DNA of 60,971 nt, taken from assembly GCA_903884005.1 (NCBI GenBank), contig CAISDA010000046.1, forward strand, positions 1 to 60,971. Direction: 5' to 3'. This DNA is from an uncultured Ignavibacteriota bacterium. GTDB lineage: Bacteria; Bacteroidota; Ignavibacteria; UBA10030; UBA8401. A program made the position numbers and the translations under genes. The first letter of the stretch is position 1, and each line of letters opens with the position of its first letter. A model generated the notes under the pieces. That model made no database searches and was not told the origin of the DNA. It saw only the letters and a program-made list of their open reading frames with translations. Below are positions 1 to 60,971 of this stretch, one piece after another.

Positions 1-1149
1 GCCGAGCCCCGTGCCGAGATGGAGAATGCCGCCGTTCGGGTCAATGTCGTATTTCGAATACCAGCCCCGCACCTGCGTGAAGCCCATGAAGTCCAGCAGC
101 AGGTCGCCGAAGTAGCCGGATCCCGGAGACACGACCTTGTTGAGCATTTGCGCCTTGCTTGAAAACGCGAGGCCGTTCAGATTGTAGCGGTCCACTTCGT
201 AGAACGCGTCGAAGTAGGTGGGAATATACTTGTCGCCCTGCCATCGGCGTTCGAACCGCGTTCCGAGATTCAGAATGCCCAGGCCGTTGAAATTCGTCTC
301 GATGCCGAGGGCGGTGCCCGAGCCGAAGCCCGTGATCTTTGCGTAATCGAAGTAGAGTGTGGAATTGATCATGCCCGTGCGTACAAGCGGCAGACCGATA
401 TCGAACCCGATGACGCTGAGTGCGCCGTTTTCCTGTTTTTGCGCAGTCGGCGCCATTGGGAGAATATTCAACACATTGGACAGCACGAGTGTGACGGCCG
501 TATCGCGCGAATCCTTGCGGAGATCGGACGCCCATGTGGCGCCGACTTCAACGCTCCCGAGTATGGGGATCTCGCCCATGGCGGTGTACTTGAGCGGCTG
601 CACGTGGCCGCGAACGCCGACGATACCCGAGCGCGCAAAATCGCTGTAGACGGTCTCGAATCCGAAATTCCCGAAGTTCAGGTCGAACTCGCTGCCGAGA
701 CGCCGCTCGTCGTAGACGGGGCTGTTATTGTAAAAATACATGATGGAGCCGTGCCCGAGTTTGGCATTATCAATGATGCCGAGGCGGGCGTAAACGTCCT
801 CACCCTTATGGCCGTAGCGGAGGTAGCGAATGATGCGCAGATAATCGTATCCCTCGTTAAAATCCTCGGTCCGCAGCTGCTGTGTCTCGCTCGAGATGCG
901 GAGGTTGAGATCGAGGCCGATGCCGAATTTGCCGAAGGCGAGTTCGGGGGTGAACGAGAGCATATAATACGGCTTGCCGTCGATCCACGTCAATCCGATG
1001 CCGCCGGCAATAACGCTCGGGTCGGTGAGCGATGCCCCGGTCAACGGCCGCTGCAACTGAGGGCGTTGATACGAGGTCTGTGCAAGCGAAACGGACCATG
1101 CACCGGCGCAGGCCAGAAGAACAAGAACCGACCAATAACGTTTCATCAT
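1..1149 (-). CDS. Outer-membrane beta-barrel-like protein, 3' end cut by the window
   Basis: An open frame of 383 codons runs from ATG at 1149 off the left edge without a stop. It begins with a clear signal peptide (MMKRYWSVLVLLACAGAWS, predicted cleavage after SLA), so the product is exported. The mature part alternates short hydrophobic and polar stretches with many Gly and aromatic residues (for example FGKFGIGLDLNLRIS and LNFGNFGFETVYSDF), which suggests beta strands of an outer-membrane barrel. I do not recognise the family. A GGAG ribosome site lies 7 nt before the ATG, inside the last codons of spmB, and only 2 nt separate the genes, so it is very likely co-translated with the spmA-spmB pair. 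A second ATG follows immediately and could be used instead. Confidence 0.8.
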   Translation of the reverse strand, partial: MMKRYWSVLVLLACAGAWSVSLAQTSYQRPQLQRPLTGASLTDPSVIAGGIGLTWIDGKPYYMLSFTPELAFGKFGIGLDLNLRISSETQQLRTEDFNEGYDYLRIIRYLRYGHKGEDVYARLGIIDNAKLGHGSIMYFYNNSPVYDERRLGSEFDLNFGNFGFETVYSDFARSGIVGVRGHVQPLKYTAMGEIPILGSVEVGATWASDLRKDSRDTAVTLVLSNVLNILPMAPTAQKQENGALSVIGFDIGLPLVRTGMINSTLYFDYAKITGFGSGTALGIETNFNGLGILNLGTRFERRWQGDKYIPTYFDAFYEVDRYNLNGLAFSSKAQMLNKVVSPGSGYFGDLLLDFMGFTQVRGWYSKYDIDPNGGILHLGTGLG

Positions 1150-1151
1150 AA

Positions 1152-1700
1152 TTATACTCCAAATAAAATACGCACGATAAAGAGTGCGCCAAGCATGCCA
1201 AAAAGATCGGCGATCAATCCTGCAGGCAGCGCGTGGCGCGTGTTCTTGATGCCGACGGCGCCGAAGTACACGGCGATCACATAAAACGTCGTTTCAGAAC
1301 TGCCGAACATGGTGGATGCCAGGACCCCGATGAACGAATCGGGACCATGCGTTTTCATGAGTTCCGTCATCAGTCCCATGGAGCCCGATCCCGAGAGCGG
1401 ACGCAGCAGACCGAGCGGTAGGACTTCTGCCGGCATACCGATGAGCGTCGTGATGGGAGAAAGAGCCCATACCACAAAATCCATCGCACCGCTGGCGCGG
1501 AAGATACCGATGGCCACGAGCATAGCGACAAGGTACGGTATGATGCGGATCGCGACACTGAAACCCTCTTTCGCACCTTCAACGAAGACTTCGTAGACTT
1601 TGATTTTTTTTGCGTAGCCCCATCCCAAAAACACGAGCATGAAGACGGGAATCGCGAGCACGGAAATAAGGTTGATCACACTGCGGAATATGTCATTCAT
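1152..1700 (-). CDS. spmB: SpmB-like nucleoside-recognition/gate membrane protein
   Basis: The 182-residue product resembles spore maturation protein B, a small integral membrane protein with the Gate (nucleoside recognition) domain. Visible marks are an N-terminal membrane helix (INLISVLAIPVFMLVFLGWG), a KVYEVFVEGAKEG segment, the conserved RPLSGSGSMGLMTELM stretch and FGSSETTFYVIAVYFGAVG. The ATG at 1700 is chosen because it overlaps the end of spmA by 8 nt; the open frame upstream of it is only antisense-like extension. No sporulation gene is nearby and the lineage is not expected to sporulate, so the protein probably has a general transport or envelope role together with SpmA. The substrate is unknown. 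Confidence 0.85.
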   Translation of the reverse strand: MNDIFRSVINLISVLAIPVFMLVFLGWGYAKKIKVYEVFVEGAKEGFSVAIRIIPYLVAMLVAIGIFRASGAMDFVVWALSPITTLIGMPAEVLPLGLLRPLSGSGSMGLMTELMKTHGPDSFIGVLASTMFGSSETTFYVIAVYFGAVGIKNTRHALPAGLIADLFGMLGALFIVRILFGV

Positions 1701-2679
1701 CGTCGCCGACCTCCAATGCCTTCTTATATTTCGGGAGACGCTGCATGACCTTGACCGCGATGAGGCCGGCAATGGTCGCGCAGCCGGCGCCGAAGATCGA
1801 GGTGCCGATGATGATGCCCGGATCGGCCGCACCCTGGGCGGCGCGGATCGCGATCGCCGTTGCGGGGATGAGCGTAAGGCCTGCCGTGTTGATGACGAGA
1901 AACGTGCACATGGCATTGGTGGCAACGCCAGCCTTGGGACTGAGCTTTGCGAGTTCTTCCATCGCCTTGATGCCCAGAGGCGTCGCAGCGTTGTTCAATC
2001 CGAGCATATTGGCGGCGATATTCATGATCATTGCTCCCACCGCGGGATGGTCCGGAGGAACATCGGGAAACAATTGTTTGGTAACGGGAGTGAGTAATTT
2101 AGTGAGAACCTTCAGCAGTCCGGCCTCTTCGGCCACCTTCATGACGCCGAGCCAGAGCGCCATGACGCCGATGAGTCCGAGACAGATGGTGATGGCGGTA
2201 TCCGCATATTCGAGCGCAGCGCGTGTAACGGACCTGAGCTTTGCATAGCTCACTTTTTCGAGATCGATGCTGAGTGTCGCGATCGAGTGATCGGCATTGA
2301 ACGTGATCTCGCGGACGCGTCCCTCCACTTTCTCCTTGCCGAGCGCCTTCGCCATTTCCTTCCAGACCGTGGGCGCATTATCGCCGGCCGTGCCGATGGC
2401 AATACGCTGGTCGCCGTTGGGGGTGGTGGTGATGGACGCGGGCTGGGAGATGTCCGACTGCGATACGGTTTTACCGTAGAACTGATTCATGGATTCGGCG
2501 GGCGACGAAATACTGCCTTCGTATGCTCCGCGGGCGGATGATGCATTGTTCTTCACAACAAACTGGACCGTCAGCGGAATTCCATTGCGATAGGAGTTCC
2601 TCACCTCGTCGTTCACATCCCGTGCAACAGCAACGATAAGGCCGATCGCGATAAGCCACATCCAAACGTGATTGAGCAT
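1693..2679 (-). CDS. spmA: SpmA-like nucleoside-recognition/gate protein with a large N-terminal insertion
   Basis: The 328-residue product is a SpmA-family membrane protein. The C-terminal 190 residues carry the Gate domain: CLGLIGVMALWLGVMKVAEEAG, NIAANMLGLNNAATPLGI, and the following TNAMCTFLVINTAGLTLIP helix. Classical SpmA is about 195 residues. Here a first membrane helix (residues 4-18) is followed by roughly 115 soluble, polar residues before the Gate domain, so a sizeable domain probably sits outside the membrane. ATG 2679 (MLNHVWMWL) is preferred; an upstream in-frame ATG at 2721 adds 14 residues that break the helix topology. No strong ribosome site precedes either. The gene is first of the spmA-spmB-barrel operon. 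Confidence 0.82.
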   Translation of the reverse strand: MLNHVWMWLIAIGLIVAVARDVNDEVRNSYRNGIPLTVQFVVKNNASSARGAYEGSISSPAESMNQFYGKTVSQSDISQPASITTTPNGDQRIAIGTAGDNAPTVWKEMAKALGKEKVEGRVREITFNADHSIATLSIDLEKVSYAKLRSVTRAALEYADTAITICLGLIGVMALWLGVMKVAEEAGLLKVLTKLLTPVTKQLFPDVPPDHPAVGAMIMNIAANMLGLNNAATPLGIKAMEELAKLSPKAGVATNAMCTFLVINTAGLTLIPATAIAIRAAQGAADPGIIIGTSIFGAGCATIAGLIAVKVMQRLPKYKKALEVGDDE

Positions 2680-2803
2680 GGGGATTGAAAGAGAGTAACA
2701 TGATAAAAACTGCACGTGCATGAATGCAACGGGCGCGGCCGGTGTATTTCCAAGCGGAGTACCAGCGTTAAAAAGTATCCATAAGAATTCAGAAATGCAA
2801 CAG

Positions 2804-2829
2804 AAAAAGCGGCGGATGTCCGCTTTTTT
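2804..2829 (-). terminator. Rho-independent terminator after the histidine kinase gene
   Basis: Inverted repeat AAAAGCGG (2805-2812) and CCGCTTTT (2820-2827) with a 7-nt loop. Read on the minus strand it is a GC stem followed by TTTTT, 52 nt after the kinase stop codon. Because both arms end in A/T runs it could also work in the other direction. Confidence 0.75.
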
Positions 2830-2880
2830 GGGAGCGGCATCTGTGAAGCGGGCCGAATGATGAGGACGTTCGCCCCCGTA

Positions 2881-4026
2881 TCATGCGGAAAGATCGAAGA
2901 AAAATGTTGTGCCCGATTCCGGGTCTGTCGTGAACGACACTGTACCGCCCAGGAGCTGCTCACCCAGCAATTTCATGCTGTATGTGCCCAGGCCGCGGTT
3001 AGCCCCTTTTGTTGAATACGAGCGCTGGAAGATCTGCAGCTGGACATGGCGGGGAATAAAAGTTGCATTATGCGCCCAAAACCTGACGCCCGTCCCGGAC
3101 TTCTCGCAGCCGACGCGCACCGTTCCCTTGACGGGTGTCGCTTCAAGCGCGTTCTTGACCATGTTGATGATGATCCGCTTCAGCAGCGTTTCGTCTGTCG
3201 TCATGGCACAGTCGGCCGACGCATCATCGACAACCATCACACGGTCGTGCGCGGCGAAATGGTGCGAAATGAGGTTCACACACTCCTGCAGGAGCGTGCG
3301 GGAAGACAGCGTGCGCTTCATGAGCCGCACTTCGCCGTTTTCGGCCGCAAGCAGGTCGCGCTGCGAGAGGATCCCGTCCATTAATTCCATGCTCGCCATG
3401 TGCGCAAGTCCGAGCAGTTCGTCGACTTCGTTGACATCTGCAACATCCTTGGCGAATGTGAGCAGTCCTGTCACGCTCTGGGCATGGTTGATGATGTCGT
3501 GGAAAAAAATTTGCCCGAGTGAGCGGCGGCGTTTTTCATCGCCGATGTCTTTGATCGCAAGGATCGTGTATTGGACGCCGTCGTGGTGATACGGCGACGA
3601 CGTGACAGAAAGGTCGAATGAGAACGTTGTGCCGTCCTTGCTGGCGGTGATACGGCATTCTTCGGTGACCTTTTCATTATGCAGTTGGCTGTGCACGGTC
3701 GCCTGGGCGGCACCGCAGAGCCGGCAGGCTTCGGATGTACCGCACCCACCCTGGGTCTCTGCGGCATGGATACAATTCAGGGCTTCACCGGCGCGTTTGC
3801 CAAGCAATTCATCCGCCGACTTCGCCCCGACCATATCCATCAGCGCCTGATTCAAATAGACGATCTGGCGCTGCGAATTAAGGATGGCGGCGACGTACGG
3901 AAGGGCATCGAGAATTTCTTTCAGCTCTGTGAGCGAACGAAATGCTTCAAAATCTTTCCTCACCGCCCATTCTGGAGCACGTTCGGCGGGAGCGAAAAAG
4001 GTTGACTGTACGTCTGTTTGTGCCAT
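2881..4026 (-). CDS. Orphan PAS-domain sensor histidine kinase with a four-cysteine motif
   Basis: The 381-residue cytoplasmic kinase has no signal peptide or membrane helix. A PAS domain spans about residues 32-165 and contains C85-x9-C95-x5-C101-x2-C104 (GGCGTSEACRLCG), a spacing suited to binding a metal, heme or Fe-S group. The phospho-acceptor region is FFHDIINHAQS with His176. The ATPase part has an N-box-like INMVKNALEAT (residues 287-296) and a glycine-rich GANRGLGTYS (341-350). The usual DxGxG box is replaced by FWAHNATFIPRHVQLQIF, a variant I know from other PAS-Cys kinases of anaerobes. No response regulator is adjacent. Downstream position after the ferredoxin-dependent oxidoreductase operon suggests redox sensing; this is inference. 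ATG at 4026 is preceded by AGGA. Confidence 0.9.
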   Translation of the reverse strand: MAQTDVQSTFFAPAERAPEWAVRKDFEAFRSLTELKEILDALPYVAAILNSQRQIVYLNQALMDMVGAKSADELLGKRAGEALNCIHAAETQGGCGTSEACRLCGAAQATVHSQLHNEKVTEECRITASKDGTTFSFDLSVTSSPYHHDGVQYTILAIKDIGDEKRRRSLGQIFFHDIINHAQSVTGLLTFAKDVADVNEVDELLGLAHMASMELMDGILSQRDLLAAENGEVRLMKRTLSSRTLLQECVNLISHHFAAHDRVMVVDDASADCAMTTDETLLKRIIINMVKNALEATPVKGTVRVGCEKSGTGVRFWAHNATFIPRHVQLQIFQRSYSTKGANRGLGTYSMKLLGEQLLGGTVSFTTDPESGTTFFFDLSA

Positions 4027-4144
4027 TCAATTCCATCCTGGTAGTACCACTAGTATTCTTGTTCACACAGCTGCGTATCATGCCGCGGCACTCATCGGGC
4101 CGAGTGGAGGAACGCTTGGCCGTCAGCAGGTCCTGCCCGTTCCG

Positions 4145-4417
4145 TTATTCGGGCGGATCGGACTCATAGCTGTCCATGATGCCGTCGAGGATTTCGCCCT
4201 GCGCACGCAGCTGATTCAATTTGCCGACAAGATGCTCCACGATGGCCCCCCTGCGTTCCTTCAATTCACTCACGAGCAGATTCGTTTCCGGATCGTCGCA
4301 GTCTGCGGCGACCTGGTCGTACATCTGCATCAATGCCGTCTCGCGCCGCAGGATTTCAACCAGCATCGCACAGGTGCTGCGGCATTCGTGCTTACAGAAT
4401 TGTCGATTGTCATTCAT
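4145..4417 (-). CDS. Small cysteine-containing helical protein, unknown function
   Basis: The 90-residue product is soluble, with no signal peptide. It starts with an unusual cysteine cluster, FCKHECRSTC (Cys8, Cys12, Cys16, a Cx3Cx3C spacing), and has one further Cys at position 40. The rest is charged and predicted mostly helical, ending in an acidic tail (DSYESDPPE). I do not recognise a family. It lies 55 nt after the oxidoreductase gamma-subunit gene and 118 nt before the PAS-Cys kinase, all in one direction, so it may be a redox adaptor or metal-binding partner of either. The frame is clean and protein-like, but no strong ribosome site is visible before the ATG at 4417. Confidence 0.65.
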   Translation of the reverse strand: MNDNRQFCKHECRSTCAMLVEILRRETALMQMYDQVAADCDDPETNLLVSELKERRGAIVEHLVGKLNQLRAQGEILDGIMDSYESDPPE

Positions 4418-4472
4418 GCGGTCGTCTCATTCAATATACAATTTTTCCGGTCTCATAGCGTGTTACCTCGCC

Positions 4473-5039
4473 CTATGCCATGACAGCCGCTCGCGATTCC
4501 TCGACCAGTTCGCGCCCGCGCACTAACGCATTTTCATTCATCGGGAGCAGATGCTGCCTGTGCGGCGGCAGGACTTTTTTCAACGCCTGCAGCACGGCTT
4601 CACTCGACACGATCGGACGCAGGGCAAGGAAGACGCCGAGCAGCAGCACATTTGCGACTTGTTTGCTTTCCAGCTTTCGGGCTTCTTCCATAGCGTTGAC
4701 CGCAACGATCTCGATATCGGTGCGCACCGGCGGCTTGATGATGGTCGATGTTTCGTAGATCAACAGTCCCCCGGGCTTGATCGTATGTTCGAACTTGTCG
4801 AGCGACGGTTGATTCAGGAGAATTGCCGAATCGAATACGGTAACGATAGGAGAGCTGATGCGCGAGTCCGACACGATGACGATACAGTTTGCCGTGCCGC
4901 CGCGCATTTCGGGTCCATAGGCGGGCATCCAGCTGACTTCCTTGTTTTCGATCATTGCGGCATAGGAGAGGATCTGTCCCATGGACAGGACGCCCTGGCC
5001 TCCGAAGCCGGCGAATATACAATCATGCGATTTTTTCAT
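4473..5039 (-). CDS. korC: 2-oxoacid:ferredoxin oxidoreductase, gamma subunit
   Basis: The 188-residue product is the gamma domain of the pyruvate/2-oxoacid:ferredoxin oxidoreductase family. It opens with the conserved AGFGGQGVLSMGQIL segment and has SWMPAYGPEMRGGTANC, both hallmarks of this subunit. It works with the alpha, beta and ferredoxin-like delta subunits encoded upstream to decarboxylate a 2-oxoacid oxidatively, forming acyl-CoA and reduced ferredoxin. The substrate (2-oxoglutarate or a branched-chain 2-oxoacid) cannot be fixed from sequence reading. AGGAG lies 4 nt before the ATG. It is separated from the beta gene by 173 nt that hold three palindromic repeats, an odd interruption in an otherwise tight operon. 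Confidence 0.9.
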   Translation of the reverse strand: MKKSHDCIFAGFGGQGVLSMGQILSYAAMIENKEVSWMPAYGPEMRGGTANCIVIVSDSRISSPIVTVFDSAILLNQPSLDKFEHTIKPGGLLIYETSTIIKPPVRTDIEIVAVNAMEEARKLESKQVANVLLLGVFLALRPIVSSEAVLQALKKVLPPHRQHLLPMNENALVRGRELVEESRAAVMA

Positions 5040-5079
5040 GGTGCTCCTAAAAAAACATGTACTATTAAAAGGCCCGGTT

Positions 5080-5196
5080 GGGCGCGATCAGATTCCGCCC
5101 GACAGCATTTTACCGTGTGATTCATTGCACGGGGCGAGATACCATCTCGCCCTACAATGCTGCCGCGACTCAACGGAGCGCGATCCGGTCCCGCCC
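5080..5196. repeat. Cluster of three 21-nt GGGCGAGAT palindromes between beta and gamma subunit genes
   Basis: A perfect copy lies at 5132-5152: GGGCGAGAT, loop ACC, ATCTCGCCC, followed by TACAATGCTGC. Degenerate copies of the same 21-nt length lie at 5080-5100 and 5176-5196, each matching the perfect copy at 15 of 21 positions by eye and keeping the outer GC pairs. Related copies occur at 13769-13787, 15754-15774, 28056-28074 and 28137-28156. The cluster sits in the only long gap of the oxidoreductase operon. Confidence 0.8.
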
Positions 5197-5212
5197 TGTG
5201 AGTGATTGCAGA

Positions 5213-5989
5213 TCAATTGTTCACTGCGGGCGGTTTCGGCACTTTAATGTCGCCGGGAGGATAGACTGGGAACATATTCTCCACGAGCCATTGATTCGAT
5301 TCCACCGGGGTCATCTTCCATCCTGACGGACAATTCGACACCACTTCAATGAAGCAGGTACCCTGGTTTAATTTTTGATACTCGAAGGACAGCTGTATCG
5401 CTTTTTTCAGCTTGCGCACCGCCGCTGTGCTGTGCACGGACTGGCGCGTCACATACAGGGCTCCGGGCAGATTGGCGATAAGCTCGGTGATGCGAAGTGG
5501 ACTGCCCATGGTAGCTACGTCGCGCCCGAAGGGCGACGTGGTCGTCTTCATGCCCGCGAGTGTGGTGGGCGCCATTTGCCCGCCGGTCATGCCGTAGACT
5601 CCGTTGTTCACAAAGACCATCAGGATATTTTCGCCGCGGTTCACGGTGTGGATCGTTTCGCCGGTGCCGATGGCGGCAAGATCGCCGTCGCCCTGATAGG
5701 TGAACACGAATTTGTCCGGATGCACGCGCTTCACGCCGGTGGCGGCGGCGGTGGCCCGTCCGTGGGCCGCTTCCTGCATGTCGATGTTCATGTAATTGTA
5801 GGCGAAGACGGAGCACCCGACGGGCGCCACACCGATGGTCTGTTCCGTGATGCCCATTTCGTGTATCACTTCCATGATCACGCGGTGCACGACACCATGG
5901 CTGCACCCCGGGCAATAATGCATGAGCGTATCGGTGAGCGTCGGTACTTTTTCATAGACAACTTCAAGGCCGTTCGTTGAATTTTCCAT
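5213..5989 (-). CDS. korB: 2-oxoacid:ferredoxin oxidoreductase, beta (thiamine diphosphate) subunit
   Basis: The 258-residue product is the thiamine-diphosphate subunit of a 2-oxoacid:ferredoxin oxidoreductase. It has CPGCSHG at residues 26-32, the VAPVGCSVF stretch and the cofactor motif TYQGDGDLAAIG with GDGD at 100-103, followed by NNGVYGMTGGQMAPTT. It performs decarboxylation of the 2-oxoacid and passes electrons toward the ferredoxin-like subunit. ATG 5989 is chosen: AAAGGAG lies 4 nt upstream, whereas the in-frame GTG at 6004 would place the start before that ribosome site. The gap to the alpha gene is 11 nt. The subunit set resembles 2-oxoglutarate or branched-chain 2-oxoacid enzymes rather than the single-chain pyruvate enzyme. 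Confidence 0.93.
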   Translation of the reverse strand: MENSTNGLEVVYEKVPTLTDTLMHYCPGCSHGVVHRVIMEVIHEMGITEQTIGVAPVGCSVFAYNYMNIDMQEAAHGRATAAATGVKRVHPDKFVFTYQGDGDLAAIGTGETIHTVNRGENILMVFVNNGVYGMTGGQMAPTTLAGMKTTTSPFGRDVATMGSPLRITELIANLPGALYVTRQSVHSTAAVRKLKKAIQLSFEYQKLNQGTCFIEVVSNCPSGWKMTPVESNQWLVENMFPVYPPGDIKVPKPPAVNN

Positions 5990-6000
5990 AGAGCTCCTTT

Positions 6001-7089
6001 TCACGCGTGCAACAGTTGATGTTCGACAATCGATTCGAGTTCGGCAAGGACTTCCTCGGGCGTGGGGATCATGCCGCCCATGCGTCCCTTGAAAAAGACC
6101 GGTTTCTTCCCGTTAACGGCCAGGCGGACGTCTTCAACCATCTGCCCCGCATTCATTTCGACCGTGAGAAATGCTCCCGCGTGTTCTGCGATCTCGCGCA
6201 GAATGTCGCTCGGGAACGGATAGAGTGTGATCGGACGGACGATGCCGGCACGTATCCCTTTTTCGCGCGCCAGGTCCATCACCTTTTCGCAGATACGCGC
6301 AGACAATCCGAAAGCGACGAGCACGATATCGGCGTCGTCCGTGTGATGCAATTCATAGCGCACTTCCTTCTGAAGTTCCTTGTACTTCCGCTGCAGATGG
6401 AGGTTGACCTCTTCCATCATTTCCGGTTCGATGTGGAGCGATGTGATAAAATTGCGTTCGCGCGATGCCGGTTTGCCGGTGGTTGCCCACGGCTTCTGTG
6501 TGAGCGGCAGCGACCCGTCCGGAGCCAGCGTGACTTTCTCCATCATCTGTCCCAACGCGCCGTCCGACAGGATCATGACGGGAATCCGGTACTGTTCGGT
6601 GAGGCGAAAGCCATCGAACATGAAGTCTGCCATTTCCTGGACAGAGTTCGGGGCCAGCACGATCAGACGATAATCGCCGTGGCCGCCCCCTTTCACCGCC
6701 TGAAAATAATCAGCCTGTGCGGGCTGGATGGTGCCGAGTCCCGGCCCTCCGCGCTGCACGTTGACGATGACACAGGGAAGTTCGGCTGCGGCGATGTACG
6801 AGATGCCTTCCTGCATCAGGCTGATGCCGGGGCTCGACGACGAGATCATTACGCGAGCACCGGCGCCCGCGGCGCCATACACCATGTTGATGGCAGCGAC
6901 TTCACTTTCGGCCTGAAGCACGACCGATCCGCGTTTCGGTCCGTGAATGATGAGATATTCGAGAATTTCCGACTGCGGTGTGATCGGATAACCGAAGTAT
7001 GCCTGCATCCCCGCGCGCAGCGCGGCTTCGGCAAGCGCTTCATTCCCCTTCATGAGTTTGGTTTCTGACGTTCCGTTTATGCTGCCCAT
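6001..7089 (-). CDS. korA: 2-oxoacid:ferredoxin oxidoreductase, alpha subunit
   Basis: The 362-residue product is the alpha subunit: the N-terminal pyrimidine-binding domain with AYFGYPITPQSEILEYL near residues 31-47, then QAESEVAAINMVYGAAGAG with the activating Glu, SSSSPGISLMQEG and QRGGPGLGT, and a C-terminal transketolase-type domain with AFGLSARICEKVM. It pairs with the beta subunit to form the catalytic core. ATG 7089 has no good ribosome site, a feature shared with some other genes here; the next candidate Met (7053) is no better. The gene follows the ferredoxin gene by 85 nt and precedes beta by 11 nt, giving the order delta-alpha-beta-gamma. Confidence 0.93.
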   Translation of the reverse strand: MGSINGTSETKLMKGNEALAEAALRAGMQAYFGYPITPQSEILEYLIIHGPKRGSVVLQAESEVAAINMVYGAAGAGARVMISSSSPGISLMQEGISYIAAAELPCVIVNVQRGGPGLGTIQPAQADYFQAVKGGGHGDYRLIVLAPNSVQEMADFMFDGFRLTEQYRIPVMILSDGALGQMMEKVTLAPDGSLPLTQKPWATTGKPASRERNFITSLHIEPEMMEEVNLHLQRKYKELQKEVRYELHHTDDADIVLVAFGLSARICEKVMDLAREKGIRAGIVRPITLYPFPSDILREIAEHAGAFLTVEMNAGQMVEDVRLAVNGKKPVFFKGRMGGMIPTPEEVLAELESIVEHQLLHA

Positions 7090-7174
7090 ATTTTTTTATC
7101 TGTGTGTGTGGTGTGAATGCACCCGGCATCTGCAGCCGGAGAACGAATAGTGTTAAACGACCATACCGGTGCTC

Positions 7175-7408
7175 TTATAAACGGCTTCCTTTTTTTTTCG
7201 GCTCGCGATACACTGTTATCACGGAGTCGGGACAGACGATCGCACAATTGACGCAACCGGTACATGTGTCGGCGTTGAGCTGCGCGAACCGGTACCCCCG
7301 CGCATTCAGATGGTCGGAAAGCCCTAGACATTCTTGGGGACAGGCGACAATGCACAGCTCACATCCCTTGCAGACGTCGTGGGCGATCACAACAGTTCCA
7401 CGGATCAT
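7175..7408 (-). CDS. korD: Two-[4Fe-4S] ferredoxin-like delta subunit
   Basis: The 77-residue product has two complete [4Fe-4S] cluster motifs: CKGCELCIVACP (Cys13, 16, 19, 23) and CTGCVNCAIVCP (Cys49, 52, 55, 59). It is the electron-transfer subunit of the oxidoreductase encoded just downstream, accepting electrons from the thiamine centre and handing them to a free ferredoxin. ATG 7408 is preferred over an in-frame GTG at 7415-7417, because the GAAGGGTG ribosome site overlaps that GTG and sits about 6 nt before the ATG. The short basic tail (EPKKKGSRL) is ordinary. It is the first gene of the operon. Confidence 0.92.
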   Translation of the reverse strand: MIRGTVVIAHDVCKGCELCIVACPQECLGLSDHLNARGYRFAQLNADTCTGCVNCAIVCPDSVITVYREPKKKGSRL

Positions 7409-7766
7409 AAAATTCACCCTTCAATTATTGTGGTTCGGCCGCGCACGAGGCCCGGCGTATCTTTGTCTATAATAGAGTCAAATACAGTGCCAGACTATAT
7501 TGCAAAAACGCACCAAAATACCGGTAAAATTGCGAATGAATAAATGATCTATTCTAATAGTTAGGAAAGTGCCGGACAGTTTTCCCAAGTTTCGGAAACG
7601 ACGAAGACAGCACCGCCGCACTACATTCGGGTGACGTAGTGCGGCGGTTGAAACGATAATTTCCAGTATTTTCCATAATCATCGTACTGAGAGAGCTACC
7701 AGGCCGAAGGATATCATTCTCCAAAGGATCAGAGAGCCATCGTATTGCATGACAGCCTTTTCACGA
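7409..7766. other. Intergenic region between the OPT transporter and the oxidoreductase operon
   Basis: This 358-nt stretch has no convincing gene. Positions 7430-7560 are AT-rich and should hold the minus-strand promoter of the oxidoreductase operon, but I find no pair of -35 and -10 boxes at 16-18 nt spacing. Positions 7613-7647 hold a strong hairpin, described separately. The remainder, 7650-7766, shows nothing I can name. Confidence 0.5.
7613..7647 (-). terminator. Strong 12-bp hairpin downstream of the OPT transporter gene
   Basis: Perfect inverted repeat CCGCCGCACTAC (7613-7624) and GTAGTGCGGCGG (7636-7647) with an 11-nt loop, about 120 nt after the transporter stop. No T run follows on the minus strand, so it is not a textbook rho-independent terminator; it may protect the 3' end or block read-through into the oxidoreductase operon. 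Confidence 0.5.
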
Positions 7767-9764
7767 TCATTCCTCTTTGGCGCGCATCGAATCCCACAGC
7801 GCATAGCTGAAGAGGAGAATAAACATCACGAGCCCCGTGAGTTCGCCGTTCACGGATTCAGCCCACCCTTTGCTGTACCATCCCTCATACCCGAAGTGGA
7901 TCTGCTGGTCGAGGAATTTGAGGAATGCATTGAAGACGCCGAAGAGCGCGCCGCCCGCGATAAAGCCGGAGGCGATGAGCGTGCCGCGGGAGAACCGGGC
8001 GCTGTTCAGTTTTTCGTTCTTGGTGCGCGTTGTCACAAACCATGCGATGAACCCTCCGAACAACAGCGGCGTGTTCAATTCCTGCGGAATGTACATGCCG
8101 AGCGCGAATGCGAGCGGAGAAATATTGACCATCACGAGGATGAGCGAAATGACGGCGCCCACGATGTAGAGCACCCACGGAGCCGGCGCGCTGGACATGA
8201 GGGGCTTGATCACCGCGGCCATGGCATTTGCCTGGGGGGCGACCATTGCGCCTTCTCCTTTGAATCCGTACGCCTTATCGAGCACAATGATGACGCCTGA
8301 GACTGTCGCCGCAGATACGAGTATGCCGAGAAATTTCCACGTCTCCTGTTTCCTGGGCGTGGTGCCGATCCAGTATCCCACCTTAAGGTCGGTGATGAAG
8401 CCACCGGCCACAGACAATGCAGTGCAGACCACGCCGCCGATGATGAGCGCGCTCATCATGCCGCTGTTGCCGGACAAGCCGATATTGACAAGGATGAACG
8501 AGGAGAGAATGAGCGTCATGAGCGTCATGCCGGACACTGGATTCGTGCCGACGATCGCCGTGGCGTTCGCGGCAACAGTCGTGAAGAGGAATGAAATGAT
8601 GATGACGATGAGCACGCCGACCAGCGCGTGGAACATGTTGAACACGACGCCCGCATAAAAGAACACGAAGAGCAGTAGCGCCGTCAGAATGATCAACAGC
8701 ACGTTGAACAACATCTTGATGTCCGTCTGTGTGCGCACCGTGGCTGCACTGTTCGGATCCTTCTTCCCGAAAATTTCGCTCGCCGCCAGTTTGAAAGCCC
8801 CGGCGATGATGCCGGAGGAACGGATGATGCCGATGATGCCCGCCATCGCGATGCCGCCGATGCCGATCTGACGCACATAGCCGCGGAAAATTTCCTCGGC
8901 ACTCATGTCCGACAGCAGTTTCGTTGCGGCGCCAAGCGGCACCGTCAGGTGTGCTCCGATCTCATGGAAAAGCGGGATCATCACAAACCACGACAGGAAG
9001 GAGCCCGCCGCAATGATCGCCGAATATTTCAAGCCGACGATGTAGCCGAGGCCGAAGACCATCGCCGAGACGTTCACCTTGAACACCATCTTGAATTTTT
9101 CATCGAGCACCGTGCCGTAATAGAACATGCGCGACGTGATGACTTCGCTCCATGTGCCGAAGGCGCTGAAAATAAAATCGAACAGCCCGCCGATAAGGCC
9201 GCTGACGACAAGCACGACCGCCTGCGAGCCGCCCTTTTCACCCGCCACGAGTATTTCAGTCGTCGCCGTCGCTTCGGGGAACGGCAGGATGCCGTGCATG
9301 TCCTTGACGAAATATTTTCGGAACGGAACCAGGAACAGGATGCCTAAAAATCCGCCGAGCGCCGACGCCATGAACACCTGGAAGAAGCTTGCGGGCAGGT
9401 CCAGAATGTAGAGCGCGGGGATGGTGAAGATGGCGCCCGCCACGATCACGCCCGAGGTGGAGCCGATGGATTGGATGATGACATTTTGACCCAGCGAATT
9501 AGGGCGCTTGAAGAGCGTCGAGAGACCGACCGCCAGGATCGCAATGGGGATGGCGGCTTCAAAGACCTGTCCGATCTTCAAGCCCGAGTATGCCGCGGCC
9601 GCGGAAAACAAGACGGCCATGACCAGGCCCCACGCCACGGACCATACGGTCACTTCGGCCGGTGAGCCCTTCGGGTCCATGATCGGTACGTATGCCTCCC
9701 CCGCTTTGAGCTCTCTATAAGCATTTTCCGGAAGGCCGTTCGATGTTGATGTGTTGTTCTGCAT
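7767..9764 (-). CDS. OPT-family oligopeptide transporter
   Basis: The 665-residue product is a polytopic inner-membrane protein with about 14-16 hydrophobic segments, matching the oligopeptide transporter (OPT) family, which moves small peptides by proton coupling; some bacterial members instead move iron-siderophore complexes. Family marks include the N-terminal LKAGEAYVPIMDPKGSPAEVT region before the first helix, AAAAYSGLKIGQVFEAAIP, and the ELNTPLLFGGFIAWF and GTLIASGFIAGGALFGVF helices near the end. A ribosome site AAGGA lies 7 nt before the ATG. The gene follows pepT (peptidase T) on the same strand with one repeat element in the gap, so uptake of peptides and their cleavage in the cytoplasm are a plausible pair. 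Confidence 0.9.
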   Translation of the reverse strand: MQNNTSTSNGLPENAYRELKAGEAYVPIMDPKGSPAEVTVWSVAWGLVMAVLFSAAAAYSGLKIGQVFEAAIPIAILAVGLSTLFKRPNSLGQNVIIQSIGSTSGVIVAGAIFTIPALYILDLPASFFQVFMASALGGFLGILFLVPFRKYFVKDMHGILPFPEATATTEILVAGEKGGSQAVVLVVSGLIGGLFDFIFSAFGTWSEVITSRMFYYGTVLDEKFKMVFKVNVSAMVFGLGYIVGLKYSAIIAAGSFLSWFVMIPLFHEIGAHLTVPLGAATKLLSDMSAEEIFRGYVRQIGIGGIAMAGIIGIIRSSGIIAGAFKLAASEIFGKKDPNSAATVRTQTDIKMLFNVLLIILTALLLFVFFYAGVVFNMFHALVGVLIVIIISFLFTTVAANATAIVGTNPVSGMTLMTLILSSFILVNIGLSGNSGMMSALIIGGVVCTALSVAGGFITDLKVGYWIGTTPRKQETWKFLGILVSAATVSGVIIVLDKAYGFKGEGAMVAPQANAMAAVIKPLMSSAPAPWVLYIVGAVISLILVMVNISPLAFALGMYIPQELNTPLLFGGFIAWFVTTRTKNEKLNSARFSRGTLIASGFIAGGALFGVFNAFLKFLDQQIHFGYEGWYSKGWAESVNGELTGLVMFILLFSYALWDSMRAKEE

Positions 9765-9815
9765 GAAAAATCCTTATAAGATTTATGGCATTTACCCAGT
9801 GTGCACCAAAATCAT

Positions 9816-9936
9816 TGTCATTCTGAGCGTAAGCGAAGAATCTAAAAGGGTGATCGATACAGGCAGCATTGAATTCATGCTCCCCGTTACTGATGGTTTT
9901 TAGATTCTTCGGTCGCTCCGCTCCCTCAGAATGACA
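9816..9936 (+). repeat. 121-bp element with inverted-repeat ends, copy A
   Basis: The left end TGTCATTCTGAGCG..CGAAGAATCTA is matched in reverse by the right end TAGATTCTTCGG..CTCAGAATGACA, so the whole element can fold into one long hairpin. The central part (ATACAGGCAGCATTGAATTC and CTCCCCGTTAC) is shared with copy B at 12363-12486, which lies in the opposite orientation. There is no reading frame inside. Repeats beginning GTCATTCTGAGCG..GAAGAATC are known to me from many bacterial genomes. Confidence 0.85.
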
Positions 9937-10019
9937 GCGATTAATGGCTATGCTGAATTGTAACTACGATTTATGATAGACGTACTCGTGTTGGCTCATC
10001 GCACGTTTCAAAAACAGGT

Positions 10020-11273
10020 TCACCTGCTTTTTTCGACCCAGATCTGCGCAAGGTGCACGACCGTCTCAACGGATTTCAGCATGCCGTCCAGGGACACCCA
10101 TTCGTTCTTGCTGTGATAATTTTGTCCGCCGGTGAAGATGTTCGGTGTCGGCAGTCCCATAGCCGTCAAACGCGACCCGTCGGTGCCCCCGCGTATCGGG
10201 AACCACTTCGGCTCCAGTCCCGCGCGCTTGGTGGCTTCCCAGAGGCAATCCGTGACGCGCGCATCTTTTTCCAATCCGGAGCGCATGTTGCGGTACGATT
10301 CGGCAATAACCAGCTCGAACTTCGCCTTGGGATACAGAGGCTGCACTTCGGCAATGATCGCTTCCAGCATCTTCTTCTGTTCGACCAGTCCCTCGTCCTT
10401 AAAGTCACGCAGAAGGAACTTGAGCGTTGTTTTGGCTTCTTCGCCTTCGATCGTGTGAGGATGAATGTACGGCTCATACCCTTCGGTCGTTTCTGGCGCC
10501 ATGTCTTTCGGCAGGCGCACAATGATCTCGGCCATGGCGCGCAGTGAATTGACCATGATGTTTTTTGCGGAGCCGGGATGGATGTTGCGGCCGTGCACGA
10601 TAATGGTGGCGCTGTCCGCGCTGAATGTTTCCTTGTTCAGTTCGCCCGGCGTATCGCCGTCCACCGTGTATGCGAACTGCGCGCCGAATTGCTTCACATC
10701 GAAAAACTTCGTGCCCGCTCCGACCTCTTCGTCGGGAGTGAAACCGATCTTGATGTCACCGTGCGTGAGGGACGGATCGTTCAGGAACGTCTGCACGGCG
10801 GTCATAATGATCGCAATGCCCGCCTTGTCGTCGGCGCCGAGCAGCGTCGTGCCGTCCGTTGTGATGATCGCCCTGCCGATGTTATGTTTCAATTCCGGAT
10901 TTTCGGCAACCGTCAGCACGATGCCGCGATCGGCGGGGAGCACAATGTCGCCGCCGGCGTAATTCTCGATGATCTGCGGCTTCACGTTCGCGCCGCTTGC
11001 CGACGGGGATGTGTCCACGTGCGCAATGAAACCCACGACGGGTGTTTTGCCATGCGCCGCATCGGAGGCCGGAATATTCGCAGGCACCGTTGCGGTCACA
11101 TAGCCGTATTGATCGATGGCTGCATCGGCCACGCCGAGCTCATGCAATTCCTTCAATAACAGATTTAAAAGATCCAGCTGCTTGGACGTGCTGGGATACG
11201 ACAGGGAATTTTCGTCCGACTGCGTATCAATTTTAACGTATCGCAGGAATCGATCGAGAACTGTTTCATTCAT
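10020..11273 (-). CDS. pepT: Peptidase T (tripeptide aminopeptidase)
   Basis: The 417-residue cytoplasmic enzyme removes the N-terminal residue from tripeptides using two zinc ions (M20B family). Zinc and catalytic marks are visible: GFIAHVDTSPS with His85 and Asp87, LLGADDKAG with Asp148, TPDEEVGAG with the Glu182-Glu183 pair, VDGDTPGELN, and the late RGGTDGSRLTAMGLPTPNIF motif. Its length matches the family (about 410). ATG 11273 is chosen because AGGAG lies 7 nt upstream; an in-frame codon at 11294 has no ribosome site. It is followed downstream by the OPT transporter gene. Confidence 0.96.
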   Translation of the reverse strand: MNETVLDRFLRYVKIDTQSDENSLSYPSTSKQLDLLNLLLKELHELGVADAAIDQYGYVTATVPANIPASDAAHGKTPVVGFIAHVDTSPSASGANVKPQIIENYAGGDIVLPADRGIVLTVAENPELKHNIGRAIITTDGTTLLGADDKAGIAIIMTAVQTFLNDPSLTHGDIKIGFTPDEEVGAGTKFFDVKQFGAQFAYTVDGDTPGELNKETFSADSATIIVHGRNIHPGSAKNIMVNSLRAMAEIIVRLPKDMAPETTEGYEPYIHPHTIEGEEAKTTLKFLLRDFKDEGLVEQKKMLEAIIAEVQPLYPKAKFELVIAESYRNMRSGLEKDARVTDCLWEATKRAGLEPKWFPIRGGTDGSRLTAMGLPTPNIFTGGQNYHSKNEWVSLDGMLKSVETVVHLAQIWVEKSR

Positions 11274-11305
11274 TGCGGGGCTCCTATAACACACGGTGGA
11301 TAGTG

Positions 11306-11334
11306 ATCGTAAATGCTTCTCAGAAAATAGGCAA
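11306..11334 (-). promoter_or_regulatory. pepT: Candidate sigma70-type promoter for pepT
   Basis: On the minus strand TTGCCT (11329-11334) and TACGAT (11306-11311) are 17 nt apart, placing a start near 11299 and a leader of about 25 nt before pepT. Box matches are partial. Confidence 0.4.
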
Positions 11335-11362
11335 TATTTCGCATTTTATGAAGCATTATTTT

Positions 11363-12133
11363 TCAGATATCAACTTCCACAACGATCGGACAGTGGTCCG
11401 AATGCACGACATCGGGCAGTATCGACGCGTGTTGAAGGCGATGCTCGAGGCCGGCAGTGATCATGTGATAGTCGATGCGCCAACCGATATTGCGGGCGCG
11501 GGCATTCGCCCTGTACGTCCACCAGGAATAGTGGTCCGGCTCTTTCGTCACATGACGGAATGAATCGATGAAGCCGCTCTCGAGGAACATGCCAAGCCAT
11601 GCGCGCTCTTCGGGAAGGAATCCGGAATTCTTTTCGTTGCTCTTTGCATTGCGTATGTCGAGCTCCGTATGAGCGATGTTCCAGTCGCCAGAAATGATGA
11701 GGTTGGGGCGCGACTTTCGAAGTTCGGCGACATAGGTGTGAAGATACGCCATAAACTCGTACTTGAAATTCTGCCGTTCATCGCCCGACGTGCCGGAGGG
11801 CAGATAGAGGCTGATCACGGAGACATCGCCGAAATCGGCGCGCAGGAACCGGCCTTCGTCATCGTACGCAGGGTTGCCGCAGCCGATCACCACGTTGTCC
11901 GGCTTCCGCTTCGACAGGATCGCAACGCCGCTGTATCCCCGCTTCCGCGCGGGATGCCACGAGTGGTGAGCATACCCGGCATCGTCGAACAATTTCAGAT
12001 TGATCTGGCCGGGTTCGGCCTTAATTTCCTGGAGACAGACAATATCCGGCGACTCGTGTATGAGCCATTCCACAAGGCCTTTTGACATTGCCGAGCGGAT
12101 ACCGTTGACGTTATACGAAATGATTTTTGCCAT
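11363..12133 (-). CDS. xth: Exodeoxyribonuclease III
   Basis: The 256-residue product is an exonuclease III/AP endonuclease of the EEP fold, acting in base-excision repair by cutting DNA at abasic sites and degrading 3' ends. Visible catalytic marks are ISYNVNGIR (Asn8), CLQEIKAE (Glu36, metal ligand), ISGDWNIAH (catalytic Asp and Asn) and HSDHCPI (Asp-His) near the C-terminus. Length fits the family. ATG 12133 is chosen over upstream in-frame codons because MAKIISYNVNG is the normal family start; the extra 30 residues upstream do not look conserved. It lies 89 nt upstream of pepT, on the same strand. Confidence 0.95.
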   Translation of the reverse strand: MAKIISYNVNGIRSAMSKGLVEWLIHESPDIVCLQEIKAEPGQINLKLFDDAGYAHHSWHPARKRGYSGVAILSKRKPDNVVIGCGNPAYDDEGRFLRADFGDVSVISLYLPSGTSGDERQNFKYEFMAYLHTYVAELRKSRPNLIISGDWNIAHTELDIRNAKSNEKNSGFLPEERAWLGMFLESGFIDSFRHVTKEPDHYSWWTYRANARARNIGWRIDYHMITAGLEHRLQHASILPDVVHSDHCPIVVEVDI

Positions 12134-12576
12134 GCGAGATGTCGCTTTCGAAAAATGGTGAAGCCCGCGCGCGGAATTCTTTGTGTGCACCGTGATGGAA
12201 CAACCGGGTCCGGAATGAAGCATAAAAAAATACTAAACTCCCATTCCAATTGCCACTGCACCCAAGGAGAAAGAATGCGGGGCCGGTGCCGGCACGCATC
12301 AGCATCATTGATGCGGCAATGAATCTTTCGTATCTTATCGGTGATCACTCAGCGTCATCTATAGTCCCTGTCTGAGGGAGCGCAGCGGCCGAAGAATCTA
12401 AAAAACGTCAGCAACGGGGAGCATGAATTCCATGCTGCCTGTATCGACCACTCTGTTAGATCCTTCGCTTCGCTCAGGATGGGACAATGATAATAGCGCA
12501 CACTGAGCAGTTACTCTTCACTATTACATCCCCAATTGAGTAAAAGAAACTACACTACATTTCCGGAGCAGCACAC
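12134..12576. other. Divergent intergenic region between xth and the pectate lyase gene
   Basis: This 443-nt gap separates the minus-strand xth from the plus-strand pectate lyase. It holds repeat copy B at 12363-12486 and should contain promoters for both directions. I see no clear -35/-10 pair for either. CGGAG at 12567-12569 region lies 8 nt before the lyase ATG. Confidence 0.5.
12363..12486 (-). repeat. About 121-bp element with inverted-repeat ends, copy B
   Basis: Same element as 9816-9936 but inverted. It keeps the arms CTGAGGGAGCGCAGCGGCCG..AAGAATCTAAAAA and TTAGATCCTTCGCTTCGCTCAGGAT and the core AACGGGGAGCATGAATTC and ATGCTGCCTGTATCGA. The outermost TGTCATT and AATGACA ends are partly altered, suggesting an older copy. 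Confidence 0.85.
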
Positions 12577-13767
12577 ATGATCTCTCATCAACCGAAATTT
12601 CGCATAGTATGCATCGCCTTGCTTCTGTGCATAGTGGCCGCCCCTTCCGCACTCTTGGCCCAACCGAACGCAGCGGGCGAACCGAACACGATCATCGACA
12701 CATCGGGCCTCATGGATTGTGCGCATCACTGGTGGGACATCTCCGACGAAGACCACATCATCACGCCGCTTCCCGGCCAACAAAAATATCCGGCAACGGC
12801 AATAACGGGCATTGCCGACAACATGCTTCTGTATCAGAAAACAAACGGCGGCTGGCCGAAGAATTACGACATGCAGGCGATCCTGACGAAAGAGCAGAAG
12901 GCCCTTCTCACAACAGTTGAAGGCGCCACGAACACAACGTTCGACAACGGCGCGACGCATTCGCACATTGAGTATCTGGCCGAAGCCTACACGCGCACAC
13001 ACGACGCGCGGTACAGGGATGCGGTTGTGCGCGGCATCGATTTTCTCCTGTCGGCACAATACGCAAACGGAGGCTGGCCTCAATTCTATCCGGAGAAGAA
13101 GGGATACGCGAAGTATATCACATTCAACGACGGGGCGATGATAGGCGTGATGCAGGTGCTTCACGCCATTGTCCGCGGCGACGCCGCGTATGCGTATGTG
13201 GATTCGGTCCGGCGTGTGAACGTGCGGAGGGCGTTTACCAAAGGCCTCGACTGCATTCTGCGCTGCCAGATCAAAGAACAAGGAACGCTCACGATCTGGT
13301 GCCAGCAGCACGATGACGTGACGCTCCTTCCGCAGAGTGCAAGAACGTTCGAACCGGCAAGTATCTGCAATCAGGAGAGCGCGGACATTGTCGAATTTCT
13401 CATGAGCATCGACCATCCCTCGGCAAAGGTCATACGCTCCGTTGAGGCGGCCGTGAAGTGGTTTAAGGCTATTCAGATCCAACGGATCCGGGTCAAAACG
13501 ATCTCCGCGCCGACGGCGAAGTATCAGTACCACACGACAACCACGGACAAGATCGTCGTTGCAGATTCGACAGCGCCGCCGATCTGGCCGCGGTTTACGG
13601 AACTAGGAACACACAGACCGTTGTTTTCGAATAGGAACTGGAAAATAGTATACTCGCTTGCCGAGGTGGACAGGGAACGGCGGACGGGATACGGCTGGTA
13701 CACCTATGCCCCTGAAACCGTAATGAAACGCTATCCCGAATGGGAAAAGGCCCACGTGCCGGCATAA
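12577..13767 (+). CDS. Secreted pectate lyase, polysaccharide lyase family 10 type
   Basis: The 396-residue product has a signal peptide (hydrophobic IVCIALLLCIVAAPSALLA, cleavage before QPN) and a single catalytic domain of the PL10 pectate lyase type, an all-alpha fold. Marks include NMLLYQKTNGGWPKNYDM, TNTTFDNGATHSHIEYLA, SAQYANGGWPQFYP and ITFNDGAMIGVM. The enzyme cleaves polygalacturonate by beta elimination outside the cytoplasm or at the surface. It is one of only two genes on the plus strand. A CGGAG ribosome site precedes the ATG at 12577. The stop codon is embedded in the hairpin that ends the transcript. No carbohydrate-binding or sorting domain is present at the C-terminus. Confidence 0.88.
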   Translation: MISHQPKFRIVCIALLLCIVAAPSALLAQPNAAGEPNTIIDTSGLMDCAHHWWDISDEDHIITPLPGQQKYPATAITGIADNMLLYQKTNGGWPKNYDMQAILTKEQKALLTTVEGATNTTFDNGATHSHIEYLAEAYTRTHDARYRDAVVRGIDFLLSAQYANGGWPQFYPEKKGYAKYITFNDGAMIGVMQVLHAIVRGDAAYAYVDSVRRVNVRRAFTKGLDCILRCQIKEQGTLTIWCQQHDDVTLLPQSARTFEPASICNQESADIVEFLMSIDHPSAKVIRSVEAAVKWFKAIQIQRIRVKTISAPTAKYQYHTTTTDKIVVADSTAPPIWPRFTELGTHRPLFSNRNWKIVYSLAEVDRERRTGYGWYTYAPETVMKRYPEWEKAHVPA

Positions 13768-13812
13768 GGACGAGATACCGTCTCGCCCTTATGCCGGATT
13801 TGTTTTTTTCCC
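13759..13812 (+). terminator. Terminator of the pectate lyase gene, built on the dispersed palindrome
   Basis: CCGGCATAAGG (13759-13769) pairs with CCTTATGCCGG (13787-13797), enclosing CGAGA/TCTCG, and is followed by TTTGTTTTTTT. The inner part is a copy of the GGGCGAGAT palindrome family. The TAA stop of the lyase gene (13765-13767) lies in the left arm. Confidence 0.75.
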
Positions 13813-13813
13813 C

Positions 13814-13842
13814 TTGACTATAGACACGACTATTCATACAAT
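13814..13842 (+). promoter_or_regulatory. Sigma70-type promoter of the C39-like peptidase gene
   Basis: TTGACT (13814-13819), 17-nt spacer, TACAAT (13837-13842). The predicted start near 13849 gives a leader of only 8 nt to the first ATG (13857) or 20 nt to the second (13869), so the second ATG may be the true start. Confidence 0.65.
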
Positions 13843-13856
13843 AAATCAAACGGGGG

Positions 13857-14654
13857 ATGAATACTTCTATGCAAGAGATCATCGGCTTTGAGAGACAAAT
13901 ATCCGGAGACGGAGCCTGTGGAAAATATGCATTGAGACATGCGCTCTTGCTGCTGGGCATTCCGGTGAGTCAGCGCGAAGCGAACGCCGCCACGCAGGTC
14001 CCGCCATGGAAGGCCATACGGCAGGGCACGAATGAGGCTGAAATAAAAAGAGGATTGCGCGAATTCGGGTGCACCGGACTCGAATACACGGGGAAGAGCA
14101 GCCGGAGCTACACGGCGCATATCAACCGCTGCCTGAGGAAGGGCCTGCCTGTGATCATCACAGCGGAAAATGACGACCATTGGGCGGTCATTGCCGGGAA
14201 AAAATCACGGACGGAATATTATTGGATAGACTCTGCAGACCCGGATGTCATTGGCGCCTGGCATTGGCATGACCTTCAGGAGTGGATCGATAACGACGTG
14301 TATTACGGCATCGGCGTGCAGCCCAAAAACAAGGAGCAGCTCGATCACTCGCTTGTGCCGCATTTTTCGGAGATCGCGCAGCTCATGAAGGATGAAACAC
14401 TACGCCAGTATTGGGGATATTATCTGGACGATCTCTACGGAGGCGCACTCAACGGGGAAACGCCGCAGGAATTTTTCGATCTGTACAGAAAAAATATCGT
14501 CGATACCATCTGCATTCAATATCCCGCTGCGGACAAAGAGACCATCACTTGGGAATTGAAGAATTATGAGACGGTGGCCGTTGCACACAACCTGGTGCCG
14601 TCACTGATCGAACTGACCGCCGCACTCACACTCATCGCTGTCGGGATAGAATAA
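13857..14654 (+). CDS. C39-like cysteine peptidase domain protein
   Basis: The 265-residue product has no signal peptide. Its first 150 residues look like a papain/C39-type peptidase: GDGACGKYALRHALLLLGI with the likely nucleophile Cys21, NDDHWAVIAG with His108 and YWIDSADPD with Asp125, in the right order for a Cys-His-Asp triad. C39 domains normally cut Gly-Gly leaders and are fused to ABC exporters; here there is no transporter segment and no exporter or bacteriocin gene nearby. The C-terminal 110 residues (DETLRQYWGYYLDDLYG onward) are unfamiliar. ATG 13857 has little room after the predicted promoter; ATG 13869 (MQEIIG), with GGGGG upstream, is a good alternative. A role in peptide processing is inference only. 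Confidence 0.7.
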   Translation: MNTSMQEIIGFERQISGDGACGKYALRHALLLLGIPVSQREANAATQVPPWKAIRQGTNEAEIKRGLREFGCTGLEYTGKSSRSYTAHINRCLRKGLPVIITAENDDHWAVIAGKKSRTEYYWIDSADPDVIGAWHWHDLQEWIDNDVYYGIGVQPKNKEQLDHSLVPHFSEIAQLMKDETLRQYWGYYLDDLYGGALNGETPQEFFDLYRKNIVDTICIQYPAADKETITWELKNYETVAVAHNLVPSLIELTAALTLIAVGIE

Positions 14655-14725
14655 CGATACCAATTTTTCCCTCCGGGCACACGGACATCGGCATCATGTG
14701 AGGAATGTGTCAATCGGTGACTGTT

Positions 14726-15691
14726 CTATTCCGTGCGTTTGCAGACGAGAATTTTTTTGGGAGTGAGCACATACCACGACGCATCTGTTCGCACGGCGTC
14801 GCGCAGCGAGTCCACCGCTTCACCGAGTATCATCCCCGCCGCGATCCGCATACTCTCCTGCGGCACTCCATTTCCAGTGTTCACAATTACAATCGACGAC
14901 GGGTTGACCGCGATCAGATCGCCGCCGCCGGACGACAGCGTATGAATCGCTTCGCCGGCAGGCATGGCCTGCGTTGACAGATAATTTCCGAACTGGTCGA
15001 AATACACGATCACTGTTCCGTCCGCCACTGCCACCCGTCCGTCATCGGTGAGACACAGATCCGTCGGCCCTTTCAGGCGTCCCTCGCCCGAAGCATAGGT
15101 TCCGAATTCCCGCTCGGCGCGGAAGCGCGAGGTAAATTTCACGACACGCGTACCATCGGCGTCGAGCACGAACAATTCACCCTGCATCGACTGTGCCGAC
15201 GCTATGGGACGGAACGAACCCTCAAGCGATTGCCCGTCGGTTGTCCGCACGTTGTCGATGGTCTGCACATAATGAAGTTCCCTGTCGAACTGTTGGACTC
15301 TTTTATTCTTTCCATCGGCCACGAATATGGCCAGAGGAAACGATGCGCAGACGTCGGCCGGAGCATCGAATTCCGTCGGCCCCCACCCTGTCCCCTGCAC
15401 ACGCGACAGCTCCGAGCCGTCGTGGCTCAGGCGTATGCAGGCGTTGACGCCCGCATCGAGAACGAACAGTTCTCCGGCAGCATTCACCGATAGGCTCACA
15501 GCCGACGTAAAGCTGCCGATGGTATAGTCAACGGTGAGAGATTGGGCACAGGCGGCGCCGGGAAAGAGAACGACTGAAAGCAGTGCGAATAAAAAACAGA
15601 GAACAGCGATTCGGGAGTACTGGAGGGGGGAAGGGAATGTATGCATGTGCATTGAGCGTACAACCGCGGAACCGTTCACTATATTTTTCAT
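14726..15691 (-). CDS. Exported NHL-type beta-propeller protein
   Basis: The 321-residue product has a signal sequence (RIAVLCFLFALLSVVLF, cleavage near ACAQS) and then about six repeats of the NHL/6-bladed propeller kind, for example VSLSVNAAGELFVLDAGVN, ADVCASFPLAIFVADGKNKRVQQFD, LCLTDDGRVAVADG and GGDLIAVNPSSIVIVN. Such proteins usually bind partners or ligands at the cell surface; no catalytic residues can be pointed to. ATG 15691 (ATGAAAAAT) is chosen, which gives a long positively charged start before the signal core; ATG 15652 is an alternative. It converges with the C39-like gene. A tandem pair of hairpins lies in its upstream region. Confidence 0.7.
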   Translation of the reverse strand: MKNIVNGSAVVRSMHMHTFPSPLQYSRIAVLCFLFALLSVVLFPGAACAQSLTVDYTIGSFTSAVSLSVNAAGELFVLDAGVNACIRLSHDGSELSRVQGTGWGPTEFDAPADVCASFPLAIFVADGKNKRVQQFDRELHYVQTIDNVRTTDGQSLEGSFRPIASAQSMQGELFVLDADGTRVVKFTSRFRAEREFGTYASGEGRLKGPTDLCLTDDGRVAVADGTVIVYFDQFGNYLSTQAMPAGEAIHTLSSGGGDLIAVNPSSIVIVNTGNGVPQESMRIAAGMILGEAVDSLRDAVRTDASWYVLTPKKILVCKRTE

Positions 15692-15737
15692 AGGGATGAA
15701 ATTCTGTTCAGCACATTTATTAATAGCAAGGCTCAAA

Positions 15738-15774
15738 GGCCCCTTCGGGGCCGGGGCGAGATGACATCTCGCCC
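15738..15774. repeat. Tandem hairpins: GGCCCC/GGGGCC followed by a GGGCGAGAT palindrome
   Basis: GGCCCC-TTC-GGGGCC (15738-15752) is followed directly by GGGCGAGAT-GAC-ATCTCGCCC (15754-15774) and then TACAATGCTGC, the same tail as the copy at 5132-5152. They lie 47-83 nt before the NHL gene. Confidence 0.8.
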
Positions 15775-15888
15775 TACAATGCTGCGTCTGCGAAACTCGT
15801 ATTTTCATGCGAGGTGGCAAACCCCACATCCATGAACGCTACTGTGTTCGTTGCACAAACCTTTCGGCGATACAATGCATTTAAAATA

Positions 15889-15919
15889 CAGAAGGGTTGA
15901 GTAAAACTCAACCCTTCTG
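15889..15919 (-). terminator. Terminator of the TonB receptor/PorV-like operon
   Basis: Perfect 13-bp stem CAGAAGGGTTGAG (15889-15901) and CTCAACCCTTCTG (15907-15919) with a TAAAA loop. On the minus strand it is followed by TATTTTAAA, 29 nt after the PorV-like stop codon. Confidence 0.85.
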
Positions 15920-15948
15920 CAGTTATTGGAGAACCTGTATGACGCGTC

Positions 15949-17013
15949 TTAGAAGCCGAGGCGCACCGTGATCACGTTGTTCGAATCCATAAATTTCAGA
16001 TGTCGATACGCATAATCGATGGTTACCATGGTCCCGCTGAGGTCATAATTGATACCGGCACCTGCGGTGAAATCATACAGATAGTCGCTCTGGTATTTCG
16101 CATCGACACCGGCGTCCGATAAATCGGACCGTGTCATGCCAGGCGAGAACTGATAGCCGGCGCGCAGGAACAACAGATTATCAAAACCATATTCGACGGC
16201 TACATTGTATTCGTCGTTCTGGTAGTTGTTGTTCACGAAGTTCGTCATCAACGTAAGGCTGTGGATGTCGAACTTCTTTTCATAGGCCAATCCGATCTCG
16301 AGTGTGGAAGGAAGATCGAATGTTGCAGCCTGCGTCGCATACAATTGTCCCGGGCGCGATGCGCTCGTCACCGTTGCCTGGTTCAGCAGGTTGGATCCGT
16401 CATAGGTCATGTTGGGGCCGATGTTCTTAATGGCGATACCGAGGTTCAATCCGGGCATGCCAAGACCTTTGTATTGGACGCCGGCGTTGAGGCTCAAGCC
16501 TGTTGCCGACGTGCTCATGATTTTTTCCGAAATGACGTTGACAGTCGCGCCGACAGAGATACGATCGCTCAATAATTTAGCGAACGAAATTCCCAGCGTC
16601 GTGAATGCGGGCGAGTATTTTTCGCCCGTGCCGTCCGGAAAATCCGCCGTGGTCACCGGAATGTCGCCGAAATTGATCGACTTAATGGTGAACCCGAGGG
16701 AGCCGAAACCTGTGTTGACACTGAGACCGCCGTATTCAACACCGATGTCGCCGAGGTAATTCATGTGTGAAAACATTACTTCCGCTCCGCGGTCCGTACG
16801 GGCAAGGCCCGCCGGATTGCTGAACAGAGCATCCAGGCCCGAGGCCGTGGATATGTTCGCGTTGGCGAGCGCGATGCCCCGCGCACCAACGGGTATAAGC
16901 AGTTCTTGCGCGCCCGCAGTACCGGTGCGGCTCTGGTTCCCCGCAAATGAGGAGAGAGTCACACCCGCCAGCAGCACAAAAATCAGCGTGATGTGTCGTG
17001 TGAATTTATGCAT
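15949..17013 (-). CDS. PorV/PorQ-family outer-membrane protein
   Basis: The 354-residue product has a signal peptide (ITLIFVLLAGVTLSSFAG) and the N-terminal PorV/PorQ signature GAQELLIPVGARGIALANAN..DALFSNPAGLART. The rest is a beta barrel ending in the aromatic residue of ITVRLGF, as needed for outer-membrane insertion. PorV-type proteins are shuttle components of the type IX secretion system; paralogs near a receptor and a large secreted protein often serve that cargo. AGGAG is 9 nt before ATG 17013. It is the last of three genes (receptor, secreted protein, this barrel) before a strong terminator, so co-expression is likely. Confidence 0.85.
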   Translation of the reverse strand: MHKFTRHITLIFVLLAGVTLSSFAGNQSRTGTAGAQELLIPVGARGIALANANISTASGLDALFSNPAGLARTDRGAEVMFSHMNYLGDIGVEYGGLSVNTGFGSLGFTIKSINFGDIPVTTADFPDGTGEKYSPAFTTLGISFAKLLSDRISVGATVNVISEKIMSTSATGLSLNAGVQYKGLGMPGLNLGIAIKNIGPNMTYDGSNLLNQATVTSASRPGQLYATQAATFDLPSTLEIGLAYEKKFDIHSLTLMTNFVNNNYQNDEYNVAVEYGFDNLLFLRAGYQFSPGMTRSDLSDAGVDAKYQSDYLYDFTAGAGINYDLSGTMVTIDYAYRHLKFMDSNNVITVRLGF

Positions 17014-17080
17014 ATTAAAAATCTCCTGTGTTCAAGTATGTATAACTCAAAAGTGAGTGAACAAAATCATTGTTATCGAT

Positions 17081-20000
17081 TTAGTATTTGTCGAGCTGCT
17101 GAACTTCGGGGATGATCCCAAGTTTCACGATCTTCGTGCCGAGTGCGCCCATATCGATGTAGATCACATACATACCGGCGGCGACAGGAAGTCCCTGCTC
17201 GTTCTTCAAATCCCAATTCATGAACTGAGTCAGGTCATTTTTGAGCAATGTACGAACACGCACACCGGCCAGGTTCACGATATTCAATGTCGCAACATCC
17301 GGCAAGTGATTGAACGTGACAAACCGAACGTATTTGTTCGCTTCTTTTGGGTTGAATCCGAAATACGGATTCGGGAACACATTGATGTTCTGGACATCGG
17401 CCTTCTTCAGGTCCGCATTGAATGACGGTGCGAGCGAAGCGGTGCTGTATGTCCACTTATCGGACGTCGTCAGGAAGCCCGTGGGGACAATTCTCCACAC
17501 ATCGCCGACATCATATGCCGACTTCGTTGCGTCCTTCAAAATGAACCAGCCTGCATACAGAAGCGGGTGAGCTGCGCTGGCGACGGTAAGTGTCTTGCCT
17601 GCAAACTCGGGTTTTTCTGTTGCAGTATAAGTATCGTTCGAGATGAAGAGATATTCACGATCGGTGCCGCCCGTGGCTGCGCCCGGTGTCCAGATCGTAT
17701 TCTTCAGTGCTGAACCGTCAACTTCCATGAACCAGAAATCGACCTGACGCGGTGTCGCTGCGTCCGTGATATCCCATACGGTGAACGGCTGCGTATAGAA
17801 TCCCGTATACGGAGCGCCGCCCGAACCGGACGTCGCCGTGCGTGTGAACACGTAGGCTTTCTGTCCCGATCCAGCTGCGCCAAACCGGACTTCGATCTTC
17901 CTGTTGGTTTGGCTGGCAGGAAGTGCGCTTCCCAGGAAATTGGCTGCACAGTCGAATCCACCGCCGAAGTACGCCAGACCGTTGTTGATGCCGGTCCAGT
18001 TCGATGTCGGCATCGAAGCGGTAGTTCCCTTCACGGTGTTGATGTCTGTGCCGGCTTTTGCATACAACAAGGCGGACACTTCCTGATGCGACACCCAGAA
18101 CGGCGAGGCTTTGAAGCCCAACTGGATACCGTCGACCACAGGGTTCGTGGTGTTGATCACATAGTTATTGTTCGCCGCAAGCACGACCGTGCCGGTCGTT
18201 TTGTCTGTGACCAGCCACTTCGAATTAGGAGCCTTCGGAAACCCGGTACCGATCGAGTCGTTCACAACGATGCTCACTTCATAGTCGTGTCCGGTGATGT
18301 TCTTCGGATTGACCACTTTGAATGTGACCGTAGCGTCGGCTTTGCCGGCCGAATGGTTCACGGTGACCGCGTCGCTCACTTCGGAGTTGATGCGGTTGCC
18401 GGGGATAGGAGCCTGCGGAATGACCGTCTTGACAACCGGTGCAGTTTCGAGCGTGATAGGCACTGCTTTGGGATCCGGATTGTAATTGTACGCCGTCACC
18501 GCAAAGTAATATGCCTGGCCGTTCACCAGCGGCTTGCCGCCGATGACGTCTGACGTCACATCGAAGAAGCGCTGAATTCCGTTGTCGCTTCCGCTCTCAA
18601 CCGGCACGAGCACTGTTGTGCCGAACTGTTCGCTGAAGACCTGATCTGCGATCGTGTAGACGCCATTCACAAGATCGTATGTCGCAAGCAACTTCTGGTT
18701 TGCAAAACTTTTCGTCGGAAGCTGGTACACATTATAGCCTTCAAACTTATATCCATTCGAGTTCTGGCTTTCCGTTGCCGTATAATTGGCAGGGGCTGAC
18801 CAGTCCAGAATGATCTCCTTATCCAACTCAGACACAACGACCGTCGGGATCGCAGGGGCCTGGGGGATGCTGAAGAAATTATTGTATGCCGACTGAGCCT
18901 GATCGTCATAATATTTCAGCAATGCAACGCTGGCCAGACGGTTGGTGCTCTGCGCCGCCATTGCCGCGACAACAACTTCCTGCGTATCGCCGGGAGCCAT
19001 TGTGAACGGACCGGAGCACAGGGACATGCGTCTGTCGCCCGGAGGCGCGATCGTTCCGTCGATCCAGCCAATGCCAGTGACAGGATCGCCGGAGAGCACG
19101 AACTTGCTCGCCTGGCCTGTTTTCGGATTGACATAGGGCGCGCCGGTGCGTCCGACCAAACCGTTCAGCTGATTATACCATTCCTGCGTGCCTGCTGCAG
19201 CATTCAACGTAGCATCGGCGTAGGTCGAGGAGCTGTTGACGGAGAAGTTGAAGCCCGTCATGCCAAGGTTCTTGTAGCCGTATTTGTATGCGCCTTTATA
19301 GATGGCGCGGTCGGTCGGCACGCCTGTTTTCACGAGCGGGCCCTGGAAGAAGTCGAAGCCCATTGCGGGCGGCGCTGCGCCGAAGAAACCGTCGTTGTTC
19401 GTGCCGTTATAGGTCATGCCCAAACTGCGGATGGTATCGCAGCCCGAGAAGTCATCCGTGTAGCCGAGTGATCCGCCGACATCGGGATCCGCCCACTGCG
19501 CCACGAACATAGAATCGACCCTGTAGCCTGATTTGTTGATGATGATGTTTTTCTGGAAAATGGTGTTGCCGATTGCGCCTGCGCGATTGTATGCCCAGAT
19601 GGTGCGCTGGAATTCGATGCCGATCGGTTTCGAACCCGCAAGGCGGAAGACGCGCGCGGTATCGAGATCGTTCGCAACATACCATAATGTTTGATCCGCA
19701 CCCGTGACGCCCGGAATATCCGTGCCGGCATCGTATTTACCGTTGCCGTTCACATCCGTATACGGGGCACCCTGTGCTGCCGGCCATGCATTCCAGTCGG
19801 CGACATATTGGTCATACAACTGTTTCGCTGTCGTGTTTTCGTAGCGGGACAGTTTCACCACTTCATCGTCGAGCAGCGCTCTGACTGCAACATCGGTGAA
19901 GCTTTGTTTCGGTCCGATATCCGGACGGCTCTTATAGACGTGGTATTGCGCGTCGGCTGCACTTGCAGCTGCGGGCAGTACTTTAGGTGTCTTTGTTGTA

Positions 20001-20353
20001 TCGCCTGTCACAGTGATCGGGCCGGCCTGGAGGCCGTGGTTATACGTGGAACCACCGATCTTGATCAGACCTTTATGGACACCGCCCCAAACAAATCCTT
20101 CTTCAAAAAGGACCTGGCCGCGGTTTGCGCTGAATATTTCGAATCCGTCATCCCCTGTAAAAGGATTCAATGCGCCGTCGCCGTTGTTGACGTAGTAGTT
20201 GAAGACATTGTTAATATCTATCGCTGTCGCAACGTCATTCGATGCAGTCTTCTGAAGTTTGTCCTTCGAGAACTCAAAAGGCCTTCCTGCAAAAGAGACA
20301 CCGACCACCAACAACAACGCAAGCACGAGCTTTGTTGGTTGTAACTTCATCAT
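17081..20353 (-). CDS. Large secreted protein with fibronectin-III-like and type IX sorting-like modules
   Basis: The 1090-residue product begins with a signal peptide (KLVLALLLVVGVSFAG). The body is rich in Asn, Thr, Gly and Tyr. Near residues 500-560 a fibronectin-III-like segment is visible (SELDKEIILDWSAPANY, GYKFEGYNVYQLP). The last 100 residues (INVFPNPYFGFNPKEAN, ATLNIVNLAGVRVRTL, MNWDLKNEQGLPVAAGMYV) match the FlgD/type A sorting-like domain that directs export by the type IX system, with the typical Asn-Pro-Tyr start. Function is unknown; proteins of this layout are frequent surface components in Ignavibacteria-like bacteria. AGGAG lies 9 nt before the first of two adjacent ATGs. It sits 29 nt after the TonB receptor gene. 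Confidence 0.8.
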   Translation of the reverse strand: MMKLQPTKLVLALLLVVGVSFAGRPFEFSKDKLQKTASNDVATAIDINNVFNYYVNNGDGALNPFTGDDGFEIFSANRGQVLFEEGFVWGGVHKGLIKIGGSTYNHGLQAGPITVTGDTTKTPKVLPAAASAADAQYHVYKSRPDIGPKQSFTDVAVRALLDDEVVKLSRYENTTAKQLYDQYVADWNAWPAAQGAPYTDVNGNGKYDAGTDIPGVTGADQTLWYVANDLDTARVFRLAGSKPIGIEFQRTIWAYNRAGAIGNTIFQKNIIINKSGYRVDSMFVAQWADPDVGGSLGYTDDFSGCDTIRSLGMTYNGTNNDGFFGAAPPAMGFDFFQGPLVKTGVPTDRAIYKGAYKYGYKNLGMTGFNFSVNSSSTYADATLNAAAGTQEWYNQLNGLVGRTGAPYVNPKTGQASKFVLSGDPVTGIGWIDGTIAPPGDRRMSLCSGPFTMAPGDTQEVVVAAMAAQSTNRLASVALLKYYDDQAQSAYNNFFSIPQAPAIPTVVVSELDKEIILDWSAPANYTATESQNSNGYKFEGYNVYQLPTKSFANQKLLATYDLVNGVYTIADQVFSEQFGTTVLVPVESGSDNGIQRFFDVTSDVIGGKPLVNGQAYYFAVTAYNYNPDPKAVPITLETAPVVKTVIPQAPIPGNRINSEVSDAVTVNHSAGKADATVTFKVVNPKNITGHDYEVSIVVNDSIGTGFPKAPNSKWLVTDKTTGTVVLAANNNYVINTTNPVVDGIQLGFKASPFWVSHQEVSALLYAKAGTDINTVKGTTASMPTSNWTGINNGLAYFGGGFDCAANFLGSALPASQTNRKIEVRFGAAGSGQKAYVFTRTATSGSGGAPYTGFYTQPFTVWDITDAATPRQVDFWFMEVDGSALKNTIWTPGAATGGTDREYLFISNDTYTATEKPEFAGKTLTVASAAHPLLYAGWFILKDATKSAYDVGDVWRIVPTGFLTTSDKWTYSTASLAPSFNADLKKADVQNINVFPNPYFGFNPKEANKYVRFVTFNHLPDVATLNIVNLAGVRVRTLLKNDLTQFMNWDLKNEQGLPVAAGMYVIYIDMGALGTKIVKLGIIPEVQQLDKY

Positions 20354-20382
20354 AATCTTAATCTCCTGATGGTAAGGTAATG

Positions 20383-23331
20383 TTAGTATTCAAGTTTTAC
20401 GCCAAAACGAATCTGACGGGGCGTACCCAAGTTGCCGCTGTTCAATCCCTGGTGCTGGTTATAGACGTCAGCGTATTGCTGGCCGTAGGTTGCGATCTGA
20501 GCCTGGCCTTTTGCGCTGGACAGCCATCCATCATCATACGCATCGCCCGTACGGGGCCACACGCTTGTGACATTCTGTGTGTTCAAGAGGTTCTGCACAT
20601 AGATGTAGAAATTGGCTTCCACCGGACCGAGCGCGACAGATTTGTCGATGCGGAGGTCGAAGCGTAACGTCCAGGGTGTTGTTGAGGCGCCGATCTGTTC
20701 CAGCGGAACGCGCGAGCGCGCGTCTGTCTGGCTCAATTCGTCGATACGAACACGCGTAAAACTATAACCGCTTCCGAAGGACATGAGCAGGTTCAATCCA
20801 GATTGCTGGAGAATTCCGCCGTCATCTTTTCCGTAGCGGTAGTCGACCGACATGTTGCCGACATGTGCCTGGTTGAAGTCCGTCGGGAACACGAATTTCG
20901 GAATGAAGTTCGGCGAACCGGACGCTGCAACTGCACCGGCGAGCGAGGTCGCGTTCGATCCCGTGCCGCGTGCATCGGAGAACGTGTAGCTGAACTGCGC
21001 CTGCATGCGGTTGGTGCGGCGCATGGTCAAGCGGAATTCCAACCCTTTGGTCGTGGAATAATCTCCGTTGACCAATGTCGGGTAGTTGCTTTGCGAGGCG
21101 CCGACTTCAGGCGTGATCTGCGCGTATTGGATCTGATCCTGAATGTCGCGGTAGAATGTCGTCACGTCGAACGATGCGACATCGGAGATCTGCTGCGAGA
21201 AACCGATTTCGTATTGCGTTGTGCGTTCGGGTTTCAAGCCGTAGCCGCCGACTGCGGTAAAGTAATTGCCGCCTTTGACGAACTGATACGAACGGCCGAG
21301 GCCGATGTATGAATCGATGAACTTCGTGCTGGAGACCAATTTGTTATACTGCGCATGGAACACCGTGCGATCCGTGACAGGGAACGAAAAACCGACACGA
21401 GGGCTCACGTACTGAGCGGCGTCTGTTTTTTTGTATGCGGATGTTGCAAGCACTTTGTTTCCTTCATCGAACGCAGAGTTATTGGGGTTGATCAATTGAA
21501 GGCCATCGGTGCTGATATAGTCGTAGCGCAAGCCGACGTTGATGTTGATGTCTTCAAGTTCCAACTTGTCCTGAGCGTAGAGGGCCATTTCGACCGGTCT
21601 GCGTGCAGCAAGGTCTGTTACTGTGCTGACGCCTGTCGTAGGATCGACGGAGGTGACGGCGGCGGATGTCTTGTTGCCATAGACGTCATAGCCGTAGTTG
21701 TCGAGACCACCCGAGGCCGAACGCAGCTGAATTGCTTTTTGCTCTGCGGAGAGTGTCGGATCGCTGACGATCAAATAGCGTCCCATGAGGTCGGCCGGTC
21801 TGTAACGGCGGATCCAATAGGTGTTGTACTCGCCGCCGAATTTGATCGAATTTTTTCCCTGGATAACGGAGAAGTCGACACGTCCGCCGACTTTCTGTTC
21901 CAGCTGGCGGTCATAGGAATACGCGTAGCCGGAGAGCGGGGTGCCAGGCTGATAGTAGCCGATGTCGCCGCCGAAGATCTGCCAGGCGCGGAACGGAAGG
22001 CCGTTGGCGCGCAGTGTGTATCCTAACGCCGCATTCGCCGTCGAATCGCCGTATGCGTCAAGGTTCTGGCCAAAGCTCGGATCGTACGAATCGGTCGACC
22101 GCGTGGTATAATACGCATTGACTTCGTAATTGATCGTCGGTGTGATGAAGTGCGTCAATTTCACGCTGCCGAAGCCGTTCGTGAAATCGTTCTGAGGCAG
22201 ACGCGCCTGATCGAACTGCATGGACAAGATGGACGTCGTCCGCGAGCGTTGTTTCATGTACGATCCCGAAGCGCGCAATTGGATGTCGCCTGCGTTATAG
22301 AGCAGTGTTCCCACACCAGTCCAGGAATTATTCAATCCGCCCGTTCTGTTGCCAGCGGGGTATGAAGGATTGATCGTGTCGGACACCGTTGTTGTCGGGT
22401 GCGCGGGACTAAGCGTTGCAGCGGAGACGAGTCCCGTGGAATTTTCGCCTGCCCAGAAGATCGCTGCAGGATCGCGATAGAATGTGTTCTGGAAACTGCC
22501 GAAGAAACGGAGTTTATTGGTGAACACCGGGCCGCCGATGGTTCCGACGACGTCAGAATACCCATAGGAATAACCGCCGAGGGCTTTTTTGCTCTGTTTT
22601 GTAAAGTTGTCGGTTTCGGCCAACAACGTCGTTTTCCATGCATCGGAACCCGTTCGCAACTGGCTGATCACGAGACCGCCGTTGGCGTTGCCGTATTCTG
22701 CACTGTATCCGCCGGCCTGGACCTGAATCTGTTCAACCACGTCGGAACTGAAGAGCACCGCACGGCCGCCGTCCAATTTATTCGTCGAGGGCACGCCGTC
22801 GACGATAAAGCCTGTCGCATCGGGACGAGCGCCGCGAATATAGAGATCCGAGCCGCGTGTCACGACGCCAGGCTGCATGCTGACCGTGGCAAGAACACCG
22901 CGGACAGGCAGGTTGGCGATCTGGTCGGCATCGACGATACGGACAGAACTTGTCGCCGATTTATTGATGAGCGGACGGTCCGCAACCACGAGCACCGTGG
23001 GAACGGCTACGCCTTCGGGCGGGAGCTTAAAATCAGCATCGCTGGTGAGGTCCGCATTGACGCGGATGTTCGACAGCGTGATTGTTTGATAGCCGATGTA
23101 ACTCGACTTCAACGAATACGTGCCCACTTCCAATTTTAAAACCTGATATTCGCCATCGATGTTTGTCGTGCCGCCGTACGGCGTTCCCACAACGATGACA
23201 GCCGCACCGACGAGTGGCTCGCCGGTTTGACTATCGACCACTTTCCCTCGTATTTTTCCCTGCGTTCCCGCAAGTAGCAAATAGGGAAGAAACATGGCTA
23301 CAGCCAATAAATGGTACAGCTTCCGTTTCAT
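20383..23331 (-). CDS. TonB-dependent receptor with carboxypeptidase-regulatory-like domain
   Basis: The 982-residue product has a signal peptide (LLAVAMFLPYLLLAG), a carboxypeptidase-regulatory-like domain at residues 25-105 (IRGKVVDSQTGEPLVGAAV, GEYQVLKLEVGTYSLKSSY), a plug domain at about 120-230 (IANLPVRGVLATVSMQPGV, DLYIRGARPDATGFIVDGV) and a long barrel ending in the aromatic LEY. It is the usual Bacteroidota-type outer-membrane receptor driven by TonB; no SusD partner is present, and the neighbours are a secreted protein and a PorV-like barrel instead. AAAGGAG lies 6 nt before the ATG. A near-consensus promoter about 400 nt upstream implies a long leader RNA. Substrate unknown. Confidence 0.92.
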   Translation of the reverse strand: MKRKLYHLLAVAMFLPYLLLAGTQGKIRGKVVDSQTGEPLVGAAVIVVGTPYGGTTNIDGEYQVLKLEVGTYSLKSSYIGYQTITLSNIRVNADLTSDADFKLPPEGVAVPTVLVVADRPLINKSATSSVRIVDADQIANLPVRGVLATVSMQPGVVTRGSDLYIRGARPDATGFIVDGVPSTNKLDGGRAVLFSSDVVEQIQVQAGGYSAEYGNANGGLVISQLRTGSDAWKTTLLAETDNFTKQSKKALGGYSYGYSDVVGTIGGPVFTNKLRFFGSFQNTFYRDPAAIFWAGENSTGLVSAATLSPAHPTTTVSDTINPSYPAGNRTGGLNNSWTGVGTLLYNAGDIQLRASGSYMKQRSRTTSILSMQFDQARLPQNDFTNGFGSVKLTHFITPTINYEVNAYYTTRSTDSYDPSFGQNLDAYGDSTANAALGYTLRANGLPFRAWQIFGGDIGYYQPGTPLSGYAYSYDRQLEQKVGGRVDFSVIQGKNSIKFGGEYNTYWIRRYRPADLMGRYLIVSDPTLSAEQKAIQLRSASGGLDNYGYDVYGNKTSAAVTSVDPTTGVSTVTDLAARRPVEMALYAQDKLELEDININVGLRYDYISTDGLQLINPNNSAFDEGNKVLATSAYKKTDAAQYVSPRVGFSFPVTDRTVFHAQYNKLVSSTKFIDSYIGLGRSYQFVKGGNYFTAVGGYGLKPERTTQYEIGFSQQISDVASFDVTTFYRDIQDQIQYAQITPEVGASQSNYPTLVNGDYSTTKGLEFRLTMRRTNRMQAQFSYTFSDARGTGSNATSLAGAVAASGSPNFIPKFVFPTDFNQAHVGNMSVDYRYGKDDGGILQQSGLNLLMSFGSGYSFTRVRIDELSQTDARSRVPLEQIGASTTPWTLRFDLRIDKSVALGPVEANFYIYVQNLLNTQNVTSVWPRTGDAYDDGWLSSAKGQAQIATYGQQYADVYNQHQGLNSGNLGTPRQIRFGVKLEY

Positions 23332-23816
23332 GTTTTTCTCCTTTGTTAGTGTGTAGTGAGATGGGTATTGCTATATAGTACGCTTTAGACATCCTATATT
23401 TCTTAGCACGTGTAGATCAGTTAGAAAAAAAATGTCACATTCAATTCAGAAAACGATACCGCCTGCAATGCGCTATAAACCCGTCATTGCATCTCAAGTC
23501 CGAAACTATGATTGAGAAATCGATTATGTGCTCGTGGTCATTCACTAGCGGCGCGTTTGGAACATTGCCGAAGATTATTTTGGAGAGAGATTAATGGGTA
23601 ATGGTTCATGTGTTCAATTATGCAGAGAGTACCAATGTATTGTCTCACAGAGAAGATGTCCTTCTTTTTTGAAACATTTATGTTAATTCTACGTAAACAT
23701 AAGTTTAAGACATTAATTGTTCACCGATAATATATAAATGCTGTCCACAATTGTCAAGGATTTGACACACATACAGTAAAAATATTTAACCCATTGTATA
23801 CAATTGCCATAGGCGG
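23332..23816. other. 485-nt upstream region of the TonB receptor operon (long leader)
   Basis: No gene is visible. The promoter at 23729-23757 (minus strand) puts the transcript start near 23721, so about 390 nt of this AT-rich stretch would be an untranslated leader. I looked for cobalamin, TPP, FMN and SAM riboswitch landmarks and recognised none. Several short inverted repeats are present, none long enough to call. Confidence 0.55.
23729..23757 (-). promoter_or_regulatory. Near-consensus sigma70-type promoter of the TonB receptor operon
   Basis: On the minus strand TTGACA (23752-23757), a 17-nt spacer and TATATT (23729-23734). The same boxes and spacing occur before rpsL. The distance to the receptor start codon is about 390 nt. 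Confidence 0.8.
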
Positions 23817-25022
23817 TTACGGCACAATTTGCCGTTCACGGCCGTCCCGATGGTCTCCACCAAACGACGTGAGCAGCCACAGGGAGGATGCAGCGGTGCT
23901 GTTATCGTCCCACACAATGGCGAATGAGCCCGCCCGATTCATGGCCGCGGCCGGAAAGCGCTGTATGGACGGCTCGGGTCCATGGTTCACTTTACTGTTT
24001 GTTCCGATCACTATCCCCTTCGCACTCAGGCGCTGCGCATAGATGTCGCCAATCTGGTTCCCCGGATCGTTCCTGTAATCTTCCCACACCACAAGCATGA
24101 CAGAGGCCGAAACAACCACTTTCGGCAGACGCTGCCAGCGACGGGTCGTGTCGTCGTTCACACGGAGATTCGGGCCGATTTTTTTCCCCTGCGCATTCAT
24201 CAGCTGCAGATAGATATCGGACTCGCCTGTCCGATAATCTTTCCACACCACGGCGCTCCCGCCTCGTGGCAGCGCGGCAATGTCCGGGGTTGATGCATAG
24301 GCTTTGCCCACCCCTTCGTCCACGATCGCCGCAGGCAGCCAGCGGCCGTTCCGGTCGCAGACGCGGAGCACCACATGAAAGGAATCGTGCATAGCCGCCT
24401 GCCATGCGCACGCGGCGCGGCCGTTCACGTCGAGCGATACGACCGGCGTTTGGAGCACGAAGTCGGATTCGGCAACGAGCACATTTTTTTGCTTTTTCCG
24501 GAGCCCGGGCAGGAACCGTTGAAGAAACACAGCTCCGCTGCCGCGCCGGTAATCCAGCCACACAACGGCACATTGTCCGTCGGGGTTCAGGGCAAGGCGC
24601 GGCGTCTGCGCATTCACCGTGGAATCGTCCGCGGCGCACTGCGCAGGCGCGAGCATTGTTCCGTCGGCGGCATACTGCGCAACGAGCACGCGCGCAGCGG
24701 ACGGGCCCCATTGTTCCCACACGATCGTGAGGCGGTTCAAGCGATCGAAACACACGGCCGGATTCTGGCCTGCTCCCTGCATGCCGACGTTCACGCGCAG
24801 GGGCAGCGAGCGGCGATCGGCCGTATCGCACAGGAGGACGAACACACCGCCGCCCTCGGCGGCGGACACATTCCATGCGACGGCGCAAGTACCGTTCGGA
24901 GCGAGTGCGACGGCGGGATTGAATTGGTTCTGCCCAAAGACACCCGGTGCTGCGAAACAAATACAAGCGAGTGTGAACAGTGCTCTGCGGATCGTCATGA
25001 GTGTGAGAGTGTGCGTCGGCAT
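23817..25022 (-). CDS. Exported repeat protein, probably a beta-propeller
   Basis: The 401-residue product has a signal peptide (RRALFTLACICFAAPGVFG) and then repeated blocks of about 50 residues built around a hydrophobic V-V-W-x-D-Y-R pattern, such as CAVVWLDYRRGSGAVFLQR, SAVVWKDYRTGESDIYLQ, LVVWEDYRNDPGNQIGDIY and FAIVWDDNSTAASSLW. This repeat style predicts a multi-bladed propeller at the surface or in the periplasm. No catalytic residues or sorting domain are seen. ATG 25022 is given, but ATG 24998 (MTIRRALF) is an equally good start and makes a more normal signal peptide. It is followed by the receptor operon promoter. Confidence 0.7.
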   Translation of the reverse strand: MPTHTLTLMTIRRALFTLACICFAAPGVFGQNQFNPAVALAPNGTCAVAWNVSAAEGGGVFVLLCDTADRRSLPLRVNVGMQGAGQNPAVCFDRLNRLTIVWEQWGPSAARVLVAQYAADGTMLAPAQCAADDSTVNAQTPRLALNPDGQCAVVWLDYRRGSGAVFLQRFLPGLRKKQKNVLVAESDFVLQTPVVSLDVNGRAACAWQAAMHDSFHVVLRVCDRNGRWLPAAIVDEGVGKAYASTPDIAALPRGGSAVVWKDYRTGESDIYLQLMNAQGKKIGPNLRVNDDTTRRWQRLPKVVVSASVMLVVWEDYRNDPGNQIGDIYAQRLSAKGIVIGTNSKVNHGPEPSIQRFPAAAMNRAGSFAIVWDDNSTAASSLWLLTSFGGDHRDGRERQIVP

Positions 25023-25089
25023 GCATGCTCATCGCCGAAAATTTTTTTTCTATAAGAGAGGGTATAAAAAAAAACCGTCGATGTGCAAT

Positions 25090-25126
25090 AAAAAAACCCG
25101 ATGCGCGCCGGCGGCACGCATCGGGG
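25090..25126 (-). terminator. Rho-independent terminator of the serine-biosynthesis operon
   Basis: On the minus strand CCCGATGCG, an 11-nt loop, CGCATCGGG (25097-25105 and 25117-25125), then TTTTTTTATTG. It lies 27 nt after the serA stop codon. Confidence 0.9.
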
Positions 25127-25152
25127 ATGAATGCTGTTCGTGTTTTTTTTTG

Positions 25153-26730
25153 TTACAACGATACCACTTTTACGTCGAGGATGCCGTCTATCGATTCGAT
25201 CTGTTTGATGACGCCGGCCGGAATTTCATTGTCAACGGACATGATCGTGAGCGCTTTTTCTCCGACGCCGGAGCGGCCGAGCGAGAGCCCGGCGATATTG
25301 ATATTCGCAGCGGCGAGCACCCCGCCGACAGACGCGAGCATCCCGGGCCGGTCGATGTTAGTATAGAGGAGCATGACGCCTTCGGGATTGACTTCAAAGA
25401 AATAATTGTCGATGCGCACCAGGCGCGGGTTGGTCGTGCCGAAGACCGTGCCGGAGAGTGTTTTCTTTTCGGCCGTCGTCGAATAGTCCACCGACAGCAG
25501 CTGCAGATAATCTGCGCCGTCGTATTCTTTTTTCTCGCTCACGCGTATGCCCATTTCCCCGGCAATGAACGGCGAATTGACATAGTTGACCGGTTCGCCG
25601 ATGGTCTTCGAAAAAATGCCGTGGAGCACGCCGGCCTTGAGCAGCTCGATATATTTATGGAGGATCTCGCCGCGCACTTCAACGGTGATCTCCTTGAGCG
25701 CGCCCTTCATTGTCTGTCCGATCAGCTTGCCGATCTTTTCGGCGAGCGAGAGAAAGGGCAGTATCTCCTGCGGCTGTCCCGCCTGGAGCGCGACGGCGTT
25801 CACCGCGCCGGCGATGCCGCGGTTGTGAAGCGCGTCGGCGATCTGGTTGGCGATCTGAATGGCGACCTTCTCCTGCGCTTCTTCGGTGGAAGCGCCGAGA
25901 TGCGGCGTCGCGATGACCTTCGGATGCTTCAGGAGCGGATTGTCTTTCGGCGGCTCGACCACGAACACGTCGAGCGCGGCGCCGGCAACGTGGCCGCTTT
26001 CGAGCGCACGCAGGAGCGCGCCCTCGTCCACAATGCCGCCGCGCGCGCAATTGATGATGCGCACTCCTTTTTTGCAGAGCGCGAGCGTCGTGTCGTTCAG
26101 CAGCCCCTTCGTCTCTTCCGTCATCGGCGTGTGCACCGTAATGAAATCGGAGCGGCGATAGATCTCGGCGAGCGACACCAATTCAACGTCGATCTTCGAG
26201 GCCACATCGGCCGCAAGCACTGGATCGAATCCGATGATCGTCATGCCGAACGCGCGGCATCGAGCGGCGACCTCGCGCCCGATCTTGCCGAGGCCGACAA
26301 CGCCGAGTGTCTTGCCGAAGACTTCGGTGCCCATGAATTTTTTCCGTTCCCACTTGCCCGCCACGAGGCTCGCGTACGCCTGGGGAATATTGCGCGAGAG
26401 CGAGAGCAGCATGGAGACCGTATGTTCCGCCGTCGAGATCGTGTTGCCTCCCGGCGTGTTCATGACGATGATGCCGCGGCGCGACGCCGCTTCGCAGTCA
26501 ATATTGTCGACGCCGGCGCCGGCCCGGCCGATGACCTGCATCGAGTCGGCGGCGGCGATGATATCCGCGGTCACCTGCGTTCCGGAGCGAACGACAAGCG
26601 CGGCATACTGTGCGATGCACGCCTTGATTTCATCGGGGGGAAGTCCTGGTTTCGTATCGACGGTGAATCCCTCGCGCGTGAGGATATCCACGCAGCTTTG
26701 TTCGATCGGGTCGGTAATGAGAATTTTCAT
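25153..26730 (-). CDS. serA: D-3-phosphoglycerate dehydrogenase, long form
   Basis: The 525-residue enzyme oxidises 3-phosphoglycerate to 3-phosphohydroxypyruvate, the first step of serine synthesis. The NAD-binding motif is GVVGLGKIG (143-151), with VVRSGTQVT and GRAGAGVDNID in the substrate domain and TPHLGASTEEAQ around the catalytic His. A substrate-binding intervening domain and a C-terminal ACT domain (LLYTNIDRPGMLASVGG, about residues 450-525) complete the 3-domain long form, which in many bacteria is inhibited by serine. It lies 20 nt after a class V aminotransferase gene, and a strong terminator follows it. Confidence 0.97.
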   Translation of the reverse strand: MKILITDPIEQSCVDILTREGFTVDTKPGLPPDEIKACIAQYAALVVRSGTQVTADIIAAADSMQVIGRAGAGVDNIDCEAASRRGIIVMNTPGGNTISTAEHTVSMLLSLSRNIPQAYASLVAGKWERKKFMGTEVFGKTLGVVGLGKIGREVAARCRAFGMTIIGFDPVLAADVASKIDVELVSLAEIYRRSDFITVHTPMTEETKGLLNDTTLALCKKGVRIINCARGGIVDEGALLRALESGHVAGAALDVFVVEPPKDNPLLKHPKVIATPHLGASTEEAQEKVAIQIANQIADALHNRGIAGAVNAVALQAGQPQEILPFLSLAEKIGKLIGQTMKGALKEITVEVRGEILHKYIELLKAGVLHGIFSKTIGEPVNYVNSPFIAGEMGIRVSEKKEYDGADYLQLLSVDYSTTAEKKTLSGTVFGTTNPRLVRIDNYFFEVNPEGVMLLYTNIDRPGMLASVGGVLAAANINIAGLSLGRSGVGEKALTIMSVDNEIPAGVIKQIESIDGILDVKVVSL

Positions 26731-26750
26731 GGTCGTTATGATTTTTTAGT

Positions 26751-27884
26751 TTATTGTTGGAAAGATGTGATGACAGCCTGCACGCCTTTGCCGGTCTCGA
26801 ACACGTAGCCGCATTCCTTGAGCGTCATCTCGAGCGCGGTGATCATCGTCACCATGTCGAATTCGTCGTAGTAGCCGAGATGCGAGAGCCGGAATATTTT
26901 TCCGGCATAATCGTCCTGCCCGCCGGCGATCGTGATGCCGTATTTCGATTTCAGAATCTTATTGAACTGCTTCCATTCCACGCCGGCCGGCAGCCACACG
27001 GGAGTGACGGCGAACGAGGGTGAATCGGAGAAGAGTTTGAGCCCGAGCGCGGTGACGCCGGCCCGGATCCCGTTTGCGAGGCGTTCGTGGCGCGTCCAGA
27101 TATTTTCGATGCCTTCGGCTCTCAGCATTTGCAGCGCCGCATCGACGCCGATGATGAGAGACACGGCAGGCGTCCATGGGGTGTCGTTGCCCTGCCATGA
27201 TTTGACCGCCTTGCGCAGGTCGAAATAAAATTTTGGCAGCGTCGATGATTCCATTTTGTCGATCGCGCGTTTCGACAGCGCGACGAATGCCAGTCCGGGA
27301 GGGATCATCAACCCCTTCTGTGACCCTGTCACGCAGACATCGATGCCCCACTCGTCGAATTTCATTTCATGCGCGCCGACCGCCGTGATGCCGTCGACGC
27401 AGACAAGCGCGTTCGAATTTTCGCGTATCACCTTTGCGATCGACTTCACGTCTGTCGCAGTGCCGGTTGAGGTTTCGCTGTGCACGACGTACACCGCTTT
27501 CGCGTCGGGATGAGCCTTCAGCGCGGCGAGGATCTCATCGGGCGTGACGCCTTTCCCCCACTCGATCTTCAGTTCAACGACGTTCACACCGTAAGCTTTC
27601 GGCATCTTGACCCAGCGCTCGCCGAACTTGCCGCCATTGGCGGTGATGATCGTATCGCCGGGAGAGAAGAGGCTGACGAATGTGGATTCGACGCCGCCGG
27701 TGCCTGAACACGTGAGCACGACGACGGGTTGAATTGTTTGAAAGAGGTATTGAAGATTCTGATGGACGCGCGTAAGGATCTCGCCGAATTCCGGATTGCG
27801 ATGGTGGATGATCGGTTCAGCCATCTTCAGCATGACGGTTTCAGGAACGGGTGTCGGCCCGGGTGTGAAGAGTCTTTTTTTCAT
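26751..27884 (-). CDS. Class V aminotransferase, probable phosphoserine aminotransferase in the serine pathway
   Basis: The 377-residue enzyme is a PLP-dependent class V aminotransferase of the serine-pyruvate/alanine-glyoxylate branch: start LFTPGPTPVPETVM, IIHHRNPEFGEIL, TCSGTGGVEST, VHSETSTGTATDV and DVCVTGSQKGLMIPP with the PLP lysine at 190. Being 20 nt upstream of serA in the same transcript, it probably converts 3-phosphohydroxypyruvate to phosphoserine, replacing the canonical SerC, as reported for archaeal-type enzymes of this family. The alternative is a plain serine-glyoxylate or alanine-glyoxylate enzyme. A ribosome site AAGGA lies before the ATG, and a promoter is found at 27937-27965. 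Confidence 0.88.
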   Translation of the reverse strand: MKKRLFTPGPTPVPETVMLKMAEPIIHHRNPEFGEILTRVHQNLQYLFQTIQPVVVLTCSGTGGVESTFVSLFSPGDTIITANGGKFGERWVKMPKAYGVNVVELKIEWGKGVTPDEILAALKAHPDAKAVYVVHSETSTGTATDVKSIAKVIRENSNALVCVDGITAVGAHEMKFDEWGIDVCVTGSQKGLMIPPGLAFVALSKRAIDKMESSTLPKFYFDLRKAVKSWQGNDTPWTPAVSLIIGVDAALQMLRAEGIENIWTRHERLANGIRAGVTALGLKLFSDSPSFAVTPVWLPAGVEWKQFNKILKSKYGITIAGGQDDYAGKIFRLSHLGYYDEFDMVTMITALEMTLKECGYVFETGKGVQAVITSFQQ

Positions 27885-27936
27885 ACGGGTATCCTTTTGA
27901 TGACGTTCTCGAAGGCAACATTAAGTAGGCAGGAAA

Positions 27937-27965
27937 AAGATACGAGAATTGCAGCAGAGATTCAA
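27937..27965 (-). promoter_or_regulatory. Sigma70-type promoter of the aminotransferase-serA operon
   Basis: On the minus strand TTGAAT (27960-27965), 17-nt spacer, TATCTT (27937-27942); leader of about 45 nt. Confidence 0.6.
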
Positions 27966-28050
27966 GAATTTACGTCGCCGGGTGAGAAAAATAACAGGCT
28001 ATTTCAGACGAAATTGTGCGAATCGACACACAGCAGCTCACACAGACGAT

Positions 28051-28078
28051 TGCAGGGCGAGATACATCACGCCCTGCA
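28051..28078. repeat. GGGCGAGAT-family palindrome
   Basis: TGCAGGGCG (28051-28059) and CGCCCTGCA (28070-28078) enclose GAT-AC-ATC. It lies about 60 nt from the next copy at 28137-28156. Confidence 0.75.
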
Positions 28079-28126
28079 GTGCATAAACAGAATTTGAAAG
28101 GCACCGTTATGCCGCACCGCCGACCA

Positions 28127-28156
28127 CAAAAAAAAAGGGCGAGATGAATCTCGCCC
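28127..28156 (-). terminator. Terminator of engB made from a GGGCGAGAT palindrome
   Basis: On the minus strand GGGCGAGAT-TC-ATCTCGCCC (28137-28156) is followed by a run of ten T, 25 nt after the engB stop codon. This copy of the dispersed repeat is a textbook rho-independent terminator and closes the ribosomal cluster transcript. Confidence 0.85.
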
Positions 28157-28181
28157 TGCAATGTGTAGAAAGTGTCGTCGA

Positions 28182-28814
28182 TTATGCCACGGCGTGTATG
28201 AGTGCTTTGCCCGAGGGGATTCCCTTTTGCTCTACGTGATCCTCGACGGCTTTGAGCAGATCGTGGCGGCCGTCCCCGTTGAGCGCCGAGAAAGGGAAAA
28301 TACCGGCCATGTATTTATACTTGCTCAGGAGCGCGGTCACATCGGCGGTCTGAGCCAGAAGTTTGCCGTGGGGCAGTTTGTCCGCCTTGGTGAGCACGAG
28401 CACAAACGGCACTTTGAAGAAATCGAGCCAGCCGATCATCGTCATGTCGAGTTCGGTCGGACCGAGTCTGGCGTCGACGATCTGCACGGCGAGGGCGATC
28501 TGCTTTCTGTTATGGAAGAACTCTTCGATGAGCGAAGTCCATCCGGCCTTGACGTGTTCGGCAACTTTTGCGTAACCGTAGCCCGGGAGATCCACAAAAT
28601 AGAGTTCTTTGTTGATGAGGTAATAGTTCAGCTCCCGGGTTTTACCGGGAGTGGAGCTCACCCTGGCGATGCTTTTCCGGTTGCAGAGCTTATTCAACAG
28701 TGAGGACTTGCCGACGTTCGACCGGCCGATAAAGACAATTTCCGGAAGATTATTCTTCGGCAATTGTTTCAGGTTGGCGACACCGACGACAAAATCAATG
28801 GATGTTATTTTCAT
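28182..28814 (-). CDS. engB: Ribosome-biogenesis GTPase EngB (YsxC/YihA)
   Basis: The 210-residue product is a small GTPase needed for assembly of the large ribosomal subunit. The G1 loop is GRSNVGKSSL (30-39), the switch region STPGKTRELNYY is at 54-65, G3 is DLPGYGYAKV (75-84) and G4 is LVLTKADKL. The length matches the family. It follows rplQ with a strong hairpin in the gap, so it is probably on the same or a partly attenuated transcript, which fits its role. The stop codon is followed by a terminator derived from a dispersed palindrome. Confidence 0.96.
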   Translation of the reverse strand: MKITSIDFVVGVANLKQLPKNNLPEIVFIGRSNVGKSSLLNKLCNRKSIARVSSTPGKTRELNYYLINKELYFVDLPGYGYAKVAEHVKAGWTSLIEEFFHNRKQIALAVQIVDARLGPTELDMTMIGWLDFFKVPFVLVLTKADKLPHGKLLAQTADVTALLSKYKYMAGIFPFSALNGDGRHDLLKAVEDHVEQKGIPSGKALIHAVA

Positions 28815-28860
28815 ACTGTCAGGACATTAACGGAGCGACTGTGTGGGAGACTTACTAACA

Positions 28861-28888
28861 GCAAAGGATAGCATGCGCTATCCTTTGC
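28861..28888 (-). terminator. Perfect 12-bp hairpin between rplQ and engB
   Basis: GCAAAGGATAGC (28861-28872), ATGC loop, GCTATCCTTTGC (28877-28888), 10 nt after the rplQ stop. On the minus strand it is followed by TGTTAGTAAG, only weakly T-rich, so partial termination or 3'-end protection is more likely than a full stop. Confidence 0.6.
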
Positions 28889-28898
28889 GTTCACTGCA

Positions 28899-29411
28899 TT
28901 AAGCCTTTTCTTCAGCCGGCGCAGCAGCAGCCTGCGGAGCCGTATCGGTTTGTTTCTTCTGGTTGACACGTGCGCGGCGGTCGCGTTTCGGTTTCGCCGG
29001 CGCCTTGGTTTCTTCCTGCGCGATATTATAGTCGACTAATTCGAGCAAGGCGATATGAGCGCCGTCGCCGAGGCGCTGGCCCAATTTCACCACGCGCGTA
29101 TAGCCGCCCGGACGGGTCGCCACTTTTTGGGCGATCTCGTTGAAGAGCACCTTCACGACATCTTTGTCGTGAATGAACTTCGCGACTTCGCGGCGCGCAT
29201 GCACGTTCTTCGGTCCACCCTCGACCTCGTTGGCAACCGCGTTCTTCGCGCGGGTGATGATCTTTTCAACGACCATCCGTGTTTCTTTTGCCTTTGCAAG
29301 CGTGGTGCGGATTTTTTTGTGACGCAGCACAGAGGTGCACAATGCGCTTAATGTTGCTTTGCGATGGCTTGCGGTGCGGCTGAGTTTTCGTCCTGATCTA
29401 CCGTGTATCAT
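28899..29411 (-). CDS. rplQ: Ribosomal protein L17 with a C-terminal extension
   Basis: The 170-residue L17 has the standard core of about 120 residues (MIHGRSGRKLSRTASHRKA, TLAKAKETRMVVEKIITRA, YTRVVKLGQRLGDGAHIALLELV) and then a 45-residue Lys/Ala/Glu-rich tail (APAKPKRDRRARVNQ..). Tails of this kind are common in Bacteroidota L17. The protein lines the outer rim of the peptide exit tunnel in the large subunit. It follows rpoA by 14 nt and is the last ribosomal protein gene of the alpha group. A ribosome site AGGGA lies before the ATG. Confidence 0.97.
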   Translation of the reverse strand: MIHGRSGRKLSRTASHRKATLSALCTSVLRHKKIRTTLAKAKETRMVVEKIITRAKNAVANEVEGGPKNVHARREVAKFIHDKDVVKVLFNEIAQKVATRPGGYTRVVKLGQRLGDGAHIALLELVDYNIAQEETKAPAKPKRDRRARVNQKKQTDTAPQAAAAPAEEKA

Positions 29412-29425
29412 GAAAAGTCCCTTTG

Positions 29426-30412
29426 TTAATCACTGTCTTTCAAATATTTGTCTACATCCATCCCAAAGATAAGCCCATGCTCTTCAACGATCGCCGAAAG
29501 TTCCGCAAGCGACTTGCGTCCGAAATTGCGGAACTTCAGAAGTTCCCCTTCGTCCTTGCCCACGAGATCGGCAATGGTGCGAATATCGGCTGCGCGGAGG
29601 CAGTTGTGCGACCGAACGGAAAGTTCGAGGTCGTCGACATTCGTTTTCAATATTTTTCTGATGCGCGCGAATTCCGCATCCATCTCGACCTCTTCCTTAT
29701 CAGTCTCGGGTTCAGCGTCGAAGTTGATAAAGAGCTGAATGTGGTCGCGCAGGAGCTTGCCTGCATACGTGACCGCTTCCTGCGGCGTCATGGAGCCGTC
29801 GGTGTCGATCTCAAGCCGAAGCTTTTCGTAATCGGTCTGCTGTCCCACGCGTGTCGTCTCGACGAAGTACCGCACGTTCACGATCGGGGTGAAGACCGAA
29901 TCGATGGCGACGGTGCCGAGCGGCTGGTCGGGTGACTTGTTCTCTTCGCTTGTCACATATCCCTTGCCGCGGCCGATGCGGAATTCGATCTCGAAATCCG
30001 CGTCCTTGTTAAGAGTCGCGATATGGTGTTCGGGGTTCTGGATTTCGCAATCCGGATTCGCCGTCTGAATGTCGCCTGCGGTGAATTTTCCGGGGCCCTT
30101 CAGGTGCACGACAGCCTTGCCGACCTTTTTATTGGTCGCCTTGATGCGCACTTCCTTCAGGTTGAGGACCATATCCGACACATCTTCGACGATGCCGGGC
30201 AGCGTCGAGAATTCGTGGACAATGCCGTCGATTTTAATTGCCGTTATTGCAAAGCCGGGAAGGGAGCTCAGCAGCACGCGCCGAAAGGCGTTGCCGATCG
30301 TGACGCCGAATCCTTTTTCCAGCGGTTGGACAATGAATCTGCCGAAGCGGGGAGTACTGGAGGTTTCTTCCAGCACGATACCCTCGGGCATTTGAAAATT
30401 TACTGTGCTCAT
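29426..30412 (-). CDS. rpoA: RNA polymerase alpha subunit
   Basis: The 328-residue alpha subunit has the N-terminal dimerisation domain (FIVQPLEKGFGVTIGNAFRR, LLSSLPGFAITAIKIDGI, HEFSTLPGIVEDVSDM) and the C-terminal domain that contacts promoter DNA and activators (LELSVRSHNCLRAADIRTI, LLKFRNFGRKSLAELSAIV). The length is normal. It lies 41 nt after rpsD and 14 nt before rplQ, the usual alpha-operon order. ATG 30412 has only a weak ribosome site (GAGAC). The C-terminal domain matches a cell using sigma70-type promoters with upstream elements, although none were identified. Confidence 0.98.
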   Translation of the reverse strand: MSTVNFQMPEGIVLEETSSTPRFGRFIVQPLEKGFGVTIGNAFRRVLLSSLPGFAITAIKIDGIVHEFSTLPGIVEDVSDMVLNLKEVRIKATNKKVGKAVVHLKGPGKFTAGDIQTANPDCEIQNPEHHIATLNKDADFEIEFRIGRGKGYVTSEENKSPDQPLGTVAIDSVFTPIVNVRYFVETTRVGQQTDYEKLRLEIDTDGSMTPQEAVTYAGKLLRDHIQLFINFDAEPETDKEEVEMDAEFARIRKILKTNVDDLELSVRSHNCLRAADIRTIADLVGKDEGELLKFRNFGRKSLAELSAIVEEHGLIFGMDVDKYLKDSD

Positions 30413-30453
30413 GAACGAGTCTCGCTTTCAGGTTAAGAACAATTGTGTGTCGC

Positions 30454-31083
30454 TTACTTGGAGTACAATTCGACGACCAACTGTTCGTTTGCGGGCAGCG
30501 GAATATCGGCGCGTTCCGGAATCTGCAGGAACGTTCCAGCCAAATTGGCTTTGTCCAAGCTGAGCCATGGCAGCATGCTGCCATCTTTCATGCGCTTCAT
30601 CGACCCGTGGATGACGTCCAGCTTCTTGCTCTTGTCATTCACGCGGATCACATCGCCCGCATCAAGCAAATACGACGGGATGTTGACCGGCATATTATTG
30701 ATGGAGAAGTGCCCGTGCGTGATGAGCTGGCGCGCGGTCTTGCGCGACGGCGCAAAGCCCATGCGGAACACGACATTATCCAAGCGGCGTTCGAGCAGCT
30801 TCACGAGCGCATCGGCAGTCTTGCCGGTGGTGCGAAGGGCTTTCTCGAAGTAGTTCCTGAATTGCGATTCGAGGAGTCCGTACATGCGCCGGATCTTCTG
30901 CTTTTCGCGCAGCTGAATTCCGTATTCTGAAATTTTTGCGCGGCGCGATTGGCCGTGCTGACCGGGCGCATAGTTGCGCCGTTCGATCGGGCATTTGTCT
31001 GTGAAGCACTTTGCGCCTTTCAAGAACAATTTCTGTTTCTCGCGTCGGCACAGCTTGCAACTGGCATCTATGTATCTTGCCAT
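30454..31083 (-). CDS. rpsD: Ribosomal protein S4, zinc-binding form
   Basis: The 209-residue S4 binds 16S rRNA early in small-subunit assembly. It is the cysteine-plus form: ASCKLCRREKQKLF and KCFTDKCPIERRNYAPGQHG supply four Cys near residues 8, 11, 25 and 30, which hold zinc. The S4 RNA-binding domain (RRLDNVVFRMGFAPSRKTAR, ITHGHFSINNMPVNIPSY) follows. AAAGGA precedes ATG 31083. In many bacteria S4 represses its own operon by binding the leader upstream of rpsM; the short gap here (31934-31980) shows no obvious pseudoknot. Confidence 0.98.
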   Translation of the reverse strand: MARYIDASCKLCRREKQKLFLKGAKCFTDKCPIERRNYAPGQHGQSRRAKISEYGIQLREKQKIRRMYGLLESQFRNYFEKALRTTGKTADALVKLLERRLDNVVFRMGFAPSRKTARQLITHGHFSINNMPVNIPSYLLDAGDVIRVNDKSKKLDVIHGSMKRMKDGSMLPWLSLDKANLAGTFLQIPERADIPLPANEQLVVELYSK

Positions 31084-31126
31084 GCGTTCTCTTTTCCTTT
31101 ACCAATGAAATATGGGTAGATGATTC

Positions 31127-31528
31127 TTACACTCTGCGTCGTTTGGGCGGACGGCAGCCGTTATGCGGGATCGGCGTCACGTCGCGTATCACGGTGACTT
31201 CCAAACCGGCAGTCTGCAGGGCGCGGATGGCTGCTTCGCGGCCCGAACCGGGGCCCTTGACGAAGACTTCGACCTTGCGAAGGCCGACATCGTGCGCTTC
31301 TTTTGCCGCCGCATCGGCCGAGACCTGCGCGGCGAAGGGTGTATTTTTTCGCGACCCCTTGAATCCGTTCTTGCCGGCGGACGACCATGCAATGGCGTTG
31401 CCGTAGGAATCGGTGATGGTCACGATCACATTGTTGAACGTTGCCTTGATGAAGGCCTTGCCGTTCACGTCAACGTGAATTTTCTTTTTCTTTTTAGCCG
31501 CGGTGTTGCTTGCTTGCGCTTTAGCCAC
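31127..31528 (-). CDS. rpsK: Ribosomal protein S11
   Basis: The 133-residue S11 sits on the platform of the small subunit near the mRNA exit. The core is unmistakable: [57 protein letters not shown] and the basic end [13 protein letters not shown] lysine run (KKKKK) near residues 12-16 is typical of the N-terminal tail. The start is GTG at 31528, with AAAGG about 7 nt upstream; no ATG is available in frame. It lies 21 nt after rpsM. Confidence 0.98.
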
Positions 31529-31549
31529 GTATGTACCTTTCTAACGAAA

Positions 31550-31933
31550 TTATTTCTTAGCTGCTACTTTTTTCTTCCCTGCCACTGTCTTACGTTTTCC
31601 TTTACGAGTGCGGGAGTTCGTGCGTGTACGCTGTCCGCGCACCGGCAACCCTTTACGGTGCCGCAGGCCGCGATACGATCCGATATCCATCAAGCGTTTG
31701 ATGTTCATCTGCATTTCGGCACGCATCGCCCCTTCGGTCTTATAGTCCGATTGGATGATCGTACGAATCTTATTGACCTCTTCATCGGTCAGATCGCCGA
31801 TGTGCTTGTTGACATCGATCCCCGCTTTGGCGAGAATTTCCTTCGCCGTCGTCTTGCCAATTCCGTAAATATAGGTCAAGCCGATTTCGGATCGTTTGTT
31901 TTTCGGTAAATCTACACCAGCAATACGAGCCAC
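31550..31933 (-). CDS. rpsM: Ribosomal protein S13
   Basis: The 127-residue S13 lies in the head of the small subunit and contacts the P-site tRNA. It carries the helix-two-turn-helix region ([19 protein letters not shown]), the middle [19 protein letters not shown] and the basic tail with [20 protein letters not shown] and a lysine-rich end. The start is GTG at 31933, with AGGAGAG upstream, instead of ATG. It opens the alpha group (rpsM, rpsK, rpsD, rpoA, rplQ) after rpmJ, a common bacterial order. Confidence 0.98.
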
Positions 31934-31980
31934 TGATTACTCTCCTAAAAAAATCGTGTACAGCAATTTGTTAGTTATGC

Positions 31981-32094
31981 TTAGCCTTGCCGCTGTTTGT
32001 GCTTAGGATTTTTGCAGATCACTTTCACAACGCCTTTGCGGCGGATGATCTTGCAGTTGTCGCACAACTTTTTGACTGATGCTCGGACTTTCAT
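31981..32094 (-). CDS. rpmJ: Ribosomal protein L36, zinc-ribbon form
   Basis: This 37-residue gene is easily missed for its size. The translation is [19 protein letters not shown] followed by a segment ending [10 protein letters not shown]. Cys11, Cys14, Cys27 and His32 form the zinc ribbon of the cysteine-plus L36, a small protein of the large subunit. It stands between infA and rpsM, the standard place in bacterial spc operons. The ATG at 32094 and stop TAA at 31981-31983 leave a 48-nt gap to rpsM. Confidence 0.95.
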
Positions 32095-32135
32095 AATCGT
32101 AGTATTCCTTCGCCATCGCTTCTTGTGAGCGACTC

Positions 32136-32354
32136 TTATTTATAACGATACGTAATTCTGCCTTTTGTCAAATCGTACGGCGACAGTTCGACAGTGACCT
32201 TATCGCCGACCAGGATTTTTATAAAATGCATCCGCATTTTGCCGGAGATATGGGCAAGAATTTCATGTCCGTTGTCCAACTTTACTCTGAAGTATGCGTT
32301 GGGCAATGTGTCTGTAATCGTGCCGTCTACCTTTATCGCGTCCTGCTTGGCCAT
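32136..32354 (-). CDS. infA: Translation initiation factor IF-1
   Basis: The 72-residue IF-1 is a single OB fold that blocks the ribosomal A site during initiation and assists IF-2 and IF-3. The typical segments are [57 protein letters not shown] and the end [10 protein letters not shown]. Length and sequence are standard. It lies 22 nt after map and 41 nt before rpmJ, in the usual secY-map-infA-rpmJ order. No strong ribosome site is seen before ATG 32354 in AT-rich sequence. Confidence 0.98.
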
Positions 32355-32376
32355 TTATAAAAATTCTCTCGGAACC

Positions 32377-33141
32377 TTATTTGGTTAAAATTTCAGCTTT
32401 TCCTTTGCGCACAACCACTGTGTGCTCGAAGTGCGCCGACGGGAAGCCGTCGTATGTCAGCACCGTCCATCCGTCGTGTGCGGTGCGCACCTTATGGGTG
32501 CCCATATTCACCATAGGTTCGATCGCTATGGTCATACCTTCGCACAATTTCAATCCGATATTTTTCCGTCCGTAATTCGGAACATTGGGCGGTTCGTGCA
32601 GCGATTTCCCAACGCCGTGTCCGCATAATTCCCTGACTACGGAATATCCGGCTGCTTCCACATATGTCTGAACGGCATGTCCGATATCGCCCACCTTGTT
32701 GCCGTCGATCGCCGCTTCCACCGCTTTGGCCAGGGACTCCTGCGTGATGCGCATGAGCCGTTCCTTGTCCTGCGAGATCCTGCCGACGGGAAATGTGTAT
32801 GCGCCATCGCCGACGAAGCCGTTTTTCTTTACACCCACATCGATGGAAACAATTTCTCCATCCTTTAATATACGCATTCCCGGGATGCCATGCACTACTT
32901 CATTGTCCACCGAGACACATAAAGTTGCGGGGAACAAATTGTCGGGTTCGAACCCGTATCCCTTGAACACCGGGACGCCTCCGCAGCTGAGGATGAAGTC
33001 CTCGGCGATCCTGTCCAGCATTCCCGTTGTCACGCCGGGCTGAATTGAAGCCCCGACCAATTTCAACACCTGTGCAACGATTGCGCTGCTTTCGCGCATC
33101 AACTCGATCTCAGCTTCACTTTTAATAGAGGGAGCGCCCAT
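32377..33141 (-). CDS. map: Methionine aminopeptidase, type I
   Basis: The 254-residue enzyme removes the initiator methionine from new proteins. The five metal ligands of the pita-bread fold are visible in order: SIDVGVKKNGFVGDGAYTF (two Asp), GHGVGKSLHEPPNVPNYG (His), GMTIAIEPMVNMG (Glu) and the last in AHFEHTVVVRKG (Glu). Length fits a type I enzyme without a zinc-finger extension. It lies between secY and infA; adenylate kinase, often found between secY and map, is absent. ATG 33141 is followed by 22 nt before the next gene. Confidence 0.97.
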   Translation of the reverse strand: MGAPSIKSEAEIELMRESSAIVAQVLKLVGASIQPGVTTGMLDRIAEDFILSCGGVPVFKGYGFEPDNLFPATLCVSVDNEVVHGIPGMRILKDGEIVSIDVGVKKNGFVGDGAYTFPVGRISQDKERLMRITQESLAKAVEAAIDGNKVGDIGHAVQTYVEAAGYSVVRELCGHGVGKSLHEPPNVPNYGRKNIGLKLCEGMTIAIEPMVNMGTHKVRTAHDGWTVLTYDGFPSAHFEHTVVVRKGKAEILTK

Positions 33142-33165
33142 ACACGTTGTGTCCGGTTCGCCGTC

Positions 33166-34506
33166 TTAGCGGCCGATGCGTCCTTTAATTTTTCCGCTCT
33201 TCATGAACCCGTCGTAGTGACGCATCAGCAAGTGCGATTCGATCTGCTGCAATGTATCGAGCGCCACACCGACGATGATCAGAAGGCTGGTGCCGCCGAA
33301 GAACGATGCGAAGCTCGAGGTCACGCCCAGGCGCACCATGAACGTGGGCAGTATGGCGATGATCGCAAGAAAGATGGAGCCGGGCAGCGTGATCTTCGTT
33401 AAAATATTGTCGATGAAATCAGCGGTGTTCTTGCCCGGGCGAATGCCCGGTATGAATCCGCCCTGCTTCTGCATGTTCTCCGAGACGTCCTTGGGATTGA
33501 ATGCGATCGCAGTGTAAAAGTACGTAAAGAACACGATGATCAGCGCATAAAAGAACGCATACGTGTATGACGTGTGGTCAAGGTAGCCCGAAATGGATCC
33601 GACAAATTCGCTTTCCGGGAAGAATGTCATGATCGTGCTCGGAATGAACATGATCGACTGCGCAAAGATGATGGGCATGACGCCGGCGGTGTTGACGCGC
33701 ATCGGAATGTATTGCGTGACGCCTCCGTAGACCTTGCGGCCCACGACCCGTTTGGCGTACTGCACCGGGATTCGCCTCGTGCCCTGCGTCACCATGATGA
33801 CGCCTGCAATGATCAGGAGCATGCCGGCCCAGATGATCAGTTCAATGATGATCGGGCGAGCGCCGGAGCTGACGATCTGGAACTCGTCGAGCATCGCGTG
33901 CGGGAACCGGGCAATGATGCCGATGAAGATGATGAGCGAGATACCGTTGCCGATGCCGCGATCGGTGATCTGTTCGCCGAGCCACATCATGAACATGGTA
34001 CCGGCGGTGAGAAAGATCACCGTGCTGAGCGTGAAGAAGACCCCAGCCACAGCTTCGGGCACGATGGGAACGCCGTTCGCATTCAGGCTCGACAGCCGCA
34101 CGCTCACTCCCCATGCCTGCATGAGGGAAATGACGACAGTGCCGTAGCGCGTGTATTGATTGATTTTCTTTCGGCCGTTCTCGCCTTCATGCTGCAGTTT
34201 CTGGAAGAACGGGACGACTGCGCCCAGGAGCTGAATTATAATAGAGGCGCTGATGTACGGCATGATGCCGAGCGCGAAGATCGCCGCATTCGAAAATGCA
34301 CCGCCGACGAACAAGTCATAGAGACCGAAGAGCGTATTCGACGATTGGTTGCGCATCGATTCTGCAAGCACGCCCGCATCCACACCCGGCACCGTCACAT
34401 GCGCGCCGAAGCGCACAATGATCAGGATGATTGCCGTAAAGACAAGCCGCTCACGGAGTTCTTTGATCTTAAAAATATTACGAATATTGTCGCTGAATGT
34501 GCTCAT
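33166..34506 (-). CDS. secY: Preprotein translocase subunit SecY
   Basis: The 446-residue protein is the channel subunit of the Sec translocon in the inner membrane, with about ten membrane helices. Typical segments are FSDNIRNIFKIKELRERLVF at the start, the plug region and IFALGIMPYISASIIIQLL, the KLQHEGENGRKKINQYTRY loop, GIGNGISLIIFIGI and GGFIPGIRPGKNTADFIDNI. It works with SecE, encoded at 60272-60454 in the same cluster, and exports the signal-peptide proteins seen elsewhere in the window. ATG 34506 is followed by map 24 nt downstream. Confidence 0.98.
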   Translation of the reverse strand: MSTFSDNIRNIFKIKELRERLVFTAIILIIVRFGAHVTVPGVDAGVLAESMRNQSSNTLFGLYDLFVGGAFSNAAIFALGIMPYISASIIIQLLGAVVPFFQKLQHEGENGRKKINQYTRYGTVVISLMQAWGVSVRLSSLNANGVPIVPEAVAGVFFTLSTVIFLTAGTMFMMWLGEQITDRGIGNGISLIIFIGIIARFPHAMLDEFQIVSSGARPIIIELIIWAGMLLIIAGVIMVTQGTRRIPVQYAKRVVGRKVYGGVTQYIPMRVNTAGVMPIIFAQSIMFIPSTIMTFFPESEFVGSISGYLDHTSYTYAFFYALIIVFFTYFYTAIAFNPKDVSENMQKQGGFIPGIRPGKNTADFIDNILTKITLPGSIFLAIIAILPTFMVRLGVTSSFASFFGGTSLLIIVGVALDTLQQIESHLLMRHYDGFMKSGKIKGRIGR

Positions 34507-34521
34507 GGAATAATTTCAGAG

Positions 34522-35004
34522 TTATTGTGCGGTTTCCGTTGAAACTTCTGTGACTGTGCCGCCCGCCGCCGTGATCTTCTCTACTGCGGATTTGCTGAAT
34601 TTATGCGCGGTCACATTGATCTTCGATTTCAATTCGCCGTTGCCCAGAATTTTCACGAGCGCCGTTTTTTTTGCGACCATGCCGGCGCTGTAGAGTGATT
34701 CGGGAGTGATCGCAGTGCCCGGTGTGAATTTTCCGTCGACGACCGCTTTTTCGAGCGATTCGACATTCACCACGGTGTATTCAACGCGGAATGGAGCCTT
34801 GAAGCCGAATTTCGGGATGCGGCGCGACAGGGGCATTTGGCCGCCTTCAAAACCGCGCTTGACGCCTGAACCCGAGCGCGAACCCTGGCCCTTATGGCCG
34901 CGGGTTGCCGTACCGCCGTGACCTGAACCCTGGCCGCGTCCGATACGTTTGACTTTATGAGTGGAACCTTTTGCCGGTTTAAGATTGCTTAAAATATCTG
35001 CCAT
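34522..35004 (-). CDS. rplO: Ribosomal protein L15
   Basis: The 160-residue L15 is a late-assembly protein of the large subunit. Its long basic loop is clear: LKPAKGSTHKVKRIGRGQGS, GHGGTATRGHKGQGSRSGSG and FEGGQMPLSRRIPKFGFK. ATG 35004 (MADILSNLKPA) is chosen, with AGGAAG 7 nt upstream; the open frame extends further upstream only through the rpmD overlap and has no family similarity. It precedes secY by 15 nt, in the normal spc order rpsE, rpmD, rplO, secY. Confidence 0.97.
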   Translation of the reverse strand: MADILSNLKPAKGSTHKVKRIGRGQGSGHGGTATRGHKGQGSRSGSGVKRGFEGGQMPLSRRIPKFGFKAPFRVEYTVVNVESLEKAVVDGKFTPGTAITPESLYSAGMVAKKTALVKILGNGELKSKINVTAHKFSKSAVEKITAAGGTVTEVSTETAQ

Positions 35005-35059
35005 GATAGAACTTCCTGTTGAACTGACGCTCCGGAAGGGGAGCTCGCTTGTGAATGAA

Positions 35060-35251
35060 TTACTTGACGTCTTCGACAACGACCAGATGGCGCACGAGAT
35101 TGATCATGCCGCGGATCTGCGGTGTGTCGTTGTGTACGACTGAATAGTTGGGACGACCCAAACCAAGCGCTTCGATAGTCGCTTTGTGTGATCTGAGCGT
35201 GTGAATGATGCTCTTCGTCTGGGTAATTTTGATTTTTTTCTGCGCCGCCAT
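35060..35251 (-). CDS. rpmD: Ribosomal protein L30
   Basis: The 63-residue L30 is a small alpha-beta protein of the large subunit. Family segments are KIKITQTKSIIHTLRSHKA and ALGLGRPNYSVVHNDTPQI, then GMINLVRHLVVVEDV. Its length is normal for bacterial L30. It stands between rpsE and rplO with gaps of 26 and 55 nt, the standard place. Ribosome site AAGGAAG is found before ATG 35251. Confidence 0.97.
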   Translation of the reverse strand: MAAQKKIKITQTKSIIHTLRSHKATIEALGLGRPNYSVVHNDTPQIRGMINLVRHLVVVEDVK

Positions 35252-35277
35252 GAGTGTACTTCCTTGGAAAAAAAACT

Positions 35278-35781
35278 TTAGTTTTGAAATAATTCTTGCA
35301 GCGAGATGCCGCGTGCCGCTGCGATCGTCTTCGGGTCACGGATGCTCATGAGCGCCGCCAATGTCGCTTTCACGACGTTGTGGGGATTGCTCGATCCCAT
35401 CTGTTTTGTCAACACATCCTTCACGCCGGCAGATTCAAGAATGGCGCGCACGCCGCCGCCTGCGATCAGGCCGGTTCCGGGGGAGGCAGGTTTCAGCATC
35501 ACCTTGCCGGCGCCGAACTTGCCGATCGCTTCGTGGGGAATGGTTCCGTTGACGATGGACACCTTGATGACGTTCTTCTTGGCATCGTCGACGCCTTTCG
35601 AGATCGCATCGGCAACTTCGTTTGCCTTACCGAGACCGAGGCCCACATGGCCGTTGCCGTCGCCGACAACAACGATAGCGTTAAAGCTGAAACGGCGTCC
35701 GCCCTTCACAACTTTCGCTACGCGGTTGATGTGAACCAGCTTGTCTTTTAAATCAAGATCGCTTGTTTTTATGCGTGCCAA
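35278..35781 (-). CDS. rpsE: Ribosomal protein S5
   Basis: The 167-residue S5 contributes to decoding accuracy in the small subunit. The S5 N-terminal domain ([38 protein letters not shown]) and C-terminal domain ([39 protein letters not shown]) are both clear. The start codon is TTG at 35781, preceded by GAGG; no ATG or GTG is available in frame before the conserved domain. It lies immediately downstream of a tRNA-Gln gene that interrupts the rplR-rpsE junction. Confidence 0.96.
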
Positions 35782-35864
35782 CGTGGTACCTCGTTTTATA
35801 GAAAGTTAATAATGTGTCACATCCGTCGAACCGCCAGTGGAAAGCCCCGGCTCGACATGGTTTG

Positions 35865-35935
35865 CTGTCGGGAGAGGAGTCGAACCTCTACAGACGCCTC
35901 CAAAGGGCGTTGTCCTGCCATTAGACGACCCGACA
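35865..35935 (-). tRNA. tRNA-Gln (anticodon TTG)
   Basis: The minus strand folds as a tRNA: acceptor TGTCGGG/CCCGACA, D arm GTC..GAC, anticodon stem ACGCC/GGCGT with loop CTTTGGA (anticodon TTG), T arm AGAGG-TTCGACT-CCTCT, discriminator G. CCA is not encoded. It lies inside the spc ribosomal protein operon between rplR and rpsE, same strand, an unusual place. An 8-bp hairpin lies just upstream (35941-35961). Confidence 0.95.
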
Positions 35936-35940
35936 ATAGG

Positions 35941-35961
35941 GCGTCATCAGACAGATGACGC
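35941..35961 (-). other. 8-bp hairpin next to the tRNA-Gln gene
   Basis: GCGTCATC (35941-35948), AGACA loop, GATGACGC (35954-35961), between the rplR stop and the 5' end of tRNA-Gln. It may mark an RNA-processing point that separates the tRNA from the mRNA. Confidence 0.5.
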
Positions 35962-35973
35962 TCAGAGAGGGCA

Positions 35974-36342
35974 TCAGAATTTCAAACCGCCTGCGCGCAC
36001 AGCATCGGCGAAGGCTTTCACGCGGCCGTGGTAGAGCAGGCCGTTTCTGTCGAAGACAACAGTGGTAATATTTTTTTCGGCCGCCTTTTGTGCGAGCAGT
36101 TTTCCGAGCATCACACCCTTTTCGGTCTTGTTCTTTGCCCCGACAACCGCGGACTTATCGGTCTTGCCGATCGAAGCGACGGCGACCAGTGTCACGCCGT
36201 TCACGTCGTCGATGATCTGTCCGTAAATTTCGGAAAGGCTCCGATAGACCGTCAAGCGCGGACGCTCCGGCGTACCGAAGATCTTTTTGCGGATGTGAGC
36301 CTTGATTTTAGCCCGGCGTATTGTTGTGCTTTTGTTAATCAT
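35974..36342 (-). CDS. rplR: Ribosomal protein L18
   Basis: The 122-residue L18 binds 5S rRNA in the central protuberance of the large subunit. It has the expected basic start (STTIRRAKIKAHIRKKIFGT), PERPRLTVYRSLSEIYGQII and VVFDRNGLLYHGRVKAFADA with the end VRAGGLKF. Length is standard. ATG 36342 lies 88 nt after rplF. Downstream, a hairpin and a tRNA-Gln gene come before rpsE, where bacteria usually have only a few bases. Confidence 0.97.
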   Translation of the reverse strand: MINKSTTIRRAKIKAHIRKKIFGTPERPRLTVYRSLSEIYGQIIDDVNGVTLVAVASIGKTDKSAVVGAKNKTEKGVMLGKLLAQKAAEKNITTVVFDRNGLLYHGRVKAFADAVRAGGLKF

Positions 36343-36430
36343 ACGATTTTACCGATTCCTTCGCGTGCGCCCGTTCATTCGTTAAACCATCTTAGCGGTG
36401 AGCGGACGGCGCTCTCAACGATGAATTCAA

Positions 36431-36976
36431 TTATTTACCGCCAGCCGCCGTTTTACCGGCTTTACGGCGAATGACTTCCCCTTCATACTTCACGCCTTTT
36501 CCCTTATAGGGTTCGGGCGGACGCAGGGAGCGGATTTTTGCAGACACAAGCCCGACCAGCTGCCGGTCGATGCCGGAGATGATGATGGATGTCTGTGTCG
36601 GGGCTTCCACCTTGATGCCGTCCGGTGCGCGGAAGACGATCGGGTGCGAGAAGCCGAGTGCCAGCTGCAGCACTTTTTCCTTGATTTCGGCGCGGTAACC
36701 GACGCCGACGAGTTCCAATTTGCGCGTGAAACCATCGGTCACACCTTTCACCATATTGGCGATAAGGGCGCGGGTCAAACCGTGCAGCGACCGGTTGAGC
36801 GCCACATCGTTGTGGCGTGTGCAAAGAATTTCCTCACCCGTCACGGCGACCGTGATGTTCGGATGCACGGCGGCTTTCAATTCGCCTTTCGGACCGGTGA
36901 CAGTGATGTAACCGCCGCCGATTTGTATTTTCACTCCCTTGGGAACCGGGATTGGCTTTTTTCCAATACGGGACAC
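36431..36976 (-). CDS. rplF: Ribosomal protein L6
   Basis: The 181-residue L6 lies near the factor-binding centre of the large subunit and consists of two similar domains. It starts SRIGKKPIPVPKGVKIQIG and has LVGVGYRAEIKEKVLQLAL, GFSHPIVFRAPDGIKVEAP and the end region SLRPPEPYKGKGVKYEGEV. The true start is GTG at 36976: GAAGGAG stands 6 nt upstream, while the in-frame TTG at 36991 lies within that ribosome site. It follows rpsH and precedes rplR. Confidence 0.96.
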   Translation of the reverse strand: MSRIGKKPIPVPKGVKIQIGGGYITVTGPKGELKAAVHPNITVAVTGEEILCTRHNDVALNRSLHGLTRALIANMVKGVTDGFTRKLELVGVGYRAEIKEKVLQLALGFSHPIVFRAPDGIKVEAPTQTSIIISGIDRQLVGLVSAKIRSLRPPEPYKGKGVKYEGEVIRRKAGKTAAGGK

Positions 36977-37066
36977 GAGTTGCTCCTTCAATCTTTAAGT
37001 TCGTTCTTCACCGCAGCTTTTTTTATGAAACGTCTGTGAGCCGCGGAAAAAAGGTTCGTACCACAC

Positions 37067-37462
37067 TTACCACACGTAGCAGACAATTTCGCCGCCGACA
37101 TTTTCCTTGCGCGCCTGCTTGTTGGTCATCAGCCCTTTGGAGGTGGAGATGATCGCGATGCCAAGGCCGTTCTGCACGCGCGGCAGGTCTTCGGCCGCCT
37201 TGTACTGCCGGAGACCGGGGCTGCTTACGCGGCGGATGCCCGAGAGGACGATCTTTCCATCATGGTACTTCAAGCTGATGCGAATGATGCCCTGCTTGTT
37301 GTCTTCGACGACGGTATAACCGTCAAAAAATTTCTGTTCGGTAAGAATGCGCGTCAATTCTTTTTTGATGCTCGACGCAGGCACGTCCACCTTTTTGTGT
37401 TTGGCACGCGCCGCATTACGCACGCGCGTCAAGTAATCAGCGATGGGATCTGTTTTAGACAT
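37067..37462 (-). CDS. rpsH: Ribosomal protein S8
   Basis: The 131-residue S8 binds the central domain of 16S rRNA. Family marks are [39 protein letters not shown] and the C-terminal [20 protein letters not shown] with the end VCYVW. Length is normal. In many bacteria S8 represses the spc operon by binding mRNA near rplE; no matching element could be recognised here by eye. ATG 37462 lies 45 nt after rpsN. Confidence 0.98.
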
Positions 37463-37507
37463 CTACAAAGTTCTCCTGAAAAATTACATTCCATGTGACT
37501 GGAAACG

Positions 37508-37777
37508 TTACCAACTTGCCTTAATGACTCCGGGAATTTTTCCTTCGAGCGCCATTTCGCGGAACGCGATGCGGGACATGCCGAACTTCCGCAGATACGC
37601 GCGCGAACGGCCGCTGATCTTGCAGCGGTTATGCAATCGCACCGGATTGCTGTCGCGCGGCAGTTTGCGCAGCGCTTCATAATCGCCTTTTTCTTTCAAT
37701 TCTTTGCGGAGCGCCGCATATTTTGCGACCATCTGCTGACGCCGCACTTCACGTGCAACTGAACTAGTTTTTGCCAT
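37508..37777 (-). CDS. rpsN: Ribosomal protein S14, zinc-free form
   Basis: The 89-residue S14 of the small-subunit head is the long, cysteine-minus type: it lacks the CxxC pairs of the short zinc form and has [40 protein letters not shown] and [19 protein letters not shown]. Other proteins here (S4, L33, L36) are the zinc-dependent forms, so the set is mixed, as in Bacteroidota. It lies 25 nt after rplE in the order rplE, rpsN, rpsH, rplF. Confidence 0.98.
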
Positions 37778-37802
37778 TCCAGATTCCTTTTACCGATTCG
37801 GC

Positions 37803-38462
37803 TTATTTGGTTTTAGAAACTTCTTCACGCTTGACGAAGGGCATGCCGAAATTTTTCAGCAGTTCCATTGCTTCAAGATCAGTTTTTGCTGTGGTCACGA
37901 ACGTGACATCCATACCGGTGACGCGAGTAACTTTGTCCGCATCGATCTCGCGGAAGATGACCTGCTCTTTGATGCCGAGCGTATAGTTGCCGCGTCCGTC
38001 GAAGGAGCGGTCGGATACGCCGCGGAAGTCGCGGATCTGGGGCATCGCGATCGTCACGAGGCGGTCCAGAAATTCATACATCATTTTGCCGCGCAGCGTC
38101 ACGCGTGCGCCGATGGCGATGTTTTCGCGCAGCTTGAAATTTGAGATGGCCTTCTTTGATTTCGTGATCGCCGCTTTTTGTCCCGTGATCTGTTCGATCT
38201 CTTTCACGGCCGTTTCGAGCAGTTTGGCGTCCTGTGTGGCTTCGCCGACACCGACGTTGATCGCGATCTTTTCGAGTTTCGGCACCTGCATGACGCTCTT
38301 GTATTGGAAGCGTTTCATGAGTGCAGGAACGATCTCTGTTTTATACTTGCCGGCCAGGCGTGCAGGCACACCTGCATCGCGCGAGATTTTGCCCTTCGCT
38401 TCTTTGGGCTCGGCCTGTTTTGCTTTGCCTTCAGTTTTTTTCGGTTTCGTTTCTTTTGCCAT
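37803..38462 (-). CDS. rplE: Ribosomal protein L5 with an N-terminal charged extension
   Basis: The 219-residue L5 binds 5S rRNA and contacts the P-site tRNA. The family core begins near residue 36 ([20 protein letters not shown]) and continues with [40 protein letters not shown] and the end [19 protein letters not shown]. Usual length is about 180, so the first 35 residues ([20 protein letters not shown]..) are extra, rich in Lys, Glu and Ala. ATG 38462 is the best start; an internal Met at the normal family position is lacking, which supports the extension being translated. Confidence 0.95.
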
Positions 38463-38513
38463 TGTCACTTTCTTTCACTCTGATGTTACGTTCGTCGCGT
38501 AACGCCGTGGTTG

Positions 38514-38837
38514 TTAGAACATATCGCCGCTTTTGCGGGACACGCGCATGACTTTCTTTTTTCCTGTAGAGGCATCTTTGGTGCGGGCGTAGCCGACACG
38601 TGTCGCTTTGCCTGTCTTCGGATCCCTCACCATGACATTGGACGAGTGGATCGAGGCTTCCTTCTGCACCACGCCGCCTTGCGGGTTGGTCTGGGTGGGG
38701 CGCGTGTGGCGTTTGATCAGGTTGACGCCTTCGACGATAACACGGTTGGTCACCGGGAAGACCTTCAACACTTTGCCTTCTTTGCCTTTCGCGTTGCCGG
38801 CGACGACCACTACAAAATCATTTTTACGGACGTGCAT
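38514..38837 (-). CDS. rplX: Ribosomal protein L24
   Basis: The 107-residue L24 is an early-assembly protein of the large subunit near the tunnel exit. It has the KOW motif at the start ([39 protein letters not shown]) and the conserved [39 protein letters not shown] segments. Length is normal. It follows rplN by 18 nt and precedes rplE. ATG 38837 has GAAAG upstream as a weak ribosome site. Confidence 0.98.
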
Positions 38838-38855
38838 AAGTTTGCTTTCAGTAAG

Positions 38856-39224
38856 TTATAACACTTCGGGTGCAAGAGAGACGATTTTCATGTACTGTTT
38901 TTCGCGCAGTTCGCGCGCCACGGGTCCGAAGATGCGTGTTCCGCGGGGTTCGCCCTGCGTATTGAGCAGCACTACGGCATTCTCGTCGAAGCGGATGAAC
39001 GACCCGTCCTTGCGGCCGATCTCCTTCTTCGTGCGCACCACGACGGCGCGCGACACTTCGCCTTTTTTAACGCCTGCCCCGGGGATGGCGCTCTTCACAG
39101 AGACCACCACAAGGTCGCCGACGCCGGCATAGCGACGATCGTGTCCGCCGAGCACGCGGATGCATCGCACTTTTTTTGCGCCGGAATTATCGGCGACAAC
39201 TAAATTTGTTTCTTCTTGAATCAT
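38856..39224 (-). CDS. rplN: Ribosomal protein L14
   Basis: The 122-residue L14 lies at the subunit interface of the large subunit. It is highly conserved: [60 protein letters not shown] and the end [22 protein letters not shown] 39224 is chosen because GGAG lies 6 nt upstream and 122 residues is the exact family length; the open frame extends 17 codons further without similarity. It opens the classical spc group after rpsQ. Confidence 0.98.
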
Positions 39225-39255
39225 GACAATCTCCAGGTCAATGTGCCTCAGCGGC

Positions 39256-39516
39256 TTATTTCGCTTTGGTGACAATTTCCACTAAGCGCCATCGTTTCAG
39301 CTTCGACAGCGGACGCGTTTCCATAATTTTCACGGTATCGCCCACACCGGCCTGATTTTCCTCATCGTGCGCCATCAAGCGGGTGGTGCGTTTGAAATAT
39401 TTTTTATACAGGGGGTGCGGCAAGCTGCGATCGATCGCAATGACGATGCTTTTGTTCATCTTGGTGCTGATGACTTTACCGATGCGTGTTTTGCGCCGCG
39501 TGGTTCGAGTTTCCAT
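39256..39516 (-). CDS. rpsQ: Ribosomal protein S17
   Basis: The 86-residue S17 is an OB-fold protein that binds the 5' domain of 16S rRNA. Marks are [40 protein letters not shown] and the end [21 protein letters not shown] 39516 is preferred, with GAAGAG upstream; a TTG seven codons earlier is possible but adds nothing conserved. It is the last gene of the S10 group (rplP, rpmC, rpsQ) and lies 31 nt before rplN. Confidence 0.97.
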
Positions 39517-39540
39517 TGTCTCTTCGCTCTCCAACAAAAA

Positions 39541-39756
39541 TTATGACTTAGGTGCCGCAGTGGCGTTCAACGCGCGTTCGCGTTGAATTGTTTTTGCGCG
39601 CGCAATTTCCTTGCGCAGGTTGCCAAATTTCGCAACATCCGTGACTTGAGTGGTAGCTTTTTGAAATTTCAAGTTGGCCAACTCTTCCTGATTGTCGGCG
39701 ACTTTCTTGACCAACTCCGCTTCAGTAAGCGCTCGTAATTCGTGAGGTTTGTTCAT
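39541..39756 (-). CDS. rpmC: Ribosomal protein L29
   Basis: The 71-residue L29 is a two-helix hairpin protein at the tunnel exit where trigger factor and SRP dock. The typical segments are HELRALTEAELVKKVADNQE, ELANLKFQKATTQVTDVAKF and GNLRKEIARAKTIQRERA. ATG 39756 follows a GGTGA ribosome site; an in-frame GTG at 39765 is inside that site. It stands between rplP (17-nt gap) and rpsQ in the usual order. Confidence 0.96.
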   Translation of the reverse strand: MNKPHELRALTEAELVKKVADNQEELANLKFQKATTQVTDVAKFGNLRKEIARAKTIQRERALNATAAPKS

Positions 39757-39773
39757 TCTCTTCACCGTTGTGT

Positions 39774-40196
39774 TTAGTGCGCGTCGTAATCGATGCGCGT
39801 GACAAATTTTGTCTTGATCGGAAGTTTATGCGCAGCAAGCGTGAGGGCTTCCTGGGCGACGTCTTTCGTCACGCCGCCGATTTCGAACATAATGCGTCCC
39901 GGCTTCACAACCGACACCCAAAATTCCGGACTGCCCTTGCCGCTGCCCATGCGTGTTTCCGCCGGCTTCTTCGTGACGGGCTTATCGGGGAAAATGCGGA
40001 TCCACACTTTTCCTTCGCGTTTCATCATACGTGTGAGCGCGACGCGCGCGGCTTCGATCTGCCGAGCCGTGATCCACGCCGGTTCCATGGCCTTCAGTCC
40101 GAAATCGCCGAACGCAACCTGTGCGCCGCGTGTGGCATTGCCGGTCATTCTGCCCCGTTGTGCTTTTCGGTATTTTACTCTCTTTGGCATTAACAT
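39774..40196 (-). CDS. rplP: Ribosomal protein L16
   Basis: The 140-residue L16 helps position A-site tRNA in the large subunit. It is well conserved: [58 protein letters not shown] and [22 protein letters not shown] 40196 gives the usual MLMPKR start; a second in-frame ATG two codons later is possible. It follows rpsC by 60 nt in the S10 group. Length fits the family (136-144). Confidence 0.98.
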
Positions 40197-40256
40197 GATG
40201 TCACAACTCCGATTTCGCTATAGTATCGATTCAATAATAATCTTAGTCCCGGCGGC

Positions 40257-40889
40257 TTATAAATGTCCGAGCACTTCGCCCTTGCAGATCCAGACCTTGA
40301 CGCCGATCTTGCCGTAGATCGTTTTCGCTTCGGCAAGCGCGTAGTCGATATCCGCACGGAGTGTGTGCAGAGGGATACGGCCTTCTTTATACTGTTCGCG
40401 CCGCGCCATTTCGGCTCCGCCGAGACGGCCCGAGCACATCACGCGAACGCCTTCGGCGCCCATGCGCATGCTCGCGGTGATCGCCTGCTTCATGGCCCGG
40501 CGGAACGCGATGCGTCCTTCCAACTGCGATGCGATATTTTCCGCGACAAGGAAGGCGTCTAATTCCGGACGTTTGATTTCGCTGATCAGGATCTTCACTT
40601 CTTTGTTGGTGATCTTCTTCAATTCTTCTTCGAGCTGCGAAATTTCCTTACCGCTCTTACCGATCACGATTCCGGGACGGGAGGTATGAATGGTGATGCG
40701 CGCATTCTTCGGGGTCCGTTCGATCACGATCTTCGACACGCCCGCTTTTTTCAAGCGGTTGCGCAAATAGTTGCGAATCATCACATCTTCATTTAATTTT
40801 GCCGCAAAACCCTTTTCGTCGTACCAATTCGAATCCCAGGTTTTGATGACTCCCAACCGAAATCCTACCGGATGTGTTTTTTGTCCCAA
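40257..40889 (-). CDS. rpsC: Ribosomal protein S3
   Basis: The 210-residue S3 lies at the mRNA entry tunnel and has helicase activity there. The KH domain ([40 protein letters not shown]) and C-terminal domain ([40 protein letters not shown]) are clear. The start is TTG at 40889, 6 nt after a perfect AGGAG; the conserved [13 protein letters not shown] begins directly after it, so no other start is possible. It lies between rplV and rplP. Confidence 0.97.
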
Positions 40890-40929
40890 AGCGAACTCCT
40901 AATGCCTGTTGTTGTGTGCGATTCTAATG

Positions 40930-41280
40930 TTATTTTTCGTCGCGTTGCGCTACCACGATTGTGACGTGGTTTGACCGTTTAATCATTCTATAGGCCCGAC
41001 CCATCGGCGCGGGTAAAATGCGCTTCATCGAGGGACCTTCGTTCACATAGCACTCTTTCACAAACATATTGTCCACATCCACGCGTCCGGTGTGATCCTT
41101 GTTCTGCAGGTTCGAGATCGCCGAGCGCAGCGTTTGTTCCGCCGTGCGGGATGCATGTTTGGGCTGAAAGTGAAGCAGCGTCAGTGCTTCTCCGACTTTC
41201 TTTCCTCGAATCATATCGATCACAAGCCGCATTTTACGCGGTGATGTCAATTCGTACCGTTTTATTGCTCGTGCTTCCAT
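40930..41280 (-). CDS. rplV: Ribosomal protein L22
   Basis: The 116-residue L22 lines the peptide exit tunnel with its long beta-hairpin loop, a macrolide-resistance site. Segments: IKRYELTSPRKMRLVIDMIR, GKKVGEALTLLHFQPKHAS, VKECYVNEGPSMKRILPAPM and GRAYRMIKRSNHVTIVVAQ. The tunnel loop (GPSMKRILPAPMGRA) is of normal length and lacks insertions. ATG 41280 lies 30 nt after rpsS, in the order rpsS, rplV, rpsC. Confidence 0.98.
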   Translation of the reverse strand: MEARAIKRYELTSPRKMRLVIDMIRGKKVGEALTLLHFQPKHASRTAEQTLRSAISNLQNKDHTGRVDVDNMFVKECYVNEGPSMKRILPAPMGRAYRMIKRSNHVTIVVAQRDEK

Positions 41281-41310
41281 GTCTTGACTCCAAAATTCAG
41301 AATTGTATTA

Positions 41311-41586
41311 TCACGCCGATTCAGACCTGACACCGGGATGGCCTCGGAAGATGCGTGTCGGGGAAAACTCGCCTAACTTATGTCCGACCATCGCCTCCTG
41401 CACATACACCGGGATGAACTTGTTTCCGTTGTGCACGGCGAACGTGTGCCCGACAAAATCCGGAGTAATCGTAGAAGACCGCGACCAGGTTTTTATGACT
41501 TGTTTCTTGTTCGTCTTGTTCAGGGCTTCTACCTTGTTCATCAATTTTTCGTCGATGAAAGGACCTTTTTTTAATGATCTGCTCAT
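41311..41586 (-). CDS. rpsS: Ribosomal protein S19
   Basis: The 91-residue S19 lies in the head of the small subunit and pairs with S13. It has [40 protein letters not shown] and [20 protein letters not shown] with the end [12 protein letters not shown]. Length is standard. ATG 41586 comes 6 nt after the rplB stop, the tightest junction in this group, suggesting coupled translation of L2 and S19. Confidence 0.98.
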
Positions 41587-41592
41587 AGTCTA

Positions 41593-42417
41593 TTACTTCC
41601 GTCGTTTAACAATGTATTTGCTTGACTCTTTTTTGTGTTTGCGTGTCTTCAAGCCTTTGGCTTTTTGACCCCAGGGAGAGACGGGATGCCCGCCGCCCGA
41701 TGTTTTGCCTTCGCCGCCGCCCATCGGATGATCGACGGGGTTCATTGCGACGCCGCGGACGTGCGGACGAACGCCGAGCCAGATTGAGCGGCCGGCTTTG
41801 CCGAGCGAAATTTTTTCATGGTCGCCGTTGCCAAGAACGCCGATGGTCGCGTAACACATTGCGCGCATGTTGCGGGTTTCACCCGAGGGCAGTTTCACGA
41901 GGACGAAATCGCCCTCTTTGGCCTGCACCATGCAGAAGTTGCCTGCCGAACGCGCGATCTGTCCGCCCTTGCCTTCTTTCATTTCGAGATTGTGCACCTG
42001 CGTGTTCACAGGAATAAATTTCAGTGGCAGCGCATTGCCGATCTTGACTTCGACATCCGGACCCGCGGCGACTTTTTCCTTCACCTTCAGGCCTTCGGGA
42101 GCGAGGATGTAGCGCTTCTCTCCGTCGGGATACACGATCAGGGCGATGTAGCACGAACGGTTCGGATCGTATTGGATCGAGTCGACCGTTCCTTCAATGC
42201 CGCGTTTGTCGCGCTTGAAATCGATGATGCGGTACCGGCGCTTGTGTCCGCCGCCGCGATGGCGCGATGTGACGCGGCCATAACTGTTGCGTCCGCCGCT
42301 CTTGCTGATTGGTCCCAGCAGCGATTTTTCAGGCGTCGACTTGGTAATTTCCTCGAACGTTGCAACCGAATAGTATCGGGTTGCAGGTGTATTCGGTTTT
42401 AATTTTCGTAATGCCAT
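41593..42417 (-). CDS. rplB: Ribosomal protein L2
   Basis: The 274-residue L2 is needed for subunit joining and peptidyl transfer. Conserved segments are [60 protein letters not shown] and the C-terminal [20 protein letters not shown] with [12 protein letters not shown], which includes the functionally vital His. Length is typical. It lies between rplW (38-nt gap) and rpsS, in the usual order rplC, rplD, rplW, rplB. Confidence 0.98.
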
Positions 42418-42455
42418 ATCTATCTCAATGTGTTGTGTGAACCCTGAGGTTCAGA

Positions 42456-42746
42456 TTAAACATTCGCCAGAAGGTCGATCGTCTGACCCTCTTTCAAGGT
42501 GACCATCGCTTTTTTCCAGTCGGGACGCTTGCCGGGAATTCTTCCCTTCTTCGTCATCTGTGCCTTGCGTTTGCCCTTGTAGAGGATCGTGCGGACACTC
42601 GTCACGGTGACCGCAAATTTCTTCTCGACCGCCTTGGCGATCTCGATCTTGTTGGCGGTGCGCACAACTTCAAACGCATATTGACGGCTCTTGCCGAGCG
42701 CTGTCATTTTTTCTGTAAGCAGTGGTTGTATGAGAATTGCTGTCAT
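42456..42746 (-). CDS. rplW: Ribosomal protein L23
   Basis: The 96-residue L23 sits at the tunnel exit and is the docking site for trigger factor and SRP. It has ILIQPLLTEKMTALGKSRQY, AFEVVRTANKIEIAKAVEKK and VTSVRTILYKGKRKAQMTKK. ATG 42746 (MTAILIQPLL) is chosen because it gives the family start; the frame extends upstream over the rplD end without similarity. It has no strong ribosome site (GAGTGAA). It lies 40 nt after rplD. Confidence 0.96.
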   Translation of the reverse strand: MTAILIQPLLTEKMTALGKSRQYAFEVVRTANKIEIAKAVEKKFAVTVTSVRTILYKGKRKAQMTKKGRIPGKRPDWKKAMVTLKEGQTIDLLANV

Positions 42747-42786
42747 TGTCGTTTCACTCACGTCTAAAAAAGAAGTTCGGTTTTTA

Positions 42787-43416
42787 TTAATTCGCAAATG
42801 TTTTCTGAATCACATCCACCGAACTTTTTTGCAGCAGCAGAATGCCGCCGTTCAGAATTTCGTAGGTTGATGCTTTTGCCGCTTCAAGAATGCTGACACG
42901 GGCGATGTTGCGTCCGGACTTCAGTACATTTGTATCGATTTTCGGCACGAGCACGAGGATCTTTTTAGCATCGATCTTCAGGGCCTTGAGCAGTGCCGTC
43001 ATTGATTTTGTTTTCGGCTCGTCGAATGTGAAATCTTCGACCACAACGATCTGGCCGTCTTTCGCTTTGTACGACAGAGCCGATTTACGGGCCAGGCGCT
43101 TCACTTTTATCGGAAGCTTCACATTGTAATCGTGGGGATGGGGGCCGAAGATCGTGCCGCCGCCGATTTGCAGCGGGCTGCGCGACGTACCCTGACGGGC
43201 GCGTCCGGTCTTCTTCTGGCTGAACGGTTTTTTTCCGCCGCCATGCACATCGCCGCGTTCCTTCGTCTCGTGCGTTCCCTGGCGCTGATTTGCCATGTAT
43301 GACCGCACCGCCATATAGATTGCGTGATCGTTCGGGACGATCTCGAATACCGACGGGTCCAGTGTCACTGTTTCGCCGGACTTCGTTCCATCTTTTTTCA
43401 ATACATCAACAATCAT
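42787..43416 (-). CDS. rplD: Ribosomal protein L4
   Basis: The 209-residue L4 lines the exit tunnel, and in E. coli also represses the S10 operon. Core segments are HAIYMAVRSYMANQRQGTHE, GGGKKPFSQKKTGRARQGTS, GGGTIFGPHPHDYNVKLPIK and DAKKILVLVPKIDTNVLKSG. ATG 43416 (MIVDVLKKDG) is the natural start; the 34 codons upstream overlap the rplC end and lack similarity. It lies 46 nt after rplC. The hairpin before rpsJ would be a candidate target if L4 regulates this operon. Confidence 0.96.
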   Translation of the reverse strand: MIVDVLKKDGTKSGETVTLDPSVFEIVPNDHAIYMAVRSYMANQRQGTHETKERGDVHGGGKKPFSQKKTGRARQGTSRSPLQIGGGTIFGPHPHDYNVKLPIKVKRLARKSALSYKAKDGQIVVVEDFTFDEPKTKSMTALLKALKIDAKKILVLVPKIDTNVLKSGRNIARVSILEAAKASTYEILNGGILLLQKSSVDVIQKTFAN

Positions 43417-43462
43417 GATCAAATCACTTTCTTCAAAACGTTCTGTGTCGTACTCACAGCAA

Positions 43463-44083
43463 TTATTTTGTGATAGTAACGTACGTATTCTTTGCACCCG
43501 GTATCGATCCTTTGACAAGGATCAGATTCGATTCAGGGATCACCTGAATGACCTGCAGGTTACGCACCGTAATATTTTCAAAACCCATACGTCCCGCCAT
43601 GCGCATGCCCTTGAACACGCGCGAGGGATACGATGAACCGCCGATCGAACCCGGATGGCGCTGACGATCGGACTGACCGTGTGTTGCAAGGCCGACGCCG
43701 GCAAAATGATGACGCTTCACAACACCCTGAAACCCGCGTCCTTTTGATTTTGCCGAGACGTCCACCAGATCGCCTTTTGAAAAGACGTCGACTTTCACTT
43801 CGGCACCAAGTTTGAGGTCCAGATTGCCAATATTCTGAAATTCACGAAGCAAGCGGAGCGCTTTCACGCCGGCCTTCACGAAGTGGCCTGCAAGCGGCTT
43901 ATTGACCAAGCGCTCCGGTTTTTCGTCGTAGCCAAGCTGAACAGCCTCATAACCGTCTTTTGCTTTCGTCCGAATTTGAGTGACATAGCACGGACCCGCC
44001 TCGATGACGGTGCACGGCACAGCAATGCCGTTTTCATCGAAGACGCTTGTCATCCCAATTTTTTTACCTAATAATCCACTCAC
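43463..44083 (-). CDS. rplC: Ribosomal protein L3
   Basis: The 206-residue L3 is an early-assembly protein reaching the peptidyl-transferase centre. It has [60 protein letters not shown] and [20 protein letters not shown]. The start is GTG at 44083, 7 nt after a perfect AAGGAG. The conserved [13 protein letters not shown] loop near the catalytic centre is intact. It lies 97 nt after rpsJ, the longest gap within the S10 group, in which I see no feature. Confidence 0.97.
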
Positions 44084-44180
44084 AATAATACTCCTTGAGA
44101 ACGGTCAATGGAAACAGACCAACAATCGATACACGTCCGCGCACCCACCATGTGCGGCGCGGACTACTCTTAGTTCAAGA

Positions 44181-44489
44181 CTATACTTTTATTTCGACAT
44201 CGACGCCCGCGGGAAGATCGAGCTTCATCAGGGCATCGACGGTTTTGGCGCCGGATGTCAAGATGTCGATCAAGCGCTTATGCGACCGAGTTTCGAACTG
44301 CTCGCGCGATTTTTTGTCGACATGCGGCGACCGCAGGACTGTCACGACCGAACGCTGTGTCGGCAGCGGAATCGGGCCCGATACGACAGCACCGGTCGAT
44401 TTCACTGTTTTAATGATTTTTTCCGCTGATTTGTCGATCAGGTTGTGATCGAACGATTTCAATTTGATGCGAATCTTTTGCCCAGCCAA
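44181..44489 (-). CDS. rpsJ: Ribosomal protein S10
   Basis: The 102-residue S10 belongs to the small-subunit head and also forms the NusB-S10 antitermination complex. It has [40 protein letters not shown] and [20 protein letters not shown]. The start is TTG at 44489, 7 nt after GAGGAG; this gives the exact family length of 102. A GTG further upstream (44531) would add 14 unrelated residues and has no ribosome site. It follows tuf, with a hairpin in the gap. Confidence 0.96.
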
Positions 44490-44513
44490 AGTAGCGCTCC
44501 TCGGTCCGCTCCG

Positions 44514-44541
44514 TCCGGCGCCTGAATACACAAGCGCCGGA
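44514..44541 (-). other. 8-bp hairpin between tuf and rpsJ
   Basis: TCCGGCGC (44514-44521) and GCGCCGGA (44534-44541) with a 12-nt loop, in the 83-nt gap before rpsJ and 25 nt before its TTG start. No T run follows. It could be an attenuator, a processing site or a target for autoregulation of the S10 group. Confidence 0.5.
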
Positions 44542-44572
44542 TGGAAGCAACACGATAATTAGTTGAATCTGA

Positions 44573-45778
44573 TTATTCGATGATTTTTGTAACGACGCCC
44601 GAACCAACCGTGCGTCCGCCTTCACGGATAGCGAAACGAAGGCTTTCTTCCATGGCGATACTCGTGATCAACTCGATGGTCATGTTGTCCACGTTGTCGC
44701 CCGGCATCACCATTTCAACACCTTCGGGCAGCGCAACAACGCCCGTCACATCTGTTGTGCGGAAGTAGAACTGGGGACGATAGCCGTTGATGAACGGCGT
44801 GTGGCGTCCGCCTTCTTCTTTCTTCAACACGTACACCTGAGCCGAAAACTTCTTGTGCGGTGTGATCGAACCCGGTTTGGCAACGACCATGCCGCGCTCG
44901 AGATCGTTTTTTTCAACGCCGCGGAGCAGGAGGCCGGCGTTGTCGCCTGCACGGACCTGATCCAGTTCCTTGCGGAACATTTCTGCTCCGGTGATGACTG
45001 TCTTTTTGTGCTGGCCGAGACCGATGACTTCGACTTCGTCTCCGACTTTGGCTGTTCCGCGTTCGACACGGCCCGTACCGACTGTACCGCGGCCGGTGAT
45101 CGAGAACACGTCTTCGATCGGCATGAGGAACGGCTTATCTGCAGCGCGTACCGGTTCGGGAATATATGAGTCGACGGCATCCATGAGTTCCATGATGCAC
45201 TTCAGGCGTTCATCGTCGATGGCGCAATTCTCGGAGCATGCTTCGAGCGCTTTTGTTGCCGAACCGCGGATGATGGGAATGTCGTCGCCGGGGAAGCCGT
45301 AGCTTGTAAGCAACTCGCGCAATTCCATTTCGACGAGGTCGAGCAATTCGGGATCGGAAATATCAACTTTGTTGAGGAACACGACGATGAACGGCACACC
45401 GACCTGGCGGGCCAACAGGATGTGTTCTTTTGTCTGGGGCATCGGACCATCGGTGCCTGCGACAACGAGGATGGCGCCGTCCATTTGAGCCGCACCCGTG
45501 ATCATGTTCTTCACATAATCGGCATGTCCCGGGCAGTCAACGTGCGCGTAGTGGCGTTTCACTGTCGAATATTCAACGTGCGCCGTTGCAATCGTAATAC
45601 CGCGTTCACGTTCTTCAGGAGCATTATCAATACTGTCGAATGTACGAATGGCTGACAAGCCTTTTTTCGCCAGTGTCATTGTAATGGCTGCCGTTAATGA
45701 AGTCTTGCCGTGATCAACGTGGCCAATCGTACCGACGTTTACGTGCGGCTTACTGCGGTCAAATTTTTCTTTTGCCAT
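44573..45778 (-). CDS. tuf: Elongation factor Tu
   Basis: The 401-residue EF-Tu delivers aminoacyl-tRNA to the ribosome. GTPase motifs are [10 protein letters not shown] (19-28), the effector region [24 protein letters not shown] and FLNKVDISD (G4), followed by domains 2 and 3 ([33 protein letters not shown]). Length is normal. TTAAGGAG lies before ATG 45778. It is the only tuf gene in the window; a second copy beyond the tRNA genes at the right edge would be common but cannot be seen. It lies 63 nt after fusA. Confidence 0.99.
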
Positions 45779-45841
45779 GATGAATTCTCCTTAAGGGTAT
45801 TTAGAACATGAATGTTTGCAATGTCGTACAACTCACAGGCA

Positions 45842-47947
<2,106 letters not shown>

Positions 47948-48050
47948 AAATATCCCAACGTCCACACAGCACAGTACGCCGAATGAAACAGCTTGATAAC
48001 AAAAATAAATGATTACCTATACTTCCGCGGAAAAATCGCGAAATGTCAAA

Positions 48051-48521
48051 TTACCACTTGAAGTGTGCAAACGCTTTGTTCGCTTCAGCCATACGGTGTG
48101 TATCTTCTTTCTTCTTCACCGCACTGCCTTCGCCGTTGGCAGCAGCCAATAATTCAGCCGCAAGCTTCAACGACATGGATTTATCGGAGCGTTCACGAGC
48201 GTAGTTCAAAATCCAGCGGATAGCAAGAGCGGTTCGCCGTTCGGGACGAACTTCAGTAGGCACTTGATAGGTAGCTCCTCCAACTCTGCGAGCTTTCACC
48301 TCAATAACGGGGGATGCGTTGCTCATCGCCTTCTTGAAAACATCAATAGGAGGCAGATTTTTGTTGCGTTCGCCGACAATCTCCAGCGCATCATAGAAGA
48401 TGCCCTGCGCGGTGTGTTTCTTCCCGCTTTCCATGAGATTGTTGATGAAACGCGACACCAGCACTTCGCCGAATTTCGGATCAGGAGGATTAAAACGTTT
48501 AGTACTTGCTTTCTTTCTCAT
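48051..48521 (-). CDS. rpsG: Ribosomal protein S7
   Basis: The 156-residue S7 organises the 3' domain of 16S rRNA. Family segments are [60 protein letters not shown] and [20 protein letters not shown] with the end [15 protein letters not shown]. Length is standard. In E. coli S7 represses the str operon; the 103-nt gap to fusA has no clear structure. ATG 48521 lies 17 nt after rpsL. Confidence 0.98.
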
Positions 48522-48538
48522 CGGTCTTCAGATAATTG

Positions 48539-48910
48539 TTACTTTGGTCGTTTAGCGCCGTACTTAGAGCGGCCTTGTTTGCGTTCGCTTACACCGGCTG
48601 TATCCAGCGTGCCGCGAATAATATGATACCGGACGCCCGGAAGATCCTTCACTCTGCCGCCGCGGATCATGACAATCGAGTGCTCCTGCAAATTATGGCC
48701 CTCACCCGGGATGTAGGCTGTTACTTCAAGGCCATTTGTTAAGCGCACACGCGCAACTTTTCGCAAAGCCGAGTTCGGCTTTTTCGGTGTCGTGGTATAC
48801 ACTCTCGTGCAGACTCCGCGTTTCTGCGGATTCGCTTCGAGGGCCGGCGCCTTGCTTTTTACAGTGAGGCGTTGGCGACCCAATCGGACTAATTGATTAA
48901 TCGTTGGCAA
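48539..48910 (-). CDS. rpsL: Ribosomal protein S12
   Basis: The 123-residue S12 sits at the decoding centre. The conserved segments are [60 protein letters not shown] and [20 protein letters not shown]. The lysine of TPKKPNSA that changes in streptomycin-resistant mutants is the wild-type residue. The start is TTG at 48910, 7 nt after GGGAG, and the conserved PTINQL follows directly. A near-consensus promoter lies 45-73 nt upstream, so the str-S10-spc run begins here. Confidence 0.97.
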
Positions 48911-48954
48911 AAACTTACTCCCAGCTTTAATATGGATGTAAAAATCAGCCTGAT

Positions 48955-48983
48955 AATATAAAAAAAATAATGATGCGTGTCAA
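48955..48983 (-). promoter_or_regulatory. rpsL: Near-consensus sigma70-type promoter of the str operon
   Basis: On the minus strand TTGACA (48978-48983), 17-nt spacer, TATATT (48955-48960). The predicted start near 48948 leaves a 38-nt leader to rpsL. Boxes and spacing are identical to the promoter at 23729-23757. Confidence 0.85.
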
Positions 48984-49084
48984 TACTTTTTAAATATTTT
49001 CTTGCTTTTTTTTACGACTCTGTGCATGCACCCGTCCAATGCGCGGTTTCCAGGCCTGGCCGTGGAGGTCGCGCCGAGGGCGGA

Positions 49085-52000
49085 TCACGCTGTGGTTTTT
49101 GTTTTTTTCCGCGTTTTCTTGATCACAAGCGTTTCGACCTCTTTCACGTCGCCTGCATCGACGATCGCGGCGGCTGGGCGCTCGGTAATGCGCACCGGCT
49201 TTTTCGACGTCACGATCACCTCGCGGAACTTCTTGAGGCCCGTGCCGGCCGGAATCAAATGGCCCATGATGACGTTCTCCTTCAAGCCAAGCAGATGATC
49301 CTGCTTGCCCTGGATGGCGGCGTCGGTGAGCACCTTCGTGGTCTCCTGGAACGATGCTGCGGAGATGAAGCTCTCCGTGGACAGCGAAGCGGACGTGATG
49401 CCCAGCAGCACGGGTTCGGACATTGCCGGCTCCGCATCGTGGGCTTCGATCAGCTTCTTGTTCTTCTTCTTGTATTCGACGTTGAGTTCCTTCACACGCT
49501 TCTTTTCGTGCAGCGTGTTGATCTTCAGCTTGGAGTCGCCCTTGTCGGTCACAAACACCAGTCCGTCCATCTTCGCGTTCTCTTCTTCGAACCGTATTTT
49601 TTCCACATAATCGTCTTCGAGGAAATGCGTGTCGCCTGCATCGGTGACGCGCACCTTCTGCATCATCTGGCGGACGATGATTTCGATATGCTTGTCGTTG
49701 ATCTTCACGCCCTGCATGCGGTACACTTCCTGGATCTCGTTCACCAGGTATTCCTGCACCGTGCTGGTACCCTTGATGCGCAGGATGTCGTGCGGATCGA
49801 TGGCGCCGTCGGACAATCGCTCGCCGCTGCGTATCGTATCGTTGTCCTGCACGAGCAAATGCTTGCCGACGGGGATAAGATACGTCACGCGGTTCGTGTC
49901 GTCGCCGTTGGGCGGATACACGTACACCGCGCGCGAGCCGCGTTTCTGGTCGCCGATCTTCACCGTGCCGTCCACTTCAGACACAATCGCGGGATCTGCG
50001 GGTGAACGGGCTTCGAACAGTTCCGTCACACGGGGCAGGCCGCCTGTGATGTCGCGTGTTTTGCCGATGTCGCGGGGGATCTTCACGAGCACCGTGCCGG
50101 CCTCGATCTCCTGGCCGTCGTCGATCATGATATGCGCGCGCGTCGGGATGATGTAGCTGGCCAGTTTCACTCCGGCCTTGTTCACGACCCAGATTGCGGA
50201 GCTGAGCGTTTTGTCTCGCGAATCGATGACGACCTTCTGGATATGTCCGGTCTGTTCATCGGGTTCTTCCCGGAACGTCACATTTTCGATCAGGTCTTCG
50301 TACTTGATAGTGCCGGAGATCTCGGAAATGATCGTGGCGTTGTACGGATCCCATTCGTAGATGAGCTGTCCTTTTTTCACATGGCCGCCGTCAGGCACCT
50401 GGAGGATCGCACCGTAGGGAACATCGTATTTCGTCAGCACGCGGTTGTCCGCGTCGACAACGAGCACGAGCCCGTTGCGCCCGAGGGCGATGAGACGCAT
50501 TCCTTCGTCTGTGTTGACCGTAATGAACTTGATGCCGTCATACTGCAGCGTGCCGTCGAATTTCGAGGAGATCTGCGACTGTGCCGCAATCATGCTGGCC
50601 GTGCCGCCCGTATGGAACGTGCGGAGCGTCAGCTGCGTGCCAGGTTCGCCGATGGACTGCGCCGCGACGATGCCGACGGTTTCGCCGACTTCCACGATCT
50701 TGCTTGTGGTCAGGTTGCGTCCGTAGCATTTGCCGCACACGCCGCGTTTGGCTTCGCATGTGAGCACCGAGCGGATCTCGACTTCTTCGAGGGCCGAATC
50801 GGAGATCGCCTGCGCGACATCCTCGTCGATGATATCGCCCGACTTCACGTAGAGAACGCCCGTAGCGGGATCTTTCACATCATGCACCGCAACGCGTCCC
50901 ACGATGCGTTCGGCGAGCGGTTCCTTAATGTCTTCTCCCTCTTTCAAGGGCCCGGTGAGCACGCCGCGGAGCGCTCCGCAATCGACGGAGGTGATAATGG
51001 CATCCTGCGCCACATCGACCAGGCGGCGCGTCAGGTAGCCCGCGTCAGCCGTCTTCAGCGCGGTATCGGCCAAGCCTTTACGCGCACCGTGCGTCGAGAT
51101 GAAATATTCGAGGATCGAGAGGCCCTCGCGGAAGTTCGAGATGATCGGGTTTTCGATGAGTTCGCCTGTGGCGCCCGTCATCGATTTTTGCGGCTTGGCC
51201 ATCAACCCGCGCATACCGGCGAGCTGGCGAACCTGTTCTTTCGAGCCGCGCGCGCCCGAATCAATCATCATATAGAGCGAATTGAATCCTTCTTTGGACG
51301 TCTGCAGCGATTCGAAGAGCCGTTCCGCGACACGGTTTGTCGTGCGCGTCCACAGATCGATCACCTGATTGTACCGTTCGCCGTTGGTAAGCACGCCGTT
51401 CTGGTACCGATTTTCGATCGTGTCGACTTCTTTCTGCGCTTTCTTGATCAGTTCTTCTTTTTCCTTCGGGATCGTGACGTCTGCAACGCTCACCGAGAGT
51501 CCGCCCTTCATGGCGTAGGTGAAGCCCAGCGTCTTCATGTCGTCGAGGAACCGCGCGGTGCGCAGGTTGCCGCACTTGCGGAACGCAATGGCGATGATCT
51601 GCACAAGGCGCTTCTTGCTCAATAATTCGTTCAGGTATCCGAGTTCCTCGGGGACAATCTTGTTGAAGATCACACGTCCCGTTGTTGTCTCGATCATTTT
51701 TCCCCGCACACGGACTCTGATACGCGCGTGCAGCGCGAGTTTGTTCTCGTTGTGTGCGATGACGACTTCCTGTTCCGAAGAGAAGTTCATGCCTTCGCCC
51801 TGCGCGGCCGTGCGTGATTTCGTCAGATAGTAGCAACCGAGCACCTGATCCTGCGTCGGCGTCACGATCGGCGCGCCGCTGGCGGGTGACAGAATATTAT
51901 GGCTCGAGAGCATGAGCACACGGGCTTCGAGCTGCGCGTCGTACGACAACGGCACGTGCACCGCCATCTGGTCTCCGTCGAAGTCGGCGTTGAACGCCGT

Positions 52001-53401
52001 ACAGACCATCGGATGGATGCGAAGCGCCTTGCCCTCAACAAGCACGGGCTGGAAGGCCTGGATGCCGAGGCGATGCAGCGTAGGGGCGCGGTTCAGGAGC
52101 ACCGGGTGCCCGTCGATAATGTGTTCAAGAATTTCCCAGATCTCCTGGCCCTTCTTGTCGACCATCTTCTTCGCGCTCTTCACGGTCTTGGCGACGCCGC
52201 GTTCGATAAGCTTGCGGATGATGAACGGCTTGAAGAGTTCGACGGCCATGTCCTTCGGAAGGCCGCACTGATGCAGCTGCAGTTCCGGACCGACCACGAT
52301 CACCGAACGTCCCGAATAATCGACGCGCTTGCCCAGCAGGTTCTGACGGAAGCGTCCCTGTTTTCCCTTGAGCATATCGGAAAGGGATTTCAACGCGCGG
52401 TTATTGTCCGAGCGCACGGCGTTCACACGACGCGAATTGTCGAAGAGCGAATCGACGGCTTCCTGAAGCATGCGCTTTTCGTTGCGCAGGATGACTTCGG
52501 GCGCCTTGATGTCGATGAGCCGTTTCAAGCGGTTGTTCCGGATGATCACGCGTCGGTAGAGATCGTTCAGATCGGATGTCGCGAACCGTCCGCCTTCAAG
52601 AGGCACCAGGGGACGAAGTTCGGGAGGGATCACCGGAACGACGTCGAGCACCATAAAGTCGGGCCGATTCACCGGGCCGTTCTCGTTTTCGCGGAACGCT
52701 TCGATGACGCGGAGGCGTTTCAGGTGATCGGCTTTTTTCTGCGCGGGCATTTCGCCGGTTTTCACTTCGGCGCGCAGCTTGGCGGAAAGGAATTCGACAT
52801 CGACGCGTTTCAGCAGATCCTTGATGGCCTCGCCGCCGATCTTCGCGATGAATTTCCGCGGATCGTCGTCTTCCAGGTCCTTGTTCTTTTCAGGAAGCGT
52901 GTTGAGAATTTCGAAATACTGGTCTTCGGTAATGAGATCTTTTTCCTGAAGGCCGGTGGAACCCGGATTGATCACCACATAGGATTCGTAGTAGATGATG
53001 CGTTCGAGGTCCTTGTTCGTGATGCCGAGCACGTATCCGATCTTCGAGGGAAGCGACCGGAAATACCAGATATGCACGACAGGAACGGCAAGCCCGATGT
53101 GCCCCATGCGTTCGCGGCGCACGCTTTTTTGCGTCACTTCGACGCCGCAACGGTCGCAGATGATGCCCTTGTAGCGGATGCGCTTATACTTGCCGCAGTG
53201 GCATTCCCAATCGCGGGTCGGCCCGAAGATCTTCTCGCAAAACAGACCGTCCTTTTCCGGGCGGAAGGAGCGATAGTTGATCGTTTCCGGCTTGGTCACC
53301 TCGCCATAGGAGCGCGACAGGATCGCATCGGAGGATGCGAGGCTGATGGTGATCCGTGTATAATTTTTCTTTTTTTGTGAATCGAATGTTGTATAAGGCA
53401 T
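49085..53401 (-). CDS. rpoC: RNA polymerase beta' subunit
   Basis: The 1438-residue beta' subunit has the N-terminal zinc ribbon ([20 protein letters not shown], near residues 68-87), the catalytic [12 protein letters not shown] near residue 470 that binds the active-site magnesium, [17 protein letters not shown] of the bridge region, and the second zinc site [16 protein letters not shown] near 880. The end is basic ([13 protein letters not shown]). ATG 53401 ([11 protein letters not shown]) is preferred, GGAG lying 9 nt upstream; ATG 53416 is an alternative. The frame begins within the rpoB stop region, so the two are translationally coupled. Length and order are normal for FCB bacteria. Confidence 0.98.
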
Positions 53402-53418
53402 ACGCCTGGTCTCCATTG

Positions 53419-56400
53419 TCAATCAATTTTAATCTCAAGGCCCAATCCCTGCAGCTCGCGCACAAGCACGTTGAAGGACTCGGGAATATTGGATTCGGGA
53501 AGATTGTCGCCCTTGACAATCGCCTCGTACACCTTAGCACGACCGACCACGTCGTCCGACTTCACTGTCAGCATTTCCTGGAGCACATGCGACGCGCCGT
53601 ATCCCTGGAGCGCCCAGACTTCCATTTCTCCGAAACGCTGACCGCCGAATTGCGCCTTGCCGCCCAGGGGCTGCTGCGTAATGAGCGAGTACGGTCCGAT
53701 GGACCGGGCGTGGATCTTGTCGTCGACCAAGTGGGAGAGCTTCAGAATGTAGATGATGCCGCAGGTGACTTCCTGGTCGAACTTCTCGCCGGTGCGTCCG
53801 TCGAACAGCACGCTCTTCGAATCCGGATTGAGGTTCGCACGTTTCAGTTCTTCCTGCACATCTTCCCAGCTGGCGCCGTCAAAGATCGGCGTCGAATATT
53901 TTACGCCGAGCTCTTTGCCCGCCCAGCCGAGCGCCGTTTCGAACAGCTGCCCGAGGTTCATACGGGACGGCACGCCGAGCGGATTGAGCACAATGTCGAC
54001 CGGCCGGCCGTCGGGCATAAACGGCATATCTTCCTGCGGCACGATGGCCGCAACGACGCCCTTGTTGCCATGGCGTCCCGCCATTTTGTCGCCGACGGAA
54101 AGTTTGCGTTTTTTTGCGACGTATACTTTTGCCAGCTGCACAATGCCCGGCGGCAGTTCGTCGCCGAGTGTGATCTTGTTCTTCTCGTGCTTATAGGCTT
54201 CTTCGAGATGATTGAGCGCCTCGAAGTAATTGTCGTAGATTTTCTGAATGAGCGTGTTCTTCCGTTTTTCCTCGACCCAATCGGCGCGATAGTTCAACTG
54301 CGCCAGGTTTGAGTTGTCGGAAAACGTATCTTCCTTGAACATGACTCCGCTGCGATAGACGACGTTGCCGTCGATATCGCGCACGCCGGTCGATTTTTCC
54401 TCGCTCAGCAGAAGACCGAGTTTGCGTCCGAGCTTTTCGAAGTGGTCATGGATCTGTTTCTTGTGGTCCTTTTCAAGCTGGTCGAGACGTTTCTTGTCGT
54501 CCTTCTTCGTGTCCGCGTCCTTTTTCTTGCGGCTGAAGAGCTTTGTGGAAATGACGATGCCCTTCATGCCCGGAGGCGCTTTGAGCGATGCGTCTTTTAC
54601 GTCGCCCGCTTTGTCTCCGAAGATCGCCTTCAGGAGTTTTTCCTCGGGGGTCGGATCGGTCTCGCCTTTCGGCGTGATCTTGCCGATGAGGATGTCGCCT
54701 TCCTTCACTTCCGCGCCGATGCGTATGATGCCGTTTTCGTCCAGATCCTTCGTGGCCTCTTCGCTGACGTTCGGAATTTCACGCGTGAGTTCCTCTTCGC
54801 CGCGCTTCGTATCGCGCACCTGCAGTTCGAACTCTTCGATGTGGACGCTGGTATAGACGTCTTCGGACACGATGCGTTCATTGATGATGATGGCATCTTC
54901 GAAGTTGTATCCGCGCCACGGCATGAATGCGACCATCACGTTCTGGCCGAGCGCCAGTTCGCCGTTCTGCGTTGCGCAGCCGTCAGCTAGGACGTCGCCT
55001 TTTTTGAAGCGCTGTCCCGGGATGACGATGGCTTTCTGGTTGATGCATGTATCCTGGTTGGTGCGGAAGAACTTGATCAGACGATACTCGACGCGTCGCT
55101 TGTCTTCAAAGCTGATCAGGGCTTCGGTATTCGTTTCTTCGATATCATAGAGGACGACGATTTTCTCGCCGTTCACGTTTTCGACGACGCCGGAGCGTTC
55201 GGCAAGCACGCAGGTGCGCGAATCGCGAGCTACCTTCTCTTCGAGCCCTGTGCCGACCACGGGTGCGTGGGGCCGCAGGAGCGGAACAGCCTGGCGCTGC
55301 ATGTTCGAGCCCATCAATGCGCGGTTGGCATCATCGTGTTCGAGGAACGGGATCAATGCCGCCGCCGCGCTGACGATCTGCGTCGGGGCGATGTCCATGT
55401 AATTCAATTCATCGGGATTGCGGACCACGAAGTCGCCGCGGTGAAGAGCCGTGACGCGTTCCGCCGTGATGCGTCCCTTGTCGTCCATGGGCGTATTCGC
55501 CTGCGCGATCGTGAATTCGTCTTCCTGTTCGGCGTTGAGATATTCGATCTCGAGTGTGGCCTTGCCTTTTTTCACCTGGCGGTACGGCGTTTCGATGAAG
55601 CCGTACTCGTTCACGCGGGCATGGATGCACAGCGACGAGATCAACCCGATGTTCGGGCCTTCAGGCGTTTCGATCGGGCACAACCGGCCGTAATGCGTGT
55701 AATGCACGTCGCGGACTTCGAAGCCTGCGCGTTCGCGCGTGAGGCCGCCCGGTCCAAGGGCCGACATGCGGCGCTTGTTGGTGAGCTCTGCCAGAGGGTT
55801 GGTCTGGTCCATGTATTGCGACAGTTGGTTGGTGCCGAAGAACGCGTTGATGACGCTCGAAATTGTCCGGGCGTTCACGAGGTCCTGGGGCGAGAACGCC
55901 TCCTGATCGCGGATGTTCATGCGTTCGCGGATGGTGCGCACCATGCGGCTCAGGCCGACGTTGAACTGCGCCGAGACCTGTTCGCCCACGGTCTTCACGC
56001 GCCGGTTGCCCAAGTGATCGATATCATCGACGGACGCCTTGCCCTGCTGCATTTCGAGCAGGTAGCGGATGATCGCGATGATGTCTTCCTTCGTGAGCGT
56101 TGTGGTGGCAACGGGAATGTCCAACTTTAATTTTGCATTCAACCGATGACGGCCGACATCGCCGAGATCGTAGCGTTTCGGATTGAAGAACAGTTTGTCG
56201 ATGAGGTTCTTCGCCGTGTCCAGGTCGGGAGCGTCGCCGCTTCGGAGCTGCCGGTAGATGGCCTCGAGGGCATCTTCTTCGCTGTGGACGGCATCTTTCT
56301 GAATCGTGTTGGCGATAACGGAACGGTTGCCGCTTTCTTCCGATTTCAGCAGCTTAATTTTTTTGACTTCCGCTTTTTTGATTTTTTTGATGGACTCGTC

Positions 56401-57207
56401 GTCGATCACCGCATCTTTGTTCAGGATGATTTCGCCGGTCTTCCGGTCCACGACATCGCCGCAGATGATGCGTCCCTTGTATTCCTTCAGGTCCACATCG
56501 GCGAGCTTCACTTCCTCCACGAGGCCGAAGAGGCCCATGATCTCGTCGTCCGAGGAATATCCCAATGCGCGCAAGAGCGTCGTCACGGGGAATTTCTTTT
56601 TCCTGTCGATATAGGCGTACATGACGTTCGAGATGTCGGTCGTAAATTCGACCCACGATCCGCGGAACGGAATGATGCGCGCAGAGAAGATGGGTGTGCC
56701 GTTCGGGTGAAACGATTCGCTGAAAAATACGCCCGGCGAGCGGTGCAGCTGGCTCACGATAACACGTTCGGCGCCGTTGATAATGAATGTGCCCCTGTCG
56801 GTCATGTACGGGAGATTGCCCAGGTACACGACTTCCTCTATCGTATCGGAATATCCCTCGCCGGTTTCGGCTTTGGTCGAAAGGCGCAGTTTGGCCTTCA
56901 GGGGAACGGCGAAGGTAAGTCCGCGTTCCTGGCATTCGCGCACGGTATATTTAGGTTTTTCCACATAATATTCCACGAACTCGAGAAGAAAATTTTCTCT
57001 CGTGTCCATGATCGGAAAATTCATCAAAAATACCTGCTGCAGTCCCTTATTCTTCCGCTTATGCGGAGGGATGCGTTCCTGAAGAAAATGCTCAAATGAT
57101 TCGATCTGCACATTCAGCAAATCTGGATAATCGACGACGGTGGGAATTTTTGCGAATGAATAGCGCGAAGTGCGGGGATCCAATGTAGTGTTGGATTGGC
57201 TTTTCAA
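53419..57207 (-). CDS. rpoB: RNA polymerase beta subunit, TTG start
   Basis: The 1262-residue beta subunit contains the rifampicin pocket ([18 protein letters not shown], then [13 protein letters not shown]), the conserved [20 protein letters not shown] and, near the end, [20 protein letters not shown] and [20 protein letters not shown]. The start is TTG at 57207: AAGGAG lies 8 nt upstream and a stop codon (TAA) occurs five codons before, so no ATG is possible. Asn477 stands where E. coli has His526 in the rifampicin region. A perfect 18-bp palindrome and a long hairpin lie between rplL and this gene. rpoC follows within 17 nt. Confidence 0.98.
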
Positions 57208-57220
57208 GTCAACCGCTCCT

Positions 57221-57238
57221 TAAGGTCACGTGACCTTA
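57221..57238. promoter_or_regulatory. rpoB: Perfect 18-bp palindrome in front of rpoB
   Basis: TAAGGTCACGTGACCTTA is its own reverse complement. It ends directly at the AAGGAG ribosome site of rpoB, so a protein bound here, or the RNA hairpin, could affect translation or transcription of rpoBC. Confidence 0.7.
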
Positions 57239-57305
57239 GAATTGTGAAAAAAACTTGTCTGTCAAAGATATCGGAGGCATACCCATAGCCCTCCGAGAAA
57301 ATAAT

Positions 57306-57358
57306 ACACAAGCCGATAATGCTCGTTCTCTCAACGAGGAGTCATTACCGGCTTGTGT
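57306..57358 (-). other. Long hairpin in the rplL-rpoB gap
   Basis: ACACAAGCCG (57306-57315) pairs with CGGCTTGTGT (57349-57358); inside, TAATG (57317-57321) pairs with CATTA (57343-57347) and CTCGTT (57322-57327) with AACGAG (57333-57338). A total of 21 bp with one bulge. No T run follows. In E. coli this gap holds an attenuator and an RNase III site; a similar role is likely. Confidence 0.75.
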
Positions 57359-57447
57359 AGTCAGAATTTTTTGTCGCGAGCAATATATCTACGCAACATA
57401 CGTTCCTTCAAAAAAGTTCTCGATAATAGAAACAGACTGAAGAGGAA

Positions 57448-57819
57448 TTACTTCAATTCCACTTTGGCGCCCGCTTCTTCGAGTTCTTTCTTCAATTTAT
57501 CGGCATCGGCCTTGTTCAAGCCTTCTTTGACCACTTTGGGTGCGCCGTCTACAAGATCCTTGGCTTCTTTCAAGCCGAGGCCTGTTGCTGCACGGACAAC
57601 CTTAATGACATTGATCTTCTGTGCGCCGCCTTCTTTCAATTCGATGGTGAATTCGGTCTGGACTTCGGCTGCCGGAGCTGCCGGGCCTGCGGCTGCAACT
57701 GCGGCAACCGGGGCTGCTGCTGACACGCCGAATTTTTCTTCGAGGGCTTTTTTGAGTTCGACTGCTTCGAGAAGCGTCAATTTTTCGATTTTTTCGACTA
57801 ATTCTTCGACTACTGACAT
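57448..57819 (-). CDS. rplL: Ribosomal protein L7/L12
   Basis: The 123-residue stalk protein has the N-terminal dimer helix ([20 protein letters not shown]), the Ala/Gly/Pro hinge ([19 protein letters not shown]) and the C-terminal domain ([39 protein letters not shown]) that recruits GTPase factors. Length is normal. AAGGAGAC lies before ATG 57819. It follows rplJ by 46 nt. Downstream, a 240-nt gap with strong RNA structure separates it from rpoB, allowing different levels of ribosomal protein and RNA polymerase. Confidence 0.98.
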
Positions 57820-57865
57820 TGTAGTGTCTCCTTAAGGGGTAATAGTTCTATGTGCAATCAATAAT

Positions 57866-58387
57866 TTATGCGGCTTTTTGCTTCTCGATCGCGTCGATCA
57901 CGCCGACAACGTCGCGGATGACCGCGTTGAGCACTCCGACTACGCCGCTGACCGGTGCGTCGATGCTTCCGAGTATGCTCGCAATTAACTCCGGGCGCGA
58001 AGGGATCTTGGCCAATTCGGCGAGTTTGGCGCCGTCAAAGACCTGGCCCTCGAGGACGCAGAGTTTTGAAATCAGTTTTTCGTTCTTTTCCTTGAACTTC
58101 TGGAGGATCTTTGCCGGGGCAGCGGCGTCTTTGTACGCAAATGCAATGGCGGTTGCGCCCTTCAGCGTCGGATAGACGGCTTCGTATCCCGAAACCTTTT
58201 CCAGCGCTTTTTTTGCAAGTGTGTTCTTGACGACTAAATATTCGATTCCGGCCTTCCGGAACTCGCTTCGAAGAATGGTGATCTTCTCGACGGAGATTCC
58301 CGTAAAGTCGGTAAAGAACATTCCCTGCGCTTTGGCGAATTTCTCTTGAAGCAAGGCGATAGCGTGTTCTTTTTCTGACCGTGTCAT
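57866..58387 (-). CDS. rplJ: Ribosomal protein L10
   Basis: The 173-residue L10 anchors L7/L12 dimers to the large subunit. It has FAKAQGMFFTDFTGISVEKI, LRSEFRKAGIEYLVVKNTLA, KKALEKVSGYEAVYPTLKGA and a C-terminal helix (GVLNAVIRDVVGVIDAIEK) for L7/L12. Length is typical. In many bacteria L10 represses its own operon by binding the leader; the 92 nt upstream contain one small hairpin (CCCGT-ACGGG, 58423-58437), too little to call the L10 leader. The ATG at 58387 has a weak ribosome site. Confidence 0.97.
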   Translation of the reverse strand: MTRSEKEHAIALLQEKFAKAQGMFFTDFTGISVEKITILRSEFRKAGIEYLVVKNTLAKKALEKVSGYEAVYPTLKGATAIAFAYKDAAAPAKILQKFKEKNEKLISKLCVLEGQVFDGAKLAELAKIPSRPELIASILGSIDAPVSGVVGVLNAVIRDVVGVIDAIEKQKAA

Positions 58388-58479
58388 TGGTAACTATGCA
58401 TATGTGTCGATGGTGAGAAGCTCCCGTTCATCACGGGCACCAATCAACGATGAGTATATGAGTGCGTAATTTTTTTGTC

Positions 58480-59175
58480 TTACATCTGAACAACAGAGCG
58501 ATCGATGTGGACGCCGGGTCCCATGGTCGTCGAAATGGAGACGCTTTTAATGTACACCCCTTTCGAACTGGACGGCTTCATCTTTGCGATCGTTGCGAGG
58601 AACGCCTTGATGTTTTCAACCAACTTTTGTTTTTCGAAATTCGCTTTGCCGACAGTGGCATGAACAACGCCAGCTTTGTCGACGCGGAATTCAATTTTAC
58701 CGGCTTTTACTTCCTTGACTGCGGAGGCGACATCGGCCGTGACCGTGCCGCTTTTGGGGTTCGGCATCAAGCCGCGGGGTCCGAGGATCTTGCCCAGCTT
58801 GCCGAGTTCTACCATTACATCGGGGGTGGCGACAATGACGTCGACATCAGCCCAGCCGGCCTTGATCTTGTCCAGATATTCCTGGAAGCCTGCAAAATCG
58901 GCGCCGGCGGCCAATGCTTCTTCGTCTTTCGGCGACTTCGCGATCACGAGCACGCGAACGTCCTTGCCGATACCGTGCGGGAGGGCGACGGTGCCGCGAA
59001 TGGCCTGGTCTGCTTTTTTAGGATCTACACCGAGGCGGACAGCGATATCCATCGCCTCTGAAAATTTTGCGGATGCGGTGGTTTGCGCAAGCGCGACCGC
59101 TTCATCGATCGTTGCGTACATCTTTTTTGCATCGACTTTTTTTGCAACTGCTTTAAAACGTTTTGACTTTTTCAT
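58480..59175 (-). CDS. rplA: Ribosomal protein L1
   Basis: The 231-residue L1 forms the mobile L1 stalk that guides tRNA out of the E site. It has RFKAVAKKVDAKKMYATIDE, AMDIAVRLGVDPKKADQAIR, GTVALPHGIGKDVRVLVIAK and KILGPRGLMPNPKSGTVTAD. ATG 59175 (MKKSKRFK) follows AAGGA by 8 nt; the frame extends 28 codons upstream through the rplK gap without similarity. Its end contains the expected KGVYIKSVSISTTMGPGVHI. Order rplK, rplA, rplJ, rplL is standard. Confidence 0.97.
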   Translation of the reverse strand: MKKSKRFKAVAKKVDAKKMYATIDEAVALAQTTASAKFSEAMDIAVRLGVDPKKADQAIRGTVALPHGIGKDVRVLVIAKSPKDEEALAAGADFAGFQEYLDKIKAGWADVDVIVATPDVMVELGKLGKILGPRGLMPNPKSGTVTADVASAVKEVKAGKIEFRVDKAGVVHATVGKANFEKQKLVENIKAFLATIAKMKPSSSKGVYIKSVSISTTMGPGVHIDRSVVQM

Positions 59176-59259
59176 TGTTTTCGTCCTTGTTTCGGGCTTA
59201 GTGGTACGAACGCGGTGCGCCTGCGCATCGGCGCAGAGCACCGCTCCCACGTGAGACAA

Positions 59260-59685
59260 TTATGCTTCGATGGTAATTCCCAAGCTTTTGGCTGTGCCTT
59301 CGATCATGCGCATGGCGGCTTCAACGCTGCCTGCGTTCAGATCGGGCATTTTCAGTGTCGCAATTTCTTCAAGTTGCAATTTCGTGACGCGCCCAACTTT
59401 ATTGCGGTTCGGTTCGCCCGATCCCTTCGGGATCTTCGCGGCCTTCAGCAGCAGCACTGCCGCCGGCGGGGTCTTGGTGATGAACGTGAACGACTTGTCG
59501 GAGTAGACCGTGATGACGACCGGAATGATCATTCCGTTGTCCTTCTGGGTCTTCGCATTGAACTGCTTGCAGAACTCCATGATGTTGACGCCTTTTTGAC
59601 CAAGCGCGGGGCCGACCGGAGGTGCGGGATTGGCTGCACCTGCGGGGATCTGAAGCTTCACATACCCAGTTATTTTTTTTGCCAT
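59260..59685 (-). CDS. rplK: Ribosomal protein L11
   Basis: The 141-residue L11 belongs to the GTPase-associated centre and is the target of thiostrepton and needed for the stringent response. Segments: [59 protein letters not shown] and [20 protein letters not shown]. The conserved proline pair in the N-terminal domain is present. Length is standard. It lies 34 nt after nusG. Confidence 0.98.
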
Positions 59686-59719
59686 AACATTCTCGTGTTA
59701 AAATTTTTTGTAAAAGCTA

Positions 59720-60268
59720 TTATTTTTCGATTTCGACCTGGCCGAAGTCCAATTCCACCGGAGTCTTGCGGCCAAAGATGCTCACCATTACTTTGAGCTT
59801 CATTTTTTCTTCGTTCACTTCCTGAACAAATCCCGTGAAACTGTTGAAAGGGCCGCTGATCACCTTCACCGGCTCGCCGATGTGGAACGGCACTTCGATC
59901 TGTTCGCCCGACTCGCTCTTTTCCTGAATGCGCCCGATCAGCCGCTTCACTTCATCGGGCTGGAGGGGCTGCGGTTTGTCCTTTGTTCCGACAAAACTCA
60001 GCACCGACGGGGTGTTCAGTATCAAATGTTTGGTCTTTTCGTCCAGCACGGCCTCGATGAGGATGTAGCCGGGAAAGAAGTTCTTCGTCTTGCTCTTCTT
60101 CTTGCCGTCTTTTACCTCGAACACTTTTTCCTCGGGCACCAGCACACGCGTGATACGGTCCTGAAGGTTCAGGATGACCGTTTCATTATCGATTGCCAGC
60201 TTGACCTTGTTCTCGTGGCCGGAATAGGTGCGGACGACATACCATTTATGTTGCGCAGTTTTTTCCAC
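59720..60268 (-). CDS. nusG: Transcription elongation factor NusG
   Basis: The 182-residue NusG binds RNA polymerase and links it to Rho or the ribosome. The NGN domain (KWYVVRTYSGHENKVKLAID, FFPGYILIEAVLDEKTKHLI, VLSFVGTKDKPQPLQPDEV) and the KOW domain (VKVISGPFNSFTGFVQEVNE) are both present. The start is GTG at 60268, 3 nt after the secE stop, indicating coupled translation. No insertion domain is seen, unlike the long NusG of some lineages. Confidence 0.97.
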   Translation of the reverse strand: MEKTAQHKWYVVRTYSGHENKVKLAIDNETVILNLQDRITRVLVPEEKVFEVKDGKKKSKTKNFFPGYILIEAVLDEKTKHLILNTPSVLSFVGTKDKPQPLQPDEVKRLIGRIQEKSESGEQIEVPFHIGEPVKVISGPFNSFTGFVQEVNEEKMKLKVMVSIFGRKTPVELDFGQVEIEK

Positions 60269-60271
60269 GTA

Positions 60272-60454
60272 TTAGAAGATCCCTTGCAACGCTTTGCTGA
60301 CGATCGTGTCTACGACATAGACAAACGCGGAGATCAGGAGGCACACGGCCAGCACGACCATCGTGGATTCACGAAGTTCTGCCTGCGTGGGCCATGTCAC
60401 TTTGCCCATCTCTTTGTAGACGTCATCAAAAAAATTAATGATTTTATCTTTCAT
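60272..60454 (-). CDS. secE: Preprotein translocase subunit SecE
   Basis: The 60-residue single-helix SecE stabilises SecY. It has the amphipathic segment IINFFDDVYKEMGKVTWPTQ, the conserved AELRESTMVVLAVCLLISAF and one membrane helix ending VVDTIVSKALQGIF. The short, one-helix form is typical outside Enterobacteria. It lies between tRNA-Trp and nusG, the usual place. ATG 60454 is followed by the GTG of nusG after the stop. Confidence 0.97.
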   Translation of the reverse strand: MKDKIINFFDDVYKEMGKVTWPTQAELRESTMVVLAVCLLISAFVYVVDTIVSKALQGIF

Positions 60455-60493
60455 CGGAAGAAGTCTTTCGCATGCCCGTTAGTGTGGTGGTAG

Positions 60494-60566
60494 CACGTGT
60501 GGAGGGACTCGAACCCCCAACCAACGGTTTTGGAGACCGCTACTCTACCAATTGAGCTACACACGT
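60494..60566 (-). tRNA. tRNA-Trp (anticodon CCA)
   Basis: Acceptor ACGTGTG/CACACGT with discriminator G, D arm GCTC..GAGT, anticodon stem with loop CTCCAAA (anticodon CCA), T arm GGGGG-TTCGAGT-CCCTC type. 3' CCA is not encoded. It stands between rpmG and secE, a common bacterial arrangement. Confidence 0.96.
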
Positions 60567-60578
60567 ACAGAAAATTCG

Positions 60579-60728
60579 TTACTTCGTTTCTTTATGTATG
60601 ACGTGCTTGTTGCAGCGCCTGCAATATTTTTTGTATTCCACGCGACCCGTTTGTTTTTTCTTGTTCTTGGTCGTTGTGTAATTTCGTTCTTTGCACGTTG
60701 TGCATTCTAACGTGATAATATCTCGCAT
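60579..60728 (-). CDS. rpmG: Ribosomal protein L33, zinc form
   Basis: The 49-residue L33 of the large subunit is the cysteine-plus form: [19 protein letters not shown] holds the first Cys pair and [18 protein letters not shown] the second. ATG 60728 ([12 protein letters not shown]) is chosen, with GGAGACAG upstream; the open frame extends farther upstream only through the tRNA-Gly gene. It stands between tRNA-Gly and tRNA-Trp, as in many bacteria. Confidence 0.96.
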
Positions 60729-60793
60729 GACTGTCTCCAAAAGAATAGAAACAACCGAAAGACGATATCGTCCTCCGGTTAACCGTTGTGTTG

Positions 60794-60866
60794 AGCGGGA
60801 GACGGGACTCGAACCCGCGACCAACAGCTTGGAAGGCTGTGACTCTACCAACTGAGTTACTCCCGC
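60794..60866 (-). tRNA. tRNA-Gly (anticodon TCC)
   Basis: Acceptor GCGGGAG/CTCCCGC with discriminator T, anticodon stem ACAGC/GCTGT with loop CTTCCAA (anticodon TCC), T arm with TTCGAGT. CCA is not encoded. It lies between tRNA-Thr and rpmG. Confidence 0.96.
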
Positions 60867-60915
60867 GTAACTCTTTTTTTTCTGTGCCGCCTGTACCGCT
60901 ACAACAACATCCTGG

Positions 60916-60971
<56 letters not shown>

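Follow-up and report, generated by a model that had tools for sequence, protein, structure and literature searches.

The spc operon of an uncultured Ignavibacteriota bacterium carries a tRNA-Gln gene with the anticodon UUG between rplR and rpsE. We consider it probable that this gene, the only UUG gene detected, permanently occupies the junction in a large part of the Ignavibacteria and takes the place of the standard prs-linked gene, that it is transcribed together with its neighbors, and that its excision splits the ribosomal protein mRNA and ties the supply of the tRNA to ribosomal protein transcription. The arrangement is real, conserved and functional, and it is ordinary within its lineage.

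The location of the tRNA-Gln gene inside the operon, proposed in the earlier note, was confirmed with ARAGORN and by a match to Rfam family RF00005 (58.9 bits, E 3.3e-10, 35935-35865, minus strand). The spc operon is among the most conserved bacterial gene orders. With the protein genes named by reading the translations of the open reading frames, the order on the minus strand is rpsH, rplF, rplR, tRNA-Gln(UUG), rpsE, rpmD, rplO and secY. The earlier note named no strand; all features of the junction are on the minus one. Operon genes alone flank the tRNA on both sides in the window, the whole 60,971-nucleotide stretch that was analyzed. The features of the junction are listed in Table 1. A distance of 38 nt, which includes a hairpin, separates the rplR stop codon from the tRNA, and the spacer between tRNA and rpsE contains a GAGG Shine-Dalgarno-like stretch at 35789-35792 (minus strand). 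The genome to which the window belongs has a single rpsE match, and rplR was matched by tblastn at all 110 rpsE loci.

Table 1. Features at the rplR-rpsE junction, in coordinates of the window.
Feature	Position	Strand	Basis
tRNA-Gln gene, anticodon UUG, 72 nt	35864-35935	minus	ARAGORN, RF00005, compensatory changes
rplR (L18), last gene ahead of the tRNA	35974-36342	minus	ORF, 122 aa
rpsE (S5), TTG start	35278-35781	minus	ORF, 167 aa
Spacer from tRNA 3' end to rpsE, 82 nt	35782-35863	minus	sequence
Hairpin, 8-bp stem and 5-nt loop, between rplR stop codon and tRNA 5' end	35941-35961	minus	folding

The gene forms a cloverleaf with a UUG anticodon, and its distinct homologues have TTG at this place in 45 of 46 cases and GTG in one. 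E. coli tRNA-Gln is characterized by a weak first acceptor pair, U1-A72, and by discriminator G73; the window tRNA has TA and G at these positions. Across the 46 distinct sequences the first acceptor pair was TA in 45 and AT in one, and the discriminator was G in 39 and A in seven, the A cases counting against our explanation. The 3' CCA is not encoded in the window and is encoded in 10 of the 73 loci compared.

The genome assembly (4.53 Mb, 89 contigs, rated 100% complete) yielded 44 tRNA matches. ARAGORN named 43 of them, based on 36 fetched stretches and the window, and the last one, truncated by a contig end, reads GGT (Thr) by eye. The search for another tRNA-Gln that the earlier note had recommended returned one gene, with anticodon CUG (C83:312071). 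Since a CUG anticodon cannot read CAA by standard rules, the window tRNA is, judging by the assembly, the sole decoder of CAA. A DNA search of the same assembly gave no second UUG copy, the other match being only 17 nt long. Recent duplication of another tRNA of the same genome was also considered and is unsupported, the best identity being 64%; among the tRNA-Gln genes compared from elsewhere, the CUG gene of genome G022 came closest, with 69% identity. Near its end (60493-60971, minus strand) the window contains tRNA-Trp, tRNA-Gly(UCC) and a truncated tRNA reading GGT (Thr) by eye. Contig C20 ends in the same truncated tRNA-Thr stretch, preceded by Thr(UGU) and Tyr, which makes it probable that the two contigs are neighbors.

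The earlier note had regarded a tRNA in the middle of the operon as unusual. Comparison with the spc operons of relatives, as it had suggested, showed that this does not apply to this organism, in whose lineage the arrangement is general. The 30 relatives' genomes provided 29 rpsE loci (G021 yielded none), of which 26 had tRNA-Gln(UUG) upstream of rpsE, one had the same tRNA with GUG (L074, genome G022) and two, both of family f6, had no tRNA there. Among 80 named public rpsE loci, three of which duplicate sequences of the relatives' set, the tRNA was found in 27. These records are named Ignavibacteria, Ignavibacteriales, Ignavibacteriae, Melioribacteraceae, Bacteroidetes or Bacteroidota, and one just 'bacterium'. 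In the other 53, up to 900 nt of upstream sequence were inspected and no tRNA was seen. Among them are records named Kapaibacterium, Calditrichia, KSB1, Neomarinimicrobiota, Geobacter, Sporomusa and Veillonella, as well as a number with the name Ignavibacteria or Ignavibacteriales; several of the latter cluster with family f6.

A sample of the phylum, comprising upstream stretches from 80 of 158 genomes, had the tRNA in every locus of families f7 (13 of 13) and f14 (5 of 5). It was absent from one f6 genome and from 13 further genomes of the class, belonging to six other families, and it was not seen in 48 genomes outside the class. The coordinates of tRNA and rpsE matches were furthermore compared in 119 genomes of the class. 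There were 53 matches of the spc type in total, and in 44 of the 119 genomes such a match ended 35-133 nt ahead of the rpsE match; eight of the 53 were short or weak and lay elsewhere, seven of these on the standard tRNA described below, and genome G255 had a tRNA match without an rpsE match. The anticodon, read in all 44 genomes, was UUG in 43 and GUG in one.

The GUG case is genome G022 (L074/L308, C46:24847-24918), whose spc tRNA is otherwise a tRNA-Gln. No UUG anticodon was present among its 45 tRNA matches, which counts against our explanation. Its long frames contain 67 CAA and 324 CAG codons, with overlapping loci counted more than once. As tRNA-Lys(UUU) was not seen among its tRNA matches either, the assembly may miss tRNAs, and the GUG is either an assembly error or a real oddity.

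The 46 distinct sequences, obtained from 73 loci, had standard pairs in 961 of 966 paired cells, and 12 of the 21 stem pairs showed Watson-Crick changes on both sides. The stems are thus kept by compensatory changes, as expected of a working tRNA under selection, and these changes refute a decaying insertion. It is highly improbable that the tRNA serves as an attachment site for a mobile element or is a functionless insertion in decay: it is the sole UUG tRNA of its assembly, it is flanked solely by operon genes in the window, and it has been kept across families. tRNA genes are common integration sites in general, and a tRNA-Gln in 3 of 50,697 phage records matches the spc tRNA at 81-83% identity; support for a phage origin is limited to these three records.

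At the thresholds used, the spc tRNA and another gene exclude each other. Family f6 of the same order contains, at a different genomic location, a standard bacterial tRNA-Gln(UUG) (G028). With at least 62 of 73 positions required to match and E 1.2e-10 or better, the standard type was detected in 66 of the 119 class genomes and in none of the 44 genomes with the spc tRNA, in which the standard query matched, among the matches listed, the spc tRNA itself. In eight of the 119 genomes these thresholds revealed neither type; G217, which is among the eight, has a weaker match of the standard type. In all 21 loci fetched (L300, L316-L335; 20 chosen across families from the 66, and G028; families f6, f8-f13, f37, f38, f41 and f44), the standard gene was a tRNA-Gln(UUG) located upstream of prs, within about 460 nt. 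The window tRNA stands outside this prs-linked lineage and neighborhood, as it lies in the spc operon and shares 64% identity with the G028 gene.

The exclusive pattern and the prs linkage of the standard gene indicate that the spc tRNA replaced, or was sorted against, the prs-linked gene. The most economical history has a distant tRNA-Gln(UUG) entering the spc junction, a period with both genes, and the subsequent loss of one; in family f6 the spc copy was either lost or never present. A free tree of six spc proteins needed three changes, with f6 of the same order lacking the tRNA, and a tree in which all 37 tRNA-bearing rows were held as one clade was not rejected (AU p 0.199). Some tRNA-less loci (L121, L123, L125, L354 and a few others) have long rplR-rpsE gaps of 113-151 nt; in the long gaps of 11 tRNA-less loci, no leftover tRNA was found by Rfam matching at E 0.1.

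In loci with the tRNA, rplR and rpsE have lost their proximity. From the rplR stop codon to the rpsE start there are 99-281 nt in 62 tRNA-bearing loci. Without the tRNA the junction is mostly tight. The distance is 15-28 nt in the f6 group, whose 11 loci are the two of family f6 plus nine named ones that cluster with these, and 57 further loci have -1 to 151 nt. The tRNA itself begins 3-106 nt after the rplR stop codon, and only 3-8 nt after it in 11 of 54 loci, a count that leaves out the window and in which three loci are duplicates. On the minus strand of the window, no promoter-like or terminator-like site was detected between rplR and rpsE, nor was a TAnnTTTG element present in this interval; the promoter scans used simple consensus types and covered the window alone. 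At the level of the sequence, the tRNA is on the same strand as the operon genes, lies within the operon and has no promoter or terminator of its own recognizable by these simple consensus scans.

The short spacing in 11 of 54 loci and the missing promoter-like and terminator-like sites allow us to propose with fair confidence that the tRNA would be co-transcribed with the ribosomal protein genes and excised by RNase P, and that the mRNA would be split by this. Excision must cut the shared transcript if one exists, as is likely from the spacing. Alternatively, the tRNA could be an independent unit that merely sits in the operon and is driven by a separate promoter, within or downstream of rplR. 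Dedicated promoters are common for bacterial tRNA genes, and the spacer of about 30-50 nt that many loci have could hold part of one. However, the window has no minus-strand sigma-70-like site inside rplR or between rplR and rpsE, the nearest lying ahead of rplR at 36418-36389. A spacer of at most 8 nt in 11 of 54 loci, the TAnnTTTG result and the lack of a terminator-like site that would separate the tRNA from rpsE also argue against such a unit, which we consider rather improbable.

According to the co-transcription model, the tRNA would be transcribed within the ribosomal protein mRNA and RNase P would cleave at its 5' end, while a 3' nuclease would cleave after the discriminator base, with CCA being added afterwards in this genome. 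Each excision would produce an upstream mRNA that ends just past rplR, a few to some tens of nt beyond its stop codon, and a downstream mRNA that starts shortly ahead of rpsE, at about 29-171 nt before the nearest in-frame start in the loci compared. The supply of tRNA-Gln(UUG) would thereby be tied to ribosomal protein transcription, and S5 would be initiated from its own ribosome-binding site and not through short-range coupling to L18. Co-transcription, excision, the split mRNA and any physiological benefit are what we infer from the gene arrangement. One observation on the enzymes counts against our explanation: the RNase Z model TIGR02651 had a match in this genome only below its cut-off (83 bits vs 293). 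The matching sequence is a 298-aa metallo-beta-lactamase-type protein with partial similarity (L336:1426-2322, contig C40).

The earlier note had drawn attention to the TTG start of the following gene and to a possible adjustment of S5 expression by the cut. The TTG start is present in the window; it is, however, not tied to the tRNA. Choosing automatically the nearest in-frame ATG, GTG or TTG, rpsE starts with TTG in 37, GTG in 14 and ATG in 11 of the 62 tRNA-bearing loci, with ATG in 11 of 11 f6-group loci, and with TTG in 14, GTG in 25 and ATG in 18 of the 57 other tRNA-less loci. As non-ATG starts of rpsE are this common without the tRNA (39 of 57), TTG as a tRNA-specific adjustment was rejected. 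The control genes gave ATG for rplR in 62 of 62 tRNA-bearing loci and mostly GTG for rplF in every group. In the window, rpsC and rpsJ (40889, 44489) also appear to start with TTG, and rplF, rpsK, rpsM and rplC with GTG.

Shine-Dalgarno-like matches of at least 4 nt were found at rpsE in 56 of 62 tRNA-bearing loci, in 2 of 11 f6-group loci and in 46 of the 57 others. The contrast in start codons and Shine-Dalgarno-like matches between the f6 group and the tRNA-bearing loci is consistent with short-range coupling having been lost in loci with the tRNA. The f6 pattern is that of a single clade and therefore amounts to one comparison; it is further limited by the outgroups, which have rpsE matches without the tRNA, and by secY of the f6 group, which mostly lacks them (1 of 11).

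The hairpin that had been noticed beside the tRNA 5' end is real in the window, with a folding energy of -13.4 kcal/mol and a z of -4.9, and none of 200 shuffled sequences was as stable; the scan for terminator-like sites did not pick it up. In G001, the one genome of the same genus among the relatives compared, the 8-bp stem is identical and the loop differs. Strong leader structure was also observed in L063, of the same genus, and in a few others, namely L062, L054/L055 (one shared leader), L095, L108 and L118; the last has a 106-nt spacer between rplR and tRNA with a long and very stable hairpin (z -6.3). The structure is nonetheless not general. Over 38 leaders (the 54 loci outside the window, minus three duplicates and 13 leaders under 19 nt) the mean z was -0.44, and the hairpin was rejected as a generally conserved regulatory element. 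As such a hairpin is often missing elsewhere, it is a local addition. In the genus of the window, the mRNA end made by RNase P would lie 5 nt past the hairpin, which makes a shield against 3' exonucleases plausible.

These observations bear on a further reading, in which the tRNA is a regulatory cutting device: the ratio of intact to split mRNA would depend on how rplR translation is balanced against the folding or processing of the tRNA, and S5, L30, L15, SecY and the later genes would be adjusted in this way. The long-term retention at one junction, the stable hairpin just before the RNase P site in the genus of the window and the ATG starts and rare Shine-Dalgarno-like matches of the tRNA-less f6 group are in line with it. 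So are the loci with a 3-8 nt gap, in which a terminating ribosome, judged by the known size of the ribosome footprint, would cover part of the acceptor stem. But the gap is variable and the hairpin is not general, so that the loci share no fixed regulatory geometry; non-ATG starts of rpsE are also frequent in tRNA-less loci, and the f6 pattern concerns one clade in which secY, which does not adjoin the tRNA, also seldom has a Shine-Dalgarno-like match. A dedicated device of this kind is therefore unlikely, although some regulatory role of the cut, including an adjustment of S5, is possible. Equally doubtful is a bolder proposal, by which the maturation of an essential single-copy tRNA would be built into ribosomal protein synthesis. 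One S10-spc-alpha mRNA would be cut for each tRNA-Gln(UUG) made, and at gaps of 3-8 nt the competition between terminating ribosomes and tRNA folding for the same bases would link translation load, tRNA supply and the half of the operon from S5 to L17 in a feedback.

Related arrangements are known. In E. coli, the tRNA-tufB operon and the nusA-infB operon, which contains tRNA(fMet), co-transcribe tRNAs with translation genes. As proposed here for the Ignavibacteria, a tRNA is carried on the mRNA of a translation protein and freed by RNase P and other nucleases; in E. coli, however, the tRNAs open the unit or precede the protein genes, whereas the tRNA described here lies in the middle of the spc operon and is the only one found for its codon. 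In animal mitochondria, tRNAs between protein genes likewise serve as cut points of transcripts; such punctuation is widespread there, whereas here a single tRNA is located in one bacterial operon. Li and Altman reportedly described in 2003 effects of RNase P on polycistronic operon mRNAs. That system is similar in that RNase P cuts a polycistronic mRNA and affects expression, but it is said to concern intergenic structures, and here a full tRNA gene is involved.

Eight tRNAs are located on protein mRNAs in Corynebacterium glutamicum (PMC3890552), likewise within bacterial protein-coding transcripts; the genes are not named and no spc junction is mentioned in the part of the paper available to us. 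The accessible portion of the Melioribacter roseus genome paper gives 45 tRNA genes and nothing on a tRNA at this junction, and a search of the open-licence literature, as far as its texts were accessible, returned no description of a tRNA between rplR and rpsE. Given the C. glutamicum precedent for co-transcription of tRNA and protein genes, the kind of arrangement is known and its place is apparently new.

For the Ignavibacteria, these results mean that the rplR-rpsE junction was opened for a tRNA across many families and that short-range translational coupling between L18 and S5 was presumably given up. The position of the tRNA may serve as a lineage marker. The junction also offers a natural test case for how a balanced output of ribosomal proteins is kept when cutting of the operon mRNA is unavoidable, and for how a distant tRNA can take over from a single-copy one at another location.
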